From assembly GCF_002215035.1 (NCBI RefSeq), contig NZ_NKFP01000004.1, positions 993,726 through 1,057,725 of the forward strand: DNA of 64,000 bases, read 5' to 3'. Under the pieces are notes generated by a model. It was not told where the DNA came from and made no database searches. It worked only from the letters and a program-made list of their open reading frames with translations. The first letter of the stretch is position 1; each line of letters begins with the position of its first letter. Source of the stretch: Leptolyngbya ohadii IS1. Lineage in GTDB: Bacteria > Cyanobacteriota > Cyanobacteriia > Elainellales > Elainellaceae. The position numbers and the translations under genes are program-made. Positions 1 through 64,000 of this stretch are shown piece by piece.

Positions 1-9
1 TCAATGCGT

Positions 10-31
10 GGGGCAGGTTTGCCCCTTTTTT
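10..31 (+). terminator. Rho-independent terminator of an upstream gene outside the window
   Basis: A perfect 6-bp stem (GGGGCA at 10-15, TGCCCC at 20-25) with a GGTT loop is followed directly by six T residues (26-31). The T-run lies on the plus strand, so it should end transcription of a plus-strand gene whose body lies left of the window. The photolyase gene on the opposite strand ends 40 bp further on, so the two units converge here. Confidence 0.75.
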
Positions 32-72
32 CTTTCTTTCTGGCGTTGCTGATCAGACAGATTGCTCTGAAA

Positions 73-1737
73 CTACACCAGCTCGTTCAAAAAACTCAAC
101 TGAATCACGCCATCATCTTTCTTTTTACGGCTGGATTTGCGGCGTGGTTTTCTTGGGCGGGGCTGGATTTCGACGTGGGCAACAAACCAGGTGCGTAATG
201 CCTTCGCCTCCTCCGGATCAAGCTGTTCCAGATCGATCGCCTCTGGGTACAAATCCCGTTCCGGCAAAGAAGCCCAGCCTACCTCGGACGAAAAGCGATC
301 GCTGCCAAAAGGGACGATTGATTCTGGCAGAGTTGCCAGGTAGGGAATTAAATTATCCTGCTGAAGGAATTTCTGGCGCTGCTGCTCTAGCTGCTTGACG
401 CGACGCTGCCTTGCCGTGCGGTAGTCCAGAATCGGGCGCGGATAATTTTTGAGCGGTGGGGGGGAACCCAGTTCAGCGGGGGAAAGGTGAGCGACTTCGG
501 GAACCCATTGCTTAATGAACTCCCCTTTCGGGTCACAGCGATCGACCGCCACCTGCTCCGGGTTGTAAATGCGCGTCCAGGTTTTATCGACGCAGTGCGT
601 AACCCCTGCCTGCATTGCCCACTGGTAATGATCGATCGGGCAGTCGCCATCAATTAAATGACGCATAAAGTGAAGCGCACCATAGCGCCAGTCCATGCCC
701 AGCAAATTGCTGAGAAAGCTGGAATAGAAAGCCCGCGATCGAAAATTGAGCTGCTTCCAGCCGCCTGTTGCCAGCAGACACCGTGCCGCCGCATCCACGA
801 TCGGAAATCCGGTTTGCCCTTCCTGCCATGCCTGGTAAAGGTCTTCGTCAAACTCCCAGCCGTCCTCGTCAAAGACCGAATAGAGCGATCGCAGTTCGAG
901 CTGGGGCAAATAGCGAAACCGCTGGGCAAAGCCACTCCCCCACCGCAGTCGGGCAATTAACTGCTGACGGCTTCTCTGGACTTTCGGACTTTCGGACGAG
1001 CGGAGGGATTCGGCGGTCTGATAGCATTCCCGCACCGAAATCGCCCCAAATTTAATGTAGGGGCTGAGTCCCGTGGTGGCTTCTGCGCCGGGATAGGACA
1101 ACTGCCAGTAATAGCGATCGGTTTTTTCCGCCAGAAATTCCTGAAGCTGTTGCCGAGCGGCGATCGTGCCTCCGGGGGGAATGGGCTTCTGGTCTGCGGT
1201 GAGTTCCAGTTCCGCAAGGGTTGGAATCGGCTCGCTGGAAATATCTTCCGGGACATCGATGCGGGTAGGGGTGGGGATGAGTTCTTGCCGCATATCGCCG
1301 TACCAGAAATCCCGATAGTCGGGATAGGTCATCAGGTCAGCGGTTCCGGCACTAGGTTCAAACCAGCGGATTTTCATATCCGATTCTGCCAGGGCACGGT
1401 TTAGCCTTGCGTCTCGAACCCGTCCGTAAATTCGCTCATAGTCAATATACGCATAAATTCCTTCCGCCTGGGTTTCCCGCAAAAGCTGAGGTAAAACCTC
1501 GACCGGATCGCCATAGCGAAGAATGAGTTTGCCACCCCGATCGCGCAACTCCTGATCCAGCGCAGACAGGCATTCCAGCATAAACGCCACCCTCGACGGC
1601 GCGGTTTCCGGGTGATGCAGCAGAGCGCGATCGAAGATGAACACAGGAATGACTGCCCCTCGAAGTGCGGCACGCCGCAAAGGAGCATGATCGCTAATGC
1701 GAAGATCTCGACGGAACCAGACGATCGTGCGGGGCAT
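73..1737 (-). CDS. FAD-binding DNA photolyase / cryptochrome family protein
   Basis: 554 residues. The N-terminus (TIVWFRRDLRISDH) is the classical photolyase Rossmann antenna domain (about 1-130). The C-terminal half is the helical FAD-binding domain, with TGLSPYIKFGAIS, a Trp-rich segment near GGWKQLNFRSRAF, and FDPxGE-like and KQWVPE elements. Light-driven repair of pyrimidine dimers by FADH- is the known family role. The segment usually containing the NNxGGWQW motif reads DHYQWAMQAGVTHC here, so the subfamily is unclear and the exact lesion specificity cannot be assigned. The C-terminus has a basic tail (RPRKPRRKSSRKKK) that may aid DNA binding. The start ATG at 1737 lies 26 bp downstream of the stop of the oxygenase-fusion gene on the same strand, suggesting co-transcription. 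Confidence 0.85.
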   Translation of the reverse strand: MPRTIVWFRRDLRISDHAPLRRAALRGAVIPVFIFDRALLHHPETAPSRVAFMLECLSALDQELRDRGGKLILRYGDPVEVLPQLLRETQAEGIYAYIDYERIYGRVRDARLNRALAESDMKIRWFEPSAGTADLMTYPDYRDFWYGDMRQELIPTPTRIDVPEDISSEPIPTLAELELTADQKPIPPGGTIAARQQLQEFLAEKTDRYYWQLSYPGAEATTGLSPYIKFGAISVRECYQTAESLRSSESPKVQRSRQQLIARLRWGSGFAQRFRYLPQLELRSLYSVFDEDGWEFDEDLYQAWQEGQTGFPIVDAAARCLLATGGWKQLNFRSRAFYSSFLSNLLGMDWRYGALHFMRHLIDGDCPIDHYQWAMQAGVTHCVDKTWTRIYNPEQVAVDRCDPKGEFIKQWVPEVAHLSPAELGSPPPLKNYPRPILDYRTARQRRVKQLEQQRQKFLQQDNLIPYLATLPESIVPFGSDRFSSEVGWASLPERDLYPEAIDLEQLDPEEAKALRTWFVAHVEIQPRPRKPRRKSSRKKKDDGVIQLSFLNELV

Positions 1738-1763
1738 GGGTGGGAGTTATCTTGAAACTATCT

Positions 1764-2834
1764 TTAACGCACAATCTGTTTCTGTGTTTGCTCCCTCAAC
1801 TTTGCATCCTCCTCATTAAAGAAGAAGGACAGCAGCACAAACCGTCTGCCTTTTGTCACGGGTGTTGCTTCGTGCAATAGGGAACAGGAGAAAATCAGCG
1901 CATCGCCGATGCCGGGACTATAGCGATCGGTACTGTATTCGGGGAAGTGGAGACTGCCGCCTTCGTATTCACCTGTGTTTAAGTTAAGGGTCATGGCAAA
2001 GCGTCGGTGGGCGGAACCCATTGTGGTGTTATCTCGATGGGCACTGAAAAATCCCTGGTTGCCTTCTTCGTAGCAGGCGACGGTGTATCGCTCGTAGTGG
2101 GTGATTTTGAACTGGAAGGCTTTCTCGATTTCCGGGGCAACCCGCCGCCAGATCAGGGAATTGATGTGTCCCTGGAGTGCCGGATCGGTGAGGAGCAGAT
2201 CGCGCCGCCGCTTCACTTCCGAGTTGAGGACGATCGCCGTTTTTTCTCCGTCCTGCTGCATGAAACCAGATTCTGTGCCTCCGTCTGCTTCGTAGAGCTG
2301 AATCAGATGGCGGCAAAAGCTGGGTGAAAAGACCTGGGGAACCTGCAAAACAGGGGCATGGCGCGGCGCGGACTGGGGTGGAACGATCGGCGGCAGGGAT
2401 TGAACCGCCTGCAAGATCTGGGTGACGTGGTTCTGGTTAGTGACGAGGGGAATTACCTGCATCACGCGCAAATTTTCATCCAATATAAAAGAGGTCGGAT
2501 CGTAGGTAATGCCGCTGGCATCGTTGCCCAGTATGCCATAGCGAATACTAAGGTCGCCCTGAAAGTCCCAGAGCAGCCGGAATCTCGCGTCGGTTGAAAT
2601 CTGCTTTTCCAGATCCTTGTCTCGCGGGTCGATGCTGACTCCAAAGAACGAAAATCCTGCCGCTGCAAGCTGCTCCTTCGCTGTCGCCAGTCCGGTTAAG
2701 ACCTGCTGAATCTGGGGATTTTGCGTTGCGCCGCCAAAAAAGAACAGCACCGATCGATAGCCGCCCATCAAAATATCGGCGTGGGAGGGCAGGACAAACC
2801 AGGGGGCATGATCGCCAGCAGTGAGAGTAGACAT
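1764..2834 (-). CDS. Thioredoxin-fold (peroxiredoxin-like) domain fused to a 2-oxoglutarate/Fe(II) prolyl-4-hydroxylase-type oxygenase
   Basis: 356 residues. Residues 1-145 look like an AhpC/Bcp-type thioredoxin fold (GDHAPWFVLPS opening, FFGVSIDPRD, YDPTSFILDENLRVM), but this half contains no cysteine at all, so the peroxidatic Cys is missing. Residues 165-345 are a 2OG-Fe(II) dioxygenase: HRD gives His266 and Asp268, His321 is the third iron ligand, and Arg330 or Arg331 should bind 2-oxoglutarate. The oxygenase half resembles P4Hc/PKHD-type hydroxylases acting on protein or small-molecule substrates, and the substrate is unknown. The gene lies just upstream of the photolyase on the same strand. 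The N-terminal domain is probably structural or a substrate-binding relic, which is inference. Confidence 0.8.
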   Translation of the reverse strand: MSTLTAGDHAPWFVLPSHADILMGGYRSVLFFFGGATQNPQIQQVLTGLATAKEQLAAAGFSFFGVSIDPRDKDLEKQISTDARFRLLWDFQGDLSIRYGILGNDASGITYDPTSFILDENLRVMQVIPLVTNQNHVTQILQAVQSLPPIVPPQSAPRHAPVLQVPQVFSPSFCRHLIQLYEADGGTESGFMQQDGEKTAIVLNSEVKRRRDLLLTDPALQGHINSLIWRRVAPEIEKAFQFKITHYERYTVACYEEGNQGFFSAHRDNTTMGSAHRRFAMTLNLNTGEYEGGSLHFPEYSTDRYSPGIGDALIFSCSLLHEATPVTKGRRFVLLSFFFNEEDAKLREQTQKQIVR

Positions 2835-3426
2835 AGCGTAAGAGAGTTAACCTAACCGATCGCATTCTCCGTCATTTTAATGTTTGCACAAGGCGATCGG
2901 GCGCTGAATTCTGCTGCCTGGTGTTAGCTAGCTCGTTCCGCAGGTTGCAAAGGAAAAACAGCAGCCCTGTCTTATCTGGCGTTACTGATTAAACGTAAGA
3001 ATTTTGGGGAGGGGGTTCACACACTGCCCCGATGGTCGTGCTGCACATTCGAGATTTACATCTGCTTTTAGTAATACCCCTTATCTTATTTTCGCTCTTT
3101 TGTCATGGGTGAATCGGCTAAATATAACGAAAAATCTCACTCAGGCGAAGAATTTGCCGTATCGCTCAAGTTTTGACCCGCCTCTCCTGACCGATCGCTT
3201 TCTCTTCACTAAGATAAAAGAGCTTTTCTCCCCGTAATTTCCACGAGAACTGATGGAAATTGAGTCAAAACAACCGGAGACAGCAACGCAACCTGTCCAG
3301 TTGAACAGCAGTGGAGCAGAGTTTTTTGGGTTTACCCTACTCGCAATCTAGGTGCTGCTTTCAACAAGGATCAAATGTGTCTAAATCAGTTCGGCAGCTA
3401 ATTTTATTGATTTTTTGGGACCCTTC
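2835..3426. other. 592-bp divergent intergenic region, no gene seen
   Basis: This region separates the minus-strand oxygenase-fusion gene from the plus-strand PPC protein gene and so should hold promoters for both. A 77-codon open frame at 3004-3237 was judged non-coding: it has no ribosome-binding site and no recognisable composition. No stable terminator or riboswitch-like fold was seen. Confidence 0.5.
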
Positions 3427-4956
3427 ATGTCAATTAGCAGAAAAGATAACTCCCTGCGTGGCGCTCGCAACCTGGGACAATTAAGCGGCAACAAACGAGT
3501 CAATGGTCTGGTCAACTCACGGGACAGGATTGATTTTGTCTCGTTCGATCTGTCTGCTTCAAGCAACTTGGGCTTAAGCATCGGGCGGGTGGCGGGACGT
3601 TCTAGTGCCCGAATTACCCTACGAAATAGCCAGGGTGGAATTTTACAGACGCTCCGGGCAGGCTCCAGAGTCAGCAATTTCGTCGGCGCACTCTCAGCAG
3701 GCAGATACTTCATCGGCATTCAGCGACAGTCAGGGACTGTTAATTACCGAATCAGTGCGACAGCAACCCCCATTGCACCTCCGATCGCGCCTACCCCTAT
3801 CCCCCCAAACCCGCCTAACCTTTCTGGAGAACCGGGACAAGGTCTCAGTACGGCACGAGACATTGGCATTTTAACGGGGACTTACAGCAACGCAGAGTTT
3901 GTCGGCACGACTGACCCCTCTGATCTCTACAGGTTTACCCTGACCGATTCGGCTAACCTTCAGGCTAGGGTCGATAGCACCGCAGCTGGAACTCGTGTAG
4001 AGCTGATTCGAGACGGCAACGGCAATGGACTCATCGACAATGATGAAATTTTGGCATCCGGCAGCGATTTTTCTGCACCCTTTCAGGCGAACCTGACGGA
4101 AGATTTGCCTCCGGGCACCTATTTTGCGCGAGTCTTACCCAGCAGCACTACAGCCTCAACTCCATATCAGCTCAACCTGGTAGCAACGCCCTTTGGCGGC
4201 AACATCTCACCAGAACCTGGAAACACGCTGCCCACTGCACGGGAACTGGGTGCCCTGTCCGGTACGGTGACAGCCAAAGAATATACGGGCAAGCTCGATG
4301 GACTAGATTTCTATCGGTTTACCCTCAACGACATCTCGAATATTCAAATTAATGCGATCGGCACTTCTGCAAATACGAGGATTCGGCTGATCCGAGATAC
4401 CAACGGGAATGGGCTGGTTGACAATGACGAGACCGTCGCTTCTGACACCAACTTCAACTCTACTTTCCTGTCTAGCATTACGCAGGACTTGCCAGCGGGC
4501 GCTTACTTCATCGGTGTTGAACCCCGCGATGTCAGCAGTTCGACACTTTATACACTGAATGTAGTCGCTACGCCGTTTGGTGGAACGCTCTCGTCCGATC
4601 CTGGAAATACGCTGCCCGTAGCTCGTGACCTCGGCGTTTTAGCTGGTACTTTTACCGCGAGAGAACATGTTGGCATTCTTGACTCGGTTGACTACTACCG
4701 CTTCACCTTAGCCAGTCCAGGCAGCCTCCAGGCTAGAGTGACGGGTAGCTCGGCGAATACACGCATCCAGCTGATTCGCGATACTAACAGTAACGGTTTG
4801 ATTGACAACGGCGAGATCCTGGAAGATGACACGAACTTTAGCGGTACGTTCCTGTCCGAATTCACAGAGAGTTTAGCCGCTGGAACCTATTTCTTCAGCG
4901 TCAGTTCCCGCGATACTGGTGTCTCAACTAACTACTTGCTGAGTTTGACAGTCTAG
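3427..4956 (+). CDS. Secreted-type protein with one N-terminal and three tandem PPC-like domains, each tandem copy carrying an EF-hand loop
   Basis: 509 residues from the ATG at 3427 (a TTG lies four codons upstream). An N-terminal PPC-like unit (DFVSFDLSASSNLGL ... AGRYFIGI) is followed by a Pro-rich linker (IAPTPIPPNPPNL) and three units of 128 residues. Each contains the PPC hallmarks DxYRFTL, a Leu/Val core strand and PPGTYFARV/AAGTYFFSV. Each also has a canonical calcium loop, DxNxNGxIDxxE, coded at 4012-4047, 4396-4431 and 4780-4815, exactly 384 bp apart. No protease domain is present, so it is not a peptidase tail. No N-terminal signal peptide is visible; the family is usually extracellular, so export by a type I route is possible (inference). 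A 15-bp tandem duplication starts 2 bp after the stop. Confidence 0.75.
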   Translation: MSISRKDNSLRGARNLGQLSGNKRVNGLVNSRDRIDFVSFDLSASSNLGLSIGRVAGRSSARITLRNSQGGILQTLRAGSRVSNFVGALSAGRYFIGIQRQSGTVNYRISATATPIAPPIAPTPIPPNPPNLSGEPGQGLSTARDIGILTGTYSNAEFVGTTDPSDLYRFTLTDSANLQARVDSTAAGTRVELIRDGNGNGLIDNDEILASGSDFSAPFQANLTEDLPPGTYFARVLPSSTTASTPYQLNLVATPFGGNISPEPGNTLPTARELGALSGTVTAKEYTGKLDGLDFYRFTLNDISNIQINAIGTSANTRIRLIRDTNGNGLVDNDETVASDTNFNSTFLSSITQDLPAGAYFIGVEPRDVSSSTLYTLNVVATPFGGTLSSDPGNTLPVARDLGVLAGTFTAREHVGILDSVDYYRFTLASPGSLQARVTGSSANTRIQLIRDTNSNGLIDNGEILEDDTNFSGTFLSEFTESLAAGTYFFSVSSRDTGVSTNYLLSLTV

Positions 4957-4957
4957 C

Positions 4958-4986
4958 CGAGGAAAGTCCTGTCGAGGAAAGTCCTG
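4958..4986. repeat. 15-bp tandem duplication just after a stop codon
   Basis: The 14-mer CGAGGAAAGTCCTG occurs at 4958-4971 and again at 4973-4986 (period 15 bp), beginning 2 bp after the stop of the PPC protein gene. It is one of several such duplications at gene ends in this window. Confidence 0.85.
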
Positions 4987-5092
4987 AGAAACTCTCCAAA
5001 AGGATTAGTGCCGCCTCTGGGGGATTGGGCTAAATTAGCTGGTATTTACTGCAAAAAATCTGCAAAAAATATTTTCCAGGGGGCGATCGCCT

Positions 5093-5839
5093 ATGAACCT
5101 GCAATCTTTCACGCGGCAAATCCTGGTTTGGTCTGTTGGGTTTATGTTGGGGTTTCTGGGGCTGCTGGGCTGGAGTTCACCCGCCTTTGCAAACGGAGAC
5201 TCGGCGGAAGCGATTTTTCGAGAGGCGTACAGCCATCGCTACACCTGGAACGAGGCATTTCCGGGCTACTCGGCACAGGTGAAACTGCGGGATGGAGAGC
5301 AACAGTTTGAGGGGGAAGCGCATCTGCTGCCCGACTATGCCGTCACTGTTCAGAAATCCGGCAGTGAAGATCTGCGGCAAATTGTCGCTGCCCAGCTTCA
5401 AATGACTGCCACCCATTTGACTCGATCGCCCTTTGAGCAGTTCCATGCCCACAGCCAGTTTGAGCAAGCCGGACAGGACGAAACTGGAGCCGTCAAGATT
5501 GAGGAAATGGGGGATCAGGCGGACTCGTTCTACAGGGTAAAGGATCAGCAAATTATCCAGGTGAACCGCACCTTAGGCGGGCTGAAAGTGGAGGTCAACA
5601 CGATCGACTCAATGCAGACGGACGAAGGCTATCTCCCCGTTCGCTTTCAGGTGATCTTCCGGGATGCCACAACCGGAGATGTGATCGAGCGAGATGATAT
5701 CCGGGACAGCTATGAGAAGGTCGGCGACTACTATCTGCTGGGCAAGCGGGAAATTCGATCGGGCGTTGAGGAGCGATCGGTGAATAAGCTATTGCCGGAT
5801 ACAGTGGTGGAATTTAATCAGCTCAAGCTAGATACGTGA
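5093..5839 (+). CDS. DUF3386 family protein, exported
   Basis: 248 residues. A signal peptide is evident (about 1-34, hydrophobic core LVWSVGFMLGFLGLLGW, cleavage near SPAFA-NG). The mature part (IFREAYSHRYTWNEAFPGYSA ... FEGEAHLLPDYAV ... RDSYEKVGDYYLLGKREI) matches the cyanobacterial DUF3386 family as I know it. Biochemical function is unknown; the beta-rich, lipocalin-like pattern of alternating strands is inference. The protein should sit in the periplasm or thylakoid lumen. The stop codon is the first element of a five-copy degenerate repeat that continues to the end of the neighbouring convergent gene. Confidence 0.8.
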   Translation: MNLQSFTRQILVWSVGFMLGFLGLLGWSSPAFANGDSAEAIFREAYSHRYTWNEAFPGYSAQVKLRDGEQQFEGEAHLLPDYAVTVQKSGSEDLRQIVAAQLQMTATHLTRSPFEQFHAHSQFEQAGQDETGAVKIEEMGDQADSFYRVKDQQIIQVNRTLGGLKVEVNTIDSMQTDEGYLPVRFQVIFRDATTGDVIERDDIRDSYEKVGDYYLLGKREIRSGVEERSVNKLLPDTVVEFNQLKLDT

Positions 5840-5904
5840 AATTAAGCCTGTGAGATTAAACCGTGAGATTAAACCCCTGAAATTAAGCCCGTGAAATTAA
5901 GCCT
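5836..5904. repeat. Five imperfect tandem copies of a 13-15 bp unit between convergent genes
   Basis: Units resembling GTGAAATTAAGCC begin near 5836, 5850, 5862, 5877 and 5891. The first contains the TGA stop of the DUF3386 gene (5837-5839) and the last contains the TAA stop of the minus-strand DUF486 gene (5897-5899), so the array fills the whole gap between the two stops. Confidence 0.85.
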
Positions 5905-6247
5905 GGGGACGGGAGTTGTCGTGAAAAATCAAATAAGCTGCCCCGGCTAACAGCATCGCGGCAAAAAAATAATTGCGGGTAACGGGTACTTTCATATACC
6001 AGACGCTAAAACCCGCAAACACAATCATGGTGATGACTTCCTGCATGACTTTAAGCTGGGGCAGGCTGAAATATTGCTCTCCCCAGCGGTTTGCGGGAAC
6101 CTGAAAGCAATACTCAAAGAAGGCGATCGACCAGCTCACAAGAATTGCAATCCAGACGGACGCGCCTTTTAGGTTTTTCAGATGACCGTACCAGGCGAAG
6201 GTCATGAACAGATTAGAAATAAACAAAAATACGATCGGTCTGAGCAT
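5897..6247 (-). CDS. DUF486 family small membrane protein
   Basis: 116 residues from the ATG at 6247. The open frame extends further upstream to 6376, but the family begins at MLRPIVFLFISNLFMTFAWYGHL. Four hydrophobic segments are visible (about 5-20, 27-46, 65-83, 91-107), with the conserved WYGHLK and FEYCFQVPANRWG motifs of DUF486. The family resembles small multidrug transporter (DMT) proteins in topology; no substrate is established. The neighbour upstream on the same strand is tenA, with a 133-bp gap, so co-transcription is possible. Confidence 0.8.
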   Translation of the reverse strand: MLRPIVFLFISNLFMTFAWYGHLKNLKGASVWIAILVSWSIAFFEYCFQVPANRWGEQYFSLPQLKVMQEVITMIVFAGFSVWYMKVPVTRNYFFAAMLLAGAAYLIFHDNSRPQA

Positions 6248-6380
6248 TGCCGCACGATAAAAACAATGCGGAACAGTGTGCCATAGGGAATTGAGAGATT
6301 GGAGTGCCTGACGATCGATTTTGTGGATCTGCGCTCCGTCTCCCTGACTCCCCATTCTGGGGAACTGAGCTAACACCCCT

Positions 6381-7004
6381 TTATTTCACTTCCCACCCTG
6401 CCTGAAAAAAGTCTAATTCGCACTGCATTGCGTACCGATAGGTCGATCGCACTAATTCAGAATCCGCCGTATAGCGATCGGCAAGGGCGGCTAACTGGTC
6501 GGCAAGGGGTTCAAATTCGTTGCTGCTGTAGGTGCGAATCCAGTCGGAGTAGGCGTGATCGGGGATGCCATTGGCGGCGAGCTTTTGTCCTAAGAAGGCG
6601 TAGAGTTTCATGCAGGGGAGCATTGCCGCAGTAGTGACGCCCACATCCTGGCTCCAGGCGGTTGCCAGCAGAAAATCCGTATAGCGGCGCGTGGTGGCTC
6701 CTGGTTCTACGTCCTGAAGATTTACGCCCCACTGGGTTGCGTAGTTCTGGTGAAGCTGCAACTCCTGCAAAACACCTTCTGCTAAATTATGAAAAATGCC
6801 AAACCCCTGCCAGTCGGGAGCTTTTGCGGCGGCGATGCTATAGGCACGGGCGAAGGCTTCCAGAAAAAAGGCGTCCTGTCCCACGTAGTAGGCAAATTTT
6901 GATTTGGGCAGCGACCCATCGCCGATTCCCTGAACAAAGGCGTTATTGAGACAGGCGATCGCCAAATCCTGATTGGCTTCCCACAATTCTGCTGCAATAC
7001 TCAT
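6381..7004 (-). CDS. tenA: TenA/thiaminase II family protein
   Basis: 207 residues from the ATG at 7004 (a TTG at 7022 is also open). The all-helical TenA fold is recognisable from LWEANQDLAIACLNNAFVQGIGDGSLPKSKFAYYVGQDAFFLEAF split over several conserved blocks, with a Cys in MLPCMKLYAFLG and a C-terminal Glu in CELDFFQAGWE, which correspond to the known nucleophile and acid of the Cys-type class. The family hydrolyses aminopyrimidine compounds for thiamine salvage, or thiamine itself. No thiamine gene is adjacent and no TPP riboswitch was found upstream, so the pathway assignment comes from family knowledge only. Confidence 0.85.
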   Translation of the reverse strand: MSIAAELWEANQDLAIACLNNAFVQGIGDGSLPKSKFAYYVGQDAFFLEAFARAYSIAAAKAPDWQGFGIFHNLAEGVLQELQLHQNYATQWGVNLQDVEPGATTRRYTDFLLATAWSQDVGVTTAAMLPCMKLYAFLGQKLAANGIPDHAYSDWIRTYSSNEFEPLADQLAALADRYTADSELVRSTYRYAMQCELDFFQAGWEVK

Positions 7005-7277
7005 ACTGATTCCAACCCACAACTGCGATAAAAGTCAGCTTTCTAATATACAAAAGTTTAATGAAAAAAGTTTACGAATAAAACTGAAGAGAAGACTGAT
7101 TGGATGCCTAATTCAATCTCCACTAATTTTATGAATTGAGAGCCTGAAAAGGGTGCCTGTAACGGTACTGTTACTTTGTGTCAACAGGTTTCAAAACAGG
7201 AAAAAATGCTGGAATTTGGCAATAATTTAAAGTAGTAGCCCAATGCAGAAAAACGGTGCTACTCAGCATCTGCCGCT

Positions 7278-9140
7278 ATGAAAGTTCTAATTCTTGCCTC
7301 TAATCCCCGGAAAGATCTGGATCTCGATCGCGAAATTCGTGACTTGAAGCAAGTGATCGAAAAATCTCAAAACCGGGAACAGTTTGAAGTCATTGATGAG
7401 CTAGCAGTTCGCGTGAGAGATCTACAGGATCTGCTGTTTCGATATCGTCCTCAAATTGTTCATTTCTGCGGGCACGGCGCAGGCGAACAGGGTCTGGTCT
7501 TTGAGGGTGAAGAAGGCGAAGAACAGTGGGTGCAAACGGAAGCCATTTCTGATTTGTTCAGGCTGTTTTCTAACAGTGTTAAATGCGTTTTGCTGAATGC
7601 CTGTTATTCCGAAGAACAAGCCAACGCGATCGTTGAACATATCAACTACGTGATTGGGATGCAGCAGGAAATTCGGGATGATGCGGCGATCGCTTTTTCT
7701 AAAGGGTTTTATCGTGCCCTCGGCTACAACGCCTCCCTGGAGGAAGCCTACGAATTTGGCTGTAATGCCATCCAGCTTGAGATCGTGGGCAGTTCGCTGA
7801 TCAAACGGTCAGCACTCCCGGAATCCATGCGTAAAGCAGAAGTGGTGGATGCGATCGCGACGACGGTGATTCCAGAAAATCTGAAGCCGGTATTTCGCCG
7901 CAAGCGGGACGTTTTCCGCAACCCCGATCGCAACTGGACGGACGGCAACCTCTCCGAAGCTTCCAAAGAGCAACTGCTGCGAGAGCTAGCGCAGGTACTA
8001 TCCGGGTTTAACGCTCGCCCCATTTCGTCCCCTGTCTCTGAGGTGCGGCTGACTGCCCCCAATTCCCCCTCGCCATCCCGGACTGTGCGGCAACCCGTCA
8101 ACCCCAAACGCCTCCGCCGCATTTTGCTGGGCTGTTTAGCGGCTCTTCTGATTCCGGGAATTGGTCTCTATGGCTATCAGCAGTGGCGCTGGAACCAGCC
8201 CGAACAGGTGACGCTACGGCAGGCAATGGAGTTGGCAAAGCAGGAAAAATGGCATGAGGCGATCGATATGCTGGATCAAATCCCGATCGGCAGTTCTGTC
8301 GCGTTCCAGGTGCGGGGCTACCTCGAAGAGTGGTCAAGGCAACTGCTAAGACGTGCCCAGGGCTTGTACGAAGAGGGCAACGTGGATGAAGCCGTCCGAA
8401 TCGCGCAGGCAATTCCGCAGGACAGCGCTATCTATGACCAAGTGCAGCAGGACATTGCCGCATGGCAGGAAGATCAGCAGAGGCTAGAAAAAATTCGTAC
8501 TGACTTGGAAACTGCCTATGACATCAAGGGCGCAGGCGAGCAGCTCAAAACCATTCAAAGTCCCGGACTTCGCACTCAGGCAGAGAAACTCATCCAGCAG
8601 TACAGTGCGATCGTCAACGGGGATGTCTACGGCAAGATGCAGCAGGAAATGGCACTCCGCGACGAAGACCAGAAAAAGCTGGAGCAAATTCGCACTATTT
8701 TACGCGATGCCTACGATCTGAAAGGGGCAAACCAAATCCTGACCCAGATTCAAAGCTCGGAAGTCCGTCGAGAAGCAAGAGCCTTAATCCGCCAGTACAC
8801 GGCGATCGTCAACGGCAATTCGCGGAACTCTTCCCCAAGGCGATCGACAGAAGGGAGGACAACTCCCTCCACACCATTGACGACACCGACTCCTACCGTT
8901 TCTCCAGTACCAACCATACCAGACGATTCTGGTCTAACACCTTCGCCGCTACCGCCATCGCCTCCTCCATCACCGACTGACTCTCCCACTCCATTACCTT
9001 CGCCGCTACCGCCATCGCCTCCTCCATCAACAACGGACAATACTGATTTAGGCACAGTAGGGGCAGAAGATAATACCCCACCTGTAACACAGCAAGCAGA
9101 CCCACCTACCCCAACTGCTCCAGCGGAAACTCCCCAGTAG
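7278..9140 (+). CDS. CHAT-domain (caspase-like) protein with a membrane anchor and Pro-rich tail
   Basis: 620 residues. Residues 1-175 form a CHAT domain: the His66 region (HFCGHG) and Cys109 (VLLNACYSEEQA) give the His-Cys dyad of clan CD proteases, and both residues are intact. A linker leads to one transmembrane helix (281-300, RILLGCLAALLIPGIGLYGY). After the membrane comes a helical, coiled-coil-like segment with two related ~60-residue repeats, each ending LIxQYxAIVNG (about 410-440 and 470-510). The tail from about 520 is Ser/Thr/Pro-rich with repeated SPLPPSPPPS blocks. CHAT proteins often act as regulated proteases in defence or cell-death pathways, but no partner gene is adjacent. 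With the CHAT domain N-terminal of a single helix, it probably faces the cytoplasm (inference). Confidence 0.75.
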   Translation: MKVLILASNPRKDLDLDREIRDLKQVIEKSQNREQFEVIDELAVRVRDLQDLLFRYRPQIVHFCGHGAGEQGLVFEGEEGEEQWVQTEAISDLFRLFSNSVKCVLLNACYSEEQANAIVEHINYVIGMQQEIRDDAAIAFSKGFYRALGYNASLEEAYEFGCNAIQLEIVGSSLIKRSALPESMRKAEVVDAIATTVIPENLKPVFRRKRDVFRNPDRNWTDGNLSEASKEQLLRELAQVLSGFNARPISSPVSEVRLTAPNSPSPSRTVRQPVNPKRLRRILLGCLAALLIPGIGLYGYQQWRWNQPEQVTLRQAMELAKQEKWHEAIDMLDQIPIGSSVAFQVRGYLEEWSRQLLRRAQGLYEEGNVDEAVRIAQAIPQDSAIYDQVQQDIAAWQEDQQRLEKIRTDLETAYDIKGAGEQLKTIQSPGLRTQAEKLIQQYSAIVNGDVYGKMQQEMALRDEDQKKLEQIRTILRDAYDLKGANQILTQIQSSEVRREARALIRQYTAIVNGNSRNSSPRRSTEGRTTPSTPLTTPTPTVSPVPTIPDDSGLTPSPLPPSPPPSPTDSPTPLPSPLPPSPPPSTTDNTDLGTVGAEDNTPPVTQQADPPTPTAPAETPQ

Positions 9141-9452
9141 GACGATCGCGCTTTCCTAAGGACTTGTTTGGGAAGTCAATGCCTGTAAGCCGAGCCGCCC
9201 CCTAGCTCCCCAGTTCTGGGGGAACTAAGCCGATAAAGGCGTTTTATTTGCGAAAGAATGGTTAGACATTGAATCAAAGACCCTCTCGCTTCCAGGGGCG
9301 GTAAATAACAGGTGGGGAATTAGGGGCGATGCAGGGTCTAGAACACTTTTCAAACCGCTTCTGAGCTTTAGACAAGTTTAGGGCAAATTTGAAACCTGCC
9401 CCGGTTGATGTCCCGCTGATGTTCACTCCACTGGCTAGCAGTTTGATGTTCC
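9141..9452. other. 312-bp convergent intergenic region with one dispersed repeat
   Basis: This region lies between the plus-strand CHAT gene and the minus-strand hybrid kinase, so both end here. Apart from the dispersed G/C-rich repeat near 9197 no gene, tRNA or clear terminator was identified. Confidence 0.5.
9197..9222 (-). repeat. Dispersed repeat family B (copy 1)
   Basis: A copy of the element whose core is CCCCCAGAATTGGGGG followed by TTAGGGGGC when read on the other strand; here it reads CCCCCTAGCTCCCCAGTTCT then GGGGG on plus. It shares with the copy at 18643 a 3' extension AACTAAGCCGA / AACCGAGCCGA, so the homology extends beyond the hairpin. Confidence 0.65.
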
Positions 9453-12281
9453 CTATTTCTCAGCTGAGTGAAGAACTCCGTGCAGCGTTTTCAGGAGTTC
9501 CTGCGCTGTGTAGGGTTTGGCGATAAAGGTTGTTGCTCCCATACTCATGGCTTCCTTGACCTTTTCGCTGGAGGGCAGTCCACTCACCGCAATAATTTTC
9601 ACTGAGGGATTCATCTTCTTAAGAACCTGCATCGCTGCCGGACCTGTCATATTTGGCATCATCATATCCATCAGGACAATAGCGACTTGGTCTTTGTGTT
9701 CCGCATACAGGGCAACGGCATCAATGCCATCATTAGCAGCCAGGACGCTGTATCCCGATGTTTCGAGCGAAGTTTTGGTCACTTCCCGGATCGGCGCTTC
9801 ATCATCAACCACCAGAATCAGTTCGCCATTGCCAAGCGGCTGTTCCTGATCATCTGCCGAATGGGTTTCTGTACCCTCGATCGCCGGAAGGTAAACCTTA
9901 AATTGGGTGCCCTGTCCCACTTCGCTATAGACGTTGACAAATCCCCCATGACTGCGAATGATGCTAATCACCGTGGAGAGTCCCAGTCCCGTTCCCTTAC
10001 CTAATTCCTTCGTGGTAAAAAACGGGTCAAAGATTTTATCGATCGCTTCCGGCGAGATTCCCATCCCCGTATCGATCACAGAAATTACCACATAGGAACC
10101 GACCTTCGCATTGATGTGCATCTGCGCATAGCTTTCATCTACGAAGAGGTTTTCCGCGAAGATGCGAATACCGCCTCCCGCAGGCATGGCGTCACGGGCA
10201 TTCACACAAAGATTCATCAGCACTTGATGCAGCTGCGTGGGGTCAGCCGAAACCGCCTGAAGATCTGGGGCAATGTGGGTTTGAACGTCGATCGATTTGG
10301 GAAACGTTCCGGTGACGACCTGCTGTACTTCCGAAATTAAATCCTCCAGGTCAACCTCCCGCCGCTGTCCTCCAGAACCCCGCGCAAAGGCGAGAATTTG
10401 GCTAATCAGTGCTGCTCCACGCTTCGTATTGGTTTCCTGCATTTTCAGGAACTCCTGCGTAGTGGCATCGACATCCTTGAGTTTGAGCTGAAGCAGCTGG
10501 GCGATCGCCAGAATCGGCGTCAGAATATTGTTGAGGTCGTGGGCAATGCCGCCCGCCAGGGTGCCCAAACTTTCGAGGCGCTGGGCGTGGAGTAGCTGCT
10601 TTTCCAGCTGCTTCTTCTGCGTAATGTCGGTATTGACCACCAGAATCGACTGGAGCTGGTTTTCCTCAAACATTGCTGTCCAGCGGCTTTCCACCAAAAC
10701 TTCCTTGCCGTCTTTGGTGAGCTGGTGCAGTTCTCCCTGCCATTTCCCGGTTTCCACCACGATCGTCTGAATCTCCTCAAGCCGAAGAGCATTCTTGGGG
10801 GAGAGCAGTTGATTGGCACGAAGGGCTGGGGCATCGGCTTTAGACCAGCCATAGAGCAGCTCTGCACCCTGGTTCCAAAACAGAATTTGCTGGTGCAGAT
10901 CTAACACCCAAACTGCATCACTGGTAATATCCAGCAGCGCCGCCTGTTCGCGAATTTTCTCCTCGGATCGCCGCCGTTCGATCAGTTCTGTTTGCACCTG
11001 TTGATGTAGTTCCGATTGTTGAATTGCGATCGCCAGCTGGGTAGACAACTGCTTGAGCAAATCCAGCTCGATCGGCTGCCACTGTCGCGTATCGATACAG
11101 CTATTGGCAACGAGCAAGCCCCAGAGCTGTTCGCCCTGCACGATCGGCACCACTAAATTTGCCCGCACCTGAAGCCGAACCAGCAAATCGCGATGGCATT
11201 CCGCAAGATTCGCCCGGTTGACATCGGCGATCGCCTGGATACGTCCCTGCTGATACAGCTTGCGATTCTCAGGCTCGATAAAAAACGAGTCGGTGACTAT
11301 GGTGCCTTCGATCGATCGAAATTCCGGTACGACCGATTCCACCGTTACTTCACCGCTCCAATCGGGGGCAAATCGGTAAATAAACACCCGATCTGCCTGA
11401 AGAAACTGCTGAACCTCCCGCACGGCAGTCCGCAAAATTTCCTCCAGATTGAGCGATTGGCGAATCCGCTGGGCAATTCCGGTCATCACCCGCTCTCGCT
11501 CGACCTGCTGCCGCAGCAATTTTTCCCGCCACTGCTGTTTTGCCAGTTCTGCCAGTTGCTCTGCGCGAGTTTGGCGTTCTTGCTTGACCCGATCGCGATA
11601 GGTGCGAAAGAAGTCTGCCAGTTTGGGTTCTTCTGCCAGAAGGTCGCTGAGGTTATCCTGCACTCGCTGATCGGCTTCGTAGGCAATTTCGGGATGACAT
11701 TCCATCCAGGCATGGCAAGTTTTGACGTAGGCAATAAAGGCAACCAGGTGCTTGTAATGTTCGGTTCCGAGAAACTGCTGCAAAACACTGCGGCAAGACT
11801 CGGCTTGCTCACTATCGAGGGCAGTGAAAATCGCAGCCTGAAGCAAACTTTCTTCGATCGCCGGAGTCAGGTCTGACCAGTCCCATAATCCCTGGGGTTG
11901 CGCTGCCAGCCTTTTGAGATGTTGATCCAGTGCTTCTGGTAAGGGAGGCGGGGTTTCCAGTAAAGATAAAACTTCTGGTGCTGCCAGCCCTAGGGGACGG
12001 AGGGTGCAGCTATGGCAAATCATGCAGTAGGGGACAACGCAAAAGCGCGACAGGTAGGCTGAAAGCTTTTCCTTGAATAGCGCAGGCAAAGGATTACAAA
12101 TGTAGGCGGTTAAGGTGTGCTGCCAGAGGTTTTCCAGGACTTGAGGTGTTTGTACCGCAGACTCAAAAAATGGAGGGATGAACCCAAATGTTGCTTCAAT
12201 TTCTGCTTTAATTTGTTCGCTCGATCGACCAATTTGGATACCGACTTCTTGCTGGAAAATTGCATCAATGGAGTGCGACAT
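9453..12281 (-). CDS. Hybrid histidine kinase: AhpD-like, GAF, PAS, HisKA/HATPase and receiver domains
   Basis: 942 residues from the ATG at 12281. The open frame reaches 12404, but that extension is coded by a dispersed repeat element and is unlikely to be translated. Order: an AhpD/carboxymuconolactone-decarboxylase-like helical domain with a CxxCH motif (PYCMICHSC, about 1-190); a coiled linker; a phytochrome-type GAF (about 265-440, FLQADRVFIYRF); PAS (about 460-570); HisKA with AGGIAHDLNNIL; HATPase with DTGMGIS and GTGLGLS; and a C-terminal receiver with the DD pair and LMDMMMPNM. It should autophosphorylate and pass the phosphate to its own receiver. The CxxCH domain suggests redox or peroxide input, which is inference. 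It has no transmembrane segment. Confidence 0.85.
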   Translation of the reverse strand: MSHSIDAIFQQEVGIQIGRSSEQIKAEIEATFGFIPPFFESAVQTPQVLENLWQHTLTAYICNPLPALFKEKLSAYLSRFCVVPYCMICHSCTLRPLGLAAPEVLSLLETPPPLPEALDQHLKRLAAQPQGLWDWSDLTPAIEESLLQAAIFTALDSEQAESCRSVLQQFLGTEHYKHLVAFIAYVKTCHAWMECHPEIAYEADQRVQDNLSDLLAEEPKLADFFRTYRDRVKQERQTRAEQLAELAKQQWREKLLRQQVERERVMTGIAQRIRQSLNLEEILRTAVREVQQFLQADRVFIYRFAPDWSGEVTVESVVPEFRSIEGTIVTDSFFIEPENRKLYQQGRIQAIADVNRANLAECHRDLLVRLQVRANLVVPIVQGEQLWGLLVANSCIDTRQWQPIELDLLKQLSTQLAIAIQQSELHQQVQTELIERRRSEEKIREQAALLDITSDAVWVLDLHQQILFWNQGAELLYGWSKADAPALRANQLLSPKNALRLEEIQTIVVETGKWQGELHQLTKDGKEVLVESRWTAMFEENQLQSILVVNTDITQKKQLEKQLLHAQRLESLGTLAGGIAHDLNNILTPILAIAQLLQLKLKDVDATTQEFLKMQETNTKRGAALISQILAFARGSGGQRREVDLEDLISEVQQVVTGTFPKSIDVQTHIAPDLQAVSADPTQLHQVLMNLCVNARDAMPAGGGIRIFAENLFVDESYAQMHINAKVGSYVVISVIDTGMGISPEAIDKIFDPFFTTKELGKGTGLGLSTVISIIRSHGGFVNVYSEVGQGTQFKVYLPAIEGTETHSADDQEQPLGNGELILVVDDEAPIREVTKTSLETSGYSVLAANDGIDAVALYAEHKDQVAIVLMDMMMPNMTGPAAMQVLKKMNPSVKIIAVSGLPSSEKVKEAMSMGATTFIAKPYTAQELLKTLHGVLHSAEK

Positions 12282-12322
12282 AGAGGATCTTGAAGGGGAG
12301 GTTCTTAAAGGAATTTTGATGC

Positions 12323-12425
12323 TATAGCAATCCTTTCTGTCCTGTATTTGGGGTGCAGGGGAGGAACCCTTGCGTGGGGTAAAGCCCCACATCCCCTTTC
12401 TCACAAATCATTTGTGATTGCTATA
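12323..12425. repeat. MITE-like dispersed element A (copy 1), 103 bp with 10-bp inverted ends
   Basis: Perfect inverted termini TATAGCAATC (12323-12332) and GATTGCTATA (12416-12425) enclose internal hairpins (GTGGGGTAAAGCCCCAC and CACAAATCATTTGTG). A clearly homologous element of 99 bp lies at 60547-60645. It carries no coding capacity. Element A sits at the promoter side of the hybrid kinase gene, 42 bp before its ATG. Confidence 0.85.
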
Positions 12426-13103
12426 TTTTTGTTGTCGAGTTCTACGGGAGGAGGAAGATGCCTCTAAAGGCTTTGAGTCTGAATTCTACAGGTTTTGCAA
12501 ACTGGTTAGAAAAGAGTCACTACCGCTGATCTTCCCAACCTCGCCAGTTCCAATGAGAAACGCTTGAGAAACACTAAACTGTTCTATGCTCAGCCCCTAA
12601 TGGGATAACCCCGATGGCACAAGATTTGGCAATAAAATTGGGCAGTGAAGAACAATGAGGAGACGCACATTTGTATTGCAGCGAGCTACGCTCTCAAGCT
12701 ACACCTTCACCAGTGATCGTATTTTTCTGATGAACTGCCATTGCACTATAAACATTTATTTAGCAGCAGACCGAGAAATTCTTATTTAGCCTACTGACGG
12801 TTCGCCCACAAGCTGCCTGTCTGTTCCTTTGCTGTCTTTCGTTGTGTTTCTTGTTGCTGTTGCTCTCTGCTGTCTTTTTGCGATCGCTTTTCCGATTTTT
12901 ACTGCATCAGGTTGATCCTCCTATCTATCGTTCTATAGATGATTCATTTACTAATCATGTTAGCGCATGAAATAGTCATTTATTACATGAGTTCATAAGC
13001 TCTCGCGCTGGAATAATAGCAGCTAGATACAAGTAGGTTTTGGGCAAATGCACAATGATGAATTAGTCTACAATGCATTATTCTTCTTGGATTTAATAAA
13101 TCA
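12426..13103. other. 678-bp intergenic region without a recognised gene
   Basis: This AT-richer stretch lies between the hybrid kinase promoter side and the end of the REC-kinase gene (both minus strand), so it is expected to carry the kinase promoter. A 61-codon open frame at 12983-13168 overlaps the next gene and has no coding character. Nothing else was recognised. Confidence 0.45.
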
Positions 13104-14237
13104 TCAACCCGATAGGCTTCTTTCCATGAAACTGTCCATGGGGTGAGGGTCGAGGAGTTTAACGACAAAGGTGGTGCCCACCCCCACTTCGCTCTCCACC
13201 GTAATTTCCCCGCTGTGCAAATCCAGGCAGCGTTTCACCATCGTTAGCCCCAGTCCAGTTCCCGGAATTTTGCCCACGTTGCTCGCCCGGTGAAAAGGCT
13301 CAAACAGGTGCTTCTGTGCATCAGGCGGAATGCCAATCCCGCTGTCTCGAACTTCTAACGTAACCTGTCCCGCAATGCAGTCAAGGTTGAGATAGACTGG
13401 GCTTCCTTCAGGGGAGTATTTAACTGCATTTAGAATTAAATTGGTAAGAATATGTCTGAGGAGCTTTTGATCCAGGCACACATTCTCGCAGTGCCCTCGG
13501 CTGCTAAACCGGATGGGATGACTTAAACCTGTGCTGAACTGTATTTCTTCTACCAGGCTCCGACAAAACTTTTCCAGATCTAAAGGAGCAGGCTTAAACT
13601 TCAGGCTGCCGCCCTCCACCCGCCCGATGGCTAAGAGATCGTTCAACAGCTGATCCATCGAACGGACGGATTGTTGAATGATGTATAAAAACTCGCGTCG
13701 CCGCTCTTCGGTCAAGTTGTGACCTTCCTGCTCTAGCAACTGGGCGCAGCCCAAAATGGAGGTCATCGGACCCTTAATTTCATGTGCCGCCATCGACCAG
13801 AATCGAGACTTTAGCTCGCTCAACTCTTTTTCCTTTTCCAGGGCAACCCGAATCGCGGTTTCCGATAATTGGCGACGCAGGGCAACTTCGATCGCAACGT
13901 GGAGATCCCGCTCATCAAACGGCTTCACAATATACCCAAACGGCTCTGTCGCTTTTGCTCGCTGGAGCGTCACCTCGTCTGCATACGCTGTGAGATAGAC
14001 GACGGGTGTATCAAAATCCGATCGAATTTTCTCGGCAGCTTCCACACCGTCCATTTGCCCTTTGAGGCGGATGTCCATCAGAACTAGCTCAGGTCTGAGT
14101 TCTGCAACTTTTTGAATCGCGTCTTCTCCGGAGGCAACGGATGCTGGTACGACATATCCCAGCTTTTTTAATCGCTTTTCGATATCCCGCGCAACGATTC
14201 TTTCATCTTCAACGACTAAGATCTTTTCACCAGCCAT
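13104..14237 (-). CDS. Receiver-histidine kinase (REC-HisKA-HATPase)
   Basis: 377 residues. An N-terminal receiver (1-120: VVEDE acid pair, phospho-acceptor Asp in [13 protein letters not shown], and Lys in IVKPFDE) is joined by a short coiled coil to HisKA ([20 protein letters not shown], where HEIKGP replaces the usual HExRTP) and to HATPase ([32 protein letters not shown]). It lies 3 bp downstream of the CBS-GAF histidine kinase gene on the same strand, so the two are almost certainly one operon. The likely scheme is that the upstream kinase phosphorylates this receiver, which then tunes the second kinase (inference). No output gene is adjacent. Confidence 0.9.
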
Positions 14238-14240
14238 TTA

Positions 14241-16442
14241 TTATGCCTTCCCTAAATTTTCTAATTCTGAAAACGCGATTGTAAAAGTCGTTCCTGTCCC
14301 CTGAGTTCGATCGAGTTCGATCGTGCCCTCTAGCTGCTCCGTAAAGACACAGACTAGTTCCAGACCGAGGGATTCTGTGTTACGGAAATCTAACTCTGGT
14401 GGAAAGCCAATCCCATTATCTCGAACCGTTAATTTAAAGCGATTGTGACCAGCGGAGGAAATTTCAACGCAAATTTCGTTTTCTGAAGTAGCTGCTGGAA
14501 AGGCATGTTTTAAGGCATTGGAAACGAGTTCATTGATAATCAATCCACAGGGAATGGCGGTATCAATACTAAGCCAGACATCGATCGCCTCGGTTCGGAG
14601 GGTTGCTGCCTGGGAGCTTGCCCCATAGGAGCGCAGCAGATTGTCTGCCAGATCCCGAATATACTCGTCAAAGTTAATCTTGAGCAGGTTACTCGACTGA
14701 TGCAGCTTCTCATGGATTAATGCCATCGAACGAATTCGATTTTGGCTGTCGTTAAACAGGGCAAGGACCCTCTCATCCTTGATGTAGTCTGACTGGAGAC
14801 GCAAAACGCTGGAAATCACCTGGAGATTGTTCTTGACGCGATGGTGAATCTCCTTCAGTAGAACTTCTTTTTCCTTCAGGGATAGCTTAAGCTGCTCCTC
14901 GGTTCGTTTGCGTTCCTTTAGCTCGTTCTGGACTTGCTGATATAGCTCTGACTGTTGAATTGCGATCGCCATATGAATGGCAAGCTGCTTCAGGAGGTCA
15001 ACTTCAAACGATCGCCATTTTCGAGGTCCAGAACAGTTGTAGGCACAGAGTAATCCCCACAGATGTTCCCCTTGCAGAATGGGGACGACCAGACTTGCCC
15101 GAATGTCATACAAAACCAGAATATCAATGTGGCACTGGGTTAACCCTGCGGTGTAGATATCCTCACAAACCTGAGTCCGTCCTTCTTTGTATGCCTGGGC
15201 ATAGTTTTGGGCGAAGCAGGTATCTCGGATGCTGCTTTTGAGTGCGGGCTGCCAGCCTTCCTCGACGGATTCAACCACAACAGTCCCCGTCCAATCTGGG
15301 TGGAACTGGTAGATAATCACCCGATCGGTTTGCAGGAATTGCCGGACTTCTTCCACGCTTCGCTGGAGAATATCGTTCAGGTTGAGGGATTCGCGGATGT
15401 GGAGCGCCATCGCGGCGAGAATCTGACTGCACTGCAACTGCTCCAGTAAGCCAACCGGATTTTCGAGAAGCTGAAGGTCATGTTGCGAAGGCTGAAGTTG
15501 ATTCGCTTCAGGGTCGGATTCTTCAAACTGCGCGATCGATTCCTGAAGCTGTTCCAGAGTACAGTACATTTCGTCCGGATCTAGCCTGTCGAGGAAGCTG
15601 GTGGGGGAGATCATGCCTATCAGTTCTCCCTGCTCCCCACAGACCCCAAACCGCTGCACCTTGACCTGCTGCATCTTCCAGTAGGCGGCTAATATTGACT
15701 CTGAGGCGGGAAATTGCAGGAGAGGAGCTGCCATAACGGTCTCTGCCTGGATCTGGGTGAGATCTAGCCCTAATGTCCAGAGCTGGAGAATATGCCGTTC
15801 CAGGATTAGTCCGACAGGCTGGGGATCGGGCTGGGTCTCGTCGGTCAGGACAACACAATCAACCTGATGAGCTACCATGAGCCGGGCTAACTCTAAGGTA
15901 GATGTCGCTGCGGGAGCCTGCACGACGGGCGCAGCAGCAATTTCTGCCAACGGCTTGGCTTTGAGTAGCTCATCGAGCTGGAAGGCTTTGCGAAGACTTG
16001 CTGGCGTAACGATGCCGAGCCATTGCCCGTTCTCATCGACGATCGGCAAATGATGGATCTGATGCTGACGCAGGTGAGCCAGGGCTGTCAAAGCATTGTG
16101 CTTGTCTGATTGGGTCAGGACGATCGCAGGCTGCTGCATTGCGTCTACAACCTTGACTGCGGTTAAATCTTGCCCTGAGACGATCGCCCGAAGCGCGTCC
16201 CGTTCGCCAAACACCCCCAAAAGCCGTGTCCCTTCTACCACCAGGATGCCGCTTGCCCGTGCTTCGCTCATCAAAATGGTATTTAGCGAAAGTTCTAAAC
16301 CTGGAAGAACACAGCTACTCTGCGCCTTGCTCATGATCGCGATCGTGTCGCTCAAGGACGTATCTGGGGAAATTGTAAGGGGGCGTCGATCGATTGCCGC
16401 ATCCAGTGAGAGGAAAGGAGCGAATGAGTTTTGCGGGGGCAT
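14241..16442 (-). CDS. Histidine kinase with four CBS motifs, a phytochrome-type GAF and HisKA_2/HATPase domains
   Basis: 733 residues. Residues 1-280 contain two CBS pairs (patterns such as GILVVEGTRLLGVFGERDAL and HHLPIVDENGQWLGIVTPASL). A GAF domain follows (about 335-505, FLQTDRVIIYQFHPDWTGTVVVES). The kinase core is the HisKA_2 type: LLKEIHHRVKNNLQVISS contains the phospho-His, and the ATPase has NELVSNALKHAFP and DNGIGFPPE. CBS pairs usually bind adenine nucleotides, so energy status may be sensed together with light or a small ligand through GAF (inference). It is the first gene of an operon with the REC-kinase immediately downstream. No membrane segments were seen. Confidence 0.88.
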   Translation of the reverse strand: MPPQNSFAPFLSLDAAIDRRPLTISPDTSLSDTIAIMSKAQSSCVLPGLELSLNTILMSEARASGILVVEGTRLLGVFGERDALRAIVSGQDLTAVKVVDAMQQPAIVLTQSDKHNALTALAHLRQHQIHHLPIVDENGQWLGIVTPASLRKAFQLDELLKAKPLAEIAAAPVVQAPAATSTLELARLMVAHQVDCVVLTDETQPDPQPVGLILERHILQLWTLGLDLTQIQAETVMAAPLLQFPASESILAAYWKMQQVKVQRFGVCGEQGELIGMISPTSFLDRLDPDEMYCTLEQLQESIAQFEESDPEANQLQPSQHDLQLLENPVGLLEQLQCSQILAAMALHIRESLNLNDILQRSVEEVRQFLQTDRVIIYQFHPDWTGTVVVESVEEGWQPALKSSIRDTCFAQNYAQAYKEGRTQVCEDIYTAGLTQCHIDILVLYDIRASLVVPILQGEHLWGLLCAYNCSGPRKWRSFEVDLLKQLAIHMAIAIQQSELYQQVQNELKERKRTEEQLKLSLKEKEVLLKEIHHRVKNNLQVISSVLRLQSDYIKDERVLALFNDSQNRIRSMALIHEKLHQSSNLLKINFDEYIRDLADNLLRSYGASSQAATLRTEAIDVWLSIDTAIPCGLIINELVSNALKHAFPAATSENEICVEISSAGHNRFKLTVRDNGIGFPPELDFRNTESLGLELVCVFTEQLEGTIELDRTQGTGTTFTIAFSELENLGKA

Positions 16443-16901
16443 GGAGGAAACGATGAATTGTCAGCAGCAGAACTCAGAGAAAAGATTTCTCTAATCGATT
16501 TTAATTCGTGTAACTTAGTTTGAAATGTTTTAAAGTAATCTTCTTATATAAGTTGTAAATTAGCGAACTGAAAATATATCTTTTGGTAGATGCAGGAGTT
16601 ATTTAGTCGATTAGCTTTGGTAGAAGTTGTGCTGCGGTGGGTTTCGTAATCAAATTATTGTTTCTTAAGAATTATTAAGAAAATATAAAAGTTATACAAT
16701 CTTGTTGAATCTACAGGTAACTGTAAGTGACGCCAGAGCGTTTATGATCGATTGTTGCAGCAATTGAAGATCGTGAGTTTTGCAGCCTATGGATTGGGAT
16801 GCAGCGGGAGCCTTCTGATATAGCCTGCATGTAATTCGCCAGGAAGCCAGAAAGCCAGGCAGAATACTCAACTGACAGGAAGAACCGATTTGGGTTGTGT
16901 C
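16443..16901. other. 459-bp AT-rich intergenic region
   Basis: This region lies upstream of the CBS-GAF kinase operon and downstream of the inhibitor gene, with both units on the minus strand, so it should contain the kinase operon promoter. It holds a palindrome around TTCTTAAGAATTATTAAGAA (about 16662-16681) and short direct repeats of GCCAG near 16840-16860. No gene was recognised. Confidence 0.45.
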
Positions 16902-17420
16902 TTAGCCTCTCGTTCTATGGGCGGTGAGCCACTGCACCAGCGGTTTTAGCGCTTCAGGAATGGCAGCTTCATTTACGATCACGGTGTGGGAGCGATCGCC
17001 CTCCTGCACGGTAATTTCGTATTGAAAGCGATCCGCCGAAGGCGGCACAAAGCGGTCTGACTGTCGGGGACTCCTGAGGCTGGACGGCAACTCAAAGAAC
17101 TGTGCTTCCGCAATCCACTGACGCAGTTGGGCGACTTCGTCGCGGGAGAGGGTATCGGTATCGATCGTGACGCTAAACGGAATATTGGCAAATCCGCCGC
17201 TTCGCTCCAGTGAAACCTGCATTCGATCGCCCTCCTGTGCCTGAGCGAGTTTGAGTGTTGCAAAGGGGTATCCGAGCAGGAAGACTGCCCCTAATTTCCC
17301 CAATCTAAGCATCTGCCGTCGTCCTAATCTCAGATCATTGAGGTGAAGACGATCGCTAAAGTACGCCCACTTCTTGCCAAGCCGATCGCACTGCCTGCTG
17401 TTCGGTACTTTCTGTTCCAT
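16902..17420 (-). CDS. Emfourin-like M4-protease inhibitor with a Tat-type signal
   Basis: 172 residues. The C-terminal ~110 residues (MQVSLERSGGFANIPFSVTI ... DTDTLSRDEVAQLRQWI ... DRFQYEITVQEGDRSHTV) match the emfourin (protealysin inhibitor) family. Start choice: the ATG at 17420 has an excellent ribosome-binding site, AGGAG six bases upstream, and overlaps the protease gene by 65 bp. Later ATGs at 17312 and 17222 lack this. The N-terminus then holds a long n-region and a twin-arginine pattern (LGRRQMLRLGKLGAVFLLG, Arg34-Arg35) ending in AQA, typical of Tat export. The gene follows the M4 protease in a translationally coupled pair, as in known protealysin-emfourin operons. Bacterial emfourins are often cytoplasmic, so export would be unusual. 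Confidence 0.75.
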   Translation of the reverse strand: MEQKVPNSRQCDRLGKKWAYFSDRLHLNDLRLGRRQMLRLGKLGAVFLLGYPFATLKLAQAQEGDRMQVSLERSGGFANIPFSVTIDTDTLSRDEVAQLRQWIAEAQFFELPSSLRSPRQSDRFVPPSADRFQYEITVQEGDRSHTVIVNEAAIPEALKPLVQWLTAHRTRG

Positions 17421-18426
17421 AAAGCTCTCCTGCCAGGGCAACGGTAACGGTTGCGGCTCTGCGGAAATTTGAATTGGAACGTAGCCGATCGCGCAGGGCA
17501 AGATACCAGATGCGTCCCGCTTTCTCCCAGGCATAACCTCCGATCGCGGTTGCCGCCAGATAGAATGCCCGGTTAGGAATTCCGGAATTGATGTGAACGC
17601 CGCCGTTGTCCGCTCTGCCGCGATACTGGTCTTTGACGTTGCCGGGCTGTGGATCTTTCCCCAACACCGGATCATCGTATGCCGTGCCGGGAGCTTTCAT
17701 CGATCGCAGTGCCACCCCTTGAACACGATCGGTCAGTAAGCCCTCGCCAATCAGCCAGTCTGCCTGGTCTGCGGTTTGATTGAGGACACGCTGTTTTACG
17801 AGACTGCCAAACACATCGGAGAAGGATTCGTTCAGGGCACCGGGTTCGTTGGCGTAGACTAGGTTTGCCTCGTACTGGGTGACGCCGTGGGTGAGTTCGT
17901 GCCCAATTACGTCGATCGCAATAGTAAACCGATTAAACAGTTCTCCGTCGCCGTCGCCGTAAACCATCTGACTGCCATCCCAGAAGGCGTTGTCGTACTC
18001 CACGCCATAATGCACGGTGGAATCGAGTCTTAAGCCACGATCGTCGATCGAGTTGCGCTCAAAGATTTCGGCGTAGAGATCGTAGGTCGCTCCGGCTCCG
18101 TCGTAAGCCTCATTGACTGCCGGATCGTCGGTGGGGGGCTGTCCTTCGGTGCGGACGATGCGACCGGGTAAATCTTCGCTCTGCTGGGCATCAAAAATAG
18201 TGCGCCGCTTGGTTCCAGGCTGTGCCATAAAGGTAATCGTCCCCACAGTTGCCCGTCTGCCGCGAAACTGCTCCGATCGCCGCAGGGTTTCAAATGCCAT
18301 ACCACTCTGCCGATCGTCCCCGTTGCGGATAATGTGTTCCAGCATATAGGGCGGCATGATGCAGCAAATGGGACAGACGCAGGAGGCTTGAGGCGTTTTC
18401 TGTGCCCGGTTTCGCGGTTCTCGCAT
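17356..18426 (-). CDS. M4 family metalloprotease, protealysin-like
   Basis: 356 residues. The zinc site is complete: HELTH at 176-180 and Glu200 in GALNESFSD; a later His in NGGVHINSGIPNRAF is the usual transition-state residue. There is no signal peptide and no long FTP/PepSY propeptide. Instead the N-terminus carries the short protealysin-type precursor motif (CVCPICCIMPPYMLEHIIRN), which marks the protealysin/grimelysin group. Start ATG at 18426 is preceded by AGGAAGG. The downstream overlapping gene encodes an emfourin-type inhibitor, so protease and inhibitor are likely made together. The lack of a signal suggests intracellular maturation or non-classical release, as reported for protealysin. 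Confidence 0.9.
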   Translation of the reverse strand: MREPRNRAQKTPQASCVCPICCIMPPYMLEHIIRNGDDRQSGMAFETLRRSEQFRGRRATVGTITFMAQPGTKRRTIFDAQQSEDLPGRIVRTEGQPPTDDPAVNEAYDGAGATYDLYAEIFERNSIDDRGLRLDSTVHYGVEYDNAFWDGSQMVYGDGDGELFNRFTIAIDVIGHELTHGVTQYEANLVYANEPGALNESFSDVFGSLVKQRVLNQTADQADWLIGEGLLTDRVQGVALRSMKAPGTAYDDPVLGKDPQPGNVKDQYRGRADNGGVHINSGIPNRAFYLAATAIGGYAWEKAGRIWYLALRDRLRSNSNFRRAATVTVALAGELYGTESTEQQAVRSAWQEVGVL

Positions 18427-18642
18427 GGCGTATCCTTCCTATTGCTTGGAGAGCGGGTGTTTTGCAATTAAGTAAATCATCCTCGCGCCGAGTCTTCAGG
18501 AACTCCACTATTCTCCTTAACGGATCATTTTGCTTAACGGAATGACTGTAGCGCGATCGATCGATCGAAGTACCTTTCTTGGGGGAGTTGTGGTTTTTCT
18601 AACGTTCAGGGAATTGTTTGTCTGCCCTCTAATGCTGGAAAC

Positions 18643-18670
18643 GCCCCCCTAACCCCCCAATTCTGGGGGG
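18643..18670 (-). repeat. Dispersed repeat family B (copy 2)
   Basis: A near-perfect G/C hairpin element (GCCCCCCTAACCCCCCAATT followed by CTGGGGGG) in the 266-bp gap upstream of the M4 protease gene. Its orientation and 3' extension (AACCGAGCCGA) match the copy at 9197. Confidence 0.7.
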
Positions 18671-18692
18671 AACCGAGCCGACATCCGTTTCT

Positions 18693-18929
18693 TTAAGTCT
18701 GATTGCGTAACTCGCGGACAATTTCCTGCGCCAGATTTTTGCTCCACACCTGCTCGAAGGGACAGGACACCCGATTACCCCCGAAGGGGGAAACTGCGGA
18801 GCAACCGTCTTCCCGCTCAAACCAGCCAATTGCCTCTTCGAGCTGACTGACGGAGTAGGTGTCATTAATCAGCATTTTGGTCAGCAGGGTGCGGACGACG
18901 ATCGCCTGAGCATCATTTAGTACGAGCAT
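18693..18929 (-). CDS. Small hypothetical protein (78 aa)
   Basis: The sequence (MLVLNDAQAIVVRTLLTKML ... YSVSQLEEAIGWFER) looks like a short helical protein with two cysteines (DGCSAVSPFGG and RVSCPFEQ). No family was recognised. Its ATG lies inside the last codons of a 55-codon frame on the same strand (13-bp overlap), typical of translational coupling, so the two are treated as a small operon. Function is unknown. Confidence 0.55.
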   Translation of the reverse strand: MLVLNDAQAIVVRTLLTKMLINDTYSVSQLEEAIGWFEREDGCSAVSPFGGNRVSCPFEQVWSKNLAQEIVRELRNQT

Positions 18930-19084
18930 CGCTGATCCTCCGGTTGGGTTGATCTGGCATTTGCGAGCCGTTCAGCTTTGCTGAGAATCACCAGGGCTTT
19001 GTCGATATCGCGGACTTTGATTGCTCGAATGGAAGTCAGCAGGGAACGAATGAGGGCAACCTCATCATCGGAAAGGGTAATCAT
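18917..19084 (-). CDS. Small hypothetical protein (55 aa), first gene of a two-gene unit
   Basis: Reading the minus strand from the ATG at 19084 gives 55 codons to a TAA at 18917-18919: MITLSDDEVALIRSLLTSIR then AIKVRDIDKALVILSKAERL and a short polar tail. A GGAG sequence 8 bases upstream supports the start. The product is predicted entirely helical and acidic-basic amphipathic. It overlaps the 78-residue gene by 13 bp. Coupling plus compact helical products resembles small regulatory or toxin-antitoxin-like pairs, but nothing in the sequence proves that. Confidence 0.5.
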   Translation of the reverse strand: MITLSDDEVALIRSLLTSIRAIKVRDIDKALVILSKAERLANARSTQPEDQRCSY

Positions 19085-19266
19085 GTTTGAAACTCCATGA
19101 GAATCTAACCCAGATGTAACAATGCTTCTGGGCGTTTTTGATGTGAATTTACTATAGGATATTTCGGCAATTCGTACAACATAGAATTATCGAAATTAAA
19201 GAATATTCCTTAAACCTCGTTACGATCGTTGAGTTGCAAAGGCTTGGTATGCGTTAAGAACCTTCG

Positions 19267-19464
19267 ATGGCTAGGAAAAAGAAAGCAGAATTGCGCCTGT
19301 ATATCTCGCCTAGCTTGGATAGGCTGCTAAAGACGCTATCGGGTTTGAGCGATCAAACGGTCAGCAGCATTGTTGAGGACACGCTGAGAGAAAGCCTGCC
19401 CGATCGCTACAGGAATCTGATGGAGACTCACAATCTTGGAAAGCTTTTAGAGGATGAGGAGTAA
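19267..19464 (+). CDS. Small ribbon-helix-helix-like DNA-binding protein, antitoxin-like
   Basis: 64 residues: a basic start (MARKKKAELRLYISPSLDRL), then LLKTLSGLSDQTVSSIVEDT, a beta strand followed by two helices, as in CopG/Arc proteins. The C-terminus is acidic (KLLEDEE), as in many antitoxins. No canonical ribosome-binding site is visible. The next gene, 119 bp downstream on the same strand, is a Uma2 nuclease rather than a classical toxin, so pairing is only suggested by position. Confidence 0.5.
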   Translation: MARKKKAELRLYISPSLDRLLKTLSGLSDQTVSSIVEDTLRESLPDRYRNLMETHNLGKLLEDEE

Positions 19465-19583
19465 TTGCAGGAGACGATCGATCGCCACCGACTAGATGAG
19501 ACTGAAGAGGACTAATCTCCAATCGCTTCACTTCTGCCACACTAGAAACAGCGATTCGGTAAGCTCTTCAGGAGTCTTAGGTC

Positions 19584-20153
19584 ATGACACTCTCTACCGA
19601 GAAGAAGGTTTGGACGGACGAGGAATTGATGTCACTGTCCAAAGATGGGCATCGCTATGAATTGGTTGATGGGGAGCTAATCGACGCAGGCAGTTCGGGA
19701 ATGGAGCATGGAGTGATTAGCTCACTGCTCAGTGGTCTTTTGGCGATTCATGTGCGGCAGCATAAGCTAGGAATAGTCTGCGATTCCAGTACTGCCTTTA
19801 CGCTCAGGAGCGGCAACAATAAACGATCGCCCGATGTCTCCTTTGTTGCTAAGGAACGACTCAAAGGATTGAAGCGTCCACCTCGCGGCTTCTTTCAAGG
19901 TTCTCCCGATCTAGCGGTTGAAATCCTCTCGCCCAGCAACACCGTTGAGGAAGTTCACGACAAGATTGTGGAATATTTCGAGAATGACACTCGCCTAGTC
20001 TGGGTGATTCATCCCGATGAGAAGTACGTGCTGGTCTACCATTCGCCTGAGCCAGAAGGGTTTTTGCGTCCGCAAGATTCGCTGGATGGTGAGGCGATCG
20101 TTCCCGGCTTTTTGATGCCTGTTTCCGATCTGTTTGAGGAGTGGGATTTTTAG
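19584..20153 (+). CDS. Uma2 family PD-(D/E)XK endonuclease-like protein (copy 1)
   Basis: 189 residues. Family marks: the N-terminal WTDEELMSLSKDGHRYELVD, RSPDVSFV (catalytic Asp), DLAVEILSPSNT (Glu-x-Leu) and LVWVIHPDEKYV. Uma2 (DUF820) genes are expanded in cyanobacteria; a restriction-endonuclease-like fold is established, but the physiological substrate is not. A second, divergent Uma2 gene lies 0.5 kb downstream. Confidence 0.85.
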   Translation: MTLSTEKKVWTDEELMSLSKDGHRYELVDGELIDAGSSGMEHGVISSLLSGLLAIHVRQHKLGIVCDSSTAFTLRSGNNKRSPDVSFVAKERLKGLKRPPRGFFQGSPDLAVEILSPSNTVEEVHDKIVEYFENDTRLVWVIHPDEKYVLVYHSPEPEGFLRPQDSLDGEAIVPGFLMPVSDLFEEWDF

Positions 20154-20473
20154 GATGCTTCGGTTGTGAGCGATCGCCCTCCGAACTTAATTTTTGCGCC
20201 TCTCAACTCAAACGATCGCCCTCTGAACCCGAAACTTGTCCTTCTAAACTCAAAAGTTGGATTACACCTCCCTGTTTAAGTCACACATAGATGATCTCTA
20301 GATGCAAGATAAAGTTTTCTTAGATGTCGATTGGCTAAGGGGGCGAATCAGAAATTTGGAACGATCGCCACTCAAATTTCAGAAAATTACCTTGTAGGCG
20401 GAAGCAGATTAAGTTCTCGTTGATTCTCCTTAGAATGGGAAAAATAAAAGCGGTCAACTTTTCCCAGTGCTTT
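20154..20473. other. 320-bp intergenic region with degenerate HIP1-bearing repeats
   Basis: Between the first Uma2 gene and the small membrane protein. Segments resembling CGATCGCCCTCTGAAC and AACTCAAA recur at about 20170-20255 with a period near 45 bp. No gene was recognised; an opposing open frame at 20335-20574 is a shadow of the small membrane protein gene. Confidence 0.45.
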
Positions 20474-20671
20474 ATGACGGCAACCCCTGAACCAGAACCA
20501 ACCTTAAAAGATTTGGCTGATAAGCTGGACAAGCTCAGCGCAGACAACGAAAAATTTAACGATCGATTCACCAACTATCAACAGGCAACTCAGTGGGTCG
20601 TTCAGCTTGCCTTTACCCTGATTGCCAGCGCAACAGTTACCGTGATTATTACGTCGGTTCTACGCAAGTAA
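20474..20671 (+). CDS. Small single-pass membrane protein (65 aa)
   Basis: Starting at the ATG at 20474 (an upstream start at 20420 is possible), the product is an acidic coiled-coil-like segment (LKDLADKLDKLSADNEKFND) followed by a C-terminal transmembrane helix (VVQLAFTLIASATVTVIITS) and a basic end. The stop is immediately followed by the ATG of the second Uma2 gene with no spacer, so they are probably translationally coupled. No family function is known to me. Confidence 0.65.
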   Translation: MTATPEPEPTLKDLADKLDKLSADNEKFNDRFTNYQQATQWVVQLAFTLIASATVTVIITSVLRK

Positions 20672-21262
20672 ATGATCGCCTCTCCACAGCCCCACCTCAC
20701 CCCCACCGAATACCTCCAGATGGAGGAACATAGCCCCATCAAGCACGAATATATTGATGGACAAGTTTATGCGATGGTCGGGGCAAGCGATGCCCATGTG
20801 ACGATCGCCGGAAACCTGTTTGCCCTGCTGCGAAACCATCTGCGCGGGAGCGGTTGTCGGGCGTACATCTCTGACATGAAAGCCCGGATTGAATCCCTGA
20901 ATCGCTACTTCTACCCCGATATTTTAGTGACCTGCGATCCTCGCGATCGGCAAACGTCCCTGGAGAAGCGGTTTCCCTGCTTAGTTGTGGAAGTATTATC
21001 CGACTCCACCGAAGCCTTCGACCGTGGCGACAAATTTGCCGACTATCAGGAACTCGACAGCCTGCAAGAATACGTTTTAATTAGCACCAAACGTCAGCGA
21101 GTTGAATGTTTTCGTCGTAATGAGGCAGGTCTGTGGGTCTTGCAGTCCTATACCGATCGCCATTCAACCTTTCAGCTGGAAAGCATTGGCTTTGAAGGAA
21201 CGATCGATGCCCTGTACGAAGATGTGAATTTTGAAGACGCCAGAGCTGAGGACACAATCTGA
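20672..21262 (+). CDS. Uma2 family PD-(D/E)XK endonuclease-like protein (copy 2)
   Basis: 196 residues. It starts with the typical LTPTEYLQMEEHSPIKHEYI and has YFYPDILVTCD (catalytic Asp) and FPCLVVEVLSDST (Glu motif), then EYVLISTKRQRVECF. It is clearly diverged from the copy at 19584, so this is not a recent duplication. It is coupled to the small membrane protein gene upstream. The biological role of the family is unproven. Confidence 0.85.
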   Translation: MIASPQPHLTPTEYLQMEEHSPIKHEYIDGQVYAMVGASDAHVTIAGNLFALLRNHLRGSGCRAYISDMKARIESLNRYFYPDILVTCDPRDRQTSLEKRFPCLVVEVLSDSTEAFDRGDKFADYQELDSLQEYVLISTKRQRVECFRRNEAGLWVLQSYTDRHSTFQLESIGFEGTIDALYEDVNFEDARAEDTI

Positions 21263-21378
21263 TAAGCTGACTGCTTGACGGTTTCCAACAGAACGACGAT
21301 CGCCTCTCGCAGTACAAAAAATAAGATAGCCGCAGCCATCATAATCATACTGAGAAAAGCTGATGCACAGACTTTAAA

Positions 21379-21451
<73 letters not shown>

Positions 21452-21605
21452 GCGCATCGGTTGCACGATTACTAATAGTAGCAGACCGAGCGCAAATGTC
21501 AAACACTTTGCAAAATAGATCGCAAAATTGTGAATCGCTCAATAGTGAATCCCAGTTCTGTGGGGTTAAACGACCGCTCTCCTGTCCCTGAATCGTTTCC
21601 CTGTC

Positions 21606-22031
21606 CTAACGAGACAGCTCAGAGCCGATCGCAATTCCTCCCCGATTGACGCCGCGAACCACCAGCCCTTCCGGCAGCGAAATTCTTTCGGTCAGTGCAC
21701 TCAGGGGGTTCTCCGACTGCTCCGGTGGGTCTGTCAGGTTTTGGTTAATTTGCTCTGCGGTGGCATCAAACGCTTCAGTTCGATCGCTCATGGGTGTACT
21801 GGGCGATCGTTCCTCTACCATCAAATCGGCTGCGCTTCCCTGAACCGAGAGAGCGGCAGGTTCTACGGCAGCATCAGGGATTTGAGAATCGAGGGCTGGA
21901 GACGCAGATGTGGGAAGAGCAGAGGTGGAAAGAGCAGAGGTGGAAGTCCCAGACTGGTGGGAATCTGCCCAGGCAGGTAGACCGATTAACGAAACACAAA
22001 AAACAGCAAACGAAATAAGTGACCACTTCAT
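21606..22031 (-). CDS. Hypothetical exported protein (141 aa)
   Basis: A signal peptide is clear (MKWSLISFAVFCVSLIGLPA, cleavage after AWA-DS). The mature part starts with a Ser/Thr/Ala-rich stretch of near-repeats (TSALSTSALPTSAS), then a low-complexity acidic region. A conserved-looking C-terminus follows (ISLPEGLVVRGVNRGGIAIG). No family was recognised. The final motif suggests a short folded or binding segment at the end of an otherwise disordered periplasmic protein. Confidence 0.6.
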   Translation of the reverse strand: MKWSLISFAVFCVSLIGLPAWADSHQSGTSTSALSTSALPTSASPALDSQIPDAAVEPAALSVQGSAADLMVEERSPSTPMSDRTEAFDATAEQINQNLTDPPEQSENPLSALTERISLPEGLVVRGVNRGGIAIGSELSR

Positions 22032-22225
22032 AGGACGAAACTGAACCCGATACCCCTAGGATAATCACGGAATCCCAAGATGCGACCCCTATTTCTGCGG
22101 AATCTCCGATAGAATCTGCTACAAGGCATCAACCCATCCCCGATCGGTATTCTTTGCCACATTTGCCCCACTTGTTCGCCTCATTCATTTACCCTACTCC
22201 TGCTGCCTCGCCCCTGCGCCGCCCT

Positions 22226-22822
22226 ATGCCCTCTGGTCGCACCCACGATCGCATCACCCTCTGGACATTGCCCCTGGTTGCATCCGTCACCCTGGCGCTA
22301 ACTCGCCAAAGTCCCTTCACCCTGTCTCTCTGCGCCGGATTTTTGTTTGGCGGGCTGATGCTTGGTCCCGATCTGGACATTCACTCGGTTCACTACAAAC
22401 GCTGGGGCTGGCTGCGCTGGATCTGGCTTCCCTATCGCGGCAGTCTCAAACACCGATCGCCCTTTTCCCACGCTCCAATCACCGGAACCGTTCTGCGGGT
22501 GGTCTATCTGCTGGCATGGCTGGCTCTGTTTGGACTGGGTCTGATTGCGATCGTCAACGAACTCTGGCAGATGGGCTGGACTTGGGGACAGATCGGGCAG
22601 GTGATGCAGCAGGGAATTGTGGGCTATCGCTGGGAATTGCTCGGCTTTGCGATCGGGCTGGAGGTGGGCGCGTTCAGTCATTACACGGCAGACTGGAGCC
22701 TCTCGACCTATAAGCAGGTGAAGAAGAAGGGGTGGCAGGCGGTGTTTGCGGGGAAGAAGAAGCGGGGGAGCAGGGGGGCAGGGGCAGGGGAGCGGGAGGC
22801 GGAGGCGGTAGGGAGTGGATGA
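22226..22822 (+). CDS. DUF2227 metal-binding membrane protein
   Basis: 198 residues from the ATG at 22226 (a TTG 24 codons upstream is less likely because the family starts MPSGRTHDRITLW). HDR, the aspartates in GPDLDIHSVHYKRWG, the His in HRSPFSHAPITG and SHYTADW are the conserved metal-binding residues of DUF2227. Hydrophobic segments around 15-30, 35-50, 90-120 and 140-160 suggest a membrane protein. The family resembles membrane-bound metal-dependent hydrolases. The last ~25 residues are low complexity (KKKRGSRGAGAGERE), and the stop lies within a tandem repeat array, so the C-terminus may vary. Confidence 0.75.
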   Translation: MPSGRTHDRITLWTLPLVASVTLALTRQSPFTLSLCAGFLFGGLMLGPDLDIHSVHYKRWGWLRWIWLPYRGSLKHRSPFSHAPITGTVLRVVYLLAWLALFGLGLIAIVNELWQMGWTWGQIGQVMQQGIVGYRWELLGFAIGLEVGAFSHYTADWSLSTYKQVKKKGWQAVFAGKKKRGSRGAGAGEREAEAVGSG

Positions 22823-22911
22823 GTGGATGAGTGGATGGGTGGATGGGTGGATGGGTGGATGAGTGGATGGGTGGATGGGTGGATGGGTGGATGGGTGGAT
22901 GGGTGGATGAG
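22812..22911. repeat. 8-bp tandem repeat (GAGTGGAT/GGGTGGAT), about 12 copies
   Basis: Uninterrupted 8-bp units alternate between GAGTGGAT and GGGTGGAT over about 100 bp. The array contains the TGA stop (22820-22822) of the DUF2227 gene. A short relative on the opposite strand is seen at about 56130-56160 near pyrE. It is a strong candidate for copy-number variation by slippage. Confidence 0.9.
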
Positions 22912-22941
22912 AGGGGCGATCGATTGCTGAATGGTTCGGAA

Positions 22942-22970
22942 GTCCCCCAGAATTGAGGGATTTAGGGGGC
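22942..22970 (+). repeat. Dispersed repeat family B (copy 3)
   Basis: GTCCCCCAGAATTGAGGGAT followed by TTAGGGGGC, plus orientation, in the gap between the DUF2227 gene and mazG. It differs from the copy inside the GUN4 gene (27154) by one base in the 28-bp core. Confidence 0.75.
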
Positions 22971-23108
22971 AGCAAGAGGTAGAACGCTCACAGACGGGTC
23001 AATGTACCACAGTCGCCTTCTGGGAGAGGGGTTGGGGTGAGGGTAGGCTGGGCTAAAATCCTGAAGTGTGAATTTGGGAATTGCGGTATGGGGGATGAGG
23101 GAATGGGA

Positions 23109-23951
23109 ATGTCGGAGGCGGAGAATCGATCGATCGCTTCATCGAATGCCCTAGCTAAGCTGGAGCGGCTAGTTGAGGTGGTGGCGAGGCTGCGCGATCC
23201 GCAGGGGGGGTGTCCCTGGGATTTGGCGCAGACGCCGGAAAGTTTGACTCCCTATGTGCTGGAAGAGGCGTATGAGACGGTCGATGCGATTCGGCAGGGG
23301 AAACCGGAGGCGATCGCGGATGAGCTTGGGGATCTGCTGTTGCAGGTGGTGCTTCAGGCGCAGATTTTTAGCGAGGCGGGACAGTTTGACCTGGCAACGG
23401 TGGCGGATTTGATTACGGAAAAGCTGATTCGGCGGCATCCTCACGTTTTTGGGGAAGTGCAGGCGGATAGCGTGGAGCAGGTCAAGCAAAACTGGGAGGA
23501 AATTAAGGCAACGGAGGAGCAGGGTCAGACTCCGGAACCCGCTGCCCTGACGCCCCGCTTTAGCCGCTATGCCCGATCGCTCCCTCCCTTAATGGCAGCA
23601 ATGAAGATTTCCCGCAAGGCGGCAGGGGTGGGCTTTGAGTGGGAAAACATTGAGGGGGTGTGGGAGAAATTTCACGAGGAGCTGGGGGAATTCGAGCAGG
23701 CGTTGCAGGCGGAGCCGAAGGAAAATCAGCAGGCAGAGCTGGGGGATTTGCTGTTTACGATCGTCAATCTGGCTCGCTGGTATGACCTCGACCCGGAGGA
23801 GGCGCTGCGCGGCACAAACGATCGCTTTATCCAGAGATTCTCGCAGCTTGAGCAATTTGCCCTCCGGCAGGGTAGACCGATCGGCGACTACACACTGGAG
23901 GAACTGGAGCAGCTCTGGCAGCAGGCAAAGGCAAGGTTATCTGGAAAATAA
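23109..23951 (+). CDS. mazG: Nucleoside triphosphate pyrophosphohydrolase MazG
   Basis: 280 residues from the ATG at 23109, which has GAGG 8 bases upstream; other starts at 23103, 23088 and GTG 23037 are open. Two MazG domains are present: the first with GGCPWDLAQTPESL, VLEEAYETVDAI and DELGDLLLQVV (EExxE and ExxD metal site), the second with EKFHEELGEFEQAL and AELGDLLFTIVNLARW. The enzyme hydrolyses NTPs, including aberrant ones, to NMP and PPi, and in some bacteria limits (p)ppGpp signalling; a rel/spoT homologue is also in this window. Direct copies of TCAGGAAAA span the stop codon. Confidence 0.93.
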   Translation: MSEAENRSIASSNALAKLERLVEVVARLRDPQGGCPWDLAQTPESLTPYVLEEAYETVDAIRQGKPEAIADELGDLLLQVVLQAQIFSEAGQFDLATVADLITEKLIRRHPHVFGEVQADSVEQVKQNWEEIKATEEQGQTPEPAALTPRFSRYARSLPPLMAAMKISRKAAGVGFEWENIEGVWEKFHEELGEFEQALQAEPKENQQAELGDLLFTIVNLARWYDLDPEEALRGTNDRFIQRFSQLEQFALRQGRPIGDYTLEELEQLWQQAKARLSGK

Positions 23952-23977
23952 TCAGGAAAAGATTGTCAGGAAAATCC
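23940..23977. repeat. Three copies of TCAGGAAAA-like unit across the mazG stop codon
   Basis: TCTGGAAAA, TCAGGAAAA and TCAGGAAAA occur at about 23940, 23952 and 23966, with the mazG TAA (23949-23951) between the first two copies. Confidence 0.65.
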
Positions 23978-24035
23978 TACAACTTGTGAAGAATAAACCC
24001 AGTCAATCGTATAAAAAACGATAGGGAGGGAAAAG

Positions 24036-24644
24036 ATGAACCTGAGCGATCGCGATTACACGCTGATTATCGATAAAAGCGGCAGTATGTCTACGCCGGA
24101 TCAGCCCGGTGGCAGAACCCGCTGGCAGGAAGTGCAGGAATCAACGCTGGCGCTTGCCCGCAAATGCGAACAGTTTGACCCGGACGGGATTACGGTTTAC
24201 CTCTTCTCTGGACGGTTTAAGCGATACGACAATGTGACTTCCAGTAAGGTCGCCCAGATCTTCCAGGAAAATGACCCGATGGGCACAACCAATCTGGCGT
24301 CGGTGCTGCAAGATGCGGTGAATAGCTATTTCCGCCGTCGCTCTGCTAATGAAACGAAAGCAGAGGGCGAAATTATTTTGGTCGTCACAGACGGAGAGCC
24401 GGACGATCGCAAAGCGGTGATTGAGGTAATTATTAACGCCACGCAGCAGATGAACCGGGATGAAGAACTTTCGATCGCGATCGTGCAGGTGGGCAATGAT
24501 GAGTCTGTAACCCGTTTCCTGAAAGCATTGGATGATCAGTTACAGGGCGTTGGTGCAAAATTCGATATGGTGGACGTGGTGACGACTGACGAAATGCAGG
24601 ACATGACGATCGCCGAAGTTCTGGAGAAGGCAATCATGGATTGA
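24036..24644 (+). CDS. VWA domain protein (TerY-like), copy 1
   Basis: 202 residues, essentially one von Willebrand A domain. The MIDAS metal site is complete: DKSGSMS at 13-19, the Thr in GTTNL and the Asp in VTDGEPDD. A perfect GGAGGG stands 5-6 bases before the ATG. A paralogue of the same length, about three quarters identical by eye, follows 86 bp downstream, so the pair arose by tandem duplication. VWA proteins usually bind partner proteins through the metal; the partner is unknown here. No signal peptide, so cytoplasmic. Confidence 0.85.
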   Translation: MNLSDRDYTLIIDKSGSMSTPDQPGGRTRWQEVQESTLALARKCEQFDPDGITVYLFSGRFKRYDNVTSSKVAQIFQENDPMGTTNLASVLQDAVNSYFRRRSANETKAEGEIILVVTDGEPDDRKAVIEVIINATQQMNRDEELSIAIVQVGNDESVTRFLKALDDQLQGVGAKFDMVDVVTTDEMQDMTIAEVLEKAIMD

Positions 24645-24730
24645 TCCCAGCCTAATTCTCCGGACTAATCGATCACAGAAAAAAGAGACTTTGGGACTCA
24701 CGAATCAGGATAGCAATCAGGTAAATCCCA

Positions 24731-25339
24731 ATGAATCTGAACGATCGCGACTACACCCTGATTATCGACAAGAGCGGCAGTATGTCTACCCCCGATCAAC
24801 GGGGCGGCAGAACCCGCTGGGAAGAAGCAGAGGAATCTACCCTGGCACTCGCCCGCAAGTGCGAAAAGCTCGACCCTGACGGCATCACGGTTTATTTGTT
24901 TTCTGGATGGTTCAAGCGATACGACAACGTGACTTCTGCAAAGGTCGCCCAGGTCTTCCAGGAGAATGAGCCGATGGGAGCCACCAACCTGACTGCCGTT
25001 CTGCAAGATGCCCTGGACAGCTACTTTCGCCGCAAATTGGGACGACAAACCAAGCCCGGTGGCGAAACGATTCTGGTGATCACGGACGGAGAACCCGATG
25101 ATCGGAAATCGGTGATGGAGGCGATCGTTCAGGCAACCCGCAAAATGGATCGGGACGAAGAACTCGCCATTTCCTTTATCCAGGTCGGCTCTGATGTCCA
25201 GGCAACCCGCTTCCTCAAGGCACTAGACGACCAGCTCCAAAGCGTTGGTGCCAAGTTCGACATCGTAGACACAGTCACAATCGATGAAATGGAAGACATG
25301 ACGATCGCCGAAATCCTAGAAAAAGCCATCACCGACTAA
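24731..25339 (+). CDS. VWA domain protein (TerY-like), copy 2
   Basis: 202 residues, with the same layout and intact MIDAS residues as the upstream copy (DKSGSMS, GATNL, ITDGEPDD). Differences cluster in the segment after FRRK and in the helix following DDRK, while the metal site and the N-terminal RDYTLIIDKSGSM are unchanged. This suggests both copies stay functional with different partners (inference). The ribosome-binding site is weaker than for copy 1. A C-rich low-complexity spacer follows the stop. Confidence 0.85.
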   Translation: MNLNDRDYTLIIDKSGSMSTPDQRGGRTRWEEAEESTLALARKCEKLDPDGITVYLFSGWFKRYDNVTSAKVAQVFQENEPMGATNLTAVLQDALDSYFRRKLGRQTKPGGETILVITDGEPDDRKSVMEAIVQATRKMDRDEELAISFIQVGSDVQATRFLKALDDQLQSVGAKFDIVDTVTIDEMEDMTIAEILEKAITD

Positions 25340-25445
25340 CCCCCACTCCCCACTCCCCCTCTTCCCAAAAAGGCCCCAAACCTTCCCCCTCTCCCCCCTC
25401 ATCCGTCTCACCCTCCTCCTGCTCTACATTGCCCTCACCCTGCCT

Positions 25446-25922
25446 TTGCCCTTTCTGGCGGACTTTACCGACGCAGCTATTCCCCCTTCCCTGCTGGCGA
25501 TCGGCTTAGTGATTGGATTCGGCTTGCTCTATACAGCCCTGACAGAGCGGGTAACGGTGGATGAACAGGGCATTCAGGTGAGCTATCCCCGGTGGATTTC
25601 CTGGCTGTGGCGCAGAGGGTGGTCGCTTCAGTGGTCGGACATTACGGCGCTTAAGCCGCGATCGACGGGACAGGGCGGCATTGTTTACTACTTCCTTGGA
25701 AAATCCAGCGATAAGGCATACCTGCTGCCGATGCGAATAGTCGGATTTGCCCAGCTGGTTCGCACTGTGCAGGAAAAGACTGGAATCGATACGCGGGACG
25801 TGAAGCCCCTGGCTCAGCCCTGGATGTATTTGATTTTGCTGGTGTTTACGCTGATGCTGCTGGCGATCGATGCCTGGACGATTACGACTGCGTTGGGACA
25901 GATGGGTGGACAGATCGGATGA
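25446..25922 (+). CDS. Membrane protein with a PH-like central domain
   Basis: 158 residues from a TTG at 25446. The frame is open upstream, and the in-frame codons before it (LTLLLLYIALTLPLPFL) look like a first transmembrane helix, so the true start is probably further left and non-ATG, or lost in a C-rich tract. Visible: a helix at about 13-32 (LLAIGLVIGFGLLYTAL), a soluble domain (VTVDEQGIQVSYP ... WSLQWSDITALKPRS ... YYFLGKSSDKAYLLPMRI) with the strand pattern of bacterial PH domains, and a C-terminal helix (WMYLILLVFTLMLLAID). The stop overlaps the ABC ATPase start (ATGA), implying an operon. Confidence 0.6.
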   Translation: MPFLADFTDAAIPPSLLAIGLVIGFGLLYTALTERVTVDEQGIQVSYPRWISWLWRRGWSLQWSDITALKPRSTGQGGIVYYFLGKSSDKAYLLPMRIVGFAQLVRTVQEKTGIDTRDVKPLAQPWMYLILLVFTLMLLAIDAWTITTALGQMGGQIG

Positions 25923-26707
25923 CGGATCGAATGCCAGATAAAACACCAGATAAAACACCAGATAAAATGCCGCTCTTGCGGGTAGCGCAGGTGAGTCTGC
26001 AAACGGGTATTGGGGCGCACTATCTGTTGCAGGATGTTTCGTTTGAGGTGAATGCGGGCGATCGGGTGGCGATCGTGGGGGCATCGGGGGCAGGCAAAAC
26101 GACACTGCTGCGGGTGCTGAATCGGCTGAGCGAAGTCTCCCAGGGGCAGATCTGGTTTCAGGGACAGGAAATTCGCCAGATTCCGCCCGTTTCCCTCCGA
26201 CAGCAGGTGGTTTTAGTGCCCCAGGAGTCCCGGTTGCTGGGCATGACGGTGAGGGAGGCACTGGAGTATCCGCTTACCCTGCGTAAGCTGCCTCGACGCG
26301 AAATTGAGCAACGCAGGCAAACCTGGACGGAACGGCTGCGAATTCCTGCTGACTGGCTGGATCGATCGGAAGTTCAGCTTTCCGTGGGTCAAAGGCAGCT
26401 TGTGGCGATCGTCCGGGCACTAATGATTCAGCCTCCGGTTTTGCTGCTAGATGAGCCAACTTCTGCCCTGGATGCGGGGCGGGCAAATGAACTGCTGATT
26501 TGTCTAAAGGATCTGGCGCTGACGCAGAATACCGCCATTCTCATGGTCAATCATCAGCTTGAACTGGCGGAGCAGTATGGCAGTCGGTTACTGTTGCTCG
26601 ATCGCGGACGAATTGCGATGGATTCTTTTAGCGATCGCGTGGACTGGCATCAGGTAAAGCAGGATCTCCTTCAGGCGGAAGTCGAAGCGGCGGAGGAATG
26701 GGAGTAA
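25919..26707 (+). CDS. ABC transporter ATP-binding protein (orphan)
   Basis: 262 residues. Walker A GASGAGKTT, Q-loop VLVPQESRL, signature LSVGQRQL, Walker B VLLLDEPTSALD and H-loop VNHQ are all intact, so it should be an active ATPase. The closest type by eye is the FetA/PstB-like class of small importers or exporters. No permease gene lies beside it; the upstream overlapping gene encodes a 2-3 helix membrane protein that is not a typical permease. The N-terminus contains three 12-bp direct repeats encoding PDKT-PDKT-PDKM, an unusual leader before the domain. Confidence 0.88.
   Translation: MTDRMPDKTPDKTPDKMPLLRVAQVSLQTGIGAHYLLQDVSFEVNAGDRVAIVGASGAGKTTLLRVLNRLSEVSQGQIWFQGQEIRQIPPVSLRQQVVLVPQESRLLGMTVREALEYPLTLRKLPRREIEQRRQTWTERLRIPADWLDRSEVQLSVGQRQLVAIVRALMIQPPVLLLDEPTSALDAGRANELLICLKDLALTQNTAILMVNHQLELAEQYGSRLLLLDRGRIAMDSFSDRVDWHQVKQDLLQAEVEAAEEWE
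25934..25969 (+). repeat. Three 12-bp direct repeats inside the ABC ATPase N-terminus
   Basis: CCAGATAAAACA occurs at 25934-25945 and 25946-25957, and CCAGATAAAATG at 25958-25969. The unit length is a multiple of three, so copy-number change would keep the frame. Confidence 0.9.
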
Positions 26708-26741
26708 GATTAAGGCGCAGATTATTCAGGGGCAACCTGAA

Positions 26742-28667
26742 ATGACTTCAGCGCAGGAGCAGTATCACAGCATCGTTCGGCACTACCTTCAGAGCGGACA
26801 AATTTCCCCCGCTGCCCAGCGGATTTTAGAGCAGCAGCGCAGCTATTTGAATCTGCTCACCGATGAAGCCGAAGCGATCGAGCAATCTGTTCTAGAAGGG
26901 AATTTTGAGGCGGGCGATACGATTCCTTCTGTAGAGGACATTGCCCCAGTTCACGAGTCTTCCCCTGCTGAAGCGATTCCTTCTGTAGAGGACATTGCCC
27001 CAGTTCGCGAATCTTCGCCTGCTGAAGCGATTCCTTCTGTAGAAGATATCTCACCGGAAGCTGAGAATTTGGAGACAGAGGATTACCCCCCTGAGTTTCA
27101 ATCTAATGCGGTATCTCAAAGTCCCCAGTCTGACAACGTTCTGAACTTTCAAACTCCCCCAGAATTGGGGGATTTAGGGGGCGTCCCAAACCTTCAAACT
27201 CTCCCCTCGTTCTCCCTTGAAAGTAAGTCCCTATCCAGTCATTCAGGCAACGATATAACTTCCTCAAACTTCACAACAGAAACCAATGCTTCGTCTGACT
27301 CCGAAGCCCGATCGCGCTACAAAAGTGCCTACTTTCAGGCAATCCGGCTTCTGTTTCCCCTGGATGACCTGTTAACGTTGGGACTGCGATCGCTTCAGCA
27401 AACCCTGAACCTGCAAGATGGCGACGTGAAGGCGATCGAAACTTTCTGCCAGGAGGAGTTTGAGGCAGAACAGCAGCAATATCAGACCAACCTGAACCTT
27501 TATCGCGAGGAGTTTGCGTCTGCGAAGTTTTCCCTGCATCGGGAATCTGTTCAGGATGAGCTATGGCAACTTCAGCGCAAGCTGGGTCTTCGCAGTGAGG
27601 ATGTCCTGAAATTAGAACGGGACGTGATGCGGGAAAATGCAATCGAAGCGGATCGGGATTTGCTGGCTATCAATCTGCATTCCTCCGAAATGGCGCGAGG
27701 TCAGGCGATCGAAAAGGAACTGTTTGACGATACCGATACTACCGACCGCTTCGCGCAGCCCCCCCAGGCGGATCGATCGGGACAGGGGAGCAGTCCTCGC
27801 CCCCATACTGAACCTGAGAAGATTGTCCCCCAGGATGCAGGCGATACGGCGAATAATCTAACCGATCGAGAAGTAACCGATCGCCATATTGCTAGTGCTG
27901 CTGCCCTGGACTTCTCTGATAATCTTGGTGACTGGGGCGAAGAGCAGGCTGGAAGGCAGACCACAAGCATCAATTTGGATGGATCTAATCGTTCTGCAAA
28001 CGTAACCCCGTCCAGTTCCCAAGCTGGTTCTCAAGTGGGTTCTCAATCCGTTTCCCAAACCGTCCTCGAATCCGTTCCCCAAACTGAGTTAGACTTTGCC
28101 TTTCAAGAGCTGGAAAGGCATTTGAGCAGCGAATCGCGGGACTGGTGGGAAGCAGACCAGACCACCTATCAAATTTTGCTGAAGCTATCGCCCAACGAAT
28201 CGCTCGGCTGGCTGGATACAACGTCGATCGAGCAAATTTATCAGAGTGATGCCCTTCAGCGGATCGACCGCCTCTGGAGTGATGCCAGCGAAGGCAGGTT
28301 TGGCTTATACGCCCAGCGTGAGGTTTACAAAAAGGTCGAACAGGAATTGCGGGTACAGTACCAGGACAAAATGAAGGACGATCGCTTGCAGCAGCTCTAT
28401 ATTCAAGAATTTGTGCGGACGATCGGCTGGTGGGACAACCGGCTGAAATTCGTCAAGTTCTATCGCTGGCTTAGCTTTGAGTTGGATCTGGCAGGCGCAC
28501 CCGATATTCCCCAGGGGCAGTTCCCGGCGTACTGGTTCTGGGTGATTCCCAGCAGATATGCCCTTCAGCTAGGCGGCATTGGTTTCGGGCAGGGTGGCTG
28601 GCGAGTTGACACGTCGCGGATGCGAGCCTGGATCAATAAGCTGAGAAGCTGCAAATTTGAACCGTAG
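26742..28667 (+). CDS. GUN4-domain protein with a long repeat-bearing N-terminal region
   Basis: 641 residues. The C-terminal region (about 449-600) is a GUN4 domain: a helical bundle with WWEADQTTYQILLKL, GWLDTTSIEQI, ALQRIDRLWSDASEGRFGLY and VRTIGWW. GUN4 binds porphyrins and stimulates Mg-chelatase in chlorophyll synthesis, but many cyanobacterial multidomain GUN4 proteins have unknown roles. The middle (about 185-310) is helical (LFPLDDLLTLGLRSLQQTLN ... LGLRSEDVLKLERDV). Residues 60-105 contain 2.6 copies of an 18-residue repeat (IPSVEDIAPVRESSPAEA), and about 138-149 are translated from a dispersed repeat. The start ATG has only a weak ribosome-binding site. Probably soluble. Confidence 0.8.
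   Translation: MTSAQEQYHSIVRHYLQSGQISPAAQRILEQQRSYLNLLTDEAEAIEQSVLEGNFEAGDTIPSVEDIAPVHESSPAEAIPSVEDIAPVRESSPAEAIPSVEDISPEAENLETEDYPPEFQSNAVSQSPQSDNVLNFQTPPELGDLGGVPNLQTLPSFSLESKSLSSHSGNDITSSNFTTETNASSDSEARSRYKSAYFQAIRLLFPLDDLLTLGLRSLQQTLNLQDGDVKAIETFCQEEFEAEQQQYQTNLNLYREEFASAKFSLHRESVQDELWQLQRKLGLRSEDVLKLERDVMRENAIEADRDLLAINLHSSEMARGQAIEKELFDDTDTTDRFAQPPQADRSGQGSSPRPHTEPEKIVPQDAGDTANNLTDREVTDRHIASAAALDFSDNLGDWGEEQAGRQTTSINLDGSNRSANVTPSSSQAGSQVGSQSVSQTVLESVPQTELDFAFQELERHLSSESRDWWEADQTTYQILLKLSPNESLGWLDTTSIEQIYQSDALQRIDRLWSDASEGRFGLYAQREVYKKVEQELRVQYQDKMKDDRLQQLYIQEFVRTIGWWDNRLKFVKFYRWLSFELDLAGAPDIPQGQFPAYWFWVIPSRYALQLGGIGFGQGGWRVDTSRMRAWINKLRSCKFEP
26921..27050 (+). repeat. 54-bp in-frame direct repeats in the GUN4-domain gene
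   Basis: The block starting GATTCCTTCTGTAGAGGACA recurs at 26921, 26975 and 27029 (period 54 bp, third copy partial and diverged). It encodes the 18-residue protein repeat. Confidence 0.9.
27154..27187 (+). repeat. Dispersed repeat family B (copy 4), translated inside the GUN4-domain gene
   Basis: CTCCCCCAGAATTGGGGGAT followed by TTAGGGGGCGTCCC is the same element found between genes at 22942, 18643 and 9197. Here it is read in frame as PPELGDLGGVP within a disordered region. Confidence 0.8.
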
Positions 28668-28698
28668 CAGAGTTAATGCATCCCGGTCGTGTGGCATA

Positions 28699-28729
28699 GG
28701 GATAGCGGCAGTTCGCGAACCGCCCTTAC
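28699..28729. repeat. Dispersed repeat family C (copy 1), G/C hairpin
   Basis: GCGGCAGTTCGCGAACCGCC flanked by GAT and CTTAC forms a strong inverted repeat in the convergent gap. A related hairpin (GGGCGGTTCGCAAGCCGCCC) occurs at 48186-48213. Confidence 0.65.
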
Positions 28730-28730
28730 G

Positions 28731-28807
28731 CAGATATTTCCTGCAACGATCGATTCCTGTACTCTCGGCAAGACCCGTCCTGATGCAGATATTTCCTGCA
28801 ACGATCG
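28731..28807 (+). repeat. 22-bp direct repeat, two copies 55 bp apart
   Basis: A 22-mer beginning CAGATATTTCCTGCAACGAT is present at 28731-28752 and 28786-28807, between the convergent GUN4 and helicase genes. The sequence before each copy is also partly alike, so the duplicated unit is about 55 bp. Confidence 0.85.
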
Positions 28808-28808
28808 C

Positions 28809-31262
28809 TTATTTTTGAGGAAATTTTTGGCAGAGGGCAGGCAAAACCGGACAGGGATTTTGATCCTGTAAGCTATCTGGCTTACTCCAGGTAAAGGGGG
28901 CTTTGCGGGCGGCAGACATCCACAGGAGACGCTTGGCGCGGGTCATGGCTACATAGAGCAGCCGGAATTCTTCTGCGACTTTAAGCTGCTTTGCCCGTTC
29001 CCAGGCGGCGATCGTATCGGGCAGGGGATATTCGCCGTGGACGCTGGCGCGGATTTGCGCTCTGGCAATTTCGGGCAGGGAAAACTCGCCGAGAAACTGC
29101 GACTGGGGCAGGACGCGCATCGTACCGGGAATCAAATTGTCGTGCAGGAAGGGGATAAACACGAAGTCCCAGTCCAGCCCCTTTGCCTTGTGCATCGTAA
29201 TAATCGTCACCTGCCTGGAGCGAATGTAGCGTTCCTCTGGGTCATCGGTTTCCACAGGTTCAAATCGCTCCGATCGCACAATTTCCCCTAGCGCCTCAAT
29301 CACGGCAGACAGGGAAGGATTGGCGGCGGTTTGCTGTGCCAGTCGCTCTGCCAGCTTATCCACCGTTGCGAGTTCTGCCTGCTCGTATTGCAGGGTCATC
29401 GCCAGAAAGGGAATGATCTGAAAATGGGGCAGTTCCAGCCGGGCACGCAGTAAAGCGGTACAGTAGCGCCGAGCCTTTAGGACGGCTTCGGGCTGAGGTG
29501 GGTCGAGCAATCCCGGATAGAGAAACTGTTCCGGCAGGCTCACCAGCGAGTTGAGATCCTGGGTGGGAATCACCTGGCGATCGACAAAGACCTGCAATGC
29601 CGCCTTGAGGAAATCCGGCGAGTGAGGACGATCGAGGAATTGCAATAACGCCAGAATTTCAGCGGGAATGTGGGACTGTCGATCGCGATCGCCCACGTCG
29701 TAAATTGTGATGCCCAACTGCGGAAGGTCGGTATCGATGCCGAATTCCTGGGGGTAGCGTAGCCGTTCGGCAATAAAGCGTCCCTGCCGATTTTCTCGCA
29801 CTAGAATTGCGGCTCTGGCTTCGGGATGCTGGGTCAACAGATCGCCAATCCGCTGTGCCATCAGATCGACCGTGTGGTACACATCTGCGGGAAAGCGAAG
29901 TTCCAGTCCGTTGCCTGCGGGAGTTGGGTTGGCGTCGGGCTGCGGATCGTTTTCCGACACAGGCTGAATCTTTTGCGGACGGAAGGGTAAACTCCATTCG
30001 CCGGACTGCTCGACCTTGTACCGCTGATTTACCCAGTCCAGCATAAAGTTAGCGGCACTGAGGATAACCGGGCTGCTGCGTCCCGCCTGATCCATTTCGG
30101 CGAGAGTGCCCTCTGCCTGACACCGCGCGCAGAATTCGCGGAAAAAGATCGGGTCGGCAGGGGTAAACGTGGAGTTGATTGCCTGATTGGGATCGCCCAC
30201 TCGCACCAGGTTCATAGGGGCATTGGGATCGATGGAATCAGCTGCAAGTAGCTCTAGCAGACGAGTTTGCAGCGGCGAAGAGTCCTGTGCCTCATCCTCA
30301 AAAACAGCGTAAATTTGCGATCGCCAAAACTGTCGGGCACTGTCATTTTCTAAAACCCGCAGCGCCGCCAGAATCATATCGTCGTAGTCGATAAACCGCC
30401 GCAGCTGAAGCAAGTCCTGATAGCGATCGTATAGACCCGCCGCAATTTCCAGTACGTTATAGTCGTCTACTTCGCCGATCGAGCGCGATTGCTGGCTTAA
30501 ATTCAGCAAATCCTGGGGCAGCAAACCAGAACTTTTTGCCTCATGAATCACCGTGTACGCCAGTTCGGGCAGCACTTCGGTTCGCAAAACGGACTGTCGC
30601 CGCAGCCGTTCGGTTTCCTCTCCATCGAACTGTCTGCCCTCCAGAAGCCGCTGATAGTGCTGCGGGGTTGCCCCAATCCACTGATCCACACAAATCCGAA
30701 TCAGCCGATTGCTTTGATTGGGTGAAATTAGCGTCAGCCGTTCCAGATTAATGCCGGACAGATCGGGATGCCGCGACGCGATGTTCAGTGCCAGTCCATG
30801 CAGCGTGTAGACCTGGAATCCCTGGGACGGCAGCGACAATTGGCGCAAATACTGCCGAATTTTGCCCTTCAGGTTTGCTACTGCCGATCGCGTAAACGTC
30901 ACCAGCAAAAGCTGTCCCGTTGGAAAAGGCTGTCCCCTTGAAATCGAAGCAATAGAACCCTGGATAGAATCTGCCTGAAGCGAAGCCAGATTGCCCATCT
31001 GCGAATGGCTCACCTGCAAATAGCGTTCTGCAAGCAAAATTGCCGCTGCCACTGCCATCCCGGTAGACTTCCCCGATCCGGGCACTGCGGAAACCGCCAG
31101 CGATCCGCCTTTCCAGTCCGCCATTCTTTGCTGACCGGGTCGCAGCGTTGCCCTCAACTGTTGCAGCATTTGTCCCTTGAGCGTCAGGGTTTCAAGCTGT
31201 TCGGGACTGAGGCGGGCGTTTAATTCAGGGTTGAGTTCCGCCGGATTAAGATCGAGCGACAT
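28809..31262 (-). CDS. UvrD/Rep-like superfamily 1 ATP-dependent DNA helicase
   Basis: 817 residues. SF1A motifs are in order: a Q-like motif (RPGQQRMADW), I (AVPGSGKST), Ia (VTFTRSAVANLKGKI), II (FEDEAQDSSPLQ), III (VGDPNQAI), V (TIITMHKAKGLDWDFVFIP) and VI (LLYVAMTRAKRLLW). It should unwind DNA 3'-5' in repair or restart. It is longer in the 2A region and shorter at the C-terminus than classical UvrD, so it is a cyanobacterial variant rather than uvrD itself. The start ATG at 31262 is the only good one. The stop is 1 bp from the second 22-bp direct repeat. Confidence 0.88.
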   Translation of the reverse strand: MSLDLNPAELNPELNARLSPEQLETLTLKGQMLQQLRATLRPGQQRMADWKGGSLAVSAVPGSGKSTGMAVAAAILLAERYLQVSHSQMGNLASLQADSIQGSIASISRGQPFPTGQLLLVTFTRSAVANLKGKIRQYLRQLSLPSQGFQVYTLHGLALNIASRHPDLSGINLERLTLISPNQSNRLIRICVDQWIGATPQHYQRLLEGRQFDGEETERLRRQSVLRTEVLPELAYTVIHEAKSSGLLPQDLLNLSQQSRSIGEVDDYNVLEIAAGLYDRYQDLLQLRRFIDYDDMILAALRVLENDSARQFWRSQIYAVFEDEAQDSSPLQTRLLELLAADSIDPNAPMNLVRVGDPNQAINSTFTPADPIFFREFCARCQAEGTLAEMDQAGRSSPVILSAANFMLDWVNQRYKVEQSGEWSLPFRPQKIQPVSENDPQPDANPTPAGNGLELRFPADVYHTVDLMAQRIGDLLTQHPEARAAILVRENRQGRFIAERLRYPQEFGIDTDLPQLGITIYDVGDRDRQSHIPAEILALLQFLDRPHSPDFLKAALQVFVDRQVIPTQDLNSLVSLPEQFLYPGLLDPPQPEAVLKARRYCTALLRARLELPHFQIIPFLAMTLQYEQAELATVDKLAERLAQQTAANPSLSAVIEALGEIVRSERFEPVETDDPEERYIRSRQVTIITMHKAKGLDWDFVFIPFLHDNLIPGTMRVLPQSQFLGEFSLPEIARAQIRASVHGEYPLPDTIAAWERAKQLKVAEEFRLLYVAMTRAKRLLWMSAARKAPFTWSKPDSLQDQNPCPVLPALCQKFPQK

Positions 31263-31312
31263 AGGCAGAGAGGCGATCGACTGAGGTAGAGCAACGGTTG
31301 CAGATCTCCCAG

Positions 31313-31350
31313 CGCTTAAACTAAGGCTTAAACTAACCGAGGCTTAAACC
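31313..31350. repeat. Three copies of GCTTAAACTAA-like unit between helicase and histidine kinase genes
   Basis: GCTTAAACTAAG, GCTTAAACTAACCGAG and GCTTAAACC follow one another directly, in the gap downstream of the large histidine kinase stop and upstream of the helicase start. Confidence 0.75.
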
Positions 31351-31479
31351 GGGAGTTTGCAGAATTTATTTGCAGATTCCATTTATAGTGCCCGAACCCG
31401 CTAAATTGACACTAGATTTATTGAGAACTAGTGTACTGCTAAGATTTAATTTTTTCTAGAAGATGGCGATCGCGTTACA

Positions 31480-34400
31480 TCAGCCAATCGAGAGCGGAAA
31501 TTTGAGCGTAAAGCGGGTTTCTCCGGTTTCACTTTCAACGCGAATCGTGCCGCCCAATCGTTCCACCAGCTTTTTCACTAAGGCTAACCCCAGCCCCGTA
31601 CCGCCATGCTTCCAGGGATCGCTGTTCGGAATGCGGTAAAACTTATCGAAAATGCGATCGCGTTCCGCAGGGGAAATTTCAACGCCAGAATTGCTGACCC
31701 GCAGTTCCAGATACTCTTCTGGATACTCTTCTAGATACTCTTCCAGATGCTCCGATGTTTTGGCACCCGAAACGGTAATCGTCCCGCCCTCCGGCGTATA
31801 TTTGCAGGCATTGTTCAAAAGTTCGCTGAGAATCCGTTCCAGATCCGATAGATCGGTCGTAAAGGTGGGTAGATTCTCTGGAATCCGAATTACAATCTGC
31901 TGCTGCTGCCGATGCGCTCGCTCGACAAAGGACTCTGCCAGATGGGGAATATAGAACTGAAGCTCGATCGGTACCAAGTTCAGCGGTTCCGTTTCCGCAT
32001 CCAGACGAGTGAGATCCAGCAGATCGTTAATCAGCCCAATTTCTCGCTGTCCTTCCGTTCTCAGTACGTTGAGATAGCGATCGATCGGATTGGTGAGATC
32101 ACCCAGAATTCCCAGACGATTCAGGCTGATTTCGAGCATCTGGGTCGCCATGCGGATATTGGAGACCGGGGTTCGCAGTTCGTGGGAGACGGTGCTGAGA
32201 AAGTCATCCTTCAGCCGATTTAGCCGCTCTAGTTCCTGCACCTGGAGTTGGGCTGCCTGAAACAGTCGGGATTGCCGCAGCGCAATGGCACATTGGTTTG
32301 CGACCTGCTGCACCAAACGAACTTCTAGCTCGTTGAACCATGCCTGCGGTGCTTTAAATAGCCAGAGGTCGCCCAGAATGCCGTTTTCATCCAGGATGGG
32401 GCAGGCAAGAATGGCACCCCTGCCCTGGTGGGGACGGAGATGATCGAGGTCTATGCCACAAAACTGGCAAACCTGCCCCTGAAACAAAAGGAGATAGACT
32501 TCTCGATTGGGAGCCTCCGCGATCGTAAAGCTGTGCCCCAATGCCTGAGAAGGTGCGTTGGTGTATTCATAGGCGATCGTGGAAGTGGTTTGATCCGCGC
32601 TATAGATTCCGGTATCGCAGATTTCCACCTGAAGTCCCAGGGCAAGTTCATCAACTGCCGCCTGCAAAATCTCCTGTTCATCCAGGCTGTCGCGAACACG
32701 ATCGGTGATGCGTTTTAGCAGTTCCTCAAAGTGCAAAGACTGCTGAAGCTGTGCTGTGCGTTCCCGCACCTGTAATTCCAATTGGGTGTTCAGGGTTTGG
32801 ACTTGCTGATGAAGTTCCGACTGCTGAAGGGCGATCGCAAGCTGGGTTGCCAACTGCTGTTGCAGCGCAATTTCAAACGGTTGCCACGGTCGGGGTTCCT
32901 CGCAGTGATGGGCAGCCAATAGTCCCCAGAGACAATTGCCTTGAACAATGGGCACCACGAGCTTTGCCCGCACCTGAATCTGCTCCAGCATTGCAATCTG
33001 ATGGGGATACAGATCCGCCCTGTAGATATCCTCTATGGCAGTCAGCTGCTCTCGCTGGTGAAATCGTCCTTCTTCAAGCCAGGAATCCATGATTTCCTTG
33101 CCAAGCAGGGACTGCCATCCTGCGGTTACGGACTCCGCGACAACCGTGCCATTCCATGCTGCGTCAAAGCGATGGATGACAACGCGATCCACCTGAAGCA
33201 ATTGCCGAACTTCCTCAACAGCAGTGGCGAGAATTTGCTCTAGATCCAGCGTTTGTCGAATGTTCTGGGCGATCGTCATCAACAGCCGATCCCGTTCTGC
33301 CTGCTGGCGTAGCTTTACCTGGGATTCCTTCAAATTCGTAACGTCAACCGCGATCCCAAGCATATGTTGAGGTGCACCCGATGACGTACGCTGACTGATT
33401 CTGTCCCGACTGAGAAGCCAACGATAGCCTCCTGCTTTGTGCCGAATCCGGTATTCGAGTTCAACATATTCATTGTCCTGAATTTGAGACAGTGCCTCTG
33501 CTTTATGAAGCACACTGTGTAAATCCTGGGGATGGACAAGCTGGGGGAAGAGGGCACTGCCCATGCTGAGAATTTCGTCAGGAGAATAGCCCAACACCGT
33601 TTCAATCTGCTGACTACAGAAAATACTGCGCTGTTCTATCAAGTCATACACATAGATAATTGCCAGCGTTGACTCTGCAATTTGCTCAAGAAACTGCTGG
33701 TGTTCCCGGAGCGCCGCTTCCGCCCCATTGCGCTCGGCTTCGAGCAGCCTGCGTTCGGTAATGTCCAGGTCTACGCCAATAATGCGGTTGGGTCGCCCCT
33801 GGGAATCGTACGTTGTGAGGGCGCAGGATTCGATATAGCGAACAGTACCATTCGGCAGGAGAATGCGAAACTCAACCCGCACTGCTGTTTTGAGGACTTG
33901 CCTTTGCTCTACTGCGGCGCGACAGGCAGCCAGATCATCGGGATGAATTCGCGCTTCCCAGGTGGCGTAGTCAATCCCAGACTCAGACGGTGGAATATCG
34001 TACATCTGGTGGAGATGATCGTCCCAGGTGATGCGATCGCTCGTGAGATCCCAATCCCAGACGCCCAAATTGCCCGCTTCGATCGCCAGTTTTTGTCGGT
34101 TAGAAAGGGTTTGAAGCTGTTCTTCTGCATGTTTGCGATCGGTAATGTCGGTGTGGATGCCGACCATTCGCAGCGGTTGCCCCTGTGCATCCCACGTCAC
34201 CACTTTGCCCCGATCGAGAATCCATTTCAGGCTGCCGTCTTTGCACCGAACCCGAAGCTCCTGTCGATAAATCGGTGTTTTTCCGCTGAAATGGTCAGCT
34301 AGCTTTGCCTCGCACTGGACGTGATCGTCTGGATGAATCCGACTTGCCCAGTCTTCCAGCGTATTGTCGATCTCATCCTCGGCGTAGCCCAACAGCGTAG

Positions 34401-35739
34401 CCCATTGCCGCGAAAGGAACACCTGATTGGTCTGAACATTCCAATCCCAAATGCCATCCCCCGCCCCTTCCAGCGCAAACTCCCAGCGGGCTTCACTCTG
34501 CTGAAGGGCTTCTGTCCGCTGCTGTACCCGCAGTTCTAGCTCCTGATTAAGCTGCTGAAGGGCAAGTTCAGCCTGTTTGCGATCGGTAATGTCAATTTGA
34601 ATGCCGATGATGCCTGTAGGATTACCGCTTGCATCGTAGAGGATTTCGCCAATATCAGCAGACCAGCGCACCTCGCTATTGGGCAGCAGAATTCGGTATT
34701 CCAGATTGGCACTGTAGATTTGAACGCCGTTGCTGATGTTCTGGGCTATAACCTCGGAAATGTGGCGATGAACTGTTTCGCGCTCCTCTGGATGAACGGC
34801 ATTCAGCCACGCCTCATAGCTGGGTTTGTGAATTTGCGGGTCGTACCCCAGCAGACGAAAATTCTCATCCGACCAGAAGGTTTCTTGAGTGGTAAAGTCC
34901 CAGTACCACATTCCAGCTTTGGCGGCTCTTAGCGCAAGGGATAGGAGATCGGAGCTGGGCTGCATCACCGGATTGGTCTGCGGCTGAGTCTGGAGCTGGG
35001 TCTGGGGGTGGCGATCGCTGAGTTGATGACTGAGTTGATTACCGGATCGATCGCTGAGCTGATTACTGAATCGATCGCTGAGTTGATTACTGAATCGATC
35101 GGCTTGCTCCACGCAGACGGGGGACTGGGTTTGCTGTAGGTTCGGTGATGCCAATTCCGGTAAGTTTTTTAATTCCGGTAATTTTTCTGGTTGAACGGCA
35201 ATTTGTTGAACGGCAATTCCCAGGTGTAGGGCAATCTGCTGCCCATACTGCACTTCGATCGGCTGCCAACCGCCCAGACTGCGGCATCGATATAGGGCGA
35301 GCAGCCCCCATAGAGTTTCTTGATGGTAAATTGGCGCAATTAACGCCGCTGTATTTTCCTGTACCTGTAAAGGCTCGATGGGGTTTGTGGGGCAAACAGG
35401 CAAATCCCCCCAATCGTCTGCGATCGCTGTCAGAGTTCCCGATCGGCATCGTTCAAGCCAGGTCTCTTGCAGACTGGGAGCAGAAATCAATTCTCCAAGG
35501 CGCGGCTGCAAATCCCGACAGACGGACTCGAAGGCAACGACGGCATCCTGTTTGCTTAGAAAGCGGTAAACCAGAACACGATCGGCTTGGAGCAAACCCC
35601 GCATATCGGCGATCGCACGCTGAAAAATGTCCTCCGGATGATTGCACCGCTGGATCTGAAGGGCAATGGCTGTAATTTGCTCTAGAACTTTTTCTAGGGA
35701 AAGTGGAAGCAACTGAAATTTGCCGGAGTTATCAAGCAT
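31480..35739 (-). CDS. Very large soluble histidine kinase: GAF, four PAS, two GAF, HisKA and HATPase domains
   Basis: 1419 residues from the ATG at 35739 (TTG at 35805 is less likely). Order by eye: GAF (about 1-180, LLQADRVLVYRF); a Gln/Ser-rich linker; PAS 1 (AGMWYWDF), PAS 2 (GAGDGIWDWN), PAS 3 (GNLGVWDWDL) and PAS 4 (STLAIIYVYD) between about 270 and 810; GAF 2 (LLQVDRVVIHRF); GAF 3 (CQFCGIDLDHLRP); HisKA (STVSHELRTPVSNI); HATPase (NNACKYTPEGG, GTGLGLALVKKL). No receiver and no membrane segment are present. GAF 1 and 2 are phytochrome-like without an obvious bilin Cys. Two internal tandem repeats lie in linkers. The regulatory target is unknown. Confidence 0.9.
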   Translation of the reverse strand: MLDNSGKFQLLPLSLEKVLEQITAIALQIQRCNHPEDIFQRAIADMRGLLQADRVLVYRFLSKQDAVVAFESVCRDLQPRLGELISAPSLQETWLERCRSGTLTAIADDWGDLPVCPTNPIEPLQVQENTAALIAPIYHQETLWGLLALYRCRSLGGWQPIEVQYGQQIALHLGIAVQQIAVQPEKLPELKNLPELASPNLQQTQSPVCVEQADRFSNQLSDRFSNQLSDRSGNQLSHQLSDRHPQTQLQTQPQTNPVMQPSSDLLSLALRAAKAGMWYWDFTTQETFWSDENFRLLGYDPQIHKPSYEAWLNAVHPEERETVHRHISEVIAQNISNGVQIYSANLEYRILLPNSEVRWSADIGEILYDASGNPTGIIGIQIDITDRKQAELALQQLNQELELRVQQRTEALQQSEARWEFALEGAGDGIWDWNVQTNQVFLSRQWATLLGYAEDEIDNTLEDWASRIHPDDHVQCEAKLADHFSGKTPIYRQELRVRCKDGSLKWILDRGKVVTWDAQGQPLRMVGIHTDITDRKHAEEQLQTLSNRQKLAIEAGNLGVWDWDLTSDRITWDDHLHQMYDIPPSESGIDYATWEARIHPDDLAACRAAVEQRQVLKTAVRVEFRILLPNGTVRYIESCALTTYDSQGRPNRIIGVDLDITERRLLEAERNGAEAALREHQQFLEQIAESTLAIIYVYDLIEQRSIFCSQQIETVLGYSPDEILSMGSALFPQLVHPQDLHSVLHKAEALSQIQDNEYVELEYRIRHKAGGYRWLLSRDRISQRTSSGAPQHMLGIAVDVTNLKESQVKLRQQAERDRLLMTIAQNIRQTLDLEQILATAVEEVRQLLQVDRVVIHRFDAAWNGTVVAESVTAGWQSLLGKEIMDSWLEEGRFHQREQLTAIEDIYRADLYPHQIAMLEQIQVRAKLVVPIVQGNCLWGLLAAHHCEEPRPWQPFEIALQQQLATQLAIALQQSELHQQVQTLNTQLELQVRERTAQLQQSLHFEELLKRITDRVRDSLDEQEILQAAVDELALGLQVEICDTGIYSADQTTSTIAYEYTNAPSQALGHSFTIAEAPNREVYLLLFQGQVCQFCGIDLDHLRPHQGRGAILACPILDENGILGDLWLFKAPQAWFNELEVRLVQQVANQCAIALRQSRLFQAAQLQVQELERLNRLKDDFLSTVSHELRTPVSNIRMATQMLEISLNRLGILGDLTNPIDRYLNVLRTEGQREIGLINDLLDLTRLDAETEPLNLVPIELQFYIPHLAESFVERAHRQQQQIVIRIPENLPTFTTDLSDLERILSELLNNACKYTPEGGTITVSGAKTSEHLEEYLEEYPEEYLELRVSNSGVEISPAERDRIFDKFYRIPNSDPWKHGGTGLGLALVKKLVERLGGTIRVESETGETRFTLKFPLSIG
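31709..31756 (-). repeat. 12-bp tandem repeat in the kinase ATPase domain
   Basis: Four units close to AGATACTCTTCT (plus strand) encode LEEYLEEYPEEYLE in a surface loop of the HATPase domain. The length is a multiple of three, so copy changes stay in frame. Confidence 0.85.
35013..35101 (-). repeat. 24-bp tandem repeat with GATCGCTGAGTTGATTACTG core, about 3.5 copies
   Basis: Successive units carry ATCGATCGCTGAGTTGATTA and encode the peptide DRFSNQLS repeatedly (DRFSNQLSDRFSNQLSDRSG) in the linker after the first GAF domain. Each unit includes a HIP1-like CGATCG. Confidence 0.85.
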
Positions 35740-36014
35740 TAATCTACCCACCGATGTTCTTAAGCAATACACCAGAGGTTGTCTTCGGGAAATGCACGGG
35801 AGCAATAGAGAATATGCTCCGAGAAAAACTATATCCTTATAGCCTCCATCATTGACTATTAAAAAGCTGTGTTCCCCTCTTGCCCCAGTTCCGTTTCGGT
35901 AGCCGCAGCATAATCTGTCCTGTTAAGGGGGGGCATCCCTTGACGCGATCGGATAGAGTGGATAAGTCAAAGGGTGTCTTTGAATTGGTGTTGTGGAGAA
36001 GCGACAGAAGACTC
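35740..36014. other. 275-bp divergent promoter region
   Basis: This region lies between the start of the large histidine kinase (minus) and the start of the Ser/Thr kinase (plus). A 45-codon open extension precedes the kinase ATG but is not expected to be translated. No operator-like palindrome stood out. Confidence 0.4.
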
Positions 36015-36794
36015 ATGGCAATTCAAGCTGGGCAAGCCTTACAGGGCGGTAAATACACCCTCGATCAGCCTCTAGGACAGGGGGGATTCGGCATTACATT
36101 TAAGGCAACCCACCATTACCTGCATCGCGTGATGGTGATTAAAACCATGAACCCCGAACTGCGGCAGCATCCTCAGTACGCCAAGCTAGAGCAGCAGTTT
36201 CAGGATGAAGGACGACGGCTTGCCCTTTGCGTGCATCCCAACATTGTGCGCGTCAATGATTTCTTTATCGAGAACGGGGTGCCCTATCTGGTCATGGACT
36301 ATGTGCCGGGAAAAACCCTGGATGCCATCGTCCTCCCCAATGACCCCTTGCCGGAAGCGATCGCTATCCAGTATATCAGCCAGGTGGGAGCCGCTCTGGA
36401 AACTGTGCATCATAACGGACTGCTGCATCGGGACGTGAAGCCGCAAAACATTATTCTGCGGGAAGGCACCGATCAGGTTGTGCTGATCGACTTTGGCATT
36501 GCGCGGGAATTTACACCGGGAGCCACCCAGACCCACACCAGCATCATTACCGAAGGCTACGCGCCGATCGAGCAATACCTGCCCCAGGCAAAACGCACCC
36601 CCGCCACCGATGTCTATGGCTTAGCCGCAACGCTGTATGCCCTGCTGACCGCTCAGGTTCCCGTCTCGGCTATTCTGCGCGATCGTCAGCCGATGCCCGC
36701 CCCCCGTGATATCCGCCCAGAAATCACCCCCGCCACCAACCAAGCCCCGCCGACTGGAGTCCAACGAGCTGCGGCGAGAACAGGAATATCGTAA
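36015..36794 (+). CDS. Truncated Ser/Thr protein kinase (5' part of a broken gene)
   Basis: 259 codons, of which 242 are native. Kinase marks are intact: G-loop GQGGFG at 21-26, Lys43, catalytic loop HRDVKPQN with Asp140, IDFGIA with Asp159, and APE-like YAPIEQY. The native frame stops after ITPATN (codon ending at 36740), in the middle of the last kinase subdomain, where relatives continue with QAI and about 30 more residues. The remaining 17 residues come from a misplaced copy of the gene's own 3' region. The rest of the gene (membrane helix and C-terminal domain) is found at 37382-38254. Activity is doubtful without the final helices. The same layout could come from misassembly. Confidence 0.8.
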
Positions 36795-37174
36795 CGAGAT
36801 GGCAAGGGCGGAGGAAGCGAATCGGGCTGATGCGCTGCGAGGAGTGGCGGGAATTCCAGTAGGCACACGGGAGCGATCTGTGCTGGAGGCTCTGGGCGAA
36901 CCAACGGAACGTAATCCGGACGGCTACTGGAACAATACGCGCACCGCAATCTACAACGTTGTAGATTGCGGTGCGCGTATTGTTCCAGTAGCCGTCCGGA
37001 TTACGTTCCGTTGGTTCGCCCAGAGCCTCCAGCACAGATCGCTCCCGTGTGCCTACTGGAATTCCCGCCACTCCTCGCAGCGCATCAGCCCGATTCGCTT
37101 CCTCCGCCCTTGCCATCTCGTTACGATATTCCTGTTCTCGCCGCAGCTCGTTGGACTCCAGTCGGCGGGGCTTG
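36741..37174. repeat. 434-bp perfect palindrome (217-bp arms) inside the kinase gene
   Basis: The left arm (36741-36957) is a direct copy of 37750-37966, and the right arm is its exact reverse complement; the centre is CTACAAC/GTTGTAG. The inverted copy goes on past the palindrome to 37348, so 36951-37348 mirrors 37576-37973. No mismatch was found by base-by-base mapping of the ends and offsets. Confidence 0.92.
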
Positions 37175-37308
37175 TTTGTATCCCGATCGCCCCCCTCCGA
37201 ATTTCTGCCAGAGTTGAGCAAATCGCGGACAAATTCCGGCAAAACCCCTGTGGGTGCGTTAGGAGAGGCTTCAGGCGAAGGGGAAGCTTCAGGAGCGGGA
37301 GATTCTAT

Positions 37309-37378
37309 AGGGACAACCGCTTCCGGCGAGGGGGAAGGCTCGATCGAGCCTTCCCCCTCGCCGGAAGCGGTTGTCCCT
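37309..37378. repeat. 70-bp perfect palindrome (35-bp arms), second turn-around point
   Basis: Centred on CTCGATCGAG. The right arm (37344-37378) is a direct copy of 37581-37615. The sequence from 37379 on returns to the native kinase gene. Confidence 0.92.
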
Positions 37379-37381
37379 TGA

Positions 37382-38254
37382 GAAACTCCCCGCCCTGACA
37401 CTTCCCACTCCCCCCAAAAACGTGGACTCAACCCCAGGGCACTCCTCTTTCTGGGGGCTGTTGCGATCGCCGTTCTGTTGGGAATTGGTAGAGCCTTGTA
37501 TGATGCCCGACAGTCTCCTGATCTGGTAACGGCAGAGCAACCGGAAACAGTGGTGACAGCTCCTTCCCCTGAACCCTCGATCGAGCCTTCCCCCTCGCCG
37601 GAAGCGGTTGTCCCTATAGAATCTCCCGCTCCTGAAGCTTCCCCTTCGCCTGAAGCCTCTCCTAACGCACCCACAGGGGTTTTGCCGGAATTTGTCCGCG
37701 ATTTGCTCAACTCTGGCAGAAATTCGGAGGGGGGCGATCGGGATACAAACAAGCCCCGCCGACTGGAGTCCAACGAGCTGCGGCGAGAACAGGAATATCG
37801 TAACGAGATGGCAAGGGCGGAGGAAGCGAATCGGGCTGATGCGCTGCGAGGAGTGGCGGGAATTCCAGTAGGCACACGGGAGCGATCTGTGCTGGAGGCT
37901 CTGGGCGAACCAACGGAACGTAATCCGGACGGCTACTGGAACAATACGCGCACCGCAATCTACAACGTTGTGCCCGATCAGGTGACGCTGGGCTACATTT
38001 ACGACAAAGAGAGTGAGCGAATTCGCCAGACAGAAGCCTCCTTTGCCCAATCAGTTGATCCGGAGGTAATGCAGACGACCCTGGACGGAATGCTGGACGG
38101 CAAGCTGAATTCCGAGATTGAGGCAGGCTTGAGGTCGGTGCAGGAGCGTCAGACCAATCAGTTTTCTTTCCAGCGAGGAAACCTGGAGGGGCTGATACAG
38201 CGAAATGAGCGCGATCGGGTTTATATTGCGGTGTGGGAGAAGGATCTGCACTAA
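37382..38254 (+). pseudogene. 3' fragment of the Ser/Thr kinase gene: membrane helix, linker and C-terminal domain
   Basis: The frame is open from 37382, just after an in-frame TGA at 37379-37381; the first usable start codon is TTG at 37478. It begins with a basic Pro-rich segment, then a transmembrane helix (ALLFLGAVAIAVLLGIG). A Ser/Pro/Glu-rich linker follows, then a C-terminal domain (GIPVGTRERSVLEALGEPTE, TAIYNVVPDQVTLGYIYD, IRQTEASFAQSVDPEVMQTT, VYIAVWEKDLH) as seen in membrane-anchored cyanobacterial kinases. It has no ribosome-binding site or ATG and follows the inverted duplication, so it is most simply the tail of the kinase at 36015. The glycosyltransferase gene starts 13 bp later. 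Confidence 0.75.
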
Positions 38255-38267
38255 TTTGCGTTAACTC

Positions 38268-39350
38268 ATGCCCCAACCCATCCTTTACGCTGCCATTACA
38301 AACCACGGCTTTGGACATGCAACCCGCACGGCGGCAACGATCGCTGCCATTCAGAAGCTTTGTCCAGATGTGCTGATTGTGGTGGCAACGACGGCTCCTC
38401 GCTGGCTGCTGGAATGCTATATTACCCAGGATTTTATTCACCGTCCGATCGGGCTGGATATTGGCGTGGTGCAGCAGGATAGTCTGACGATGGACAAGCC
38501 TGCGACGCTGGAAAAACTGCGGCAGATTCGGGCAAAGGCAAACCGGACGATCGCCGGAGAGGTAAATTTTATCAGGCTGAATCGGGTGGGTCTGGTGCTA
38601 GCGGATATTCCACCCATTACCAGTGCGATCGCTAAAGCTGCGGGGGTTCCCTGCTGGATGATGAGCAATTTTGGCTGGGATTTTATCTACCGTGCCTGGG
38701 GTGGCGAGTTTGAGGCAGAGGCAGACTGGATCGCGGAACAGTTTAGCCATTGCGATCGGCTGTTTCGCCTGCCGTTCCATGAGCCAATGTCCGCTTTTCC
38801 GCAGATTACCGATGTGGGGCTGACGGGGGGTTCGCCGCGCTTTTCGCTGGAGGAACTGCGCCAGAAATTCAACCTTACGGCTCCAAAGGAACGAACGGTA
38901 ATGCTCACCTTTGGCGGGCTGGGAATCGATCGCGTCCCCTACGAGAATCTGACCCGTTTTCCGGACTGGCAGTTTATCAGCCTCGACCGCAATGCGCCGA
39001 ATTTGCCGAATTTACTGGCGATTAGCGATCGGCGCTTTCGTCCGGTGGATCTGATGCCTTTCTGTCATTACGTGGTGTCAAAGCCGGGGTACAGCACTTT
39101 CTCGGAAGCCTGCCGTCTCGACCTGCCCGTGATTTCCGTAACGCGAGAGGACTTTGCCGAATCTCCCGTGTTGCTCAACGGACTCCAGGATCACGCCTAT
39201 CACAAGATTCTGGAGCCAGCGGAGTTCTTCAGCGGCAACTGGGACTTTCTATCGCAGCCGCTCAACCCGCCCCGCACTGATCGAAAACTGCCCAAGGATG
39301 GCAACGAGGCGATCGCTCAGGCAGTCGTGGATTATTTAATGAGCCAGTAG
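38268..39350 (+). CDS. GT-B fold glycosyltransferase-like protein
   Basis: 360 residues. The N-terminus (ILYAAITNHGFGHATRTAAT) with its Gly-rich loop and GHxxR pattern, and the C-terminal CHYVVSKPGYSTFSEACRLD followed by a His/Glu region, fit the MurG/UDP-glycosyltransferase GT-B fold. LTFGGLGI is the typical nucleotide-sugar loop start. Substrate and acceptor are unknown. It follows the kinase 3' end by 13 bp. The end carries a 12-bp duplication (GAGCCAGTAGGG, GAGCCAGTAAGG at 39341-39364) covering the stop. Confidence 0.7.
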   Translation: MPQPILYAAITNHGFGHATRTAATIAAIQKLCPDVLIVVATTAPRWLLECYITQDFIHRPIGLDIGVVQQDSLTMDKPATLEKLRQIRAKANRTIAGEVNFIRLNRVGLVLADIPPITSAIAKAAGVPCWMMSNFGWDFIYRAWGGEFEAEADWIAEQFSHCDRLFRLPFHEPMSAFPQITDVGLTGGSPRFSLEELRQKFNLTAPKERTVMLTFGGLGIDRVPYENLTRFPDWQFISLDRNAPNLPNLLAISDRRFRPVDLMPFCHYVVSKPGYSTFSEACRLDLPVISVTREDFAESPVLLNGLQDHAYHKILEPAEFFSGNWDFLSQPLNPPRTDRKLPKDGNEAIAQAVVDYLMSQ

Positions 39351-39364
39351 GGGAGCCAGTAAGG
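39341..39364. repeat. 12-bp tandem duplication including a stop codon
   Basis: GAGCCAGTAGGG (39341-39352) and GAGCCAGTAAGG (39353-39364). Each copy carries a stop triplet, TAG and TAA, and the gene ends at the first (39348-39350). Confidence 0.85.
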
Positions 39365-39368
39365 AATT

Positions 39369-40247
39369 CTAAATCGGCGTCACCACCAAAGTCGATCGCT
39401 CTAGCGACAGTCGATAGGGTTCATTGCTGCCCTCTGCACTCTGGACGCGCACAAAGTAGTTTCCAGATGACAGGGCAGGGGCTAATAGGGTTTCACTGTC
39501 GCCGCCTTCTACGTTGGCAAACAGAAATCTGCCGCTTCCGGTCTGCACAGTACGTCGCTGGCTGTCCAGAATCGAAAAGGCGATCGCGTCTGCCGTACTA
39601 GAACTTGTCAAATTGGTGTTGCTGAGTCTGGCAGTAATGCGACTGGTGTTGTCGATACTGAAGCTATAGAAATCAATGTCACTGGTTCCGCCCACCGTTC
39701 CCACTTGGGAGAGACGATCGCCCGGTCGCAAATTGCCCAAATTAAAAGACTGGTTCGATCCGGGGGTTGAAGTCCCTGAACCAGACTGAGATAGCTTCAG
39801 ATCATAGTCTTCGTCCCGTCCGTTCTCGCTTTGAAGCCGCACATAGTAGGTTCCTTTTGCCAGCCCGCTAACGGAGAGGGTTTGACTGTTGCCTGCTTCA
39901 GTGTTAGCAAACAGAAATTTGCCGTTATTCCTGACGACCTTTCCCTGACGATTCAAGACGGTGAGGGCGATCGGTTGGTTGCCATCGCTCTTGTTGTTCA
40001 GCGTTGCAGAAAAACTGCCCCGGCGATCGAGCTTGAACTTAAAGAAATCCAGATCCCTGCCGCCCACATCGCCTGAATAGTCATAGCTTTTGCCGCGCTT
40101 GATGCTACCGACATTTTCTGCATCCTTCAGGCTGTCGCCATAGTCTTTCGCAAAGTTAAAAAAGCGGGTACGCCCATTCGGCGATCGATTGGTAGATAAA
40201 TTGAGATTGCCCTGATCCAGGCGACGCGACGAAGAGTTGAACAGCAT
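39369..40247 (-). CDS. Protein with two PPC-like domains
   Basis: 292 residues. Two units of about 115 residues are visible, each with DLDFFKFKLDRRGSF or DIDFYSFSIDNTSRI, a core strand (LTVLNRQGKVV, FSILDSQRRTV), FLFANTEAGNSQTL or FLFANVEGGDSETL, and GTYYVRLQSENG or GNYFVRVQSAEG. These are PPC (bacterial pre-peptidase C-terminal) folds. No protease domain and no classical signal peptide is present, as in the PPC protein at 3427; unlike that one it lacks EF-hand loops. Likely a surface or secreted protein. A shorter protein of uncertain relation lies upstream on the same strand. Confidence 0.75.
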   Translation of the reverse strand: MLFNSSSRRLDQGNLNLSTNRSPNGRTRFFNFAKDYGDSLKDAENVGSIKRGKSYDYSGDVGGRDLDFFKFKLDRRGSFSATLNNKSDGNQPIALTVLNRQGKVVRNNGKFLFANTEAGNSQTLSVSGLAKGTYYVRLQSENGRDEDYDLKLSQSGSGTSTPGSNQSFNLGNLRPGDRLSQVGTVGGTSDIDFYSFSIDNTSRITARLSNTNLTSSSTADAIAFSILDSQRRTVQTGSGRFLFANVEGGDSETLLAPALSSGNYFVRVQSAEGSNEPYRLSLERSTLVVTPI

Positions 40248-40421
40248 GAGCCAACAGCCTCAAAAAGAAATAGAGAATCACTGAGATCCTGTTTCACTGC
40301 TGATCGACGCTGTAAGTTGGGAAAAGTTCCAGGTAGGGGGAGCGGGGAGTGGGGGTGTCTGCGGTTAGGGTAAATGTTATTGCTCGATCGATTAATCGTG
40401 AATTGATGAAAGCGAGGACGA

Positions 40422-40739
40422 TTAAAAGCTTTGACTACCTCTGAAGCGATACAGCCCCCAGGTAAACTCCGATCGCGAAATTCCCTGTCCGAATCCAGCA
40501 ACAGGATCTTTTTCCAGGCGGTTTTCTAGCGTGAGACGAACTTTGGTGACGCGATCGACCCGAAATTGGTAATACAGCGATTCCTTGTCGGAAATGGTAT
40601 CTCTATCTCTGGCACGACGTTTGAGTAAGCCCAGGTTGGCAACGATGTCAAAGTCTGAGGAATTGCGTGTGATGGAAACAGGAAGAACGGCACTGCGATC
40701 GATTATGGGATTGCAAGAAGATGTAAGAGAAGATGACAT
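40422..40739 (-). CDS. Hypothetical protein (105 aa), possibly a PPC-like remnant
   Basis: The segment SDKESLYYQFRVDRVTKVRL recalls the first strands of a PPC domain, but the rest (FTWGLYRFRGSQSF) ends early. The product may be a short variant or a decayed domain. The ATG at 40739 is the only start. The two-domain PPC protein follows 174 bp downstream on the same strand. Function is unknown. Confidence 0.5.
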   Translation of the reverse strand: MSSSLTSSCNPIIDRSAVLPVSITRNSSDFDIVANLGLLKRRARDRDTISDKESLYYQFRVDRVTKVRLTLENRLEKDPVAGFGQGISRSEFTWGLYRFRGSQSF

Positions 40740-40865
40740 AATGAATAGAAACTAAAAACAGAAAGTGGCTAGAAATATACAGCTTATAGCAGTATAGAAA
40801 CGCATCAATATTGGCAGTAAAAATTTTACAATAAGCAAAGAATTTAGTAGATCTTAACGTTGCCT

Positions 40866-41282
40866 ATGTCTCACTATCAGCAAACTATCACCATTCAAAC
40901 TAGCGGCAAGTCCCTGCATAAAATCACCTCAAAAGTTGCGGCGATCGTTGCGGACTCCGGCATTCAAACGGGACTTTGTACATTGTTTCTGCGGCACACT
41001 TCAGCCAGTCTAATTATTCAGGAAAACGCCGATCCGGATGTGTTAAAGGATTTATCTAACTTCCTGGCGAAGCTGGTTCCAGACGGCTATGACTATATTC
41101 ACAGCACCGAAGGACCGGACGATATGCCTGCCCATATTCGTACAGTATTAACTCACACCTCGGAGCAGATTCCGATTGCCAATGGTCGGCTTGTGTTGGG
41201 AACCTGGCAGGGCATTTACCTCTGGGAGCATCGCGATCACAGTCATCGCAGAGAACTCATGGTGCATATTTCGGGTGAATAG
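40866..41282 (+). CDS. YjbQ/UPF0047 family protein
   Basis: 138 residues from the ATG at 40866. The family signatures are clear: GLCTLFLRHTSASLIIQEN, HSTEGPDDMPAHIRTVL and GTWQGIYLWEHRDHSHRREL, with the conserved His/Asp cluster. YjbQ has weak thiamine-phosphate synthase activity in E. coli and is often annotated as a secondary thiamine-phosphate synthase; TenA in this window belongs to thiamine salvage. The family is common and typically cytoplasmic. It reads divergently from the short PPC-like gene. Confidence 0.9.
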   Translation: MSHYQQTITIQTSGKSLHKITSKVAAIVADSGIQTGLCTLFLRHTSASLIIQENADPDVLKDLSNFLAKLVPDGYDYIHSTEGPDDMPAHIRTVLTHTSEQIPIANGRLVLGTWQGIYLWEHRDHSHRRELMVHISGE

Positions 41283-41426
41283 GCAAAAGAACTGGGGAAA
41301 ATGGAAGTTCTCTAAAGGACGTTTCAGTGAGGCACTGCTACTTTTGAGAGATTTTTTGCTTGTCGCTTGACTTGCTTCAACTCCTCCTTTAATCTTGCCT
41401 AATTAATTCTTAAAAAACTTGAGTTA

Positions 41427-42269
41427 ATGCCCCGGCACCGATTCCTCCGCTCTGCACCTCTGTTTCATGAGACGGGGCTGACTTCTAGTTCGCTATCGTC
41501 ACTGTCTTCCCTCAACTCCATGCAGGTTCCCTTTTCGCAGCGAGGGGTTGTCTCTACGCTGCTAACAATTACGTTTATCCTTATTTTTCTTCACCTGTTT
41601 GCGGTTGTCGATCGCTTTCTTTTTCCCGATATCACGATTATTTCCAGGAGACTGTATCCACTATTTAACTTGAACAATGAAAGTAATCTGCCATCCTACT
41701 TCTCCTCTGTCCTGCTGCTTATCTCTGCGGCACTGCTGGAAATCGTTGCCCTGATTCAGCGACAGGCAAACAGCAGCGAATCGCTTTCACAAGCTAGCAG
41801 TTTGTCCAGTCACCGATTTGTACGCCACTGGCAGGCACTTTCCCTGATCTTCCTGGGGCTATCGATCGATGAATCTCTGGCGCTGCACGAGAAAACAATG
41901 CCTGCCCTGAGAAGTGCCCTGAATGCGGACGGTATCTTCTACTATCCCTGGGTTGTGCCTGCGATCGGGTTAATAGTTGTATTGCTGGTGATCTACCGCC
42001 GATTCCTGCTGTCATTGCCTGCGAGAATCCGTGGGGGAATCCTGCTGGCGGGTGGAATCTATATTTCTGGCACGGTAGCAACCGAGATGGTGACTGGTCT
42101 CTGGGAATCTGAAAACGGCAGGACGAATTTAACCTATGCGCTGCTGGTTGCCGTGGAGGAATCCCTGGAAATGCTGGGGCTGGTTTTGTTTATTGGAGTG
42201 CTGCTGACCCTGCTGCGATCGATCGCGGAAACGATTACTTTTCAGTTTGTGAAGTCCAAGTTACGGTGA
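41427..42269 (+). CDS. Hypothetical multi-pass membrane protein
   Basis: 280 residues. After a Ser/Leu-rich N-terminus (LTSSSLSSLSSLNSM), six hydrophobic segments are seen: about 43-62 (LLTITFILIFLHLFAVVD), 92-110, 137-147, 171-190, 202-215 and 237-262. A charged loop (GLSIDESLALHEKTMPALR) lies between segments 3 and 4; the acidic and His residues could bind a metal. The final part (LLVAVEESLEMLGLVLFI) repeats the pattern of conserved Glu inside a helix. No family name is known to me. The stop codon lies in a 14-bp tandem duplication. Confidence 0.65.
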   Translation: MPRHRFLRSAPLFHETGLTSSSLSSLSSLNSMQVPFSQRGVVSTLLTITFILIFLHLFAVVDRFLFPDITIISRRLYPLFNLNNESNLPSYFSSVLLLISAALLEIVALIQRQANSSESLSQASSLSSHRFVRHWQALSLIFLGLSIDESLALHEKTMPALRSALNADGIFYYPWVVPAIGLIVVLLVIYRRFLLSLPARIRGGILLAGGIYISGTVATEMVTGLWESENGRTNLTYALLVAVEESLEMLGLVLFIGVLLTLLRSIAETITFQFVKSKLR

Positions 42270-42287
42270 GTCAGTTACGGTGAGTCA
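42260..42287. repeat. 14-bp tandem duplication including a stop codon
   Basis: GTTACGGTGAGTCA at 42260-42273 and 42274-42287. The gene's TGA is at 42267-42269, inside the first copy. Confidence 0.9.
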
Positions 42288-42362
42288 GTTTCAGGGGGTT
42301 AATCTTTACGGTTTGTAACTTCAATAGAGGTGAGGGATACCCTGTGGTTTTAAGATTTTAAA

Positions 42363-42388
42363 AATCAGCAAGCAGAATCAGCAAGTAG
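42363..42388. repeat. 13-bp tandem duplication upstream of hemB
   Basis: AATCAGCAAGCAG (42363-42375) and AATCAGCAAGTAG (42376-42388) stand 37 bp before the hemB ATG. Confidence 0.8.
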
Positions 42389-42425
42389 AATCCTTTCGTT
42401 TATTAAATCCCGATTGGTAAACCCT

Positions 42426-43409
42426 ATGTTTCCGACCCATCGCCCTCGTCGCCTTCGTAGCCATCCGCAACTGCGCCGCATGGTGCAAGAGAATGTGCTG
42501 ACGACCAGCGATCTGATCTACCCCCTCTTTGCAGTGCCGGGCGAGTCCATCGCGAATGAAGTGCGATCGATGCCGGGAGTGTATCAGCTTTCGGTTGACA
42601 AAATCGTTGAAGAAGCAAAAGAAGTTTACGACCTGGGCATTCCCGCGATTATTCTCTTTGGTATTCCCGCCGATAAGGATACCGACGCCACCGACGCATG
42701 GCACGAGTGCGGGATTGTGCAGCGGGCAACCACGGCAGTTAAGGAAGCCGTTCCCGATCTGATCGTGATGAACGATACCTGCCTCTGCGAATACACTTCC
42801 CACGGACACTGCGGCTATCTGGAAGTTGGCGATCTCTCTGGACGGGTACTGAACGACCCGACGCTGGAACTCCTGAAAAAAACGGCAGTCGCCCAGGCAA
42901 AAGCAGGAGCCGATATTATTGCTCCCTCCGGGATGATGGACGGCTTTGTGCAGGCAATTCGATCGGGTCTGGATGAGGCAGGCTATCAGGATATTCCGAT
43001 CATGTCCTATGCGGCAAAGTACGCTTCGGCATACTATGGTCCGTTCCGCGATGCGGCAGAGTCTACGCCCCAGTTTGGCGATCGTCGCACCTACCAGATG
43101 GACCCGGCAAACGGCAAGGAAGCCCTGAAGGAAATCGAACTCGATATTGCTGAAGGTGCGGATATGCTGATGGTGAAGCCCGCCCTGGCGTATATGGACA
43201 TCATCTGGCGCGTAAAGCAAGCTACGAATCTGCCTGTTGCGGCATACAACGTTTCCGGCGAATATGCGATGGTGAAAGCCGCCGCCCTGAATGGTTGGGT
43301 CGATGAACAGCGGGTCGTGATGGAAACCCTGATGGGCTTCAAGCGATCGGGCGCAGATTTGATTCTGACCTATCACGCTAAGGATGCTGCTCGCTGGCTG
43401 CACAGCTAG
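42426..43409 (+). CDS. hemB: Delta-aminolevulinic acid dehydratase (porphobilinogen synthase)
   Basis: 327 residues from the ATG at 42426 (an in-frame TTG lies four codons before). It condenses two 5-aminolevulinate molecules into porphobilinogen, the second step of the common tetrapyrrole pathway. Schiff-base lysines are Lys198 ([16 protein letters not shown]) and Lys251 ([10 protein letters not shown]). The metal region [14 protein letters not shown] contains three cysteines (119, 121, 129), the zinc-binding type. A terminator-like hairpin follows, so hemB is probably monocistronic, though an H-subunit relative lies 134 bp downstream. Confidence 0.97.
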
Positions 43410-43456
43410 TCCGAGAGAGTTTTGAGATAACGCTGAATAGAATATAGACAAATAGG

Positions 43457-43490
43457 TAGCCTCTTTCTTGCCGAAGGGGGCTATTTTTAT
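43457..43490 (+). terminator. hemB: Rho-independent terminator after hemB
   Basis: TAGCCTC (43457-43463) pairs with GGGGCTA (43477-43483, with one G-T pair) around a 13-nt loop, followed by TTTTTAT. It lies 47 bp after the hemB stop. Confidence 0.7.
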
Positions 43491-43542
43491 GCATCCTCTA
43501 AAATGAAAGTCAGAGCGATTCTGTAGGGGAAAGCGGCGATTG

Positions 43543-46500
43543 ATGAAACGAATTGTGCTAATTGCAGGCTTCGAGTCCTTTAACGCAGACCTGTACCGTC
43601 AGGCGGCAAAACAGGCGCAGTCTCGCTGTCCCGATCTTGATATTCAGGTGTTTAGCGATCGCGACCTTACTACTCACGCGGTGCAGATCGAGCAGGCTTT
43701 GCAAAATGCCGATGTGTTCTTTGGCAGTCTGCTGTTTGATTACGATCAGGTTTTGTGGCTGCGCGATCGCATTGCCCAGATTCCCATTCGATTGGTATTT
43801 GAGTCGGCGCTGGAACTGATGAGCCTGACGCAGATTGGCAAGTTCAGTATTGGTGACAAGCCGAAGGGGATGCCGAAGCCCGTCCAGTTTATTCTCAGCA
43901 AGTTTGGCGGGACGCAGCGAGAGGAAGATAAGCTTGCCGGATATCTCAGCTTTTTGAAGGTGGGACCGAAGCTGCTCAAGTTTGTGCCGATCGGCAAAGT
44001 TCAGGATCTTCGCAACTGGCTAATTATCTACGGCTACTGGAATGCGGGCGGGTCGGAGAATGTAGCATCGCTGTTCTGGTTCCTGGCGGAGAAGTATTTG
44101 GGGCTTTCCGTTGGAGAAATTCCAGAGGCGATCGAAACGCCCAATATGGGTTTACTGCACCTTGACTATTCAGGCTATTTTGCATCACCGCAGGCGTATT
44201 TAAACTGGTATTTTCAGGATTATCTAAAGCGATTGCATTCTGGTTCTCACGCCGTTCAATCAACCGTTTGCGAGAATTCTCCGATCGTTTCAATTCTGCT
44301 GTATCGCAAGCACGTTATTACCAAACAGCCATACATTCCCAAACTCATTCGTCAGTTTGAGGCAGCAGGGTTAATTCCTCTGCCAATTTTCATTAACGGG
44401 GTAGAGGGTCATGTGGCGGTGCGAGATTGGCTGACGACGACGGATGAGCAGATGCAGCGACAGCGGGGAAACCGAGAAATTCCTTCCCTGATGCCGGAAG
44501 CTGCCAGGGTGGATGCAATCGTCTCAACCATCGGATTTCCCTTAGTCGGCGGTCCCGCAGGTTCGATGGAGGCAGGTCGGCAGGTAGAGGTGGCAAAGCG
44601 AATTCTCAGCGCCAAGAATGTACCCTATTTCGTTGCGGCTCCGCTGCTGATTCAGGATATCCATTCCTGGACAAGACAGGGAATTGGCGGATTGCAAAGC
44701 GTCGTGCTGTATGCGCTGCCCGAACTGGATGGGGCGATCGACACGGTTCCCCTAGGTGGATTGGTAGGCGATGAGATCTACCTGATTCCAGAGCGAGTCA
44801 AACGGCTGACCGGACGGGTAAAAAATTGGATTCATCTGAGACAAAAAACTGCCCAGGAGCGCAAAGTTGCCATCATTCTCTACGGCTTTCCTCCCGGCTA
44901 CGGCGCAACAGGTACCGCAGCTTTGCTGAACGTGCCGAAATCCCTCATCAAATTGCTTGAAGCTCTTAAAGCACAGGGCTATTGGCTCGGTGATGCAGAT
45001 TTGCCGGGGGATGGGGAAGATCTGATTCGTCGGGTCAAACAGGCGGATGAGGCGATCGTCCCAGATGGCGAAAACATAACCCAGGTAAATGCCCGAACGC
45101 TGGAGAAATGGCTGGGCTATTTGTTGACGAATCGAATTGAAAAACAGTGGCAGTCGTTAACCGCAAGCGGCATTAAAACGATCGGGGATGGGTTTCAAAT
45201 TGGCGGGATTCAGTTAGGTAATGTCTGGATTGGGGTGCAGCCTCCGCTAGGCTTACAGGGCGATCCGATGCGGCTGATGTTTGAGCGAGATCTCACGCCC
45301 CACCCTCAATATGCGGCTTACTACAAATGGCTGCAAAACGAGTTTCAGGCAGATGCGATCGTCCATTTTGGGATGCACGGCACGGTTGAATGGCTTCCCG
45401 GTTCGCCGTTAGGAAACACGGGCTATTCCTGGTCGGACATTCTGTTAGGAAATCTCCCGAATCTATACCTTTACGCTGCCAATAATCCCTCGGAGTCGAT
45501 TCTGGCAAAGCGGCGCGGCTATGGCGTTTTGATTTCCTACAATGTGCCCCCCTATGGTCGGGCTGGGCTATACAAAGAACTGGTGGCGCTGCGGGAATTA
45601 ATCGCCGAGTATCGGGAAGATCCGGAGAAGAATTATCTGCTGAAAGAGGCAATTTGCAAGAAGATTCTGGATACAGGATTAGATGCCGATTGTCCGTTTT
45701 CGGAGGCAAGGCGATCGGGGATTGAATTTACACCGGAGAATATGCGGTTATTCAGTAACAATGCGTTTAACGATTATCTAATTCAGCTCTACGAATACCT
45801 GCAAGTATTAGAAAATCGCCTGTTTTCCTCTGGACTACATACGCTCGGCGAAGCTCCTGATGCAGAAGAATTACAGAGCTATTTGAAGGCTTATTTTGGC
45901 GATCGTCTCCCCGCTGAAACGATCGATTCGATCTGCAACGGATCTTTCGCTGAAACCCAATCTGATAATCCTGATATTCAAACTGCCCTGCAAATCAAAT
46001 CCTTACTGAATCAAACTACCGACGAACTCACGAACCTGCTGCGCGGACTCAACGGCGAATATATCCCTCCTGCTCCCGGTGGCGATTTGCTGCGCGACGG
46101 CATTGGCGTTTTGCCCACCGGACGTAATATTCACGCCCTCGACCCCTACCGAATGCCCTCCCCCGCAGCCTACGAACGCGGAAGACAGATCGCCCAAAAG
46201 CTGATCGCCCAGCACTTGCAGGAACACGGAACCTATCCAGAGACGATCGCCGTGATGCTGTGGGGATTAGATGCAATTAAAACCAAAGGTGAGTCGATCG
46301 GCATCCTTCTAGAATTGGTGGGCGCGGAACCTGTGAAGGAAGGCACGGGGCGAATTGTGCGCTATGAGTTAAAGCCATTGGCAGAACTCGATCATCCCCG
46401 AATTGATGTCTTAGGCAATCTCTCCGGTATCTTCCGCGATAGCTTCGTGAATGTGATCGAACTGTTAGACGATCTGTTTCTGAGAGCTTCCACAATCAAT

Positions 46501-47295
46501 GAACCGATCGAACAAAACTTTATTCGTAAACACGCTTTAGAACTTCAGGCAAAAGGCATTGGCAATGCATCCGCTAGATTGTTCTCCAATCCATCCGGTG
46601 ATTTTGGTTCCCTGGTAAACGATCGCGTCACCGACTCTAACTGGGAATCCGGCGATGAACTGGGACAAACCTGGACAGGACGAAATACTTTCAGCTATGG
46701 ACGTAAGGACAAAGGACAGGCACGCCCCGAAGTGCTGCAAACTCTTCTGAAGACGACCGATCGCATCGTCCAGCAAATCGATTCCGTTGAATATGGCTTG
46801 ACCGATATCCAGGAATACTACGCCAACACGGGTGGATTGAAAAAGGCGGCAGAAATGCAGAGCAAGCGAAAAATCGCCGCTAGCTTTGTCGAAAGTTTCT
46901 CCAATGACACCACGCCCCGCAAACTGGAGGAACTGCTGCGAATGGAATACCGTACCAAACTGCTCAATCCTAAGTGGGCAGAAGCGATGGCTTCCCAGGG
47001 GTCAGGCGGCGCGTATGAAATCTCGCAGCGCATGACGGCGCTCATGGGTTGGGCAGGCACGGCGGACTTCCAGGAAGGCTGGGTTTACGACCAGGCTGCT
47101 GCCACCTACGCCCTCGATCCGGTGATGGCAGAACGGCTGCGGCAGACGAACCTGGAAGCCTTTCGCAACATTGTCGGACGAATGCTGGAGGCTCACGGAC
47201 GCGGCTTCTGGCAACCCAACGAGGACGTTCTGGCGCAGCTCAGGCAGCTCTACCAGCAAACCGACGAAGACCTGGAGGCACTGGAGCCAGCCTGA
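43543..47295 (+). CDS. Magnesium chelatase H subunit-like protein (BchH/ChlH family paralogue)
   Basis: 1250 residues from the ATG at 43543. The order FFGSLLFDYDQVLWLRDRI, SLTQIGKFSIGDKPKG, IYGYWNAGGSENVASLFWFL, FGMHGTVEWLPG and TGRNIHALDPYRMPSPAA matches the BchH/CobN superfamily, and the early part (SFLKVGPKLLKFVPIGKVQD) is H-subunit-like rather than CobN-like. Genuine cyanobacterial ChlH is about 1330 residues and starts with a longer N-terminal domain, so this is more likely the second, shorter H-type paralogue common in the phylum. The H subunit binds protoporphyrin and ATP-driven D/I subunits insert the metal. The position beside hemB fits tetrapyrrole metabolism. The actual metal and porphyrin are not proven. 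Confidence 0.85.
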   Translation: MKRIVLIAGFESFNADLYRQAAKQAQSRCPDLDIQVFSDRDLTTHAVQIEQALQNADVFFGSLLFDYDQVLWLRDRIAQIPIRLVFESALELMSLTQIGKFSIGDKPKGMPKPVQFILSKFGGTQREEDKLAGYLSFLKVGPKLLKFVPIGKVQDLRNWLIIYGYWNAGGSENVASLFWFLAEKYLGLSVGEIPEAIETPNMGLLHLDYSGYFASPQAYLNWYFQDYLKRLHSGSHAVQSTVCENSPIVSILLYRKHVITKQPYIPKLIRQFEAAGLIPLPIFINGVEGHVAVRDWLTTTDEQMQRQRGNREIPSLMPEAARVDAIVSTIGFPLVGGPAGSMEAGRQVEVAKRILSAKNVPYFVAAPLLIQDIHSWTRQGIGGLQSVVLYALPELDGAIDTVPLGGLVGDEIYLIPERVKRLTGRVKNWIHLRQKTAQERKVAIILYGFPPGYGATGTAALLNVPKSLIKLLEALKAQGYWLGDADLPGDGEDLIRRVKQADEAIVPDGENITQVNARTLEKWLGYLLTNRIEKQWQSLTASGIKTIGDGFQIGGIQLGNVWIGVQPPLGLQGDPMRLMFERDLTPHPQYAAYYKWLQNEFQADAIVHFGMHGTVEWLPGSPLGNTGYSWSDILLGNLPNLYLYAANNPSESILAKRRGYGVLISYNVPPYGRAGLYKELVALRELIAEYREDPEKNYLLKEAICKKILDTGLDADCPFSEARRSGIEFTPENMRLFSNNAFNDYLIQLYEYLQVLENRLFSSGLHTLGEAPDAEELQSYLKAYFGDRLPAETIDSICNGSFAETQSDNPDIQTALQIKSLLNQTTDELTNLLRGLNGEYIPPAPGGDLLRDGIGVLPTGRNIHALDPYRMPSPAAYERGRQIAQKLIAQHLQEHGTYPETIAVMLWGLDAIKTKGESIGILLELVGAEPVKEGTGRIVRYELKPLAELDHPRIDVLGNLSGIFRDSFVNVIELLDDLFLRASTINEPIEQNFIRKHALELQAKGIGNASARLFSNPSGDFGSLVNDRVTDSNWESGDELGQTWTGRNTFSYGRKDKGQARPEVLQTLLKTTDRIVQQIDSVEYGLTDIQEYYANTGGLKKAAEMQSKRKIAASFVESFSNDTTPRKLEELLRMEYRTKLLNPKWAEAMASQGSGGAYEISQRMTALMGWAGTADFQEGWVYDQAAATYALDPVMAERLRQTNLEAFRNIVGRMLEAHGRGFWQPNEDVLAQLRQLYQQTDEDLEALEPA

Positions 47296-47304
47296 GAATG
47301 GGCT

Positions 47305-47335
47305 ATTTGGAAATATGCCGTTTGGAAATCTGCTT
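47305..47335. repeat. Imperfect ~16-bp duplication after the H-subunit gene
   Basis: TTTGGAAATATGCCG and TTTGGAAATCTGC follow each other beginning 10 bp after the stop. Confidence 0.6.
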
Positions 47336-47429
47336 TTGGGCAGAAATTTCTTAATTCATTCCGATCGATCGATGGGAGCTTGATAAAGAATAAGGTAAAA
47401 TCCGCTCAAAAAAGTGAGGAAATTAACAG

Positions 47430-48086
47430 ATGGGCTACCTCAAGAATTCGCTGCTCGATCGCAGCAAACGAGCTGGCTTGTTGAATACTGTGTTGGGTGG
47501 TCTGCTTGTCACCCTGCCCGCAATTCCGGCGATCGTCTCTGGTGCTGCCTCGGCACAAACCCCTGCTATTAATCCCTGTCCGGGTATCTATTACGAGGAA
47601 CCGTTTAGCAATACCTACCGGGTGCCTGAGGGATGTCCTCCCAATGCTGCTACGCTGCGTGAAGCCGGACAAGACCCTAACGCTGCTCAAACGGAAGTAA
47701 CCCCTGCACCGCAGACTCAACAAACGCCAACGGTTCCCCAGCAATCGCCCCTTCCCGAAAGCGTTTTGCCGCCGAGTGGATTCGTGTCTATTCCCAACGG
47801 CACTCTGGATATTGAGCTGGTCAACAACACCAATACAGATGTCACCTACGAAGTGCTGGGACAAACCGACCAGCGATCGATTTCAGGTCGTTCTCAGGTC
47901 TCGCTGCAAGGACTCCGGACGCCAATTAACATGACCTTTGTGCGTCCCGATGGTGGATTTGTCACCGTGACTCCCAGAGCGGTTTCTCCGGGTGTTCTGG
48001 AAGTGACGCTTGTAGAAGCCCCCGATGTCGATGCCGGACAGGGCGCAATGAATGTTCAGCCGAATGGCAATATCTATCTGAACTAG
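47430..48086 (+). CDS. Hypothetical exported protein (218 aa)
   Basis: A signal peptide is evident (LLNTVLGGLLVTLPAIPAIV, cleavage after ASA-QT). The mature protein has a Cys pair (NPCPGIYYEEPF ... PEGCPPNAATL), a Gln/Pro/Thr-rich linker, and a beta-rich C-terminal domain (GTLDIELVNNTNTDVTYEVL ... MTFVRPDGGFVTVTPRA). The domain resembles small Ig-like or DUF domains of exported cyanobacterial proteins, but no family was identified. The ribosome-binding site is GAGG, about 11 bases upstream. The stop lies in a 12-bp duplication. Confidence 0.65.
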   Translation: MGYLKNSLLDRSKRAGLLNTVLGGLLVTLPAIPAIVSGAASAQTPAINPCPGIYYEEPFSNTYRVPEGCPPNAATLREAGQDPNAAQTEVTPAPQTQQTPTVPQQSPLPESVLPPSGFVSIPNGTLDIELVNNTNTDVTYEVLGQTDQRSISGRSQVSLQGLRTPINMTFVRPDGGFVTVTPRAVSPGVLEVTLVEAPDVDAGQGAMNVQPNGNIYLN

Positions 48087-48097
48087 TATCTGAACTA
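48075..48097. repeat. 12-bp tandem duplication including a stop codon
   Basis: TATCTGAACTA at 48075-48085 and 48087-48097. The TAG stop is 48084-48086, at the junction. Confidence 0.85.
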
Positions 48098-48185
48098 AAC
48101 GATTTTGCTGATTTCGCTGAAATAGATGCTCAGATGATTTGCTGAAATCTACGCAACAGATAACTTTTTAGTTGCAGACTTGCTG

Positions 48186-48213
48186 GTAAGGGCGGTTCGC
48201 AAGCCGCCCCTAC
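48186..48213. repeat. Dispersed repeat family C (copy 2), G/C hairpin
   Basis: GGGCGGTTCGCAAGCCGCCC with flanking GTAA/CTAC ends makes a strong inverted repeat in the convergent gap before the CAP-domain gene. It is related to 28699-28729. Confidence 0.7.
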
Positions 48214-48249
48214 GGGGGGTAGCTTCTCACCAGGAAAACAATTTTAGTT

Positions 48250-48861
48250 TTACGGAATCGATCGCAGAAACACCTGCGTCACCCAGTAGGAATTCCCCAC
48301 GCGCCATACTCCAATTCCCGTCTCCCGATACTCCGATCGCAGAATATTTGCCCGATGTCCGGGGCTATTCATCCACCCTTCAACGGCTGCGGGAACGGGC
48401 TGTGTAATGTTGGCGCTGCGAAACAGATTTTCTCCTACCATCCAGTAAAAGACCTTAGCGGCACGAACTCGATCGGCAACGGAATCTCCGTCCGGGCTGA
48501 CGTGGGCAAAAAAGTTGCGTTCCGCCATCTTCTGGCTATATTTTCGAGCAACCGAGGCAAGGGTTGCGTTGTAGCGTAGTTCGCTTAATCCCTGCTGTTT
48601 GCGAATGTTATTAATTTGCTGCCAGATCTGCTGTTCCATTTCGGCAGCGGAAGTTGATTGGGCTGGAGCGACGGGCGGCTGCTCTTTGATATCTCGGACG
48701 ATCGGCACCTGCTGACCAATTTCTGTCAGAAAATCACGGGTTGCCTCACAGCCAGTAAGGATAAATGGCAGAGTAAGAATGAGACCTTTTATAGATCGCC
48801 AGCGAACTGACTTTTTGTAAGAGCGATTATGCTTCTCTGAATGTTTGGAAAAGCGTTTCAT
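48250..48861 (-). CDS. CAP/SCP-domain lipoprotein
   Basis: 203 residues. A basic N-terminus, a hydrophobic core and the lipobox LTGC (GLILTLPFILTGCEATR) mark a lipoprotein. The mature part has a CAP (SCP/PR1-like) domain: WQQINNIRKQQGLSEL, VARKYSQKMAERNFFAHVSP, GENLFRS, PGHRANIL and GIGVWRVGNSYWVTQVF, with the conserved His in FFAHVSPDG and the Glu/His in PGHR. Bacterial CAP proteins bind sterols, lipids or wall components; a cell-envelope role is likely. Confidence 0.88.
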   Translation of the reverse strand: MKRFSKHSEKHNRSYKKSVRWRSIKGLILTLPFILTGCEATRDFLTEIGQQVPIVRDIKEQPPVAPAQSTSAAEMEQQIWQQINNIRKQQGLSELRYNATLASVARKYSQKMAERNFFAHVSPDGDSVADRVRAAKVFYWMVGENLFRSANITQPVPAAVEGWMNSPGHRANILRSEYRETGIGVWRVGNSYWVTQVFLRSIP

Positions 48862-48990
48862 GGGATGGTGTGAGGAAGAGAAAGGAAAAGTCTATATCAA
48901 TAGTGAGATGAACCAGCGGAAATCGATCGTCTAAAAAATAAAAGACACGATCGCAAGATTCAGCTGTACAGAGTTAGTGAGGCTTTAATT

Positions 48991-49185
48991 ATGGCAAAAG
49001 CAAATCCGATCGAAATTCAAAAGGATCTGAAAGGGATTGATTATCCTGCTACAAAGGACGATATCCTGAAGCACGCTAAAAAGAACGGTGCAGACAAGAA
49101 CGTTCAGGAAATTCTCAAACAGATTCCTGACCAGGAATACGCAAAACCAACCGATGTGAATAAGGCGATCGGCGACCTGGAATAA
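48991..49185 (+). CDS. DUF2795 small protein
   Basis: 64 residues. IEIQKDLKGIDYPATKDDIL with HAKKNGADKNVQEILKQIPD and YAKPTDVNKAIG is the typical DUF2795 helical fold with the conserved PA(T/S)K and DVNKA pattern. The family is small, cytoplasmic and of unknown function. The start ATG is well placed. Confidence 0.85.
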   Translation: MAKANPIEIQKDLKGIDYPATKDDILKHAKKNGADKNVQEILKQIPDQEYAKPTDVNKAIGDLE

Positions 49186-49374
49186 TCGAAATCAAGTCCG
49201 ATTGAATGTCTAAACAGGATCGCAATAGGGCGATCGCGCATAGATTCCCGCAAGTCGTGTGATGTACCCGGTAGGGGCAGGTTTGGCAAGGCATTGATCC
49301 GTTTAACCCGGATAGTGTTAGCCGAATCTGCCCTTAAATTCTGATATCTGAGCAGCGATGACTGGAGCAAATCG

Positions 49375-49578
49375 CTACATCTGCCTCGACAGAATTGCCC
49401 CAACAATCAGCGCAATCAGAATAGGCAAAAAGCTGGGTATCGCTACGAGCAGGCCCCACTTTCCTATCCGAATCGGCTGATTATCCGCCTTGAGCAGCGC
49501 AATCACCGCCGCAATGCCGATCGCCACCCAGATGACACCAAACCCGATAAAAATGGCGTATGCCGAATCGCCACGCAT
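49375..49578 (-). CDS. Small two-helix membrane protein (67 aa)
   Basis: Two hydrophobic helices (AIFIGFGVIWVAIGIAAVIA and KWGLLVAIPSFLPILIALIV) are joined by a short charged loop (KADNQPIRIG), with a basic end. No family was recognised. It begins just after a repeat tract that follows the stop of the HNH gene, both on the minus strand, so it may be in one unit with it. Confidence 0.65.
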   Translation of the reverse strand: MRGDSAYAIFIGFGVIWVAIGIAAVIALLKADNQPIRIGKWGLLVAIPSFLPILIALIVGAILSRQM

Positions 49579-49645
49579 AATTTAACCTCAAATCAACCTC
49601 AGAGCAACCTTAAATCAATCTCGAATCAACCCAAACAAATCAATT
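49579..49645. repeat. Degenerate AAATCAACCT-like tandem units after the HNH gene stop
   Basis: About five degenerate units (CTCAAATCAAC, CTCAGAGCAAC, CTTAAATCAAT, CTCGAATCAAC, CCAAACAAATC) fill the gap between the HNH gene stop and the start of the small membrane protein gene. Confidence 0.65.
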
Positions 49646-49651
49646 CCAACA

Positions 49652-50077
49652 TTAACCATACCGACGATCGACCTGTACCTTCTTCCCCGGATCTTGCTTC
49701 CGCACCCAGGCGATAAACCTTTGCATTTTGGGGTCTTGCTGCAATTTCTCCAGCGTATTCAGCTCCTTTGCCAAATAGCTATTGTCGTAGAGGACATGAA
49801 TTTGCCGATGGCAGGCGGAACAAATCTGAATGGTCGGACCCGGATCGAGATTTTTGCGCTTTGTTTTTTGTCGGGGCGTTAAATGATGAGCCGTCAGTGT
49901 AGCAACCGATCGATCGCACAATTTGCAGTGCAGCTCAGGTTCTTGACGCGAAGACAGTTTGGAAGGTGATTTAGAAGGCAGGTTAGCAGGTAGTTCAGAA
50001 TCATATTCCTTGCCGAAATACGAGTCGCGATTACGGTTCGAGAAGCTCAAAGCTTTTAACCTCCAGAATCGGACCAA
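49652..50077 (-). CDS. HNH endonuclease
   Basis: 141 residues from a TTG at 50077. After a basic N-terminus with a Ser-rich stretch (LPSKSPSKLSSRQEPE), the zinc-finger HNH motif is clear: CKLCDRSVATLTAHHLTPRQ and IQICSACHRQIHVL give four cysteines and the HH/H catalytic residues. HNH nucleases of this kind nick or cut DNA in mobile, repair or restriction settings; nothing adjacent tells which. The start overlaps the end of the upstream 73-residue gene by 47 bp. No good ATG exists, so the start is uncertain. Confidence 0.75.
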   Translation of the reverse strand: MVRFWRLKALSFSNRNRDSYFGKEYDSELPANLPSKSPSKLSSRQEPELHCKLCDRSVATLTAHHLTPRQKTKRKNLDPGPTIQICSACHRQIHVLYDNSYLAKELNTLEKLQQDPKMQRFIAWVRKQDPGKKVQVDRRYG

Positions 50078-50252
50078 TTCCCGCTAAGGAAAATACATCT
50101 TCTCGAATTTCCCCCTTCACACGAACCTTCAGCCCCATTTGCAGCAGCCCCTGTGGCGCGCCCTTGTGAATTTCGTAATCTTTCCCCTGACGGGAAATTA
50201 GCGTCCAGCGATCGAGGTGAGAACGCCAGATTGTACCTTCAACGGTGAGCAT
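50031..50252 (-). CDS. Small OB-like hypothetical protein (73 aa)
   Basis: The sequence (MLTVEGTIWRSHLDRWTLIS, KDYEIHKGAPQGLLQMGLKV, RVKGEIREDVFSLAGIGPIL) shows five probable beta strands in the pattern of an OB or beta-barrel fold. No transmembrane part or signal. It overlaps the HNH gene start by 47 bp, suggesting translational coupling. No known family was recognised. Confidence 0.6.
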   Translation of the reverse strand: MLTVEGTIWRSHLDRWTLISRQGKDYEIHKGAPQGLLQMGLKVRVKGEIREDVFSLAGIGPILEVKSFELLEP

Positions 50253-50460
50253 AAATCAGTCAAACGGTATCCGTGAGAGTGGGCGATCGAGGCAACATTC
50301 AGGTTAGTTCAAACCCTGAACCTGTTTAAACCATAGCGCAGACGACTGGTGAAGTGCGGTCTGTCGGGCGGGTTAAACCTGTGCTACAAAATGCCGGATC
50401 TCCGCATAAAAAAATCGATCGCCTGGCGATGAAATTCATCTAGAGCGATCGAACGGTGGT

Positions 50461-50505
50461 GTGAAACAAGGGTGAAATAAGGATGAAATAAATCTGTGAA
50501 ATAAA
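50461..50505. repeat. GTGAAATAA tandem units after a gene end
   Basis: Degenerate 9-12 bp units (GTGAAACAAGG, GTGAAATAAGG, ATGAAATAAATCT, GTGAAATAA) lie just past the stop (50524) of the minus-strand gene at 50832. Confidence 0.75.
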
Positions 50506-50523
50506 TTCAGAATGGGCGATCGA

Positions 50524-50832
50524 TTAGCTTGCCGCCTGAACCGTCTTCTGGCTCGGTACACCGCTGGTTCTGCGACGGGAATCCGCTGCCGCATCGACCG
50601 GATAAAACTCAATGTGATTGAGCAGCGTTGTCACGAATGCAAACAGCAGGAACGGCAGGGACAATACCAGAATCAAGCCCACTGTTGCCAGGGCATAAAC
50701 GGGACGACTTGCCCCCATCAATGCCATCGCTGCCGCCAAGCTAATAAACAGCACCAGCAACCAAACGATAATCTGACCGTAAATGTCGCCAAAGGTAAGG
50801 GTACAAACTAAGCGGTACTTCTGCGATTCCAT
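50524..50832 (-). CDS. Small conserved membrane protein (102 aa)
   Basis: Two or three helices are visible (YGQIIVWLLVLFISLAAAMA and YALATVGLILVLSLPFLLFA), with a soluble tail (SRRRTSGVPSQKTVQAAS). The N-terminus (MESQKYRLVCTLTFGDIYGQ) is short and polar. No family was recognised. It lies alone on its strand; the region upstream (50833-51162) is presumably its promoter region. Confidence 0.6.
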   Translation of the reverse strand: MESQKYRLVCTLTFGDIYGQIIVWLLVLFISLAAAMALMGASRPVYALATVGLILVLSLPFLLFAFVTTLLNHIEFYPVDAAADSRRRTSGVPSQKTVQAAS

Positions 50833-51162
50833 AGAGTTACCCCAGCAAATGTGTCTAATAAACCTTTAGCGTAATGGTCAGACCGAAAGAATGGGAGAGA
50901 TCTAATTGTTTCTAAAGAAGAGTTGACACATTTCTTTAGATTCGATCGCTTGAAATCTATCTTTGTGAAGAAGGGAGCGGATTAGGAAAAATTATTTAAC
51001 AAAAGCAATAGAAGTTGTTTCACTTCTTCAGCAGGGTGCAGTGATTTGCCTTTAGAGAGCAAAAATTTAACCCCTGTACTTCAAGCGATAAACTAAACTA
51101 TCTAACAATCTGCCCCCGATCTACCTACCAATCAGCCCTCTCGCAGCCCCAAAGATTTTCCT
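50833..51162. other. 330-bp divergent intergenic region
   Basis: AT-rich stretch between the small membrane protein (minus) and rluE (plus). It contains an imperfect inverted repeat around TTTCTAAAGAAGAG and CATTTCTTTAGA (about 50909-50940). No gene was recognised. Confidence 0.45.
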
Positions 51163-51873
51163 GTGCCTGACCGCTCTACCCCATCCCGCCGATCGAGCAA
51201 CGTTGCCCGCAGCCCTGCGGGATCGTCGAGCCGCAGTTCCCGGTATCTCTCCCGTAGCAAGTCTGTACCGTCCCATCAGCAGCAGGGTTCTTCGCAGAAT
51301 AACCGCTACATTCTCTTTTTCAAACCCTTCGACGTTCTCACCCAATTCACCGATGAGTCAGAGGACGATCGCCGGACGCTTAAGGACTACATTCCCGTTC
51401 CTGATGTCTATCCCGTGGGCAGGCTCGATCGCGACAGTGAGGGATTGCTGCTTCTCACCAACGATGGCGGCATTCAGCATCAGCTCACCGATCCCAAATT
51501 TGCCCACCCGCGTACCTACTGGGTGCAGGTCGAACGGATTCCCGATGAGGCAGCCCTGCAAAAACTGCGATCGGGGATTCAGATTCAGGACTATCGCACC
51601 CGTCCCGCAAAGGTCAAACTGTTGGAAAGTGAACCCGATCTGCCGTCCCGCGATCCGCCGATCCGCTTTCGCAAAACTGTCCCGACTGCCTGGATTGAAA
51701 TCACCCTCACCGAAGGCAAAAATCGCCAGGTCAGACGCATGACCGCTGCCGTGGGCTTCCCGACGCTGAGACTGGTGCGAGTAGCGATCGGTCAACTGAA
51801 GCTTCAGGGACTCCAACCGGGAGAATGGCGCGACCTAACCCCGCAGGAATTACAGCTCGCCTTCCGCCGATAG
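51163..51873 (+). CDS. rluE: rRNA pseudouridine synthase, RluE-like
   Basis: 236 residues from a GTG. A Ser/Arg-rich N-terminal tail (about 1-45) precedes the RsuA/RluE catalytic core: [40 protein letters not shown] with the catalytic Asp in [14 protein letters not shown] and [20 protein letters not shown]. Family RluE modifies a uridine in 23S rRNA (position 2457 in E. coli). No S4 domain is seen, consistent with RluE. The gene end overlaps that of the EI24 gene by 24 bp. Confidence 0.88.
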
Positions 51874-53016
51874 TTTGCGATCGTCCGGTTTATCCGCAGC
51901 GCTTCTCTCTGGACTGGCTGGACTATACCAGGGCAAAATCCGATCGCAAAAGAACAGCGTCCCCGCCGCCACGCAAATCGGAATTGCCAGCAAATTCACA
52001 AACGGGATGCTCACCAGCCCAAAGCAGACGAGCGCAAAGCCTGCACTTCCCGGCAAACTGCGGGTAATAATGCCTAGCTTCTGTCGAAACGAAGGACGCC
52101 GCCGCTCTACTGCCGAATCCAAAAAATCCAGACAGACGATCGTATCTGCGAGGATAATGCCGCCGATCGTCGCTGCCAAAGTTCCAATCCCAGGCACAAA
52201 ATTCAGCAGCAGCAGCGGTAAACCAAAGGTGAGCGTCAGAAACAGCTTATTCAGTTCGTAGCTAATTGCCCGCCCAATCTCTGTGAAGAAGCCAACGTGA
52301 ACGGTTCGCAGTTGTCCTGTCTTCAGGATTTCAATTTCCTCCGATAGCTTGCCGTACCAGGGTGCTCCCAGCAACACCCCAAACTGAAGCAGCACAAATC
52401 CCGTTAGCAGCAGTAGAACGATCGTCAAAACGACCCGCAGCAAAAACACAAAAAACCCCAGCGTTTCTCCCGGCAGGGCACTGAACCACTGAAGCAGCCA
52501 ATCCGGAAGCCGCACCGCAGGCAGATTAATTTGCCAGTTCGGTAACTGCCAGTTCGGGAGCGAAATATGGGGGAACTGGATTTGCGGCAGCGAAAGGGTA
52601 GGGAGAGGGATATTCGGGAGGGAAATTTGCGGCAGTGAGATATGGGGCAGATAGGCAGCCAAATCCGGAAGCTGAATTGGCGGAAGCTGAACCGATGGCA
52701 AATTCACTGATGGCAAATCTACATGGGCGATCGATCCTCCAACCTGCGCCCCGACCTGAGACAGTTGGGCAATCCAGCTTGGAATTCCGGCAATCAGCGC
52801 ATCGATCGCCCAAAATCCCGTAGACAGCAGCGTGGCGTAAAGGGTAATGCCCAGCACGAAGTTAATGACGATCGGAATAATCATGTATCGCCGCAGGCGC
52901 GGAGTTTTAGCAAATAGCCAGACTGCCCGCAGAGGATAGGAGGCTCCAGCAATCAGGCTTGTGGGGGCGCTGACGAGCGATCGAACGGCGGATTTAGCGT
53001 CGGGTGGCTGAGTCAT
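51850..53016 (-). CDS. EI24 family membrane protein with a long LPxxx repeat insert
   Basis: 388 residues from the ATG at 53016 (upstream codons to 53331 are open but unlikely). The N-terminal helix ([19 protein letters not shown]) and the C-terminal block ([40 protein letters not shown]) match the EI24/CysZ-like family. Between them, residues 101-173 are a run of about 14 units LPxxx or FPxxx, usually with a hydrophobic third residue ([35 protein letters not shown]). This is not part of the normal fold. Substrate of the family is debated (sulfate for CysZ). The last 24 bp overlap rluE on the other strand. Confidence 0.75.
52498..52716 (-). repeat. LPxxx repeat tract coding region
   Basis: Codons for residues 101-173 of the EI24 protein form degenerate 15-bp units. 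A Leu-Pro (or Phe-Pro) dipeptide returns every five residues almost without break. At DNA level the units are diverged, so the array is old or selected. Confidence 0.85.
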
Positions 53017-53393
53017 GGGTTCTGTCGGGTTCTTAGGCGTATCTCTATCTCTATAGCATTCGTAATTCAGACAGAGAGTGAGCTGCTGTAGAGATCTCCT
53101 CACTTGGTGCAGTGTTTGGCGCAATGTGCGCTGCACGACCGACGATCGCCCTCCAAGCCTGATACCTTGAGCGTAAATCAGGTGAAAGATTGTTGATGCA
53201 GCCTCCGGGCTGCTTTTTATTGGGTGATTTTTGTGGAGTGGATTTATTGAGCGATCGCGTTCCCAGAATTTAGCCCAGAAGTTTAGCCAGAAATTTAGCC
53301 CAGAAATTAGCCCAGAACGAACCCTCTGCAACGCTGCAATTGTTCGCGATCGGGCAAAATGTATAGAAGTATGTAAGGGATTTGGGAACTGCT
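53017..53393. other. 377-bp region before trpS with hairpins and a terminator
   Basis: Besides the terminator at 53198, a hairpin is formed by GTGCA (53107-53111), GCGCA (53119-53123), TGCGC (53127-53131) and TGCAC (53132-53136). Between 53270 and 53320 a GAAATTTAGCCCA unit is repeated about four times. No gene was recognised; a short non-coding RNA or leader is possible. Confidence 0.5.
53198..53220 (+). terminator. Rho-independent terminator or attenuator 174 bp upstream of trpS
   Basis: GCAGCC (53198-53203) and GGCTGC (53208-53213) form a 6-bp stem with a TCCG loop, followed by TTTTTAT. The T-run is on the plus strand. No plus-strand gene lies between here and 51873. Confidence 0.7.
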
Positions 53394-54404
53394 ATGGCTA
53401 AGCCGCGTGTGCTTTCAGGAATTCAGCCGACGGGTGAACTGCACCTGGGCAACTATCTGGGCGCGATTCGCAACTGGGTCGAGATTCAGCAGGACTACGA
53501 CAGCTTCCTGTTTATGGCAGATCTGCACGCCATCACTGTACCCCATGACCCCACTCAGCTTGCCGCCAATACCTACAAAGTTGCGGCGATGTATCTGGCT
53601 TGTGGCATCAGTCTCGACCACGCCACGATTTTTGTACAGTCCCACGTTCCTGCCCACACGGAGCTGGCATGGCTATTTAACTGTATTACGCCGCTGAACT
53701 GGCTGGACGATATGGTGCAGTTCAAGGAGAAGGCAATCAAGCAGGGGGAAAACGTGAGTGCGGGACTGCTGACCTATCCGGTACTGCAAGCGTCGGACAT
53801 TCTGCTGTACGAGCCGGATAAAGTTCCCGTCGGCGAAGACCAGAAGCAGCACTTAGAGCTAACCCGCGATATCGCTGCCCGTCTGAACTACCTGTACGGC
53901 AAGGAGGATCAGCCCATCCTCAAACTCCCTGATCCGATGATTCGTCGCGAAGGGGCACGGGTCATGAGCCTCACGGACGGCACGAAGAAAATGTCCAAGT
54001 CCGATCCCTCGGATGCCAGCCGGATTAATCTGCTCGATCCGCCCGACGAAATTCAGCGCAAGGTCAAACGCTGTAAAACTGATTCGGTACGCGGACTCAC
54101 CTTCGACGACGCCGATCGCCCAGAGTGCAATAACCTCCTTTCTCTTTACATGATCCTGTCGGGACAAACCAAAGAAGCCGTCACCGCCGAATGTGCCGAT
54201 ATGGGCTGGGGACAGTTCAAACCCCTTTTCACCGACACCCTGATCAACGCCCTCCAGCCAATCCAGGAGAAATATCACGCCATCATGAACGACAAAGGCT
54301 ACCTGGAATCCGTGCTGCGCGACGGTCGGGAAAAGGCAGAGTCGATCGCCAACGTTACCCTGGCAAAGGTGAAAGATGCGCTGGGCTATTCCAAACCGCT
54401 GTAG
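53394..54404 (+). CDS. trpS: Tryptophanyl-tRNA synthetase
   Basis: 336 residues from the ATG at 53394. Class I signatures are intact: HLGN (17-20, the HIGH element, in QPTGELHLGNYLGAI) and KMSKS (199-203). YPVLQASDILLYEPDKVPVG is the conserved tryptophan-binding part. It charges tRNA-Trp. The length is normal for bacterial enzymes. A terminator-like hairpin upstream may mark a leader with attenuation or an unrelated small RNA. Confidence 0.97.
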   Translation: MAKPRVLSGIQPTGELHLGNYLGAIRNWVEIQQDYDSFLFMADLHAITVPHDPTQLAANTYKVAAMYLACGISLDHATIFVQSHVPAHTELAWLFNCITPLNWLDDMVQFKEKAIKQGENVSAGLLTYPVLQASDILLYEPDKVPVGEDQKQHLELTRDIAARLNYLYGKEDQPILKLPDPMIRREGARVMSLTDGTKKMSKSDPSDASRINLLDPPDEIQRKVKRCKTDSVRGLTFDDADRPECNNLLSLYMILSGQTKEAVTAECADMGWGQFKPLFTDTLINALQPIQEKYHAIMNDKGYLESVLRDGREKAESIANVTLAKVKDALGYSKPL

Positions 54405-54420
54405 TCAATATTGCTCGGTT

Positions 54421-54470
54421 CCCCCCCTCGCCCCTGGGGGCGGCAACTAATCAAGGGGAGTTAAGGGGGC
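54421..54470. repeat. G/C-rich hairpin-like element after trpS
   Basis: CCCCTCGCCCCTGGGGGCGG with GGGGAGTTAAGGGGGC downstream resembles family B in its AGGGGGC end but is diverged. It lies between the trpS stop and the next minus-strand stop. Confidence 0.4.
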
Positions 54471-54483
54471 GGGTCGGTAATAC

Positions 54484-55332
54484 TTACAGCAACAGGCTAT
54501 CCCCCTCCGGCGCATAAATTAACTCATAGTCAAAACACAGCGAATTCCGATGCCGAATCACGCTAAACCCGAATTGGGACGTGCGATCGGCGGGAAACGT
54601 TGCAATCACCAGTTCAACTAGCTTTCTCTCCGGGATTTCAGGCTGCTGCACGAAGTAGCTGCGCTTGGCAAAAAACACCTCTGCATCCTTGGGCACAATG
54701 ATGTTATTGATCCGGTGCGCATACTGAATGGGTTTAATAAAGATCTGGATGAACTCCTCCTGGTTGCGCTGAAGCCGATATAGCCGTTCATGCTGGCTCC
54801 AGCTCATTTGAAACATCATCTTCAGCAGTTCAAAGCCCAGAATATAGCTAAATACATGATTGCCCTCCTCGCTGCTGAGGACGAGCTTCAGCGCAGACTG
54901 TAGATATAGGTCGGGCTGTCGGCGGGTGTCCTGGGCAGAATGGATATAGAACTGGCGAATATAGTGCCGCAGGACGGCTTCCGTGAGCTTAGTTTCAATA
55001 TGGAACTCCCGCAGATATTGGCTCACCCGCTGCTTGGTTTCCTGATCCTCCAGCTTCTTCGACACCACCCCATCGGCGGTATAGTCATCTAAAAATTCCG
55101 CCTGTGCTTCAGCTGATGCCGCACAAATCAAATGACAGAGGGACAGCACATAGCGTCGCTGCTGCCAGGGCAAACTTTCCACCCAGGTTCGGGCGGCGAT
55201 CGGTAATTTCGAGAGAATCGGATCATTCGAGCCAGAACCCCTGCGTCGAGGCGCGATAATTCCTTCAGGAAACTCCAAATCAACGGACTCAGCAGGCAGA
55301 CCGGACGAAAACTGAGACGACGATCGATTCAT
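54484..55332 (-). CDS. Conserved hypothetical protein (282 aa)
   Basis: From the ATG at 55332 (a TTG six codons upstream is open). The N-terminal ~45 residues are disordered and charged (FSSGLPAESVDLEF, PRRRGSGSNDP). The rest is mostly helical (LPWQQRRYVLSLCHLICAAS, LREFHIETKLTEAVLRHYIR, SYILGFELLKMMFQMSWSQH), ending in a beta-rich segment (LVELVIATFPADRTSQFGFS, HRNSLCFDYELIYAPEGDSL). No family was recognised; its complete codon use and steady length indicate a real gene. The next gene upstream on this strand is pyrE, 70 bp away. Confidence 0.6.
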   Translation of the reverse strand: MNRSSSQFSSGLPAESVDLEFPEGIIAPRRRGSGSNDPILSKLPIAARTWVESLPWQQRRYVLSLCHLICAASAEAQAEFLDDYTADGVVSKKLEDQETKQRVSQYLREFHIETKLTEAVLRHYIRQFYIHSAQDTRRQPDLYLQSALKLVLSSEEGNHVFSYILGFELLKMMFQMSWSQHERLYRLQRNQEEFIQIFIKPIQYAHRINNIIVPKDAEVFFAKRSYFVQQPEIPERKLVELVIATFPADRTSQFGFSVIRHRNSLCFDYELIYAPEGDSLLL

Positions 55333-55402
55333 ACAAGGCAGTACGGACAAGGATGATCCCTAGAATGCCCGAACTGCTTTTAAGTCGATCGCACTCGTAA
55401 AT

Positions 55403-56038
55403 TTAAGCGCTGCGACGATTTGCCCAGTGCTGCTTAAGATCCTGAATCGAAAAAATCGCCTGGAAGTCCAGATTTTGCTGCTGATAAAGCTCCGCGCCCC
55501 CCTGATGCCGATCGACCAGGGAAATCACCTGCGTCACCTGATAGCCTGCCTGCTTTAACCGATCGACCGCTTTCAGAGCGGATTGTCCCGTGGTTACCAC
55601 ATCCTCCAGCACCACGACTGGACTGCCCTCCGGCAACGGCAAGCCTTCAATATATGCCTGTGTCCCGTGCCCTTTCGCTTCTTTTCTGACAATCAACGGC
55701 GCGATCGCCCGTCCCGCATAAGCTGCTGCCACACTGGTCGCAGACACGATCGGATCAGCCCCCAGCGTCAGTCCTGCCACCGCTACCGTATCCGACGGCA
55801 ACATCGACAGCACGACCCGACCCACCGCCACACTTCCCAGCGGATGCAGCGTTACCTGCTTGCCGTTAATGTAATAGTCGCTGCGCTGCCCCGAAGACAG
55901 CACAAAATCCCCTTCTCGATAGGCAAACTTGCAGAACAAATCCAGCAAATAATTCCTCAGTTCCGGCAAATCCGCCTGCGTCACCAGGGAAATTTCTTCA
56001 GGGGTTGCTTCAATCGGGGCGATCGTCATTTCGCTCAT
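55403..56038 (-). CDS. pyrE: Orotate phosphoribosyltransferase
   Basis: 211 residues. The PRPP-binding motif VVVLEDVVTTGQSAL is perfect, and GDFVLSSGQRSDYYINGKQV and GLTLGADPI are the usual orotate-site blocks; RKEAKGHGTQAYIEG is the flexible catalytic loop. It converts orotate and PRPP to OMP in pyrimidine biosynthesis. The start ATG at 56038 lies 8 bases after GAG. Downstream on the same strand is a conserved hypothetical gene. Confidence 0.95.
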   Translation of the reverse strand: MSEMTIAPIEATPEEISLVTQADLPELRNYLLDLFCKFAYREGDFVLSSGQRSDYYINGKQVTLHPLGSVAVGRVVLSMLPSDTVAVAGLTLGADPIVSATSVAAAYAGRAIAPLIVRKEAKGHGTQAYIEGLPLPEGSPVVVLEDVVTTGQSALKAVDRLKQAGYQVTQVISLVDRHQGGAELYQQQNLDFQAIFSIQDLKQHWANRRSA

Positions 56039-56155
56039 CGCTCTACAAAATCCAAATTCACAAATTCCCCTTCCACTCTCTCACACATCGCCCCTCTCCC
56101 TGCTCCCCCTCTCCCTGCTCCCTGCTCCCCCGCCCCTCATCCACCCATCCACTCC

Positions 56156-56512
56156 CTACTCCCCCTCTCTCCCCAAAACCACCCCACAATACCCGCTCAA
56201 CAACCCCAGCCGCTCCCGAATTTGCCCCTGTCGCTGAGTTGCCGTTGCCGACTGCCGAGCTGCCTTGAGAAACACGACATCCGTGGAAAGTAGGCGAAAC
56301 TGCTTGCTGATCTCCGTCTGGATCGCCTGAAGCCTGGAGGCGATCGTCGGTTCCAAATCCTCCAAGTCCAGCGGTAAAACCTGTTCCTGAAAAACCTGCT
56401 GGGCAGCTTCAACTTCAGCGACGGTGAGTTCTCCCGTACCGATGAGCTGCGTCAGCCGATCGATCGAGGCTTGCAAAACTTGAAAGGGTTGACGATAGCG
56501 ATCGGTTAACAT
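56156..56512 (-). CDS. PatD-like (heterocyst frequency control) family protein
   Basis: 118 residues, all-helical (YRQPFQVLQASIDRLTQLIG, EVEAAQQVFQEQVLPLDLED, SRLQAIQTEISKQFRLLSTD, VVFLKAARQSATATQRQGQI). The QTExxKQxRLL and FLxAARQ blocks match what I recall of PatD-related proteins of filamentous cyanobacteria, some of which do not form heterocysts. Alternative: a generic small helical protein. The last ~15 codons overlap a C-rich low-complexity tract. The gene lies upstream of pyrE on the same strand, 117 bp apart. Confidence 0.5.
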   Translation of the reverse strand: MLTDRYRQPFQVLQASIDRLTQLIGTGELTVAEVEAAQQVFQEQVLPLDLEDLEPTIASRLQAIQTEISKQFRLLSTDVVFLKAARQSATATQRQGQIRERLGLLSGYCGVVLGREGE

Positions 56513-57147
56513 TCGATTAACGGTTTTTAGGAATATGCTTGCGTGAGGGTTTCTATCTTAAGAAAGAGGCGAATTGTGATGCAGTATGCATTTTTTTAGG
56601 TTAAAGTAGTGTTAAGCGATTTAGGCGCTACTTTTGCGGTTTTCTCTTATTCTAAAAGTAAGGTATTTTCTAAAAGTAAGGTGTTGCCTGCTTTTGGGTT
56701 CGTTTTCATAATTTGCAATGCCGTTTTAGTACTGTCGTACTGTTGAAATGGTGGCTTGGGTATCGTTGCAGTTGCAAATAAAGCTATTGCTCATGATTCC
56801 AGGCATTTTTGTTCATTAACGACAGGCAATTTAGCATTTTTGACTTAATAAACAGTCCGTTGAGATGGGTTCACCACGATCGGTGGATTCATTGTTTGGA
56901 GTAGGACTCATCTGAGCAAAACTCATTTAGAGCAGAACTCAAAGCACGACTCAAGACAGGACTTAAAGTAACTGTTGAAGCAGAGGTTGCAGTAGAAGTT
57001 GCAGTAAAAGTTGAAACCAGACTGGAATCAGCTTTCACTTCAATAAATTACTTCAGCAAATTATCCTATTTCAATCTGGGTACGATGGCGTAAAATGACG
57101 CAATCCTCTATCCTTAGCCCCTCCTATCCGCTCTTTGGGCTTGATTT
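56513..57147. other. 635-bp intergenic region upstream of rel/spoT with short repeats
   Basis: TCTAAAAGTAAGGT repeats at 56651-56664 and 56669-56682. From about 56904 to 57013, GACTCAA-like and GCAGTAGAAGTT-like units repeat with periods of 12-15 bp. These are low-complexity tandem arrays. No gene was found; the promoter of rel/spoT should lie here. Confidence 0.55.
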
Positions 57148-59418
57148 ATGAATGTAGCCACCGCCACAATTCCCGACGACATCGCCTTACCCGCCTGGCT
57201 CAAGGAATGTTTGATTGAGCATCGATCTCCCCTTGCCTGTGCAGAACCCGACCCCACACCCAGCGATATTTCCCTGGTTTGTCAGGCGTTTGATTTTGCC
57301 TACTGCCTGCATCAGGGACAGAAACGCGCCTCCGGTGAACCCTACATTGCCCATCCGGTTGCCGTTGCAGGGCTGCTGCGAGATCTGGGGGGCAGTGCAC
57401 CGATGATTGCAGCGGGTTTTCTGCACGATGTGATCGAAGATACGGATGTCACAGGGGAAGAAATCGAACAGCGGTTTGGGTCTGAGGTACGGCGGCTGGT
57501 TGAGGGGGTCACAAAGCTTTCTAAATTCAACTTCTCCAGTAAAACTGAGCGGCAGGCGGAAAATTTCCGGCGGATGTTCCTGGCAATGGCGCAGGATATT
57601 CGGGTCATTGTGGTCAAACTTGCCGATCGCCTCCACAATATGCGAACGCTGGAACATCTGGCGGACGATAAGCGGCGGCGGATTGCAATGGAAACAAGGG
57701 AAATTTTCGCGCCTCTGGCAAACCGTTTGGGGATCGGACGATTCAAATGGGAGCTGGAGGATTTGTCGTTTAAATACCTGGAGCCAGACGCTTATAAGCA
57801 GATCAAGAAGCTCGTTGCCGATAAGCGCACCGATCGCGAAGCCCGTCTGGAACTGGTGACAGATACCCTGCGGGAACGGCTCGATCAGCTCGGCATTCAC
57901 TGCTACGACATTAGCGGTCGCCCCAAGCATCTGTATGGCATTTATCAAAAGATGCAGCGGCAGCAGAAAAGCTTCGAGGAGATCTACGATATTGCCGCAG
58001 TGCGGGTGATCGTCGATACGAACGATGAATGCTATCGCACCCTGGCGGTCGTTCACGATGCCTTTTGCCCGATTCCGGGTCGCTTTAAGGACTATATTGG
58101 TTTACCTAAGCCCAACCGCTACCAGTCTCTCCATACGGCAGTGATGGGTACGACGGGCAGACCGATCGAAGTCCAGATCCGGACGCTGGAAATGCACCAC
58201 GTTGCCGAATACGGGATCGCGGCTCACTGGAAATATAAGGAAGCAGGCAATAGCCATACCCGTCTTTCCACAGACGACGAGAAATTTACCTGGCTGCGGC
58301 AGCTCCTCGACTGGCAGAACGATCTCAAGGACGCGCAGGAATACCTGGACAGCGTTAAGAATAATCTGTTCGCCGATGATGTCTACGTCTTCACTCCGAC
58401 CGGAGATGTCGTCGCACTGGGTCAAGGTGCAACCCCTGTAGATTTCGCCTATCGGATTCATACGGAGGTCGGCAATCACTGTGCTGGAGCAAGGGTGAAC
58501 GATCGCATGGTGACGCTGGACACGGTGCTGAAGAACGGCGACATTGTGGAGATCATCACTCAGAAGAACTCCCACCCCAGTTTGGACTGGCTAAACTTCG
58601 TTGTGACGCCGGGGGCACGCAACCGCATTCTTCAGTGGTATAAGCGATCCCACCGAGACGAAAATCTTCAGCGGGGACGGGAAATGCTGGAGAAGGAACT
58701 GGGCAAGCGCGGCTTTGAGGCACTGCTCAAGTCCAGTCCTATGCAGGCAGCGGCAGAGCGATGTAACTACCAGTCGGCGGAAGATTTGCTAGCGGCGTTA
58801 GGTTATGGCGAAGTTACGCTCAACCTCGTCCTGAATCGACTGCGGGAAGCCATCAAAGCGACTCAGCCGATCGCCCCTGCTCCCCCTGCCGAGGAAGTGC
58901 AAACCCTGCTGATGCCCTCGAATGCTCCGGCTCCGGCGGCTCCATCCCACGGCAAGGATTCTCCCATTGCTGGCGTTGAAGGGCTGCTCCACTCCCTGGC
59001 GAAATGCTGCAATCCAGTCCCCGGCGAACCGATTATTGGCGTGGTAACGATGGGCAGTCGGGGTATTTCGATCCATCGGCAGGGCTGTAGCAACACGGAG
59101 TCCATTCCGGGCGATCGGTTGATTCCCGTGAGCTGGAATCCGGTAGACAGCAAACAAGCTCGTCCACACACCTATCCAGTGGAGGTCGAAATTGACGTGA
59201 TCGATCGCGTGGGTGTGCTAAAGGATATTCTCTCTCGTCTTAGCGACTACCGGATCAACGTCCGCAGCGCCCAGGTGAAAACTGTTCCGGGACAGACGGC
59301 AAAAATCAACCTGGGGATCGACATTGTGGATCATGCTCAGCTAGAGCGCACCTTTACACAGATTCGCAAAATGAGCGATGTGATCAAACTGCGCCGCGTT
59401 AGCGAGGTTAACGAGTAG
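57148..59418 (+). CDS. Bifunctional (p)ppGpp synthetase/hydrolase, RelA/SpoT family
   Basis: 756 residues. HD hydrolase domain (about 45-200): His69, His93-Asp94 in FLHDVIEDT, and KLADRLHNMRTL. Synthetase domain (about 240-380): HLYGIYQKMQ, RFKDYIGLPKPNRYQSLHTA and EVQIRTLEMHHVAEYGIAAH. TGS domain (about 410-470, DVYVFTPTGDVVALGQGATP), a helical part, a Zn-finger-like HSLAKCCNPVPGEPI region and a C-terminal ACT domain (YPVEVEIDVIDRVGVLKDIL). It should both make and degrade (p)ppGpp. A Pro/Ala insert near residue 585-610 is unremarkable. A 25-bp direct repeat covers the stop. Confidence 0.97.
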   Translation: MNVATATIPDDIALPAWLKECLIEHRSPLACAEPDPTPSDISLVCQAFDFAYCLHQGQKRASGEPYIAHPVAVAGLLRDLGGSAPMIAAGFLHDVIEDTDVTGEEIEQRFGSEVRRLVEGVTKLSKFNFSSKTERQAENFRRMFLAMAQDIRVIVVKLADRLHNMRTLEHLADDKRRRIAMETREIFAPLANRLGIGRFKWELEDLSFKYLEPDAYKQIKKLVADKRTDREARLELVTDTLRERLDQLGIHCYDISGRPKHLYGIYQKMQRQQKSFEEIYDIAAVRVIVDTNDECYRTLAVVHDAFCPIPGRFKDYIGLPKPNRYQSLHTAVMGTTGRPIEVQIRTLEMHHVAEYGIAAHWKYKEAGNSHTRLSTDDEKFTWLRQLLDWQNDLKDAQEYLDSVKNNLFADDVYVFTPTGDVVALGQGATPVDFAYRIHTEVGNHCAGARVNDRMVTLDTVLKNGDIVEIITQKNSHPSLDWLNFVVTPGARNRILQWYKRSHRDENLQRGREMLEKELGKRGFEALLKSSPMQAAAERCNYQSAEDLLAALGYGEVTLNLVLNRLREAIKATQPIAPAPPAEEVQTLLMPSNAPAPAAPSHGKDSPIAGVEGLLHSLAKCCNPVPGEPIIGVVTMGSRGISIHRQGCSNTESIPGDRLIPVSWNPVDSKQARPHTYPVEVEIDVIDRVGVLKDILSRLSDYRINVRSAQVKTVPGQTAKINLGIDIVDHAQLERTFTQIRKMSDVIKLRRVSEVNE

Positions 59419-59482
59419 AGGTCAGCAGGGTCAAAAGGGCAGCAAGGTCAGCAAGGCTAACGAGTAGAGGTCAGCAGGGTCA
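59409..59482 (+). repeat. 25-bp direct repeat with the rel/spoT stop codon, period 49 bp
   Basis: The block starting TAACGAGTAGAGGTCAGCAG is at 59409-59433 and 59458-59482. The first copy contains the stop codon TAG (59416-59418). Between them AGCAAGGTCAGCAAGG adds a further small repeat. Confidence 0.9.
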
Positions 59483-59527
59483 GCGAGAGAGAGGTCGTTC
59501 AACCCGACTGAAACAGATTTCACCAGA

Positions 59528-60385
59528 CTAAGCCTGTGCTTTCCGACGAACGGGGCGCTTCTGCGGTAAAGCCATTCCCGTCCAGGCAATGCCCCCAAAG
59601 CCGATCGCTAAAATCAGCGCTGTCAAAATGGTATGGAGTCTCAGCTTGCGCGTTTCTGCCGTGATGCGATCGCGCTGTTGCTGCTGCTCCGCTTTAATTT
59701 CCTCCAGTCCTGCCTGCTGTGCCTGGGTCAGTTCTTCTTCTAGAACAGAGGGATCCTTTTGAACGCGCTGCACTAGATCGAGAAGCTGCTGAAGTTCGGT
59801 CTGCTGTTCGGGGGATAGCGAATTCTGGGAGGAATCCTCTAGCTGCGCGCGAAATGCCTGACGCTGAGCAGAATCGGAAATAAGAAGATTGATCTGTTCC
59901 CGCCGCTGATCGAGACGATCGTTCAATGCTTGTTCTGCCTGCTGTGCCTGCTGATTCAGGTTGCGGGTTGCGCTTGCGCTTGCCAGCCGACTGCTGTTGA
60001 AGTAGAGGGGCACCATCAGCAGAAATAGAATGCAGTAGCACAGGGAGAGGAACGTAATGCTGCTGACAAAGGGAGACTGCGCCGATCGTTTGCCTGCTCT
60101 CTTACTTGCCTTCTTGCCTGCCGGACGATCCGCGATCGGACTGGGAGAAAAACTGGGCGAGAGCGACTCAATCCATACTCCTAACAACAGCAACGCAAAC
60201 CCAATCAAAGGAATGGGACCATACAAAATCCAGCCGCGAATCAGCGCTGTAAGCCACTCCTGATCTAAAAAATTGGGGGGAATCAGAAGAACCAGGCAAT
60301 CTGCGATCGAACCCATCACCATCAGTCCGCCAATCAGTTTCAGGATCAGGGCAGCATAGCCTGTAGGAGATAAAACAGCTTTCAT
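59528..60385 (-). CDS. HpsJ family membrane protein
   Basis: 285 residues from the ATG at 60385. Helices: about 12-35 (LILKLIGGLMVMGSIADCLV), 52-72 (GPIPLIGFALLLLGVWI), 107-126 (FLSLCYCILFLLMVPLYF) and 252-272 (LHTILTALILAIGFGGIAWT). Between helices 3 and 4 lies a ~110-residue coiled coil rich in Gln/Glu (NLNQQAQQAEQALNDRLDQR). This layout is that of HpsJ (also HpsJ-B), linked to hormogonium polysaccharide export in filamentous cyanobacteria. The family has no known enzymatic activity. Confidence 0.75.
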   Translation of the reverse strand: MKAVLSPTGYAALILKLIGGLMVMGSIADCLVLLIPPNFLDQEWLTALIRGWILYGPIPLIGFALLLLGVWIESLSPSFSPSPIADRPAGKKASKRAGKRSAQSPFVSSITFLSLCYCILFLLMVPLYFNSSRLASASATRNLNQQAQQAEQALNDRLDQRREQINLLISDSAQRQAFRAQLEDSSQNSLSPEQQTELQQLLDLVQRVQKDPSVLEEELTQAQQAGLEEIKAEQQQQRDRITAETRKLRLHTILTALILAIGFGGIAWTGMALPQKRPVRRKAQA

Positions 60386-61079
60386 GGGGGTTTCGTAGAG
60401 GTAGGGCATCCTCTAAGGTTCCCGAAAGCAGCTCGAACGCACCAGTGAATTAGCAGCGATCGCGTTTGTGGACACATAGAAGCCAGCGCAATCCTGCTTC
60501 CATACAGCATTTCCGCATAACGCTATCGTTTCGATTCAATATCGTCTACAGCAATCCTTTGCAGGATTTGAACGGGGTGCAGGGGTTCCCTGCCTGGGGG
60601 CGCAGCCCCCACCCCCTTGTTCACAACCTACTTGTGAACGCTGTATGTAAATGAAAGTAATCATTTACCTTAGCTCAAAATGAAACTTCTATGAAACCAC
60701 CCAGCGAGGGGTGTTGGCTAGACCCGGAATCCACGAGAATATTACGGATAAATACGGTTGCTAAGCTGCTCTTTTAGAGGAATATTTTGCAGCTAAAGAT
60801 ATATTGTATAGAAAAGGGGATTCTTCCCCCAAACCTGTAGACAGGTCACAGCCTTCTGAAGAGATGCGGTGTTCCTTAGATGGAATTGAGGCTCCGGTTT
60901 GCCGAATGCCGTGGTGAAGCTACTAAGCAGGAACTTTAAAAAGGCGCCTAATCTTAAAAGTTTCAACGAAACTTCCGTGAAATCACTGCCAATGCGAACC
61001 AAATACACGTACGCTTTTATACAGATTGTAGAAAAATCTGTTGCCTTCAGCCGTTCATCTGTCAAGCCGCACACAAAGA
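60386..61079. other. 694-bp intergenic region with element A (copy 2)
   Basis: This divergent region between hpsJ-like (minus) and the sugar transferase (plus) contains the MITE-like element at 60547-60645. The rest is AT-rich with no recognised gene; opposing open frames at 60793-61123 have no coding character. Confidence 0.5.
60547..60645. repeat. MITE-like dispersed element A (copy 2), 99 bp
   Basis: Ends TACAGC (60547-60552) and GCTGTA (60640-60645) are inverted repeats. The body shares AGCAATCCTTT, GGGGTGCAGGGG, a central GGGGGCGCAGCCCCC hairpin and CACAA...CTTGTGAA with the copy at 12323-12425. Confidence 0.85.
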
Positions 61080-61778
61080 ATGGTCATGATTTCCTCAGAC
61101 GCCTTAAAAGAACTCTCTCCTGAAAAGCTCAAGCTGACCCATGCAAGGGCTGTCCTGAAGCCTCAGAAGGTTCACCCTTCTGTCAACAGCACGGCAAAAC
61201 GGTGTGTTGATATTCTAGGTGCGCTCGTTGGGCTGGGAATTACGGGAGCAGTTTTAATCCCGTTGGTGATTGCAATGCAGATTGATAACCCCGGTCCAGT
61301 TTTCTACAGCCAGGTTCGCTGCGGTTTACATGGTCGCCCATTCCGCATCTGGAAATTCCGCTCGATGGTGGTGGGAGCCGATCGCCTCAAGCATCTGGTG
61401 AATAACGAAGCAAAGGGCAATATTTTCAAGAACCGGAATGATCCCCGTGTAACAAGAGTTGGACGGTTTATTCGCAAAACCAGTCTGGATGAATTTCCTC
61501 AGTTCTGGAACGTTCTAAAAGGCGAGATGAGCTTGGTGGGAACCCGTCCGCCCACCGTGGATGAGGTGATGCAATATGAGCAGCACCATTTCCAGCGATT
61601 GCTAGTTAAGCCCGGTATTACGGGAGAATGGCAGGCAAACGGACGATCGCAGGTTGAGGATTTTGAACAGATTGTCCAAATGGACATTACCTATCAGCAA
61701 AAATGGTCTTTTTTCTACGACATTATGCTAATCGTGAAAACGATTCAGGCGGTCTTTAAGAAAGAAGGAGCTTACTAA
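61080..61778 (+). CDS. Bacterial sugar transferase (WbaP/ExoY-like phosphoglycosyltransferase)
   Basis: 232 residues from the ATG at 61080 (61086 and a TTG at 61041 are alternatives). After a ~45-residue charged tail, one hydrophobic segment (DILGALVGLGITGAVLIPLV) is followed by the catalytic domain: PVFYSQVRCGLHGRPFRIWK, WKFRSMVVGAD, TSLDEFPQFWNVLKGEMSLV, GTRPPTVDEV and KPGITGEWQANGRS. The DE in SLDEFPQ and the RP region are the known catalytic residues of monotopic phosphoglycosyltransferases. It transfers the first sugar phosphate to undecaprenyl phosphate for exopolysaccharide. It lies near an HpsJ-like gene. Confidence 0.93.
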   Translation: MVMISSDALKELSPEKLKLTHARAVLKPQKVHPSVNSTAKRCVDILGALVGLGITGAVLIPLVIAMQIDNPGPVFYSQVRCGLHGRPFRIWKFRSMVVGADRLKHLVNNEAKGNIFKNRNDPRVTRVGRFIRKTSLDEFPQFWNVLKGEMSLVGTRPPTVDEVMQYEQHHFQRLLVKPGITGEWQANGRSQVEDFEQIVQMDITYQQKWSFFYDIMLIVKTIQAVFKKEGAY

Positions 61779-61807
61779 TTCGGCTTGGCTGGCAATTGGA
61801 AAGCCCC

Positions 61808-64000
61808 CTAGAAAAAGGTGCTCATACCGTCGCTGCGATTGATCTGCGTACCAGGAATGCAGATTGCGATCGGAATCAGGAGTCGGCTCAAAATTCGGTT
61901 GTCCTCCAGGCGATATAGCTTGCACTCACCGCCAAGTTGCTGCATTAGCGTTTGGCAGGCGTAGAGATGGAGTCCAGGAGGCTGATCCAGGGTAGAGGGA
62001 GCGAGTAGATCCACCAGTCGTCCCGTTTCCAGTTCTTCCAGCAACCGCTGTTCGATCGCCCCGTGGTCGGTAATAGACAACTCCAGCCATTGGTCTTCAA
62101 CCTGCCGACACCAGACATCTAGCCTTCCCCCTGCGGGCGATCGATGGCAGGCAGCACTCAGAATTTCGTACAGCACAAACTCAATTTTGGCGATATCGCC
62201 TTCAATACTGAGGCTGGCTTCATTGTGAACCTGTGACCAGAGCTGCCGCTGCTTGACAATGGGATTCACACGCTCCAGCGATCGTTTCAACAGGCTTGCC
62301 AGCGGAATGGATTCGTAGTCTTGATTAATCTGCCAGCGTTCATTCTTCAAAACGGGCGTGAGCGAAGTCAGCGTATTTCCCAGATGGCGCAACGTTTGCT
62401 GATAGCGCATTCCGGTGGTGCCATCCTTCGATTGGCTCAGCTCATTGAGTCGCCGTAGCGCGATATTCAGAATCCGGTAGACTTCCTCCAGCCGACGCAC
62501 TTTGTACCAGTTCAGGCACGTCAGCTGCTGACGCTGACCGAGCAGCGTTTGGGTCAAGATAAGGTAGCGGCGACACCAGCCAAACTGCGTCATCAGGGTA
62601 CCCAGAGCGGTCAGCTGGCTCTCTGTCCAGGGACGGGCAGTGGACTCGGTGCCAATCAACACGATCGCGGAGGGTTCATGGTCTGGTGCGGTTCGTAAGG
62701 TCAGTACCAGCAGTTTCTCGATCTCAGGACCATTAAGCCATTGGCGCGTTTCGGGAGGAATATCCTCGATCGGGAGTGTGAGCAGCCCATCGTTTTGGAG
62801 CGCAGACTGAATCAGCAGGTCGGTATAGATGGGGATCGGTAGCTCGGTTGCGACCCGAAAGCCCGGTTTTGCCACCACTGCGGTTGAAAGTTTCGCCATC
62901 GTGCGTCCCGGTTGCCAGCTAATCAGCGCTGCCAAAGGCACCTGAAGTAACTGAGCTACCTGCTCCATAGTTGCTTGTTCCAGGGCTTCCAGGTCGGTTG
63001 CCTGCTGCATGGTCGTCAAGCCCCACTGCACGGTCTGCACATTCTTCTGGAGCTGATCCGTCTGTCGCTGAAGCTGAAACTGATGCAGAAGCAGTCCAAT
63101 TTGCTGACTGATAACCCGCAATAGCTCCCGTTCGGCGTGGCTCCAGCTTCGAGTTGATTCATGGGCAACCAGGACTAATCCTTCCAGCGGTTTTCCGATC
63201 GCACTATTGCAGATCAGGAGCGATCGCACTTCCAGGTCGAGGAAGGACTTCCGCCAGGACATCAGCTTCAGATCGTCTTCCAGATTCTCAATGCCGATCG
63301 CCTCACTCGATCGTTCAAGCATTTGCCAATCCACCGGGCTGAGGGACATCAGGGGATCAGGAATGGGACGGCGGCTCTTCGGCTGATACTGAAAACAAAT
63401 ATCAAATTGCTCCCGCCCCTCGTTTGGACTGCCGCTATGGAGCAGCACCAGAAACCGTTCGACCTTGAGCCGCTGGCAAACCTGCTCTGCACAGGAGCGG
63501 AGAGTGTTCCGCCAGTCTTCTTCGCTGTATAGAGCGCGGGAAAGCTCCACGGTCAAGAGATGATCCTGCTTCACCTGCTGGATGGTTTCTTCCATTTCTT
63601 CCAGGGGTGCGGCTAGGGCAATCAGCTGGGCAATGCCGCGCACATAGTTCTTTTCCTCCTCCAGCCAGATTCGCGGGTCTGCGCCTTCAACAGTCAAGAA
63701 TCCGTGCAGTTCTCCCTGAAATCGAATTGGAGCTGCAATAATCGACTGTGCCTGGAGCTGCTGCATGAATCGCGTGGTGCCATCAGCTTTAAAAGAGCTG
63801 GTAGCTTCCCCAATGCAGATTAGCTGATCCGCAGCTAGAGATTGATAGAATCCGTTGATGTCCTGAACGGCAATTTTGGTATCGGCGGACTCCCCCGGTG
63901 TCAGAACTCGATTTCCGGTCCTCCGCCAGAAATAGCGCTGTTCTCGCTTGTACCAGTAGATATTAGTGCGATCGGGAGCAACAAAGCGGTGAGTTTCCGC
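61808..64000 (-). CDS. GAF-domain sensor protein with a degenerate histidine-kinase core (5' end beyond the window)
   Basis: The frame is open from 64000 to the stop at 61808, 730 codons without the true start; an internal ATG at 63766 is probably not the start because codons before it continue a GAF-like domain (RTNIYWYKREQRYFWR ... VQDINGFYQSLAADQL). Three or four GAF-type modules follow, e.g. SIIAAPIRFQGELHGFLTVE, RSLLICNSAIGKPLEGLVLV and VPLAALISWQPG. The C-terminal part resembles HisKA/HATPase (EFVLYEILSAACHRSPAGGR, ELSITDHGAIEQ) but the H-box lacks a clear His and the G-box GTGLGL is replaced by QPPGLHLY. It may be a pseudokinase. It converges with the sugar transferase gene, 29 bp apart. 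Confidence 0.75.
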   Translation of the reverse strand, partial: AETHRFVAPDRTNIYWYKREQRYFWRRTGNRVLTPGESADTKIAVQDINGFYQSLAADQLICIGEATSSFKADGTTRFMQQLQAQSIIAAPIRFQGELHGFLTVEGADPRIWLEEEKNYVRGIAQLIALAAPLEEMEETIQQVKQDHLLTVELSRALYSEEDWRNTLRSCAEQVCQRLKVERFLVLLHSGSPNEGREQFDICFQYQPKSRRPIPDPLMSLSPVDWQMLERSSEAIGIENLEDDLKLMSWRKSFLDLEVRSLLICNSAIGKPLEGLVLVAHESTRSWSHAERELLRVISQQIGLLLHQFQLQRQTDQLQKNVQTVQWGLTTMQQATDLEALEQATMEQVAQLLQVPLAALISWQPGRTMAKLSTAVVAKPGFRVATELPIPIYTDLLIQSALQNDGLLTLPIEDIPPETRQWLNGPEIEKLLVLTLRTAPDHEPSAIVLIGTESTARPWTESQLTALGTLMTQFGWCRRYLILTQTLLGQRQQLTCLNWYKVRRLEEVYRILNIALRRLNELSQSKDGTTGMRYQQTLRHLGNTLTSLTPVLKNERWQINQDYESIPLASLLKRSLERVNPIVKQRQLWSQVHNEASLSIEGDIAKIEFVLYEILSAACHRSPAGGRLDVWCRQVEDQWLELSITDHGAIEQRLLEELETGRLVDLLAPSTLDQPPGLHLYACQTLMQQLGGECKLYRLEDNRILSRLLIPIAICIPGTQINRSDGMSTFF

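What the first reader, a model, noticed from the sequence alone, without database searches (positions are those of the whole stretch)
36741..37378. Perfect 434-bp palindrome breaks a Ser/Thr kinase gene, with turn-arounds at two 10-bp palindromes
The 638 bp from 36741 to 37378 are built only from pieces of the same gene's 3' part: direct copy of 37750-37971, then inverted copy of 37973-37576, then direct copy of 37581-37615. The two switches sit exactly at ACAACGTTGT (37962-37971) and CTCGATCGAG (37576-37585), short palindromes present in the parental sequence. The kinase domain loses its last ~30 residues plus linker. This is the expected trace of snap-back template switching at hairpins. The zero divergence means a very recent event or an assembly/amplification chimera (such inversions are common artefacts of multiple displacement amplification).
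Basis: partly seen in the sequence, partly recalled or inferred. Interest (0 to 1): 0.8.

Follow-up and report, generated by a model that had tools for sequence, protein, structure and literature searches.

The report
Stitched-in local copies: a genome-assembly artefact
The odd palindrome that breaks a kinase gene is most likely not real DNA but one of many stretches in this desert-cyanobacterium genome where local copies, forwards and backwards, were stitched in place of the true sequence, so gene losses read from this genome should be checked first.

Summary
It is not private to this gene. In 2.06 Mb of the same genome I found 34 clusters of local copies, 26 with inverted or palindromic copies; the same scan found none in 400 kb of a congener and only 920-bp copies in 400 kb of a third genome. 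Copies are identical but for a few internal mismatches in five clusters. No pair lies more than 1,716 bp apart, junction overlaps pile up at 9-10 nt, and patches remove the start of the only dxr and the only purH found in the assembly, both complete in the congener. A photoautotroph could hardly live with that. Verdict: artefact of library or assembly, probably gap bridging that joined pieces on overlaps of about 9-10 nt; amplification chimeras fit less well. No reads could be examined.

The parts
36015..36740 (+). Remaining 5' part of a Ser/Thr protein kinase gene (Pkinase domain, C-lobe end missing)
   Evidence: Frame; Pfam PF00069 1-199/263; 90% identical to the congener's kinase part
36741..37378 (.). 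The 638-bp patch, wholly made of perfect copies of pieces of 37576-37971
36741..36962 (+). Patch segment 1: direct copy of 37750-37971
36741..37174 (.). Perfect 434-bp palindrome
36953..36962 (.). Junction overlap ACAACGTTGT, a 10-bp palindrome present in the source at 37962-37971
36953..37348 (-). Patch segment 2: inverted copy of 37576-37971
37339..37348 (.). Junction overlap CTCGATCGAG, a 10-bp palindrome present in the source at 37576-37585
37339..37378 (+). Patch segment 3: direct copy of 37576-37615
37379..38254 (+). Remaining 3' part of the same gene: linker, hydrophobic stretch and conserved C-terminal domain, open from 37382 to the stop
   Evidence: matches in 20 of 40 genomes searched, this one counted among them; alignment A1
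37576..37971 (+). Source of all patch segments, inside the 3' part of the gene

Best explanation
The block is not in the organism's chromosome as such. It is one of many patches in the assembly in which a stretch of real sequence was not recovered and was bridged by pieces of the immediate surroundings, in both orientations, joined on short perfect overlaps. Shown: the mosaic structure, its recurrence, the near-perfect identity of the copies, the short range, the 9-10-nt overlaps, the loss of coding sequence of two genes held to be essential. Inferred: that the true sequence exists in the cell, and that the joins were made by a gap-bridging step of the assembly (my preference, about two thirds of this probability) and not by chimeric molecules made in an amplification step (about one third).
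For: (1) Recurrence: 34 clusters in 101 sources (the window and 100 stretches of 20 kb), 2.064 Mb, of this genome; 26 hold inverted or palindromic copies, 8 direct copies only. Same scan: 0 in 20 stretches, 400 kb, of the congener G001; 3 pairs in 20 stretches, 400 kb, of G003, each 920 bp long and without mosaic. (2) Near-perfect copies: a mismatch-tolerant scan of inverted copies in the first 81 sources shows them overwhelmingly identical; along 106 pairs with 19,236 exactly matching bases, interruptions by a few mismatches inside a copy were found in 5 of 34 clusters: L057, L072 (a single base), L111, L099 and L161. A long-running natural process would leave many older, diverged cases. (3) The only dxr found lacks profile positions 1-44 of 389 and the only purH found lacks 1-39 of 511, each cut inside a cluster; G001 has 1-383 and 1-511. 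That dxr (sole isoprenoid route) and purH (purine synthesis) cannot be missed is general knowledge. (4) 90 copy pairs, none further apart than 1,716 bp although any distance within a stretch was allowed. (5) 55 distinct junction overlaps: 9 nt 8 times, 10 nt 15 times, 11 nt 4 times, 6 and 8 nt never, 0-7 nt 12 times in all: a pile-up with a lower edge near 9-10 nt, as a merging rule would give. (6) Cluster spans are richer in G+C than random stretches (0.542 against 0.528; 6 of 1000 resamplings as high), and the lost linker is G+C-rich in the congener (0.61), as expected of sequence that reads failed to cover. (7) Perfect palindromes up to 1,020 bp (L156 9678-10697) stand in a genome that codes for SbcD, subunit of a nuclease that breaks palindromes in E. 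coli (title of a reference seen).
Against: The assembly is otherwise good: 8 contigs, completeness 100, contamination 0.58. Several genes beside clusters are whole: chlG 1-306/306, nicotinate phosphoribosyltransferase 5-447/451 and a photosystem I accumulation factor 1-156/157, rnc 10-216/219 and phaA 5-395/396, and one complete pdxJ next to its inverted twin. 12 of 55 overlaps are shorter than 8 nt, so the lower edge is not absolute. The few internal mismatches are not explained. No reads and no primary genome paper were available. Cyanobacteria may carry several chromosome copies (general knowledge), so an altered copy could coexist with intact ones. Some clusters (short hairpins in L050 and L094, direct-only pairs such as L099 and L161) may be natural.
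Confidence: 0.93

Rival explanations
1. A subtype of the artefact: the patches are chimeric molecules formed during whole-genome amplification (multiple displacement amplification), where freed 3' ends prime on nearby strands, and they entered the assembly where coverage was low. Its probability is part of the 0.93 given to the artefact.
For: Published amplification chimeras are mostly inverted, local and joined at short complementary stretches (PMC1855051, parts 1-2 of 4 of the text seen; PMC5372508 and PMC4595205, passages), and artificial inverted duplications in an assembly built from amplified DNA are on record (PMC6218980, passages).
Against: Overlap lengths: 11 of 46 overlaps of 1-15 nt are 8 nt or shorter, where the table of PMC5372508 predicts 28 (that table is for human DNA). 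Distances: none over 1,716 bp, whereas published ones run to over 5,000 nt. Direct copies are frequent: 35 direct pairs against 36 inverted and 19 palindromic ones, and 8 of 34 clusters are direct only, against 11 of 475 local direct chimeras in PMC1855051. An assembly in 8 contigs would be unusual for amplified DNA (general knowledge). The papers found on this strain were seen as listings only and did not show how it was sequenced.
Confidence: 0.3
2. A real, genome-wide burst of template-switch mutations, for instance during repair of breaks after desiccation, in a desert-crust strain that carries several chromosome copies.
For: The strain comes from a desert soil crust (table row in PMC8619395); joins at 9-14-nt homologies and palindromes resemble polymerase template switching; intact copies could mask the broken essential genes; a few internal mismatches exist.
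Against: Copies are nearly all identical, hence one very recent burst; dxr and purH truncated in the consensus; SbcD present; no such cluster in the congener sample; overlap lengths drop sharply below 9 nt.
Confidence: 0.04
3. A single, real and very recent snap-back rearrangement in this kinase gene.
For: Exact turn-arounds at two 10-bp palindromes; the 3' part of the gene is still an open frame.
Against: It is one of 34 like clusters; a single event would not explain the others.
Confidence: 0.01

Closest known systems
Chimeras of multiple displacement amplification (Lasken and Stockwell 2007, PMC1855051)
   Same: Local, mostly inverted copies; joins on short complementary stretches; original sequence lost between the parts
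   Different: Here overlaps centre on 9-10 nt and not on 6-7, no pair lies beyond 1.7 kb, and direct pairs are frequent (35 of 90)
Artificial inverted duplications in assemblies from amplified long reads (Pacasus paper, PMC6218980, passages)
   Same: Inverted duplications fixed in a published assembly
   Different: Here several segments of some tens to 700 bp are interleaved per patch, in a contiguous bacterial genome
Short-range template-switch mutations (PMC7954356, listing with start of abstract)
   Same: Inverted local copy with a return to the original strand
   Different: Here are long, recurrent, nearly always identical mosaics, two of which cut genes held to be essential

Membership tests
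Assembly or gap-bridging artefact | Same pattern at many unrelated places of one assembly and not in close relatives | tested here: met
   34 clusters in 2.064 Mb; 0 in 400 kb of the congener, three 920-bp pairs in 400 kb of G003
Assembly or gap-bridging artefact | Consensus incompatible with a living cell | tested here: met
   Only dxr and only purH found are truncated at the 5' end inside clusters; complete in the congener. Indispensability is general knowledge. Other genes beside clusters are whole
Assembly or gap-bridging artefact | Raw reads do not support the patch | not testable with these tools
   No reads held
Multiple displacement amplification chimera | Overlap lengths peaking at 6-7 nt | tested here: not met
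   Peak at 10 nt; 11 of 46 at 8 nt or less against 28 expected from the published table
Multiple displacement amplification chimera | Predominantly inverted joins | tested here: inconclusive
   36 inverted and 19 palindromic pairs against 35 direct pairs; two inversions in a row also give a direct copy
Multiple displacement amplification chimera | DNA was amplified before sequencing | not testable with these tools
   Sequencing method not found with the searches
In vivo template-switch mutation | Occasional events of varying age, tolerated by selection | tested here: not met
   Copies nearly all identical; genes held to be essential are cut

The most novel reading that the evidence does not exclude
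The patches are real: a desert-crust cyanobacterium went through a recent genome-wide burst of local template switching primed by 9-14-nt homologies, and the cells survive because intact chromosome copies coexist with the altered ones.
Probability: 0.04. Interest if true: 0.9.

Novelty: not a real feature. Interest (0 to 1): 0.17.

Why it matters
It gives no new biology, but it warns users of this genome: at about one cluster per 61 kb in the sample, extrapolated to roughly 130 in the assembly, genes appear broken or lost that are probably intact, dxr and purH among them, while the completeness score stays at 100. Gene-loss, palindrome, repeat and comparative desiccation-tolerance analyses based on it need checking. 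The scan used (identical local inverted copies, their overlap lengths and distances) is a cheap test for other assemblies.

Tried and rejected
Rejected: a private mutation of the kinase gene (recurrence); a mobile or regulatory inverted repeat (the sources are pieces of the same gene). Considered and only partly fitting: amplification chimera. A first search for named orthologues with the unaligned C-terminal part found no relative; the aligned domain gave 139, of which 80 were kept. An early guess from memory that the strain is Leptolyngbya JSC-1 was dropped: its published size is 7,866,824, while Leptolyngbya ohadii IS1 has 7,902,459, the size of G000. pdxJ looked truncated in one frame but a complete copy stands beside it, so it is not counted. 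The split thiO-thiG region (L085) was not followed up and is not counted. My first wording that all copies are perfect was checked and weakened: five clusters hold internal mismatches. I met no paper that reports these patches in the searches (listings only); a primary genome paper of the strain was not among the results.

Full report
What is there. Successive segments overlap by ACAACGTTGT and CTCGATCGAG, two perfect 10-bp palindromes that also stand in the source. 36741-37174 is a perfect 434-bp palindrome.

The gene. The left part, 36015-36740, codes for a protein kinase domain matched over 1-199 of 263 positions of PF00069; the frame stops inside the block. The right part is an open frame of 290 residues, 37382-38251, which follows a stop codon at 37379-37381, directly beside the junction, so the true right edge of the patch may lie a base or more further on. 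With that part as query 20 of 40 genomes searched, this one among them, have a match. In the congener G001 the gene is one frame of 620 residues; between the last shared kinase residues and the shared hydrophobic stretch it has about 300 nt with G+C 0.61. So about that much original sequence was replaced by 638 bp of local copies. G001 is Cyanobacteria bacterium FACHB-502: its contig 55 and record JACJNZ010000058.1 have the same length, 236,070, and the match lies at the same place. A paralogue of the kinase lies elsewhere in this genome.

The genome. The window lies in an assembly of 7,902,459 bases in 8 contigs. A published table lists Leptolyngbya ohadii IS1, from a biological soil crust at Nitzana, Israel, with exactly 7,902,459 bases (PMC8619395, one passage seen). 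I take the window to be that strain; the match of size is the only basis.

The pattern recurs. I scanned the window and 100 stretches of 20 kb of the same genome (together 2.064 Mb, of which 7 kb are counted twice where two stretches overlap the window) for exact inverted copies of 40 nt or more, palindromes with exact arms, and exact direct copies of 80 nt or more, within 6 kb. There are 34 clusters, 26 with inverted or palindromic copies and 8 with direct copies only (the first 81 sources alone gave 27). The same scan in 400 kb of G001 gives nothing, and in 400 kb of G003 three pairs of 920-bp copies, which look like insertion elements. The controls are smaller than the sample, but at one cluster per 61 kb six or seven would be expected in each.

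Identity of copies. A mismatch-tolerant scan of inverted copies in the first 81 sources shows them overwhelmingly identical (its counts are inflated because overlapping seeds within palindromes are counted repeatedly). A check made for this report followed 106 exact pairs, 19,236 matching bases, beyond their ends. Apart from trivial continuations at palindrome centres, copies resume after a few mismatches in L057, L072 (one base), L111 and, among the direct-only clusters, L099 and L161; L071 and L102 have only short unmatched centres of an inverted repeat. So copies are identical with few exceptions, not without exception. The first scan looked for exact runs and favours identical copies.

Range and joins. 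Among 90 pairs (36 inverted and 35 direct of 80 nt or more, 19 palindromic) the largest gap between copies is 1,716 bp, although any distance within a stretch was allowed. Of 55 distinct junction overlaps, 8 are 9 nt long, 15 are 10 nt, 4 are 11 nt, 16 are 12-30 nt, 12 are 0-7 nt and none is 6 or 8 nt; 8 of those of 6 nt or more are palindromes, seven of 10 nt and one of 12 nt. Only junctions whose two neighbours both have another copy in the cluster can be measured, and overlaps above 30 nt were not counted. The two turn-arounds of the finding are thus typical of this genome. Random joins would overlap by about a third of a base (calculation).

Genes held to be essential. Of the frames next to clusters I chose 50 for NCBIfam and 8 for Pfam, partly the same, besides the two kinase pieces; not every frame was given. 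Three searches of the whole genome followed. dxr: the assembly holds positions 45-383 of 389, plus an inverted internal copy of 60-139; G001 has 1-383. The congener's 3-kb dxr region searched against this genome gave no match for about the first 134 coding bases (in which 40 of 78 candidates were scored). purH: the assembly holds 40-511 of 511, G001 holds 1-511; a weak second match in both genomes belongs to another, long frame. Both cuts lie inside clusters (L078 14190-16284, L156 4053-4984). A third suspect, pdxJ, is complete beside its inverted twin, and chlG, nicotinate phosphoribosyltransferase, a photosystem I accumulation factor, rnc and phaA beside other clusters are whole. That dxr and purH cannot be missed by a photoautotroph is general knowledge, not tested here.

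Explanation. A consensus without the starts of dxr and purH, with dozens of nearly identical local mosaics and palindromes up to 1,020 bp in a genome that codes for SbcD, does not describe a living chromosome. The patches are most simply places where sequence was missing and was bridged with pieces of the surroundings. Cluster spans are somewhat richer in G+C than random stretches (0.542 against 0.528; 6 of 1000 resamplings reach it), as is the lost linker in the congener. Which step made the joins is open. Chimeras of multiple displacement amplification are local and inverted (PMC1855051, parts 1-2 of 4 of the text seen), but their overlaps peak at 6-7 nt and their distances run to over 5,000 nt (PMC5372508 and PMC4595205, passages). 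Here 11 of 46 overlaps between 1 and 15 nt are 8 nt or shorter against 28 expected from the table in PMC5372508. Joins of 10 nt or less cannot come from collapse of a k-mer graph with usual word lengths (inference). A merging rule with a minimum overlap near 9-10 nt fits best, but the protocol is not known to me, and the 12 overlaps below 8 nt show that the edge is not absolute.

Limits. No raw reads could be examined; the assembly was sampled at 26 per cent, from contigs 4 and 6 only; a few clusters may be natural. Several chromosome copies per cell could hide real altered copies, so the biological reading is not excluded, only unlikely. Scattered N in what looks by eye like a 16S rRNA gene at the start of contig 4 and a run of 361 N in contig 6 agree with an imperfect consensus, though N may also be masking by the operators.

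Noticed in passing
G000 contig 4, bases 618-1725 (L032): 64 scattered N within what looks by eye like a 16S rRNA gene, as if operon copies or two organisms were merged in the consensus, or masked.
   Followed up: partly
G000 contig 6, 12722-13082 (L092): A run of 361 N, either an assembly gap or masking.
   Followed up: no
L085 2435-4224 (G000 contig 4): A thiO-thiG-like fusion gene is split into two frames with a repeated part, at a direct duplication of 188 bp.
   Followed up: no
L169 563-3040 (G000 contig 6): A complete TrkH-type potassium transporter gene stands beside an inverted partial copy of itself.
   Followed up: no
L072 around 4887, 5066 and 6781 (G000 contig 4): A long three-way mosaic is identical except for one base, the clearest internal mismatch inside a patch copy.
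   Followed up: no
window 22823-22901: Exact direct repeats at shifts of 8 bp and multiples of it, a short tandem array.
   Followed up: no
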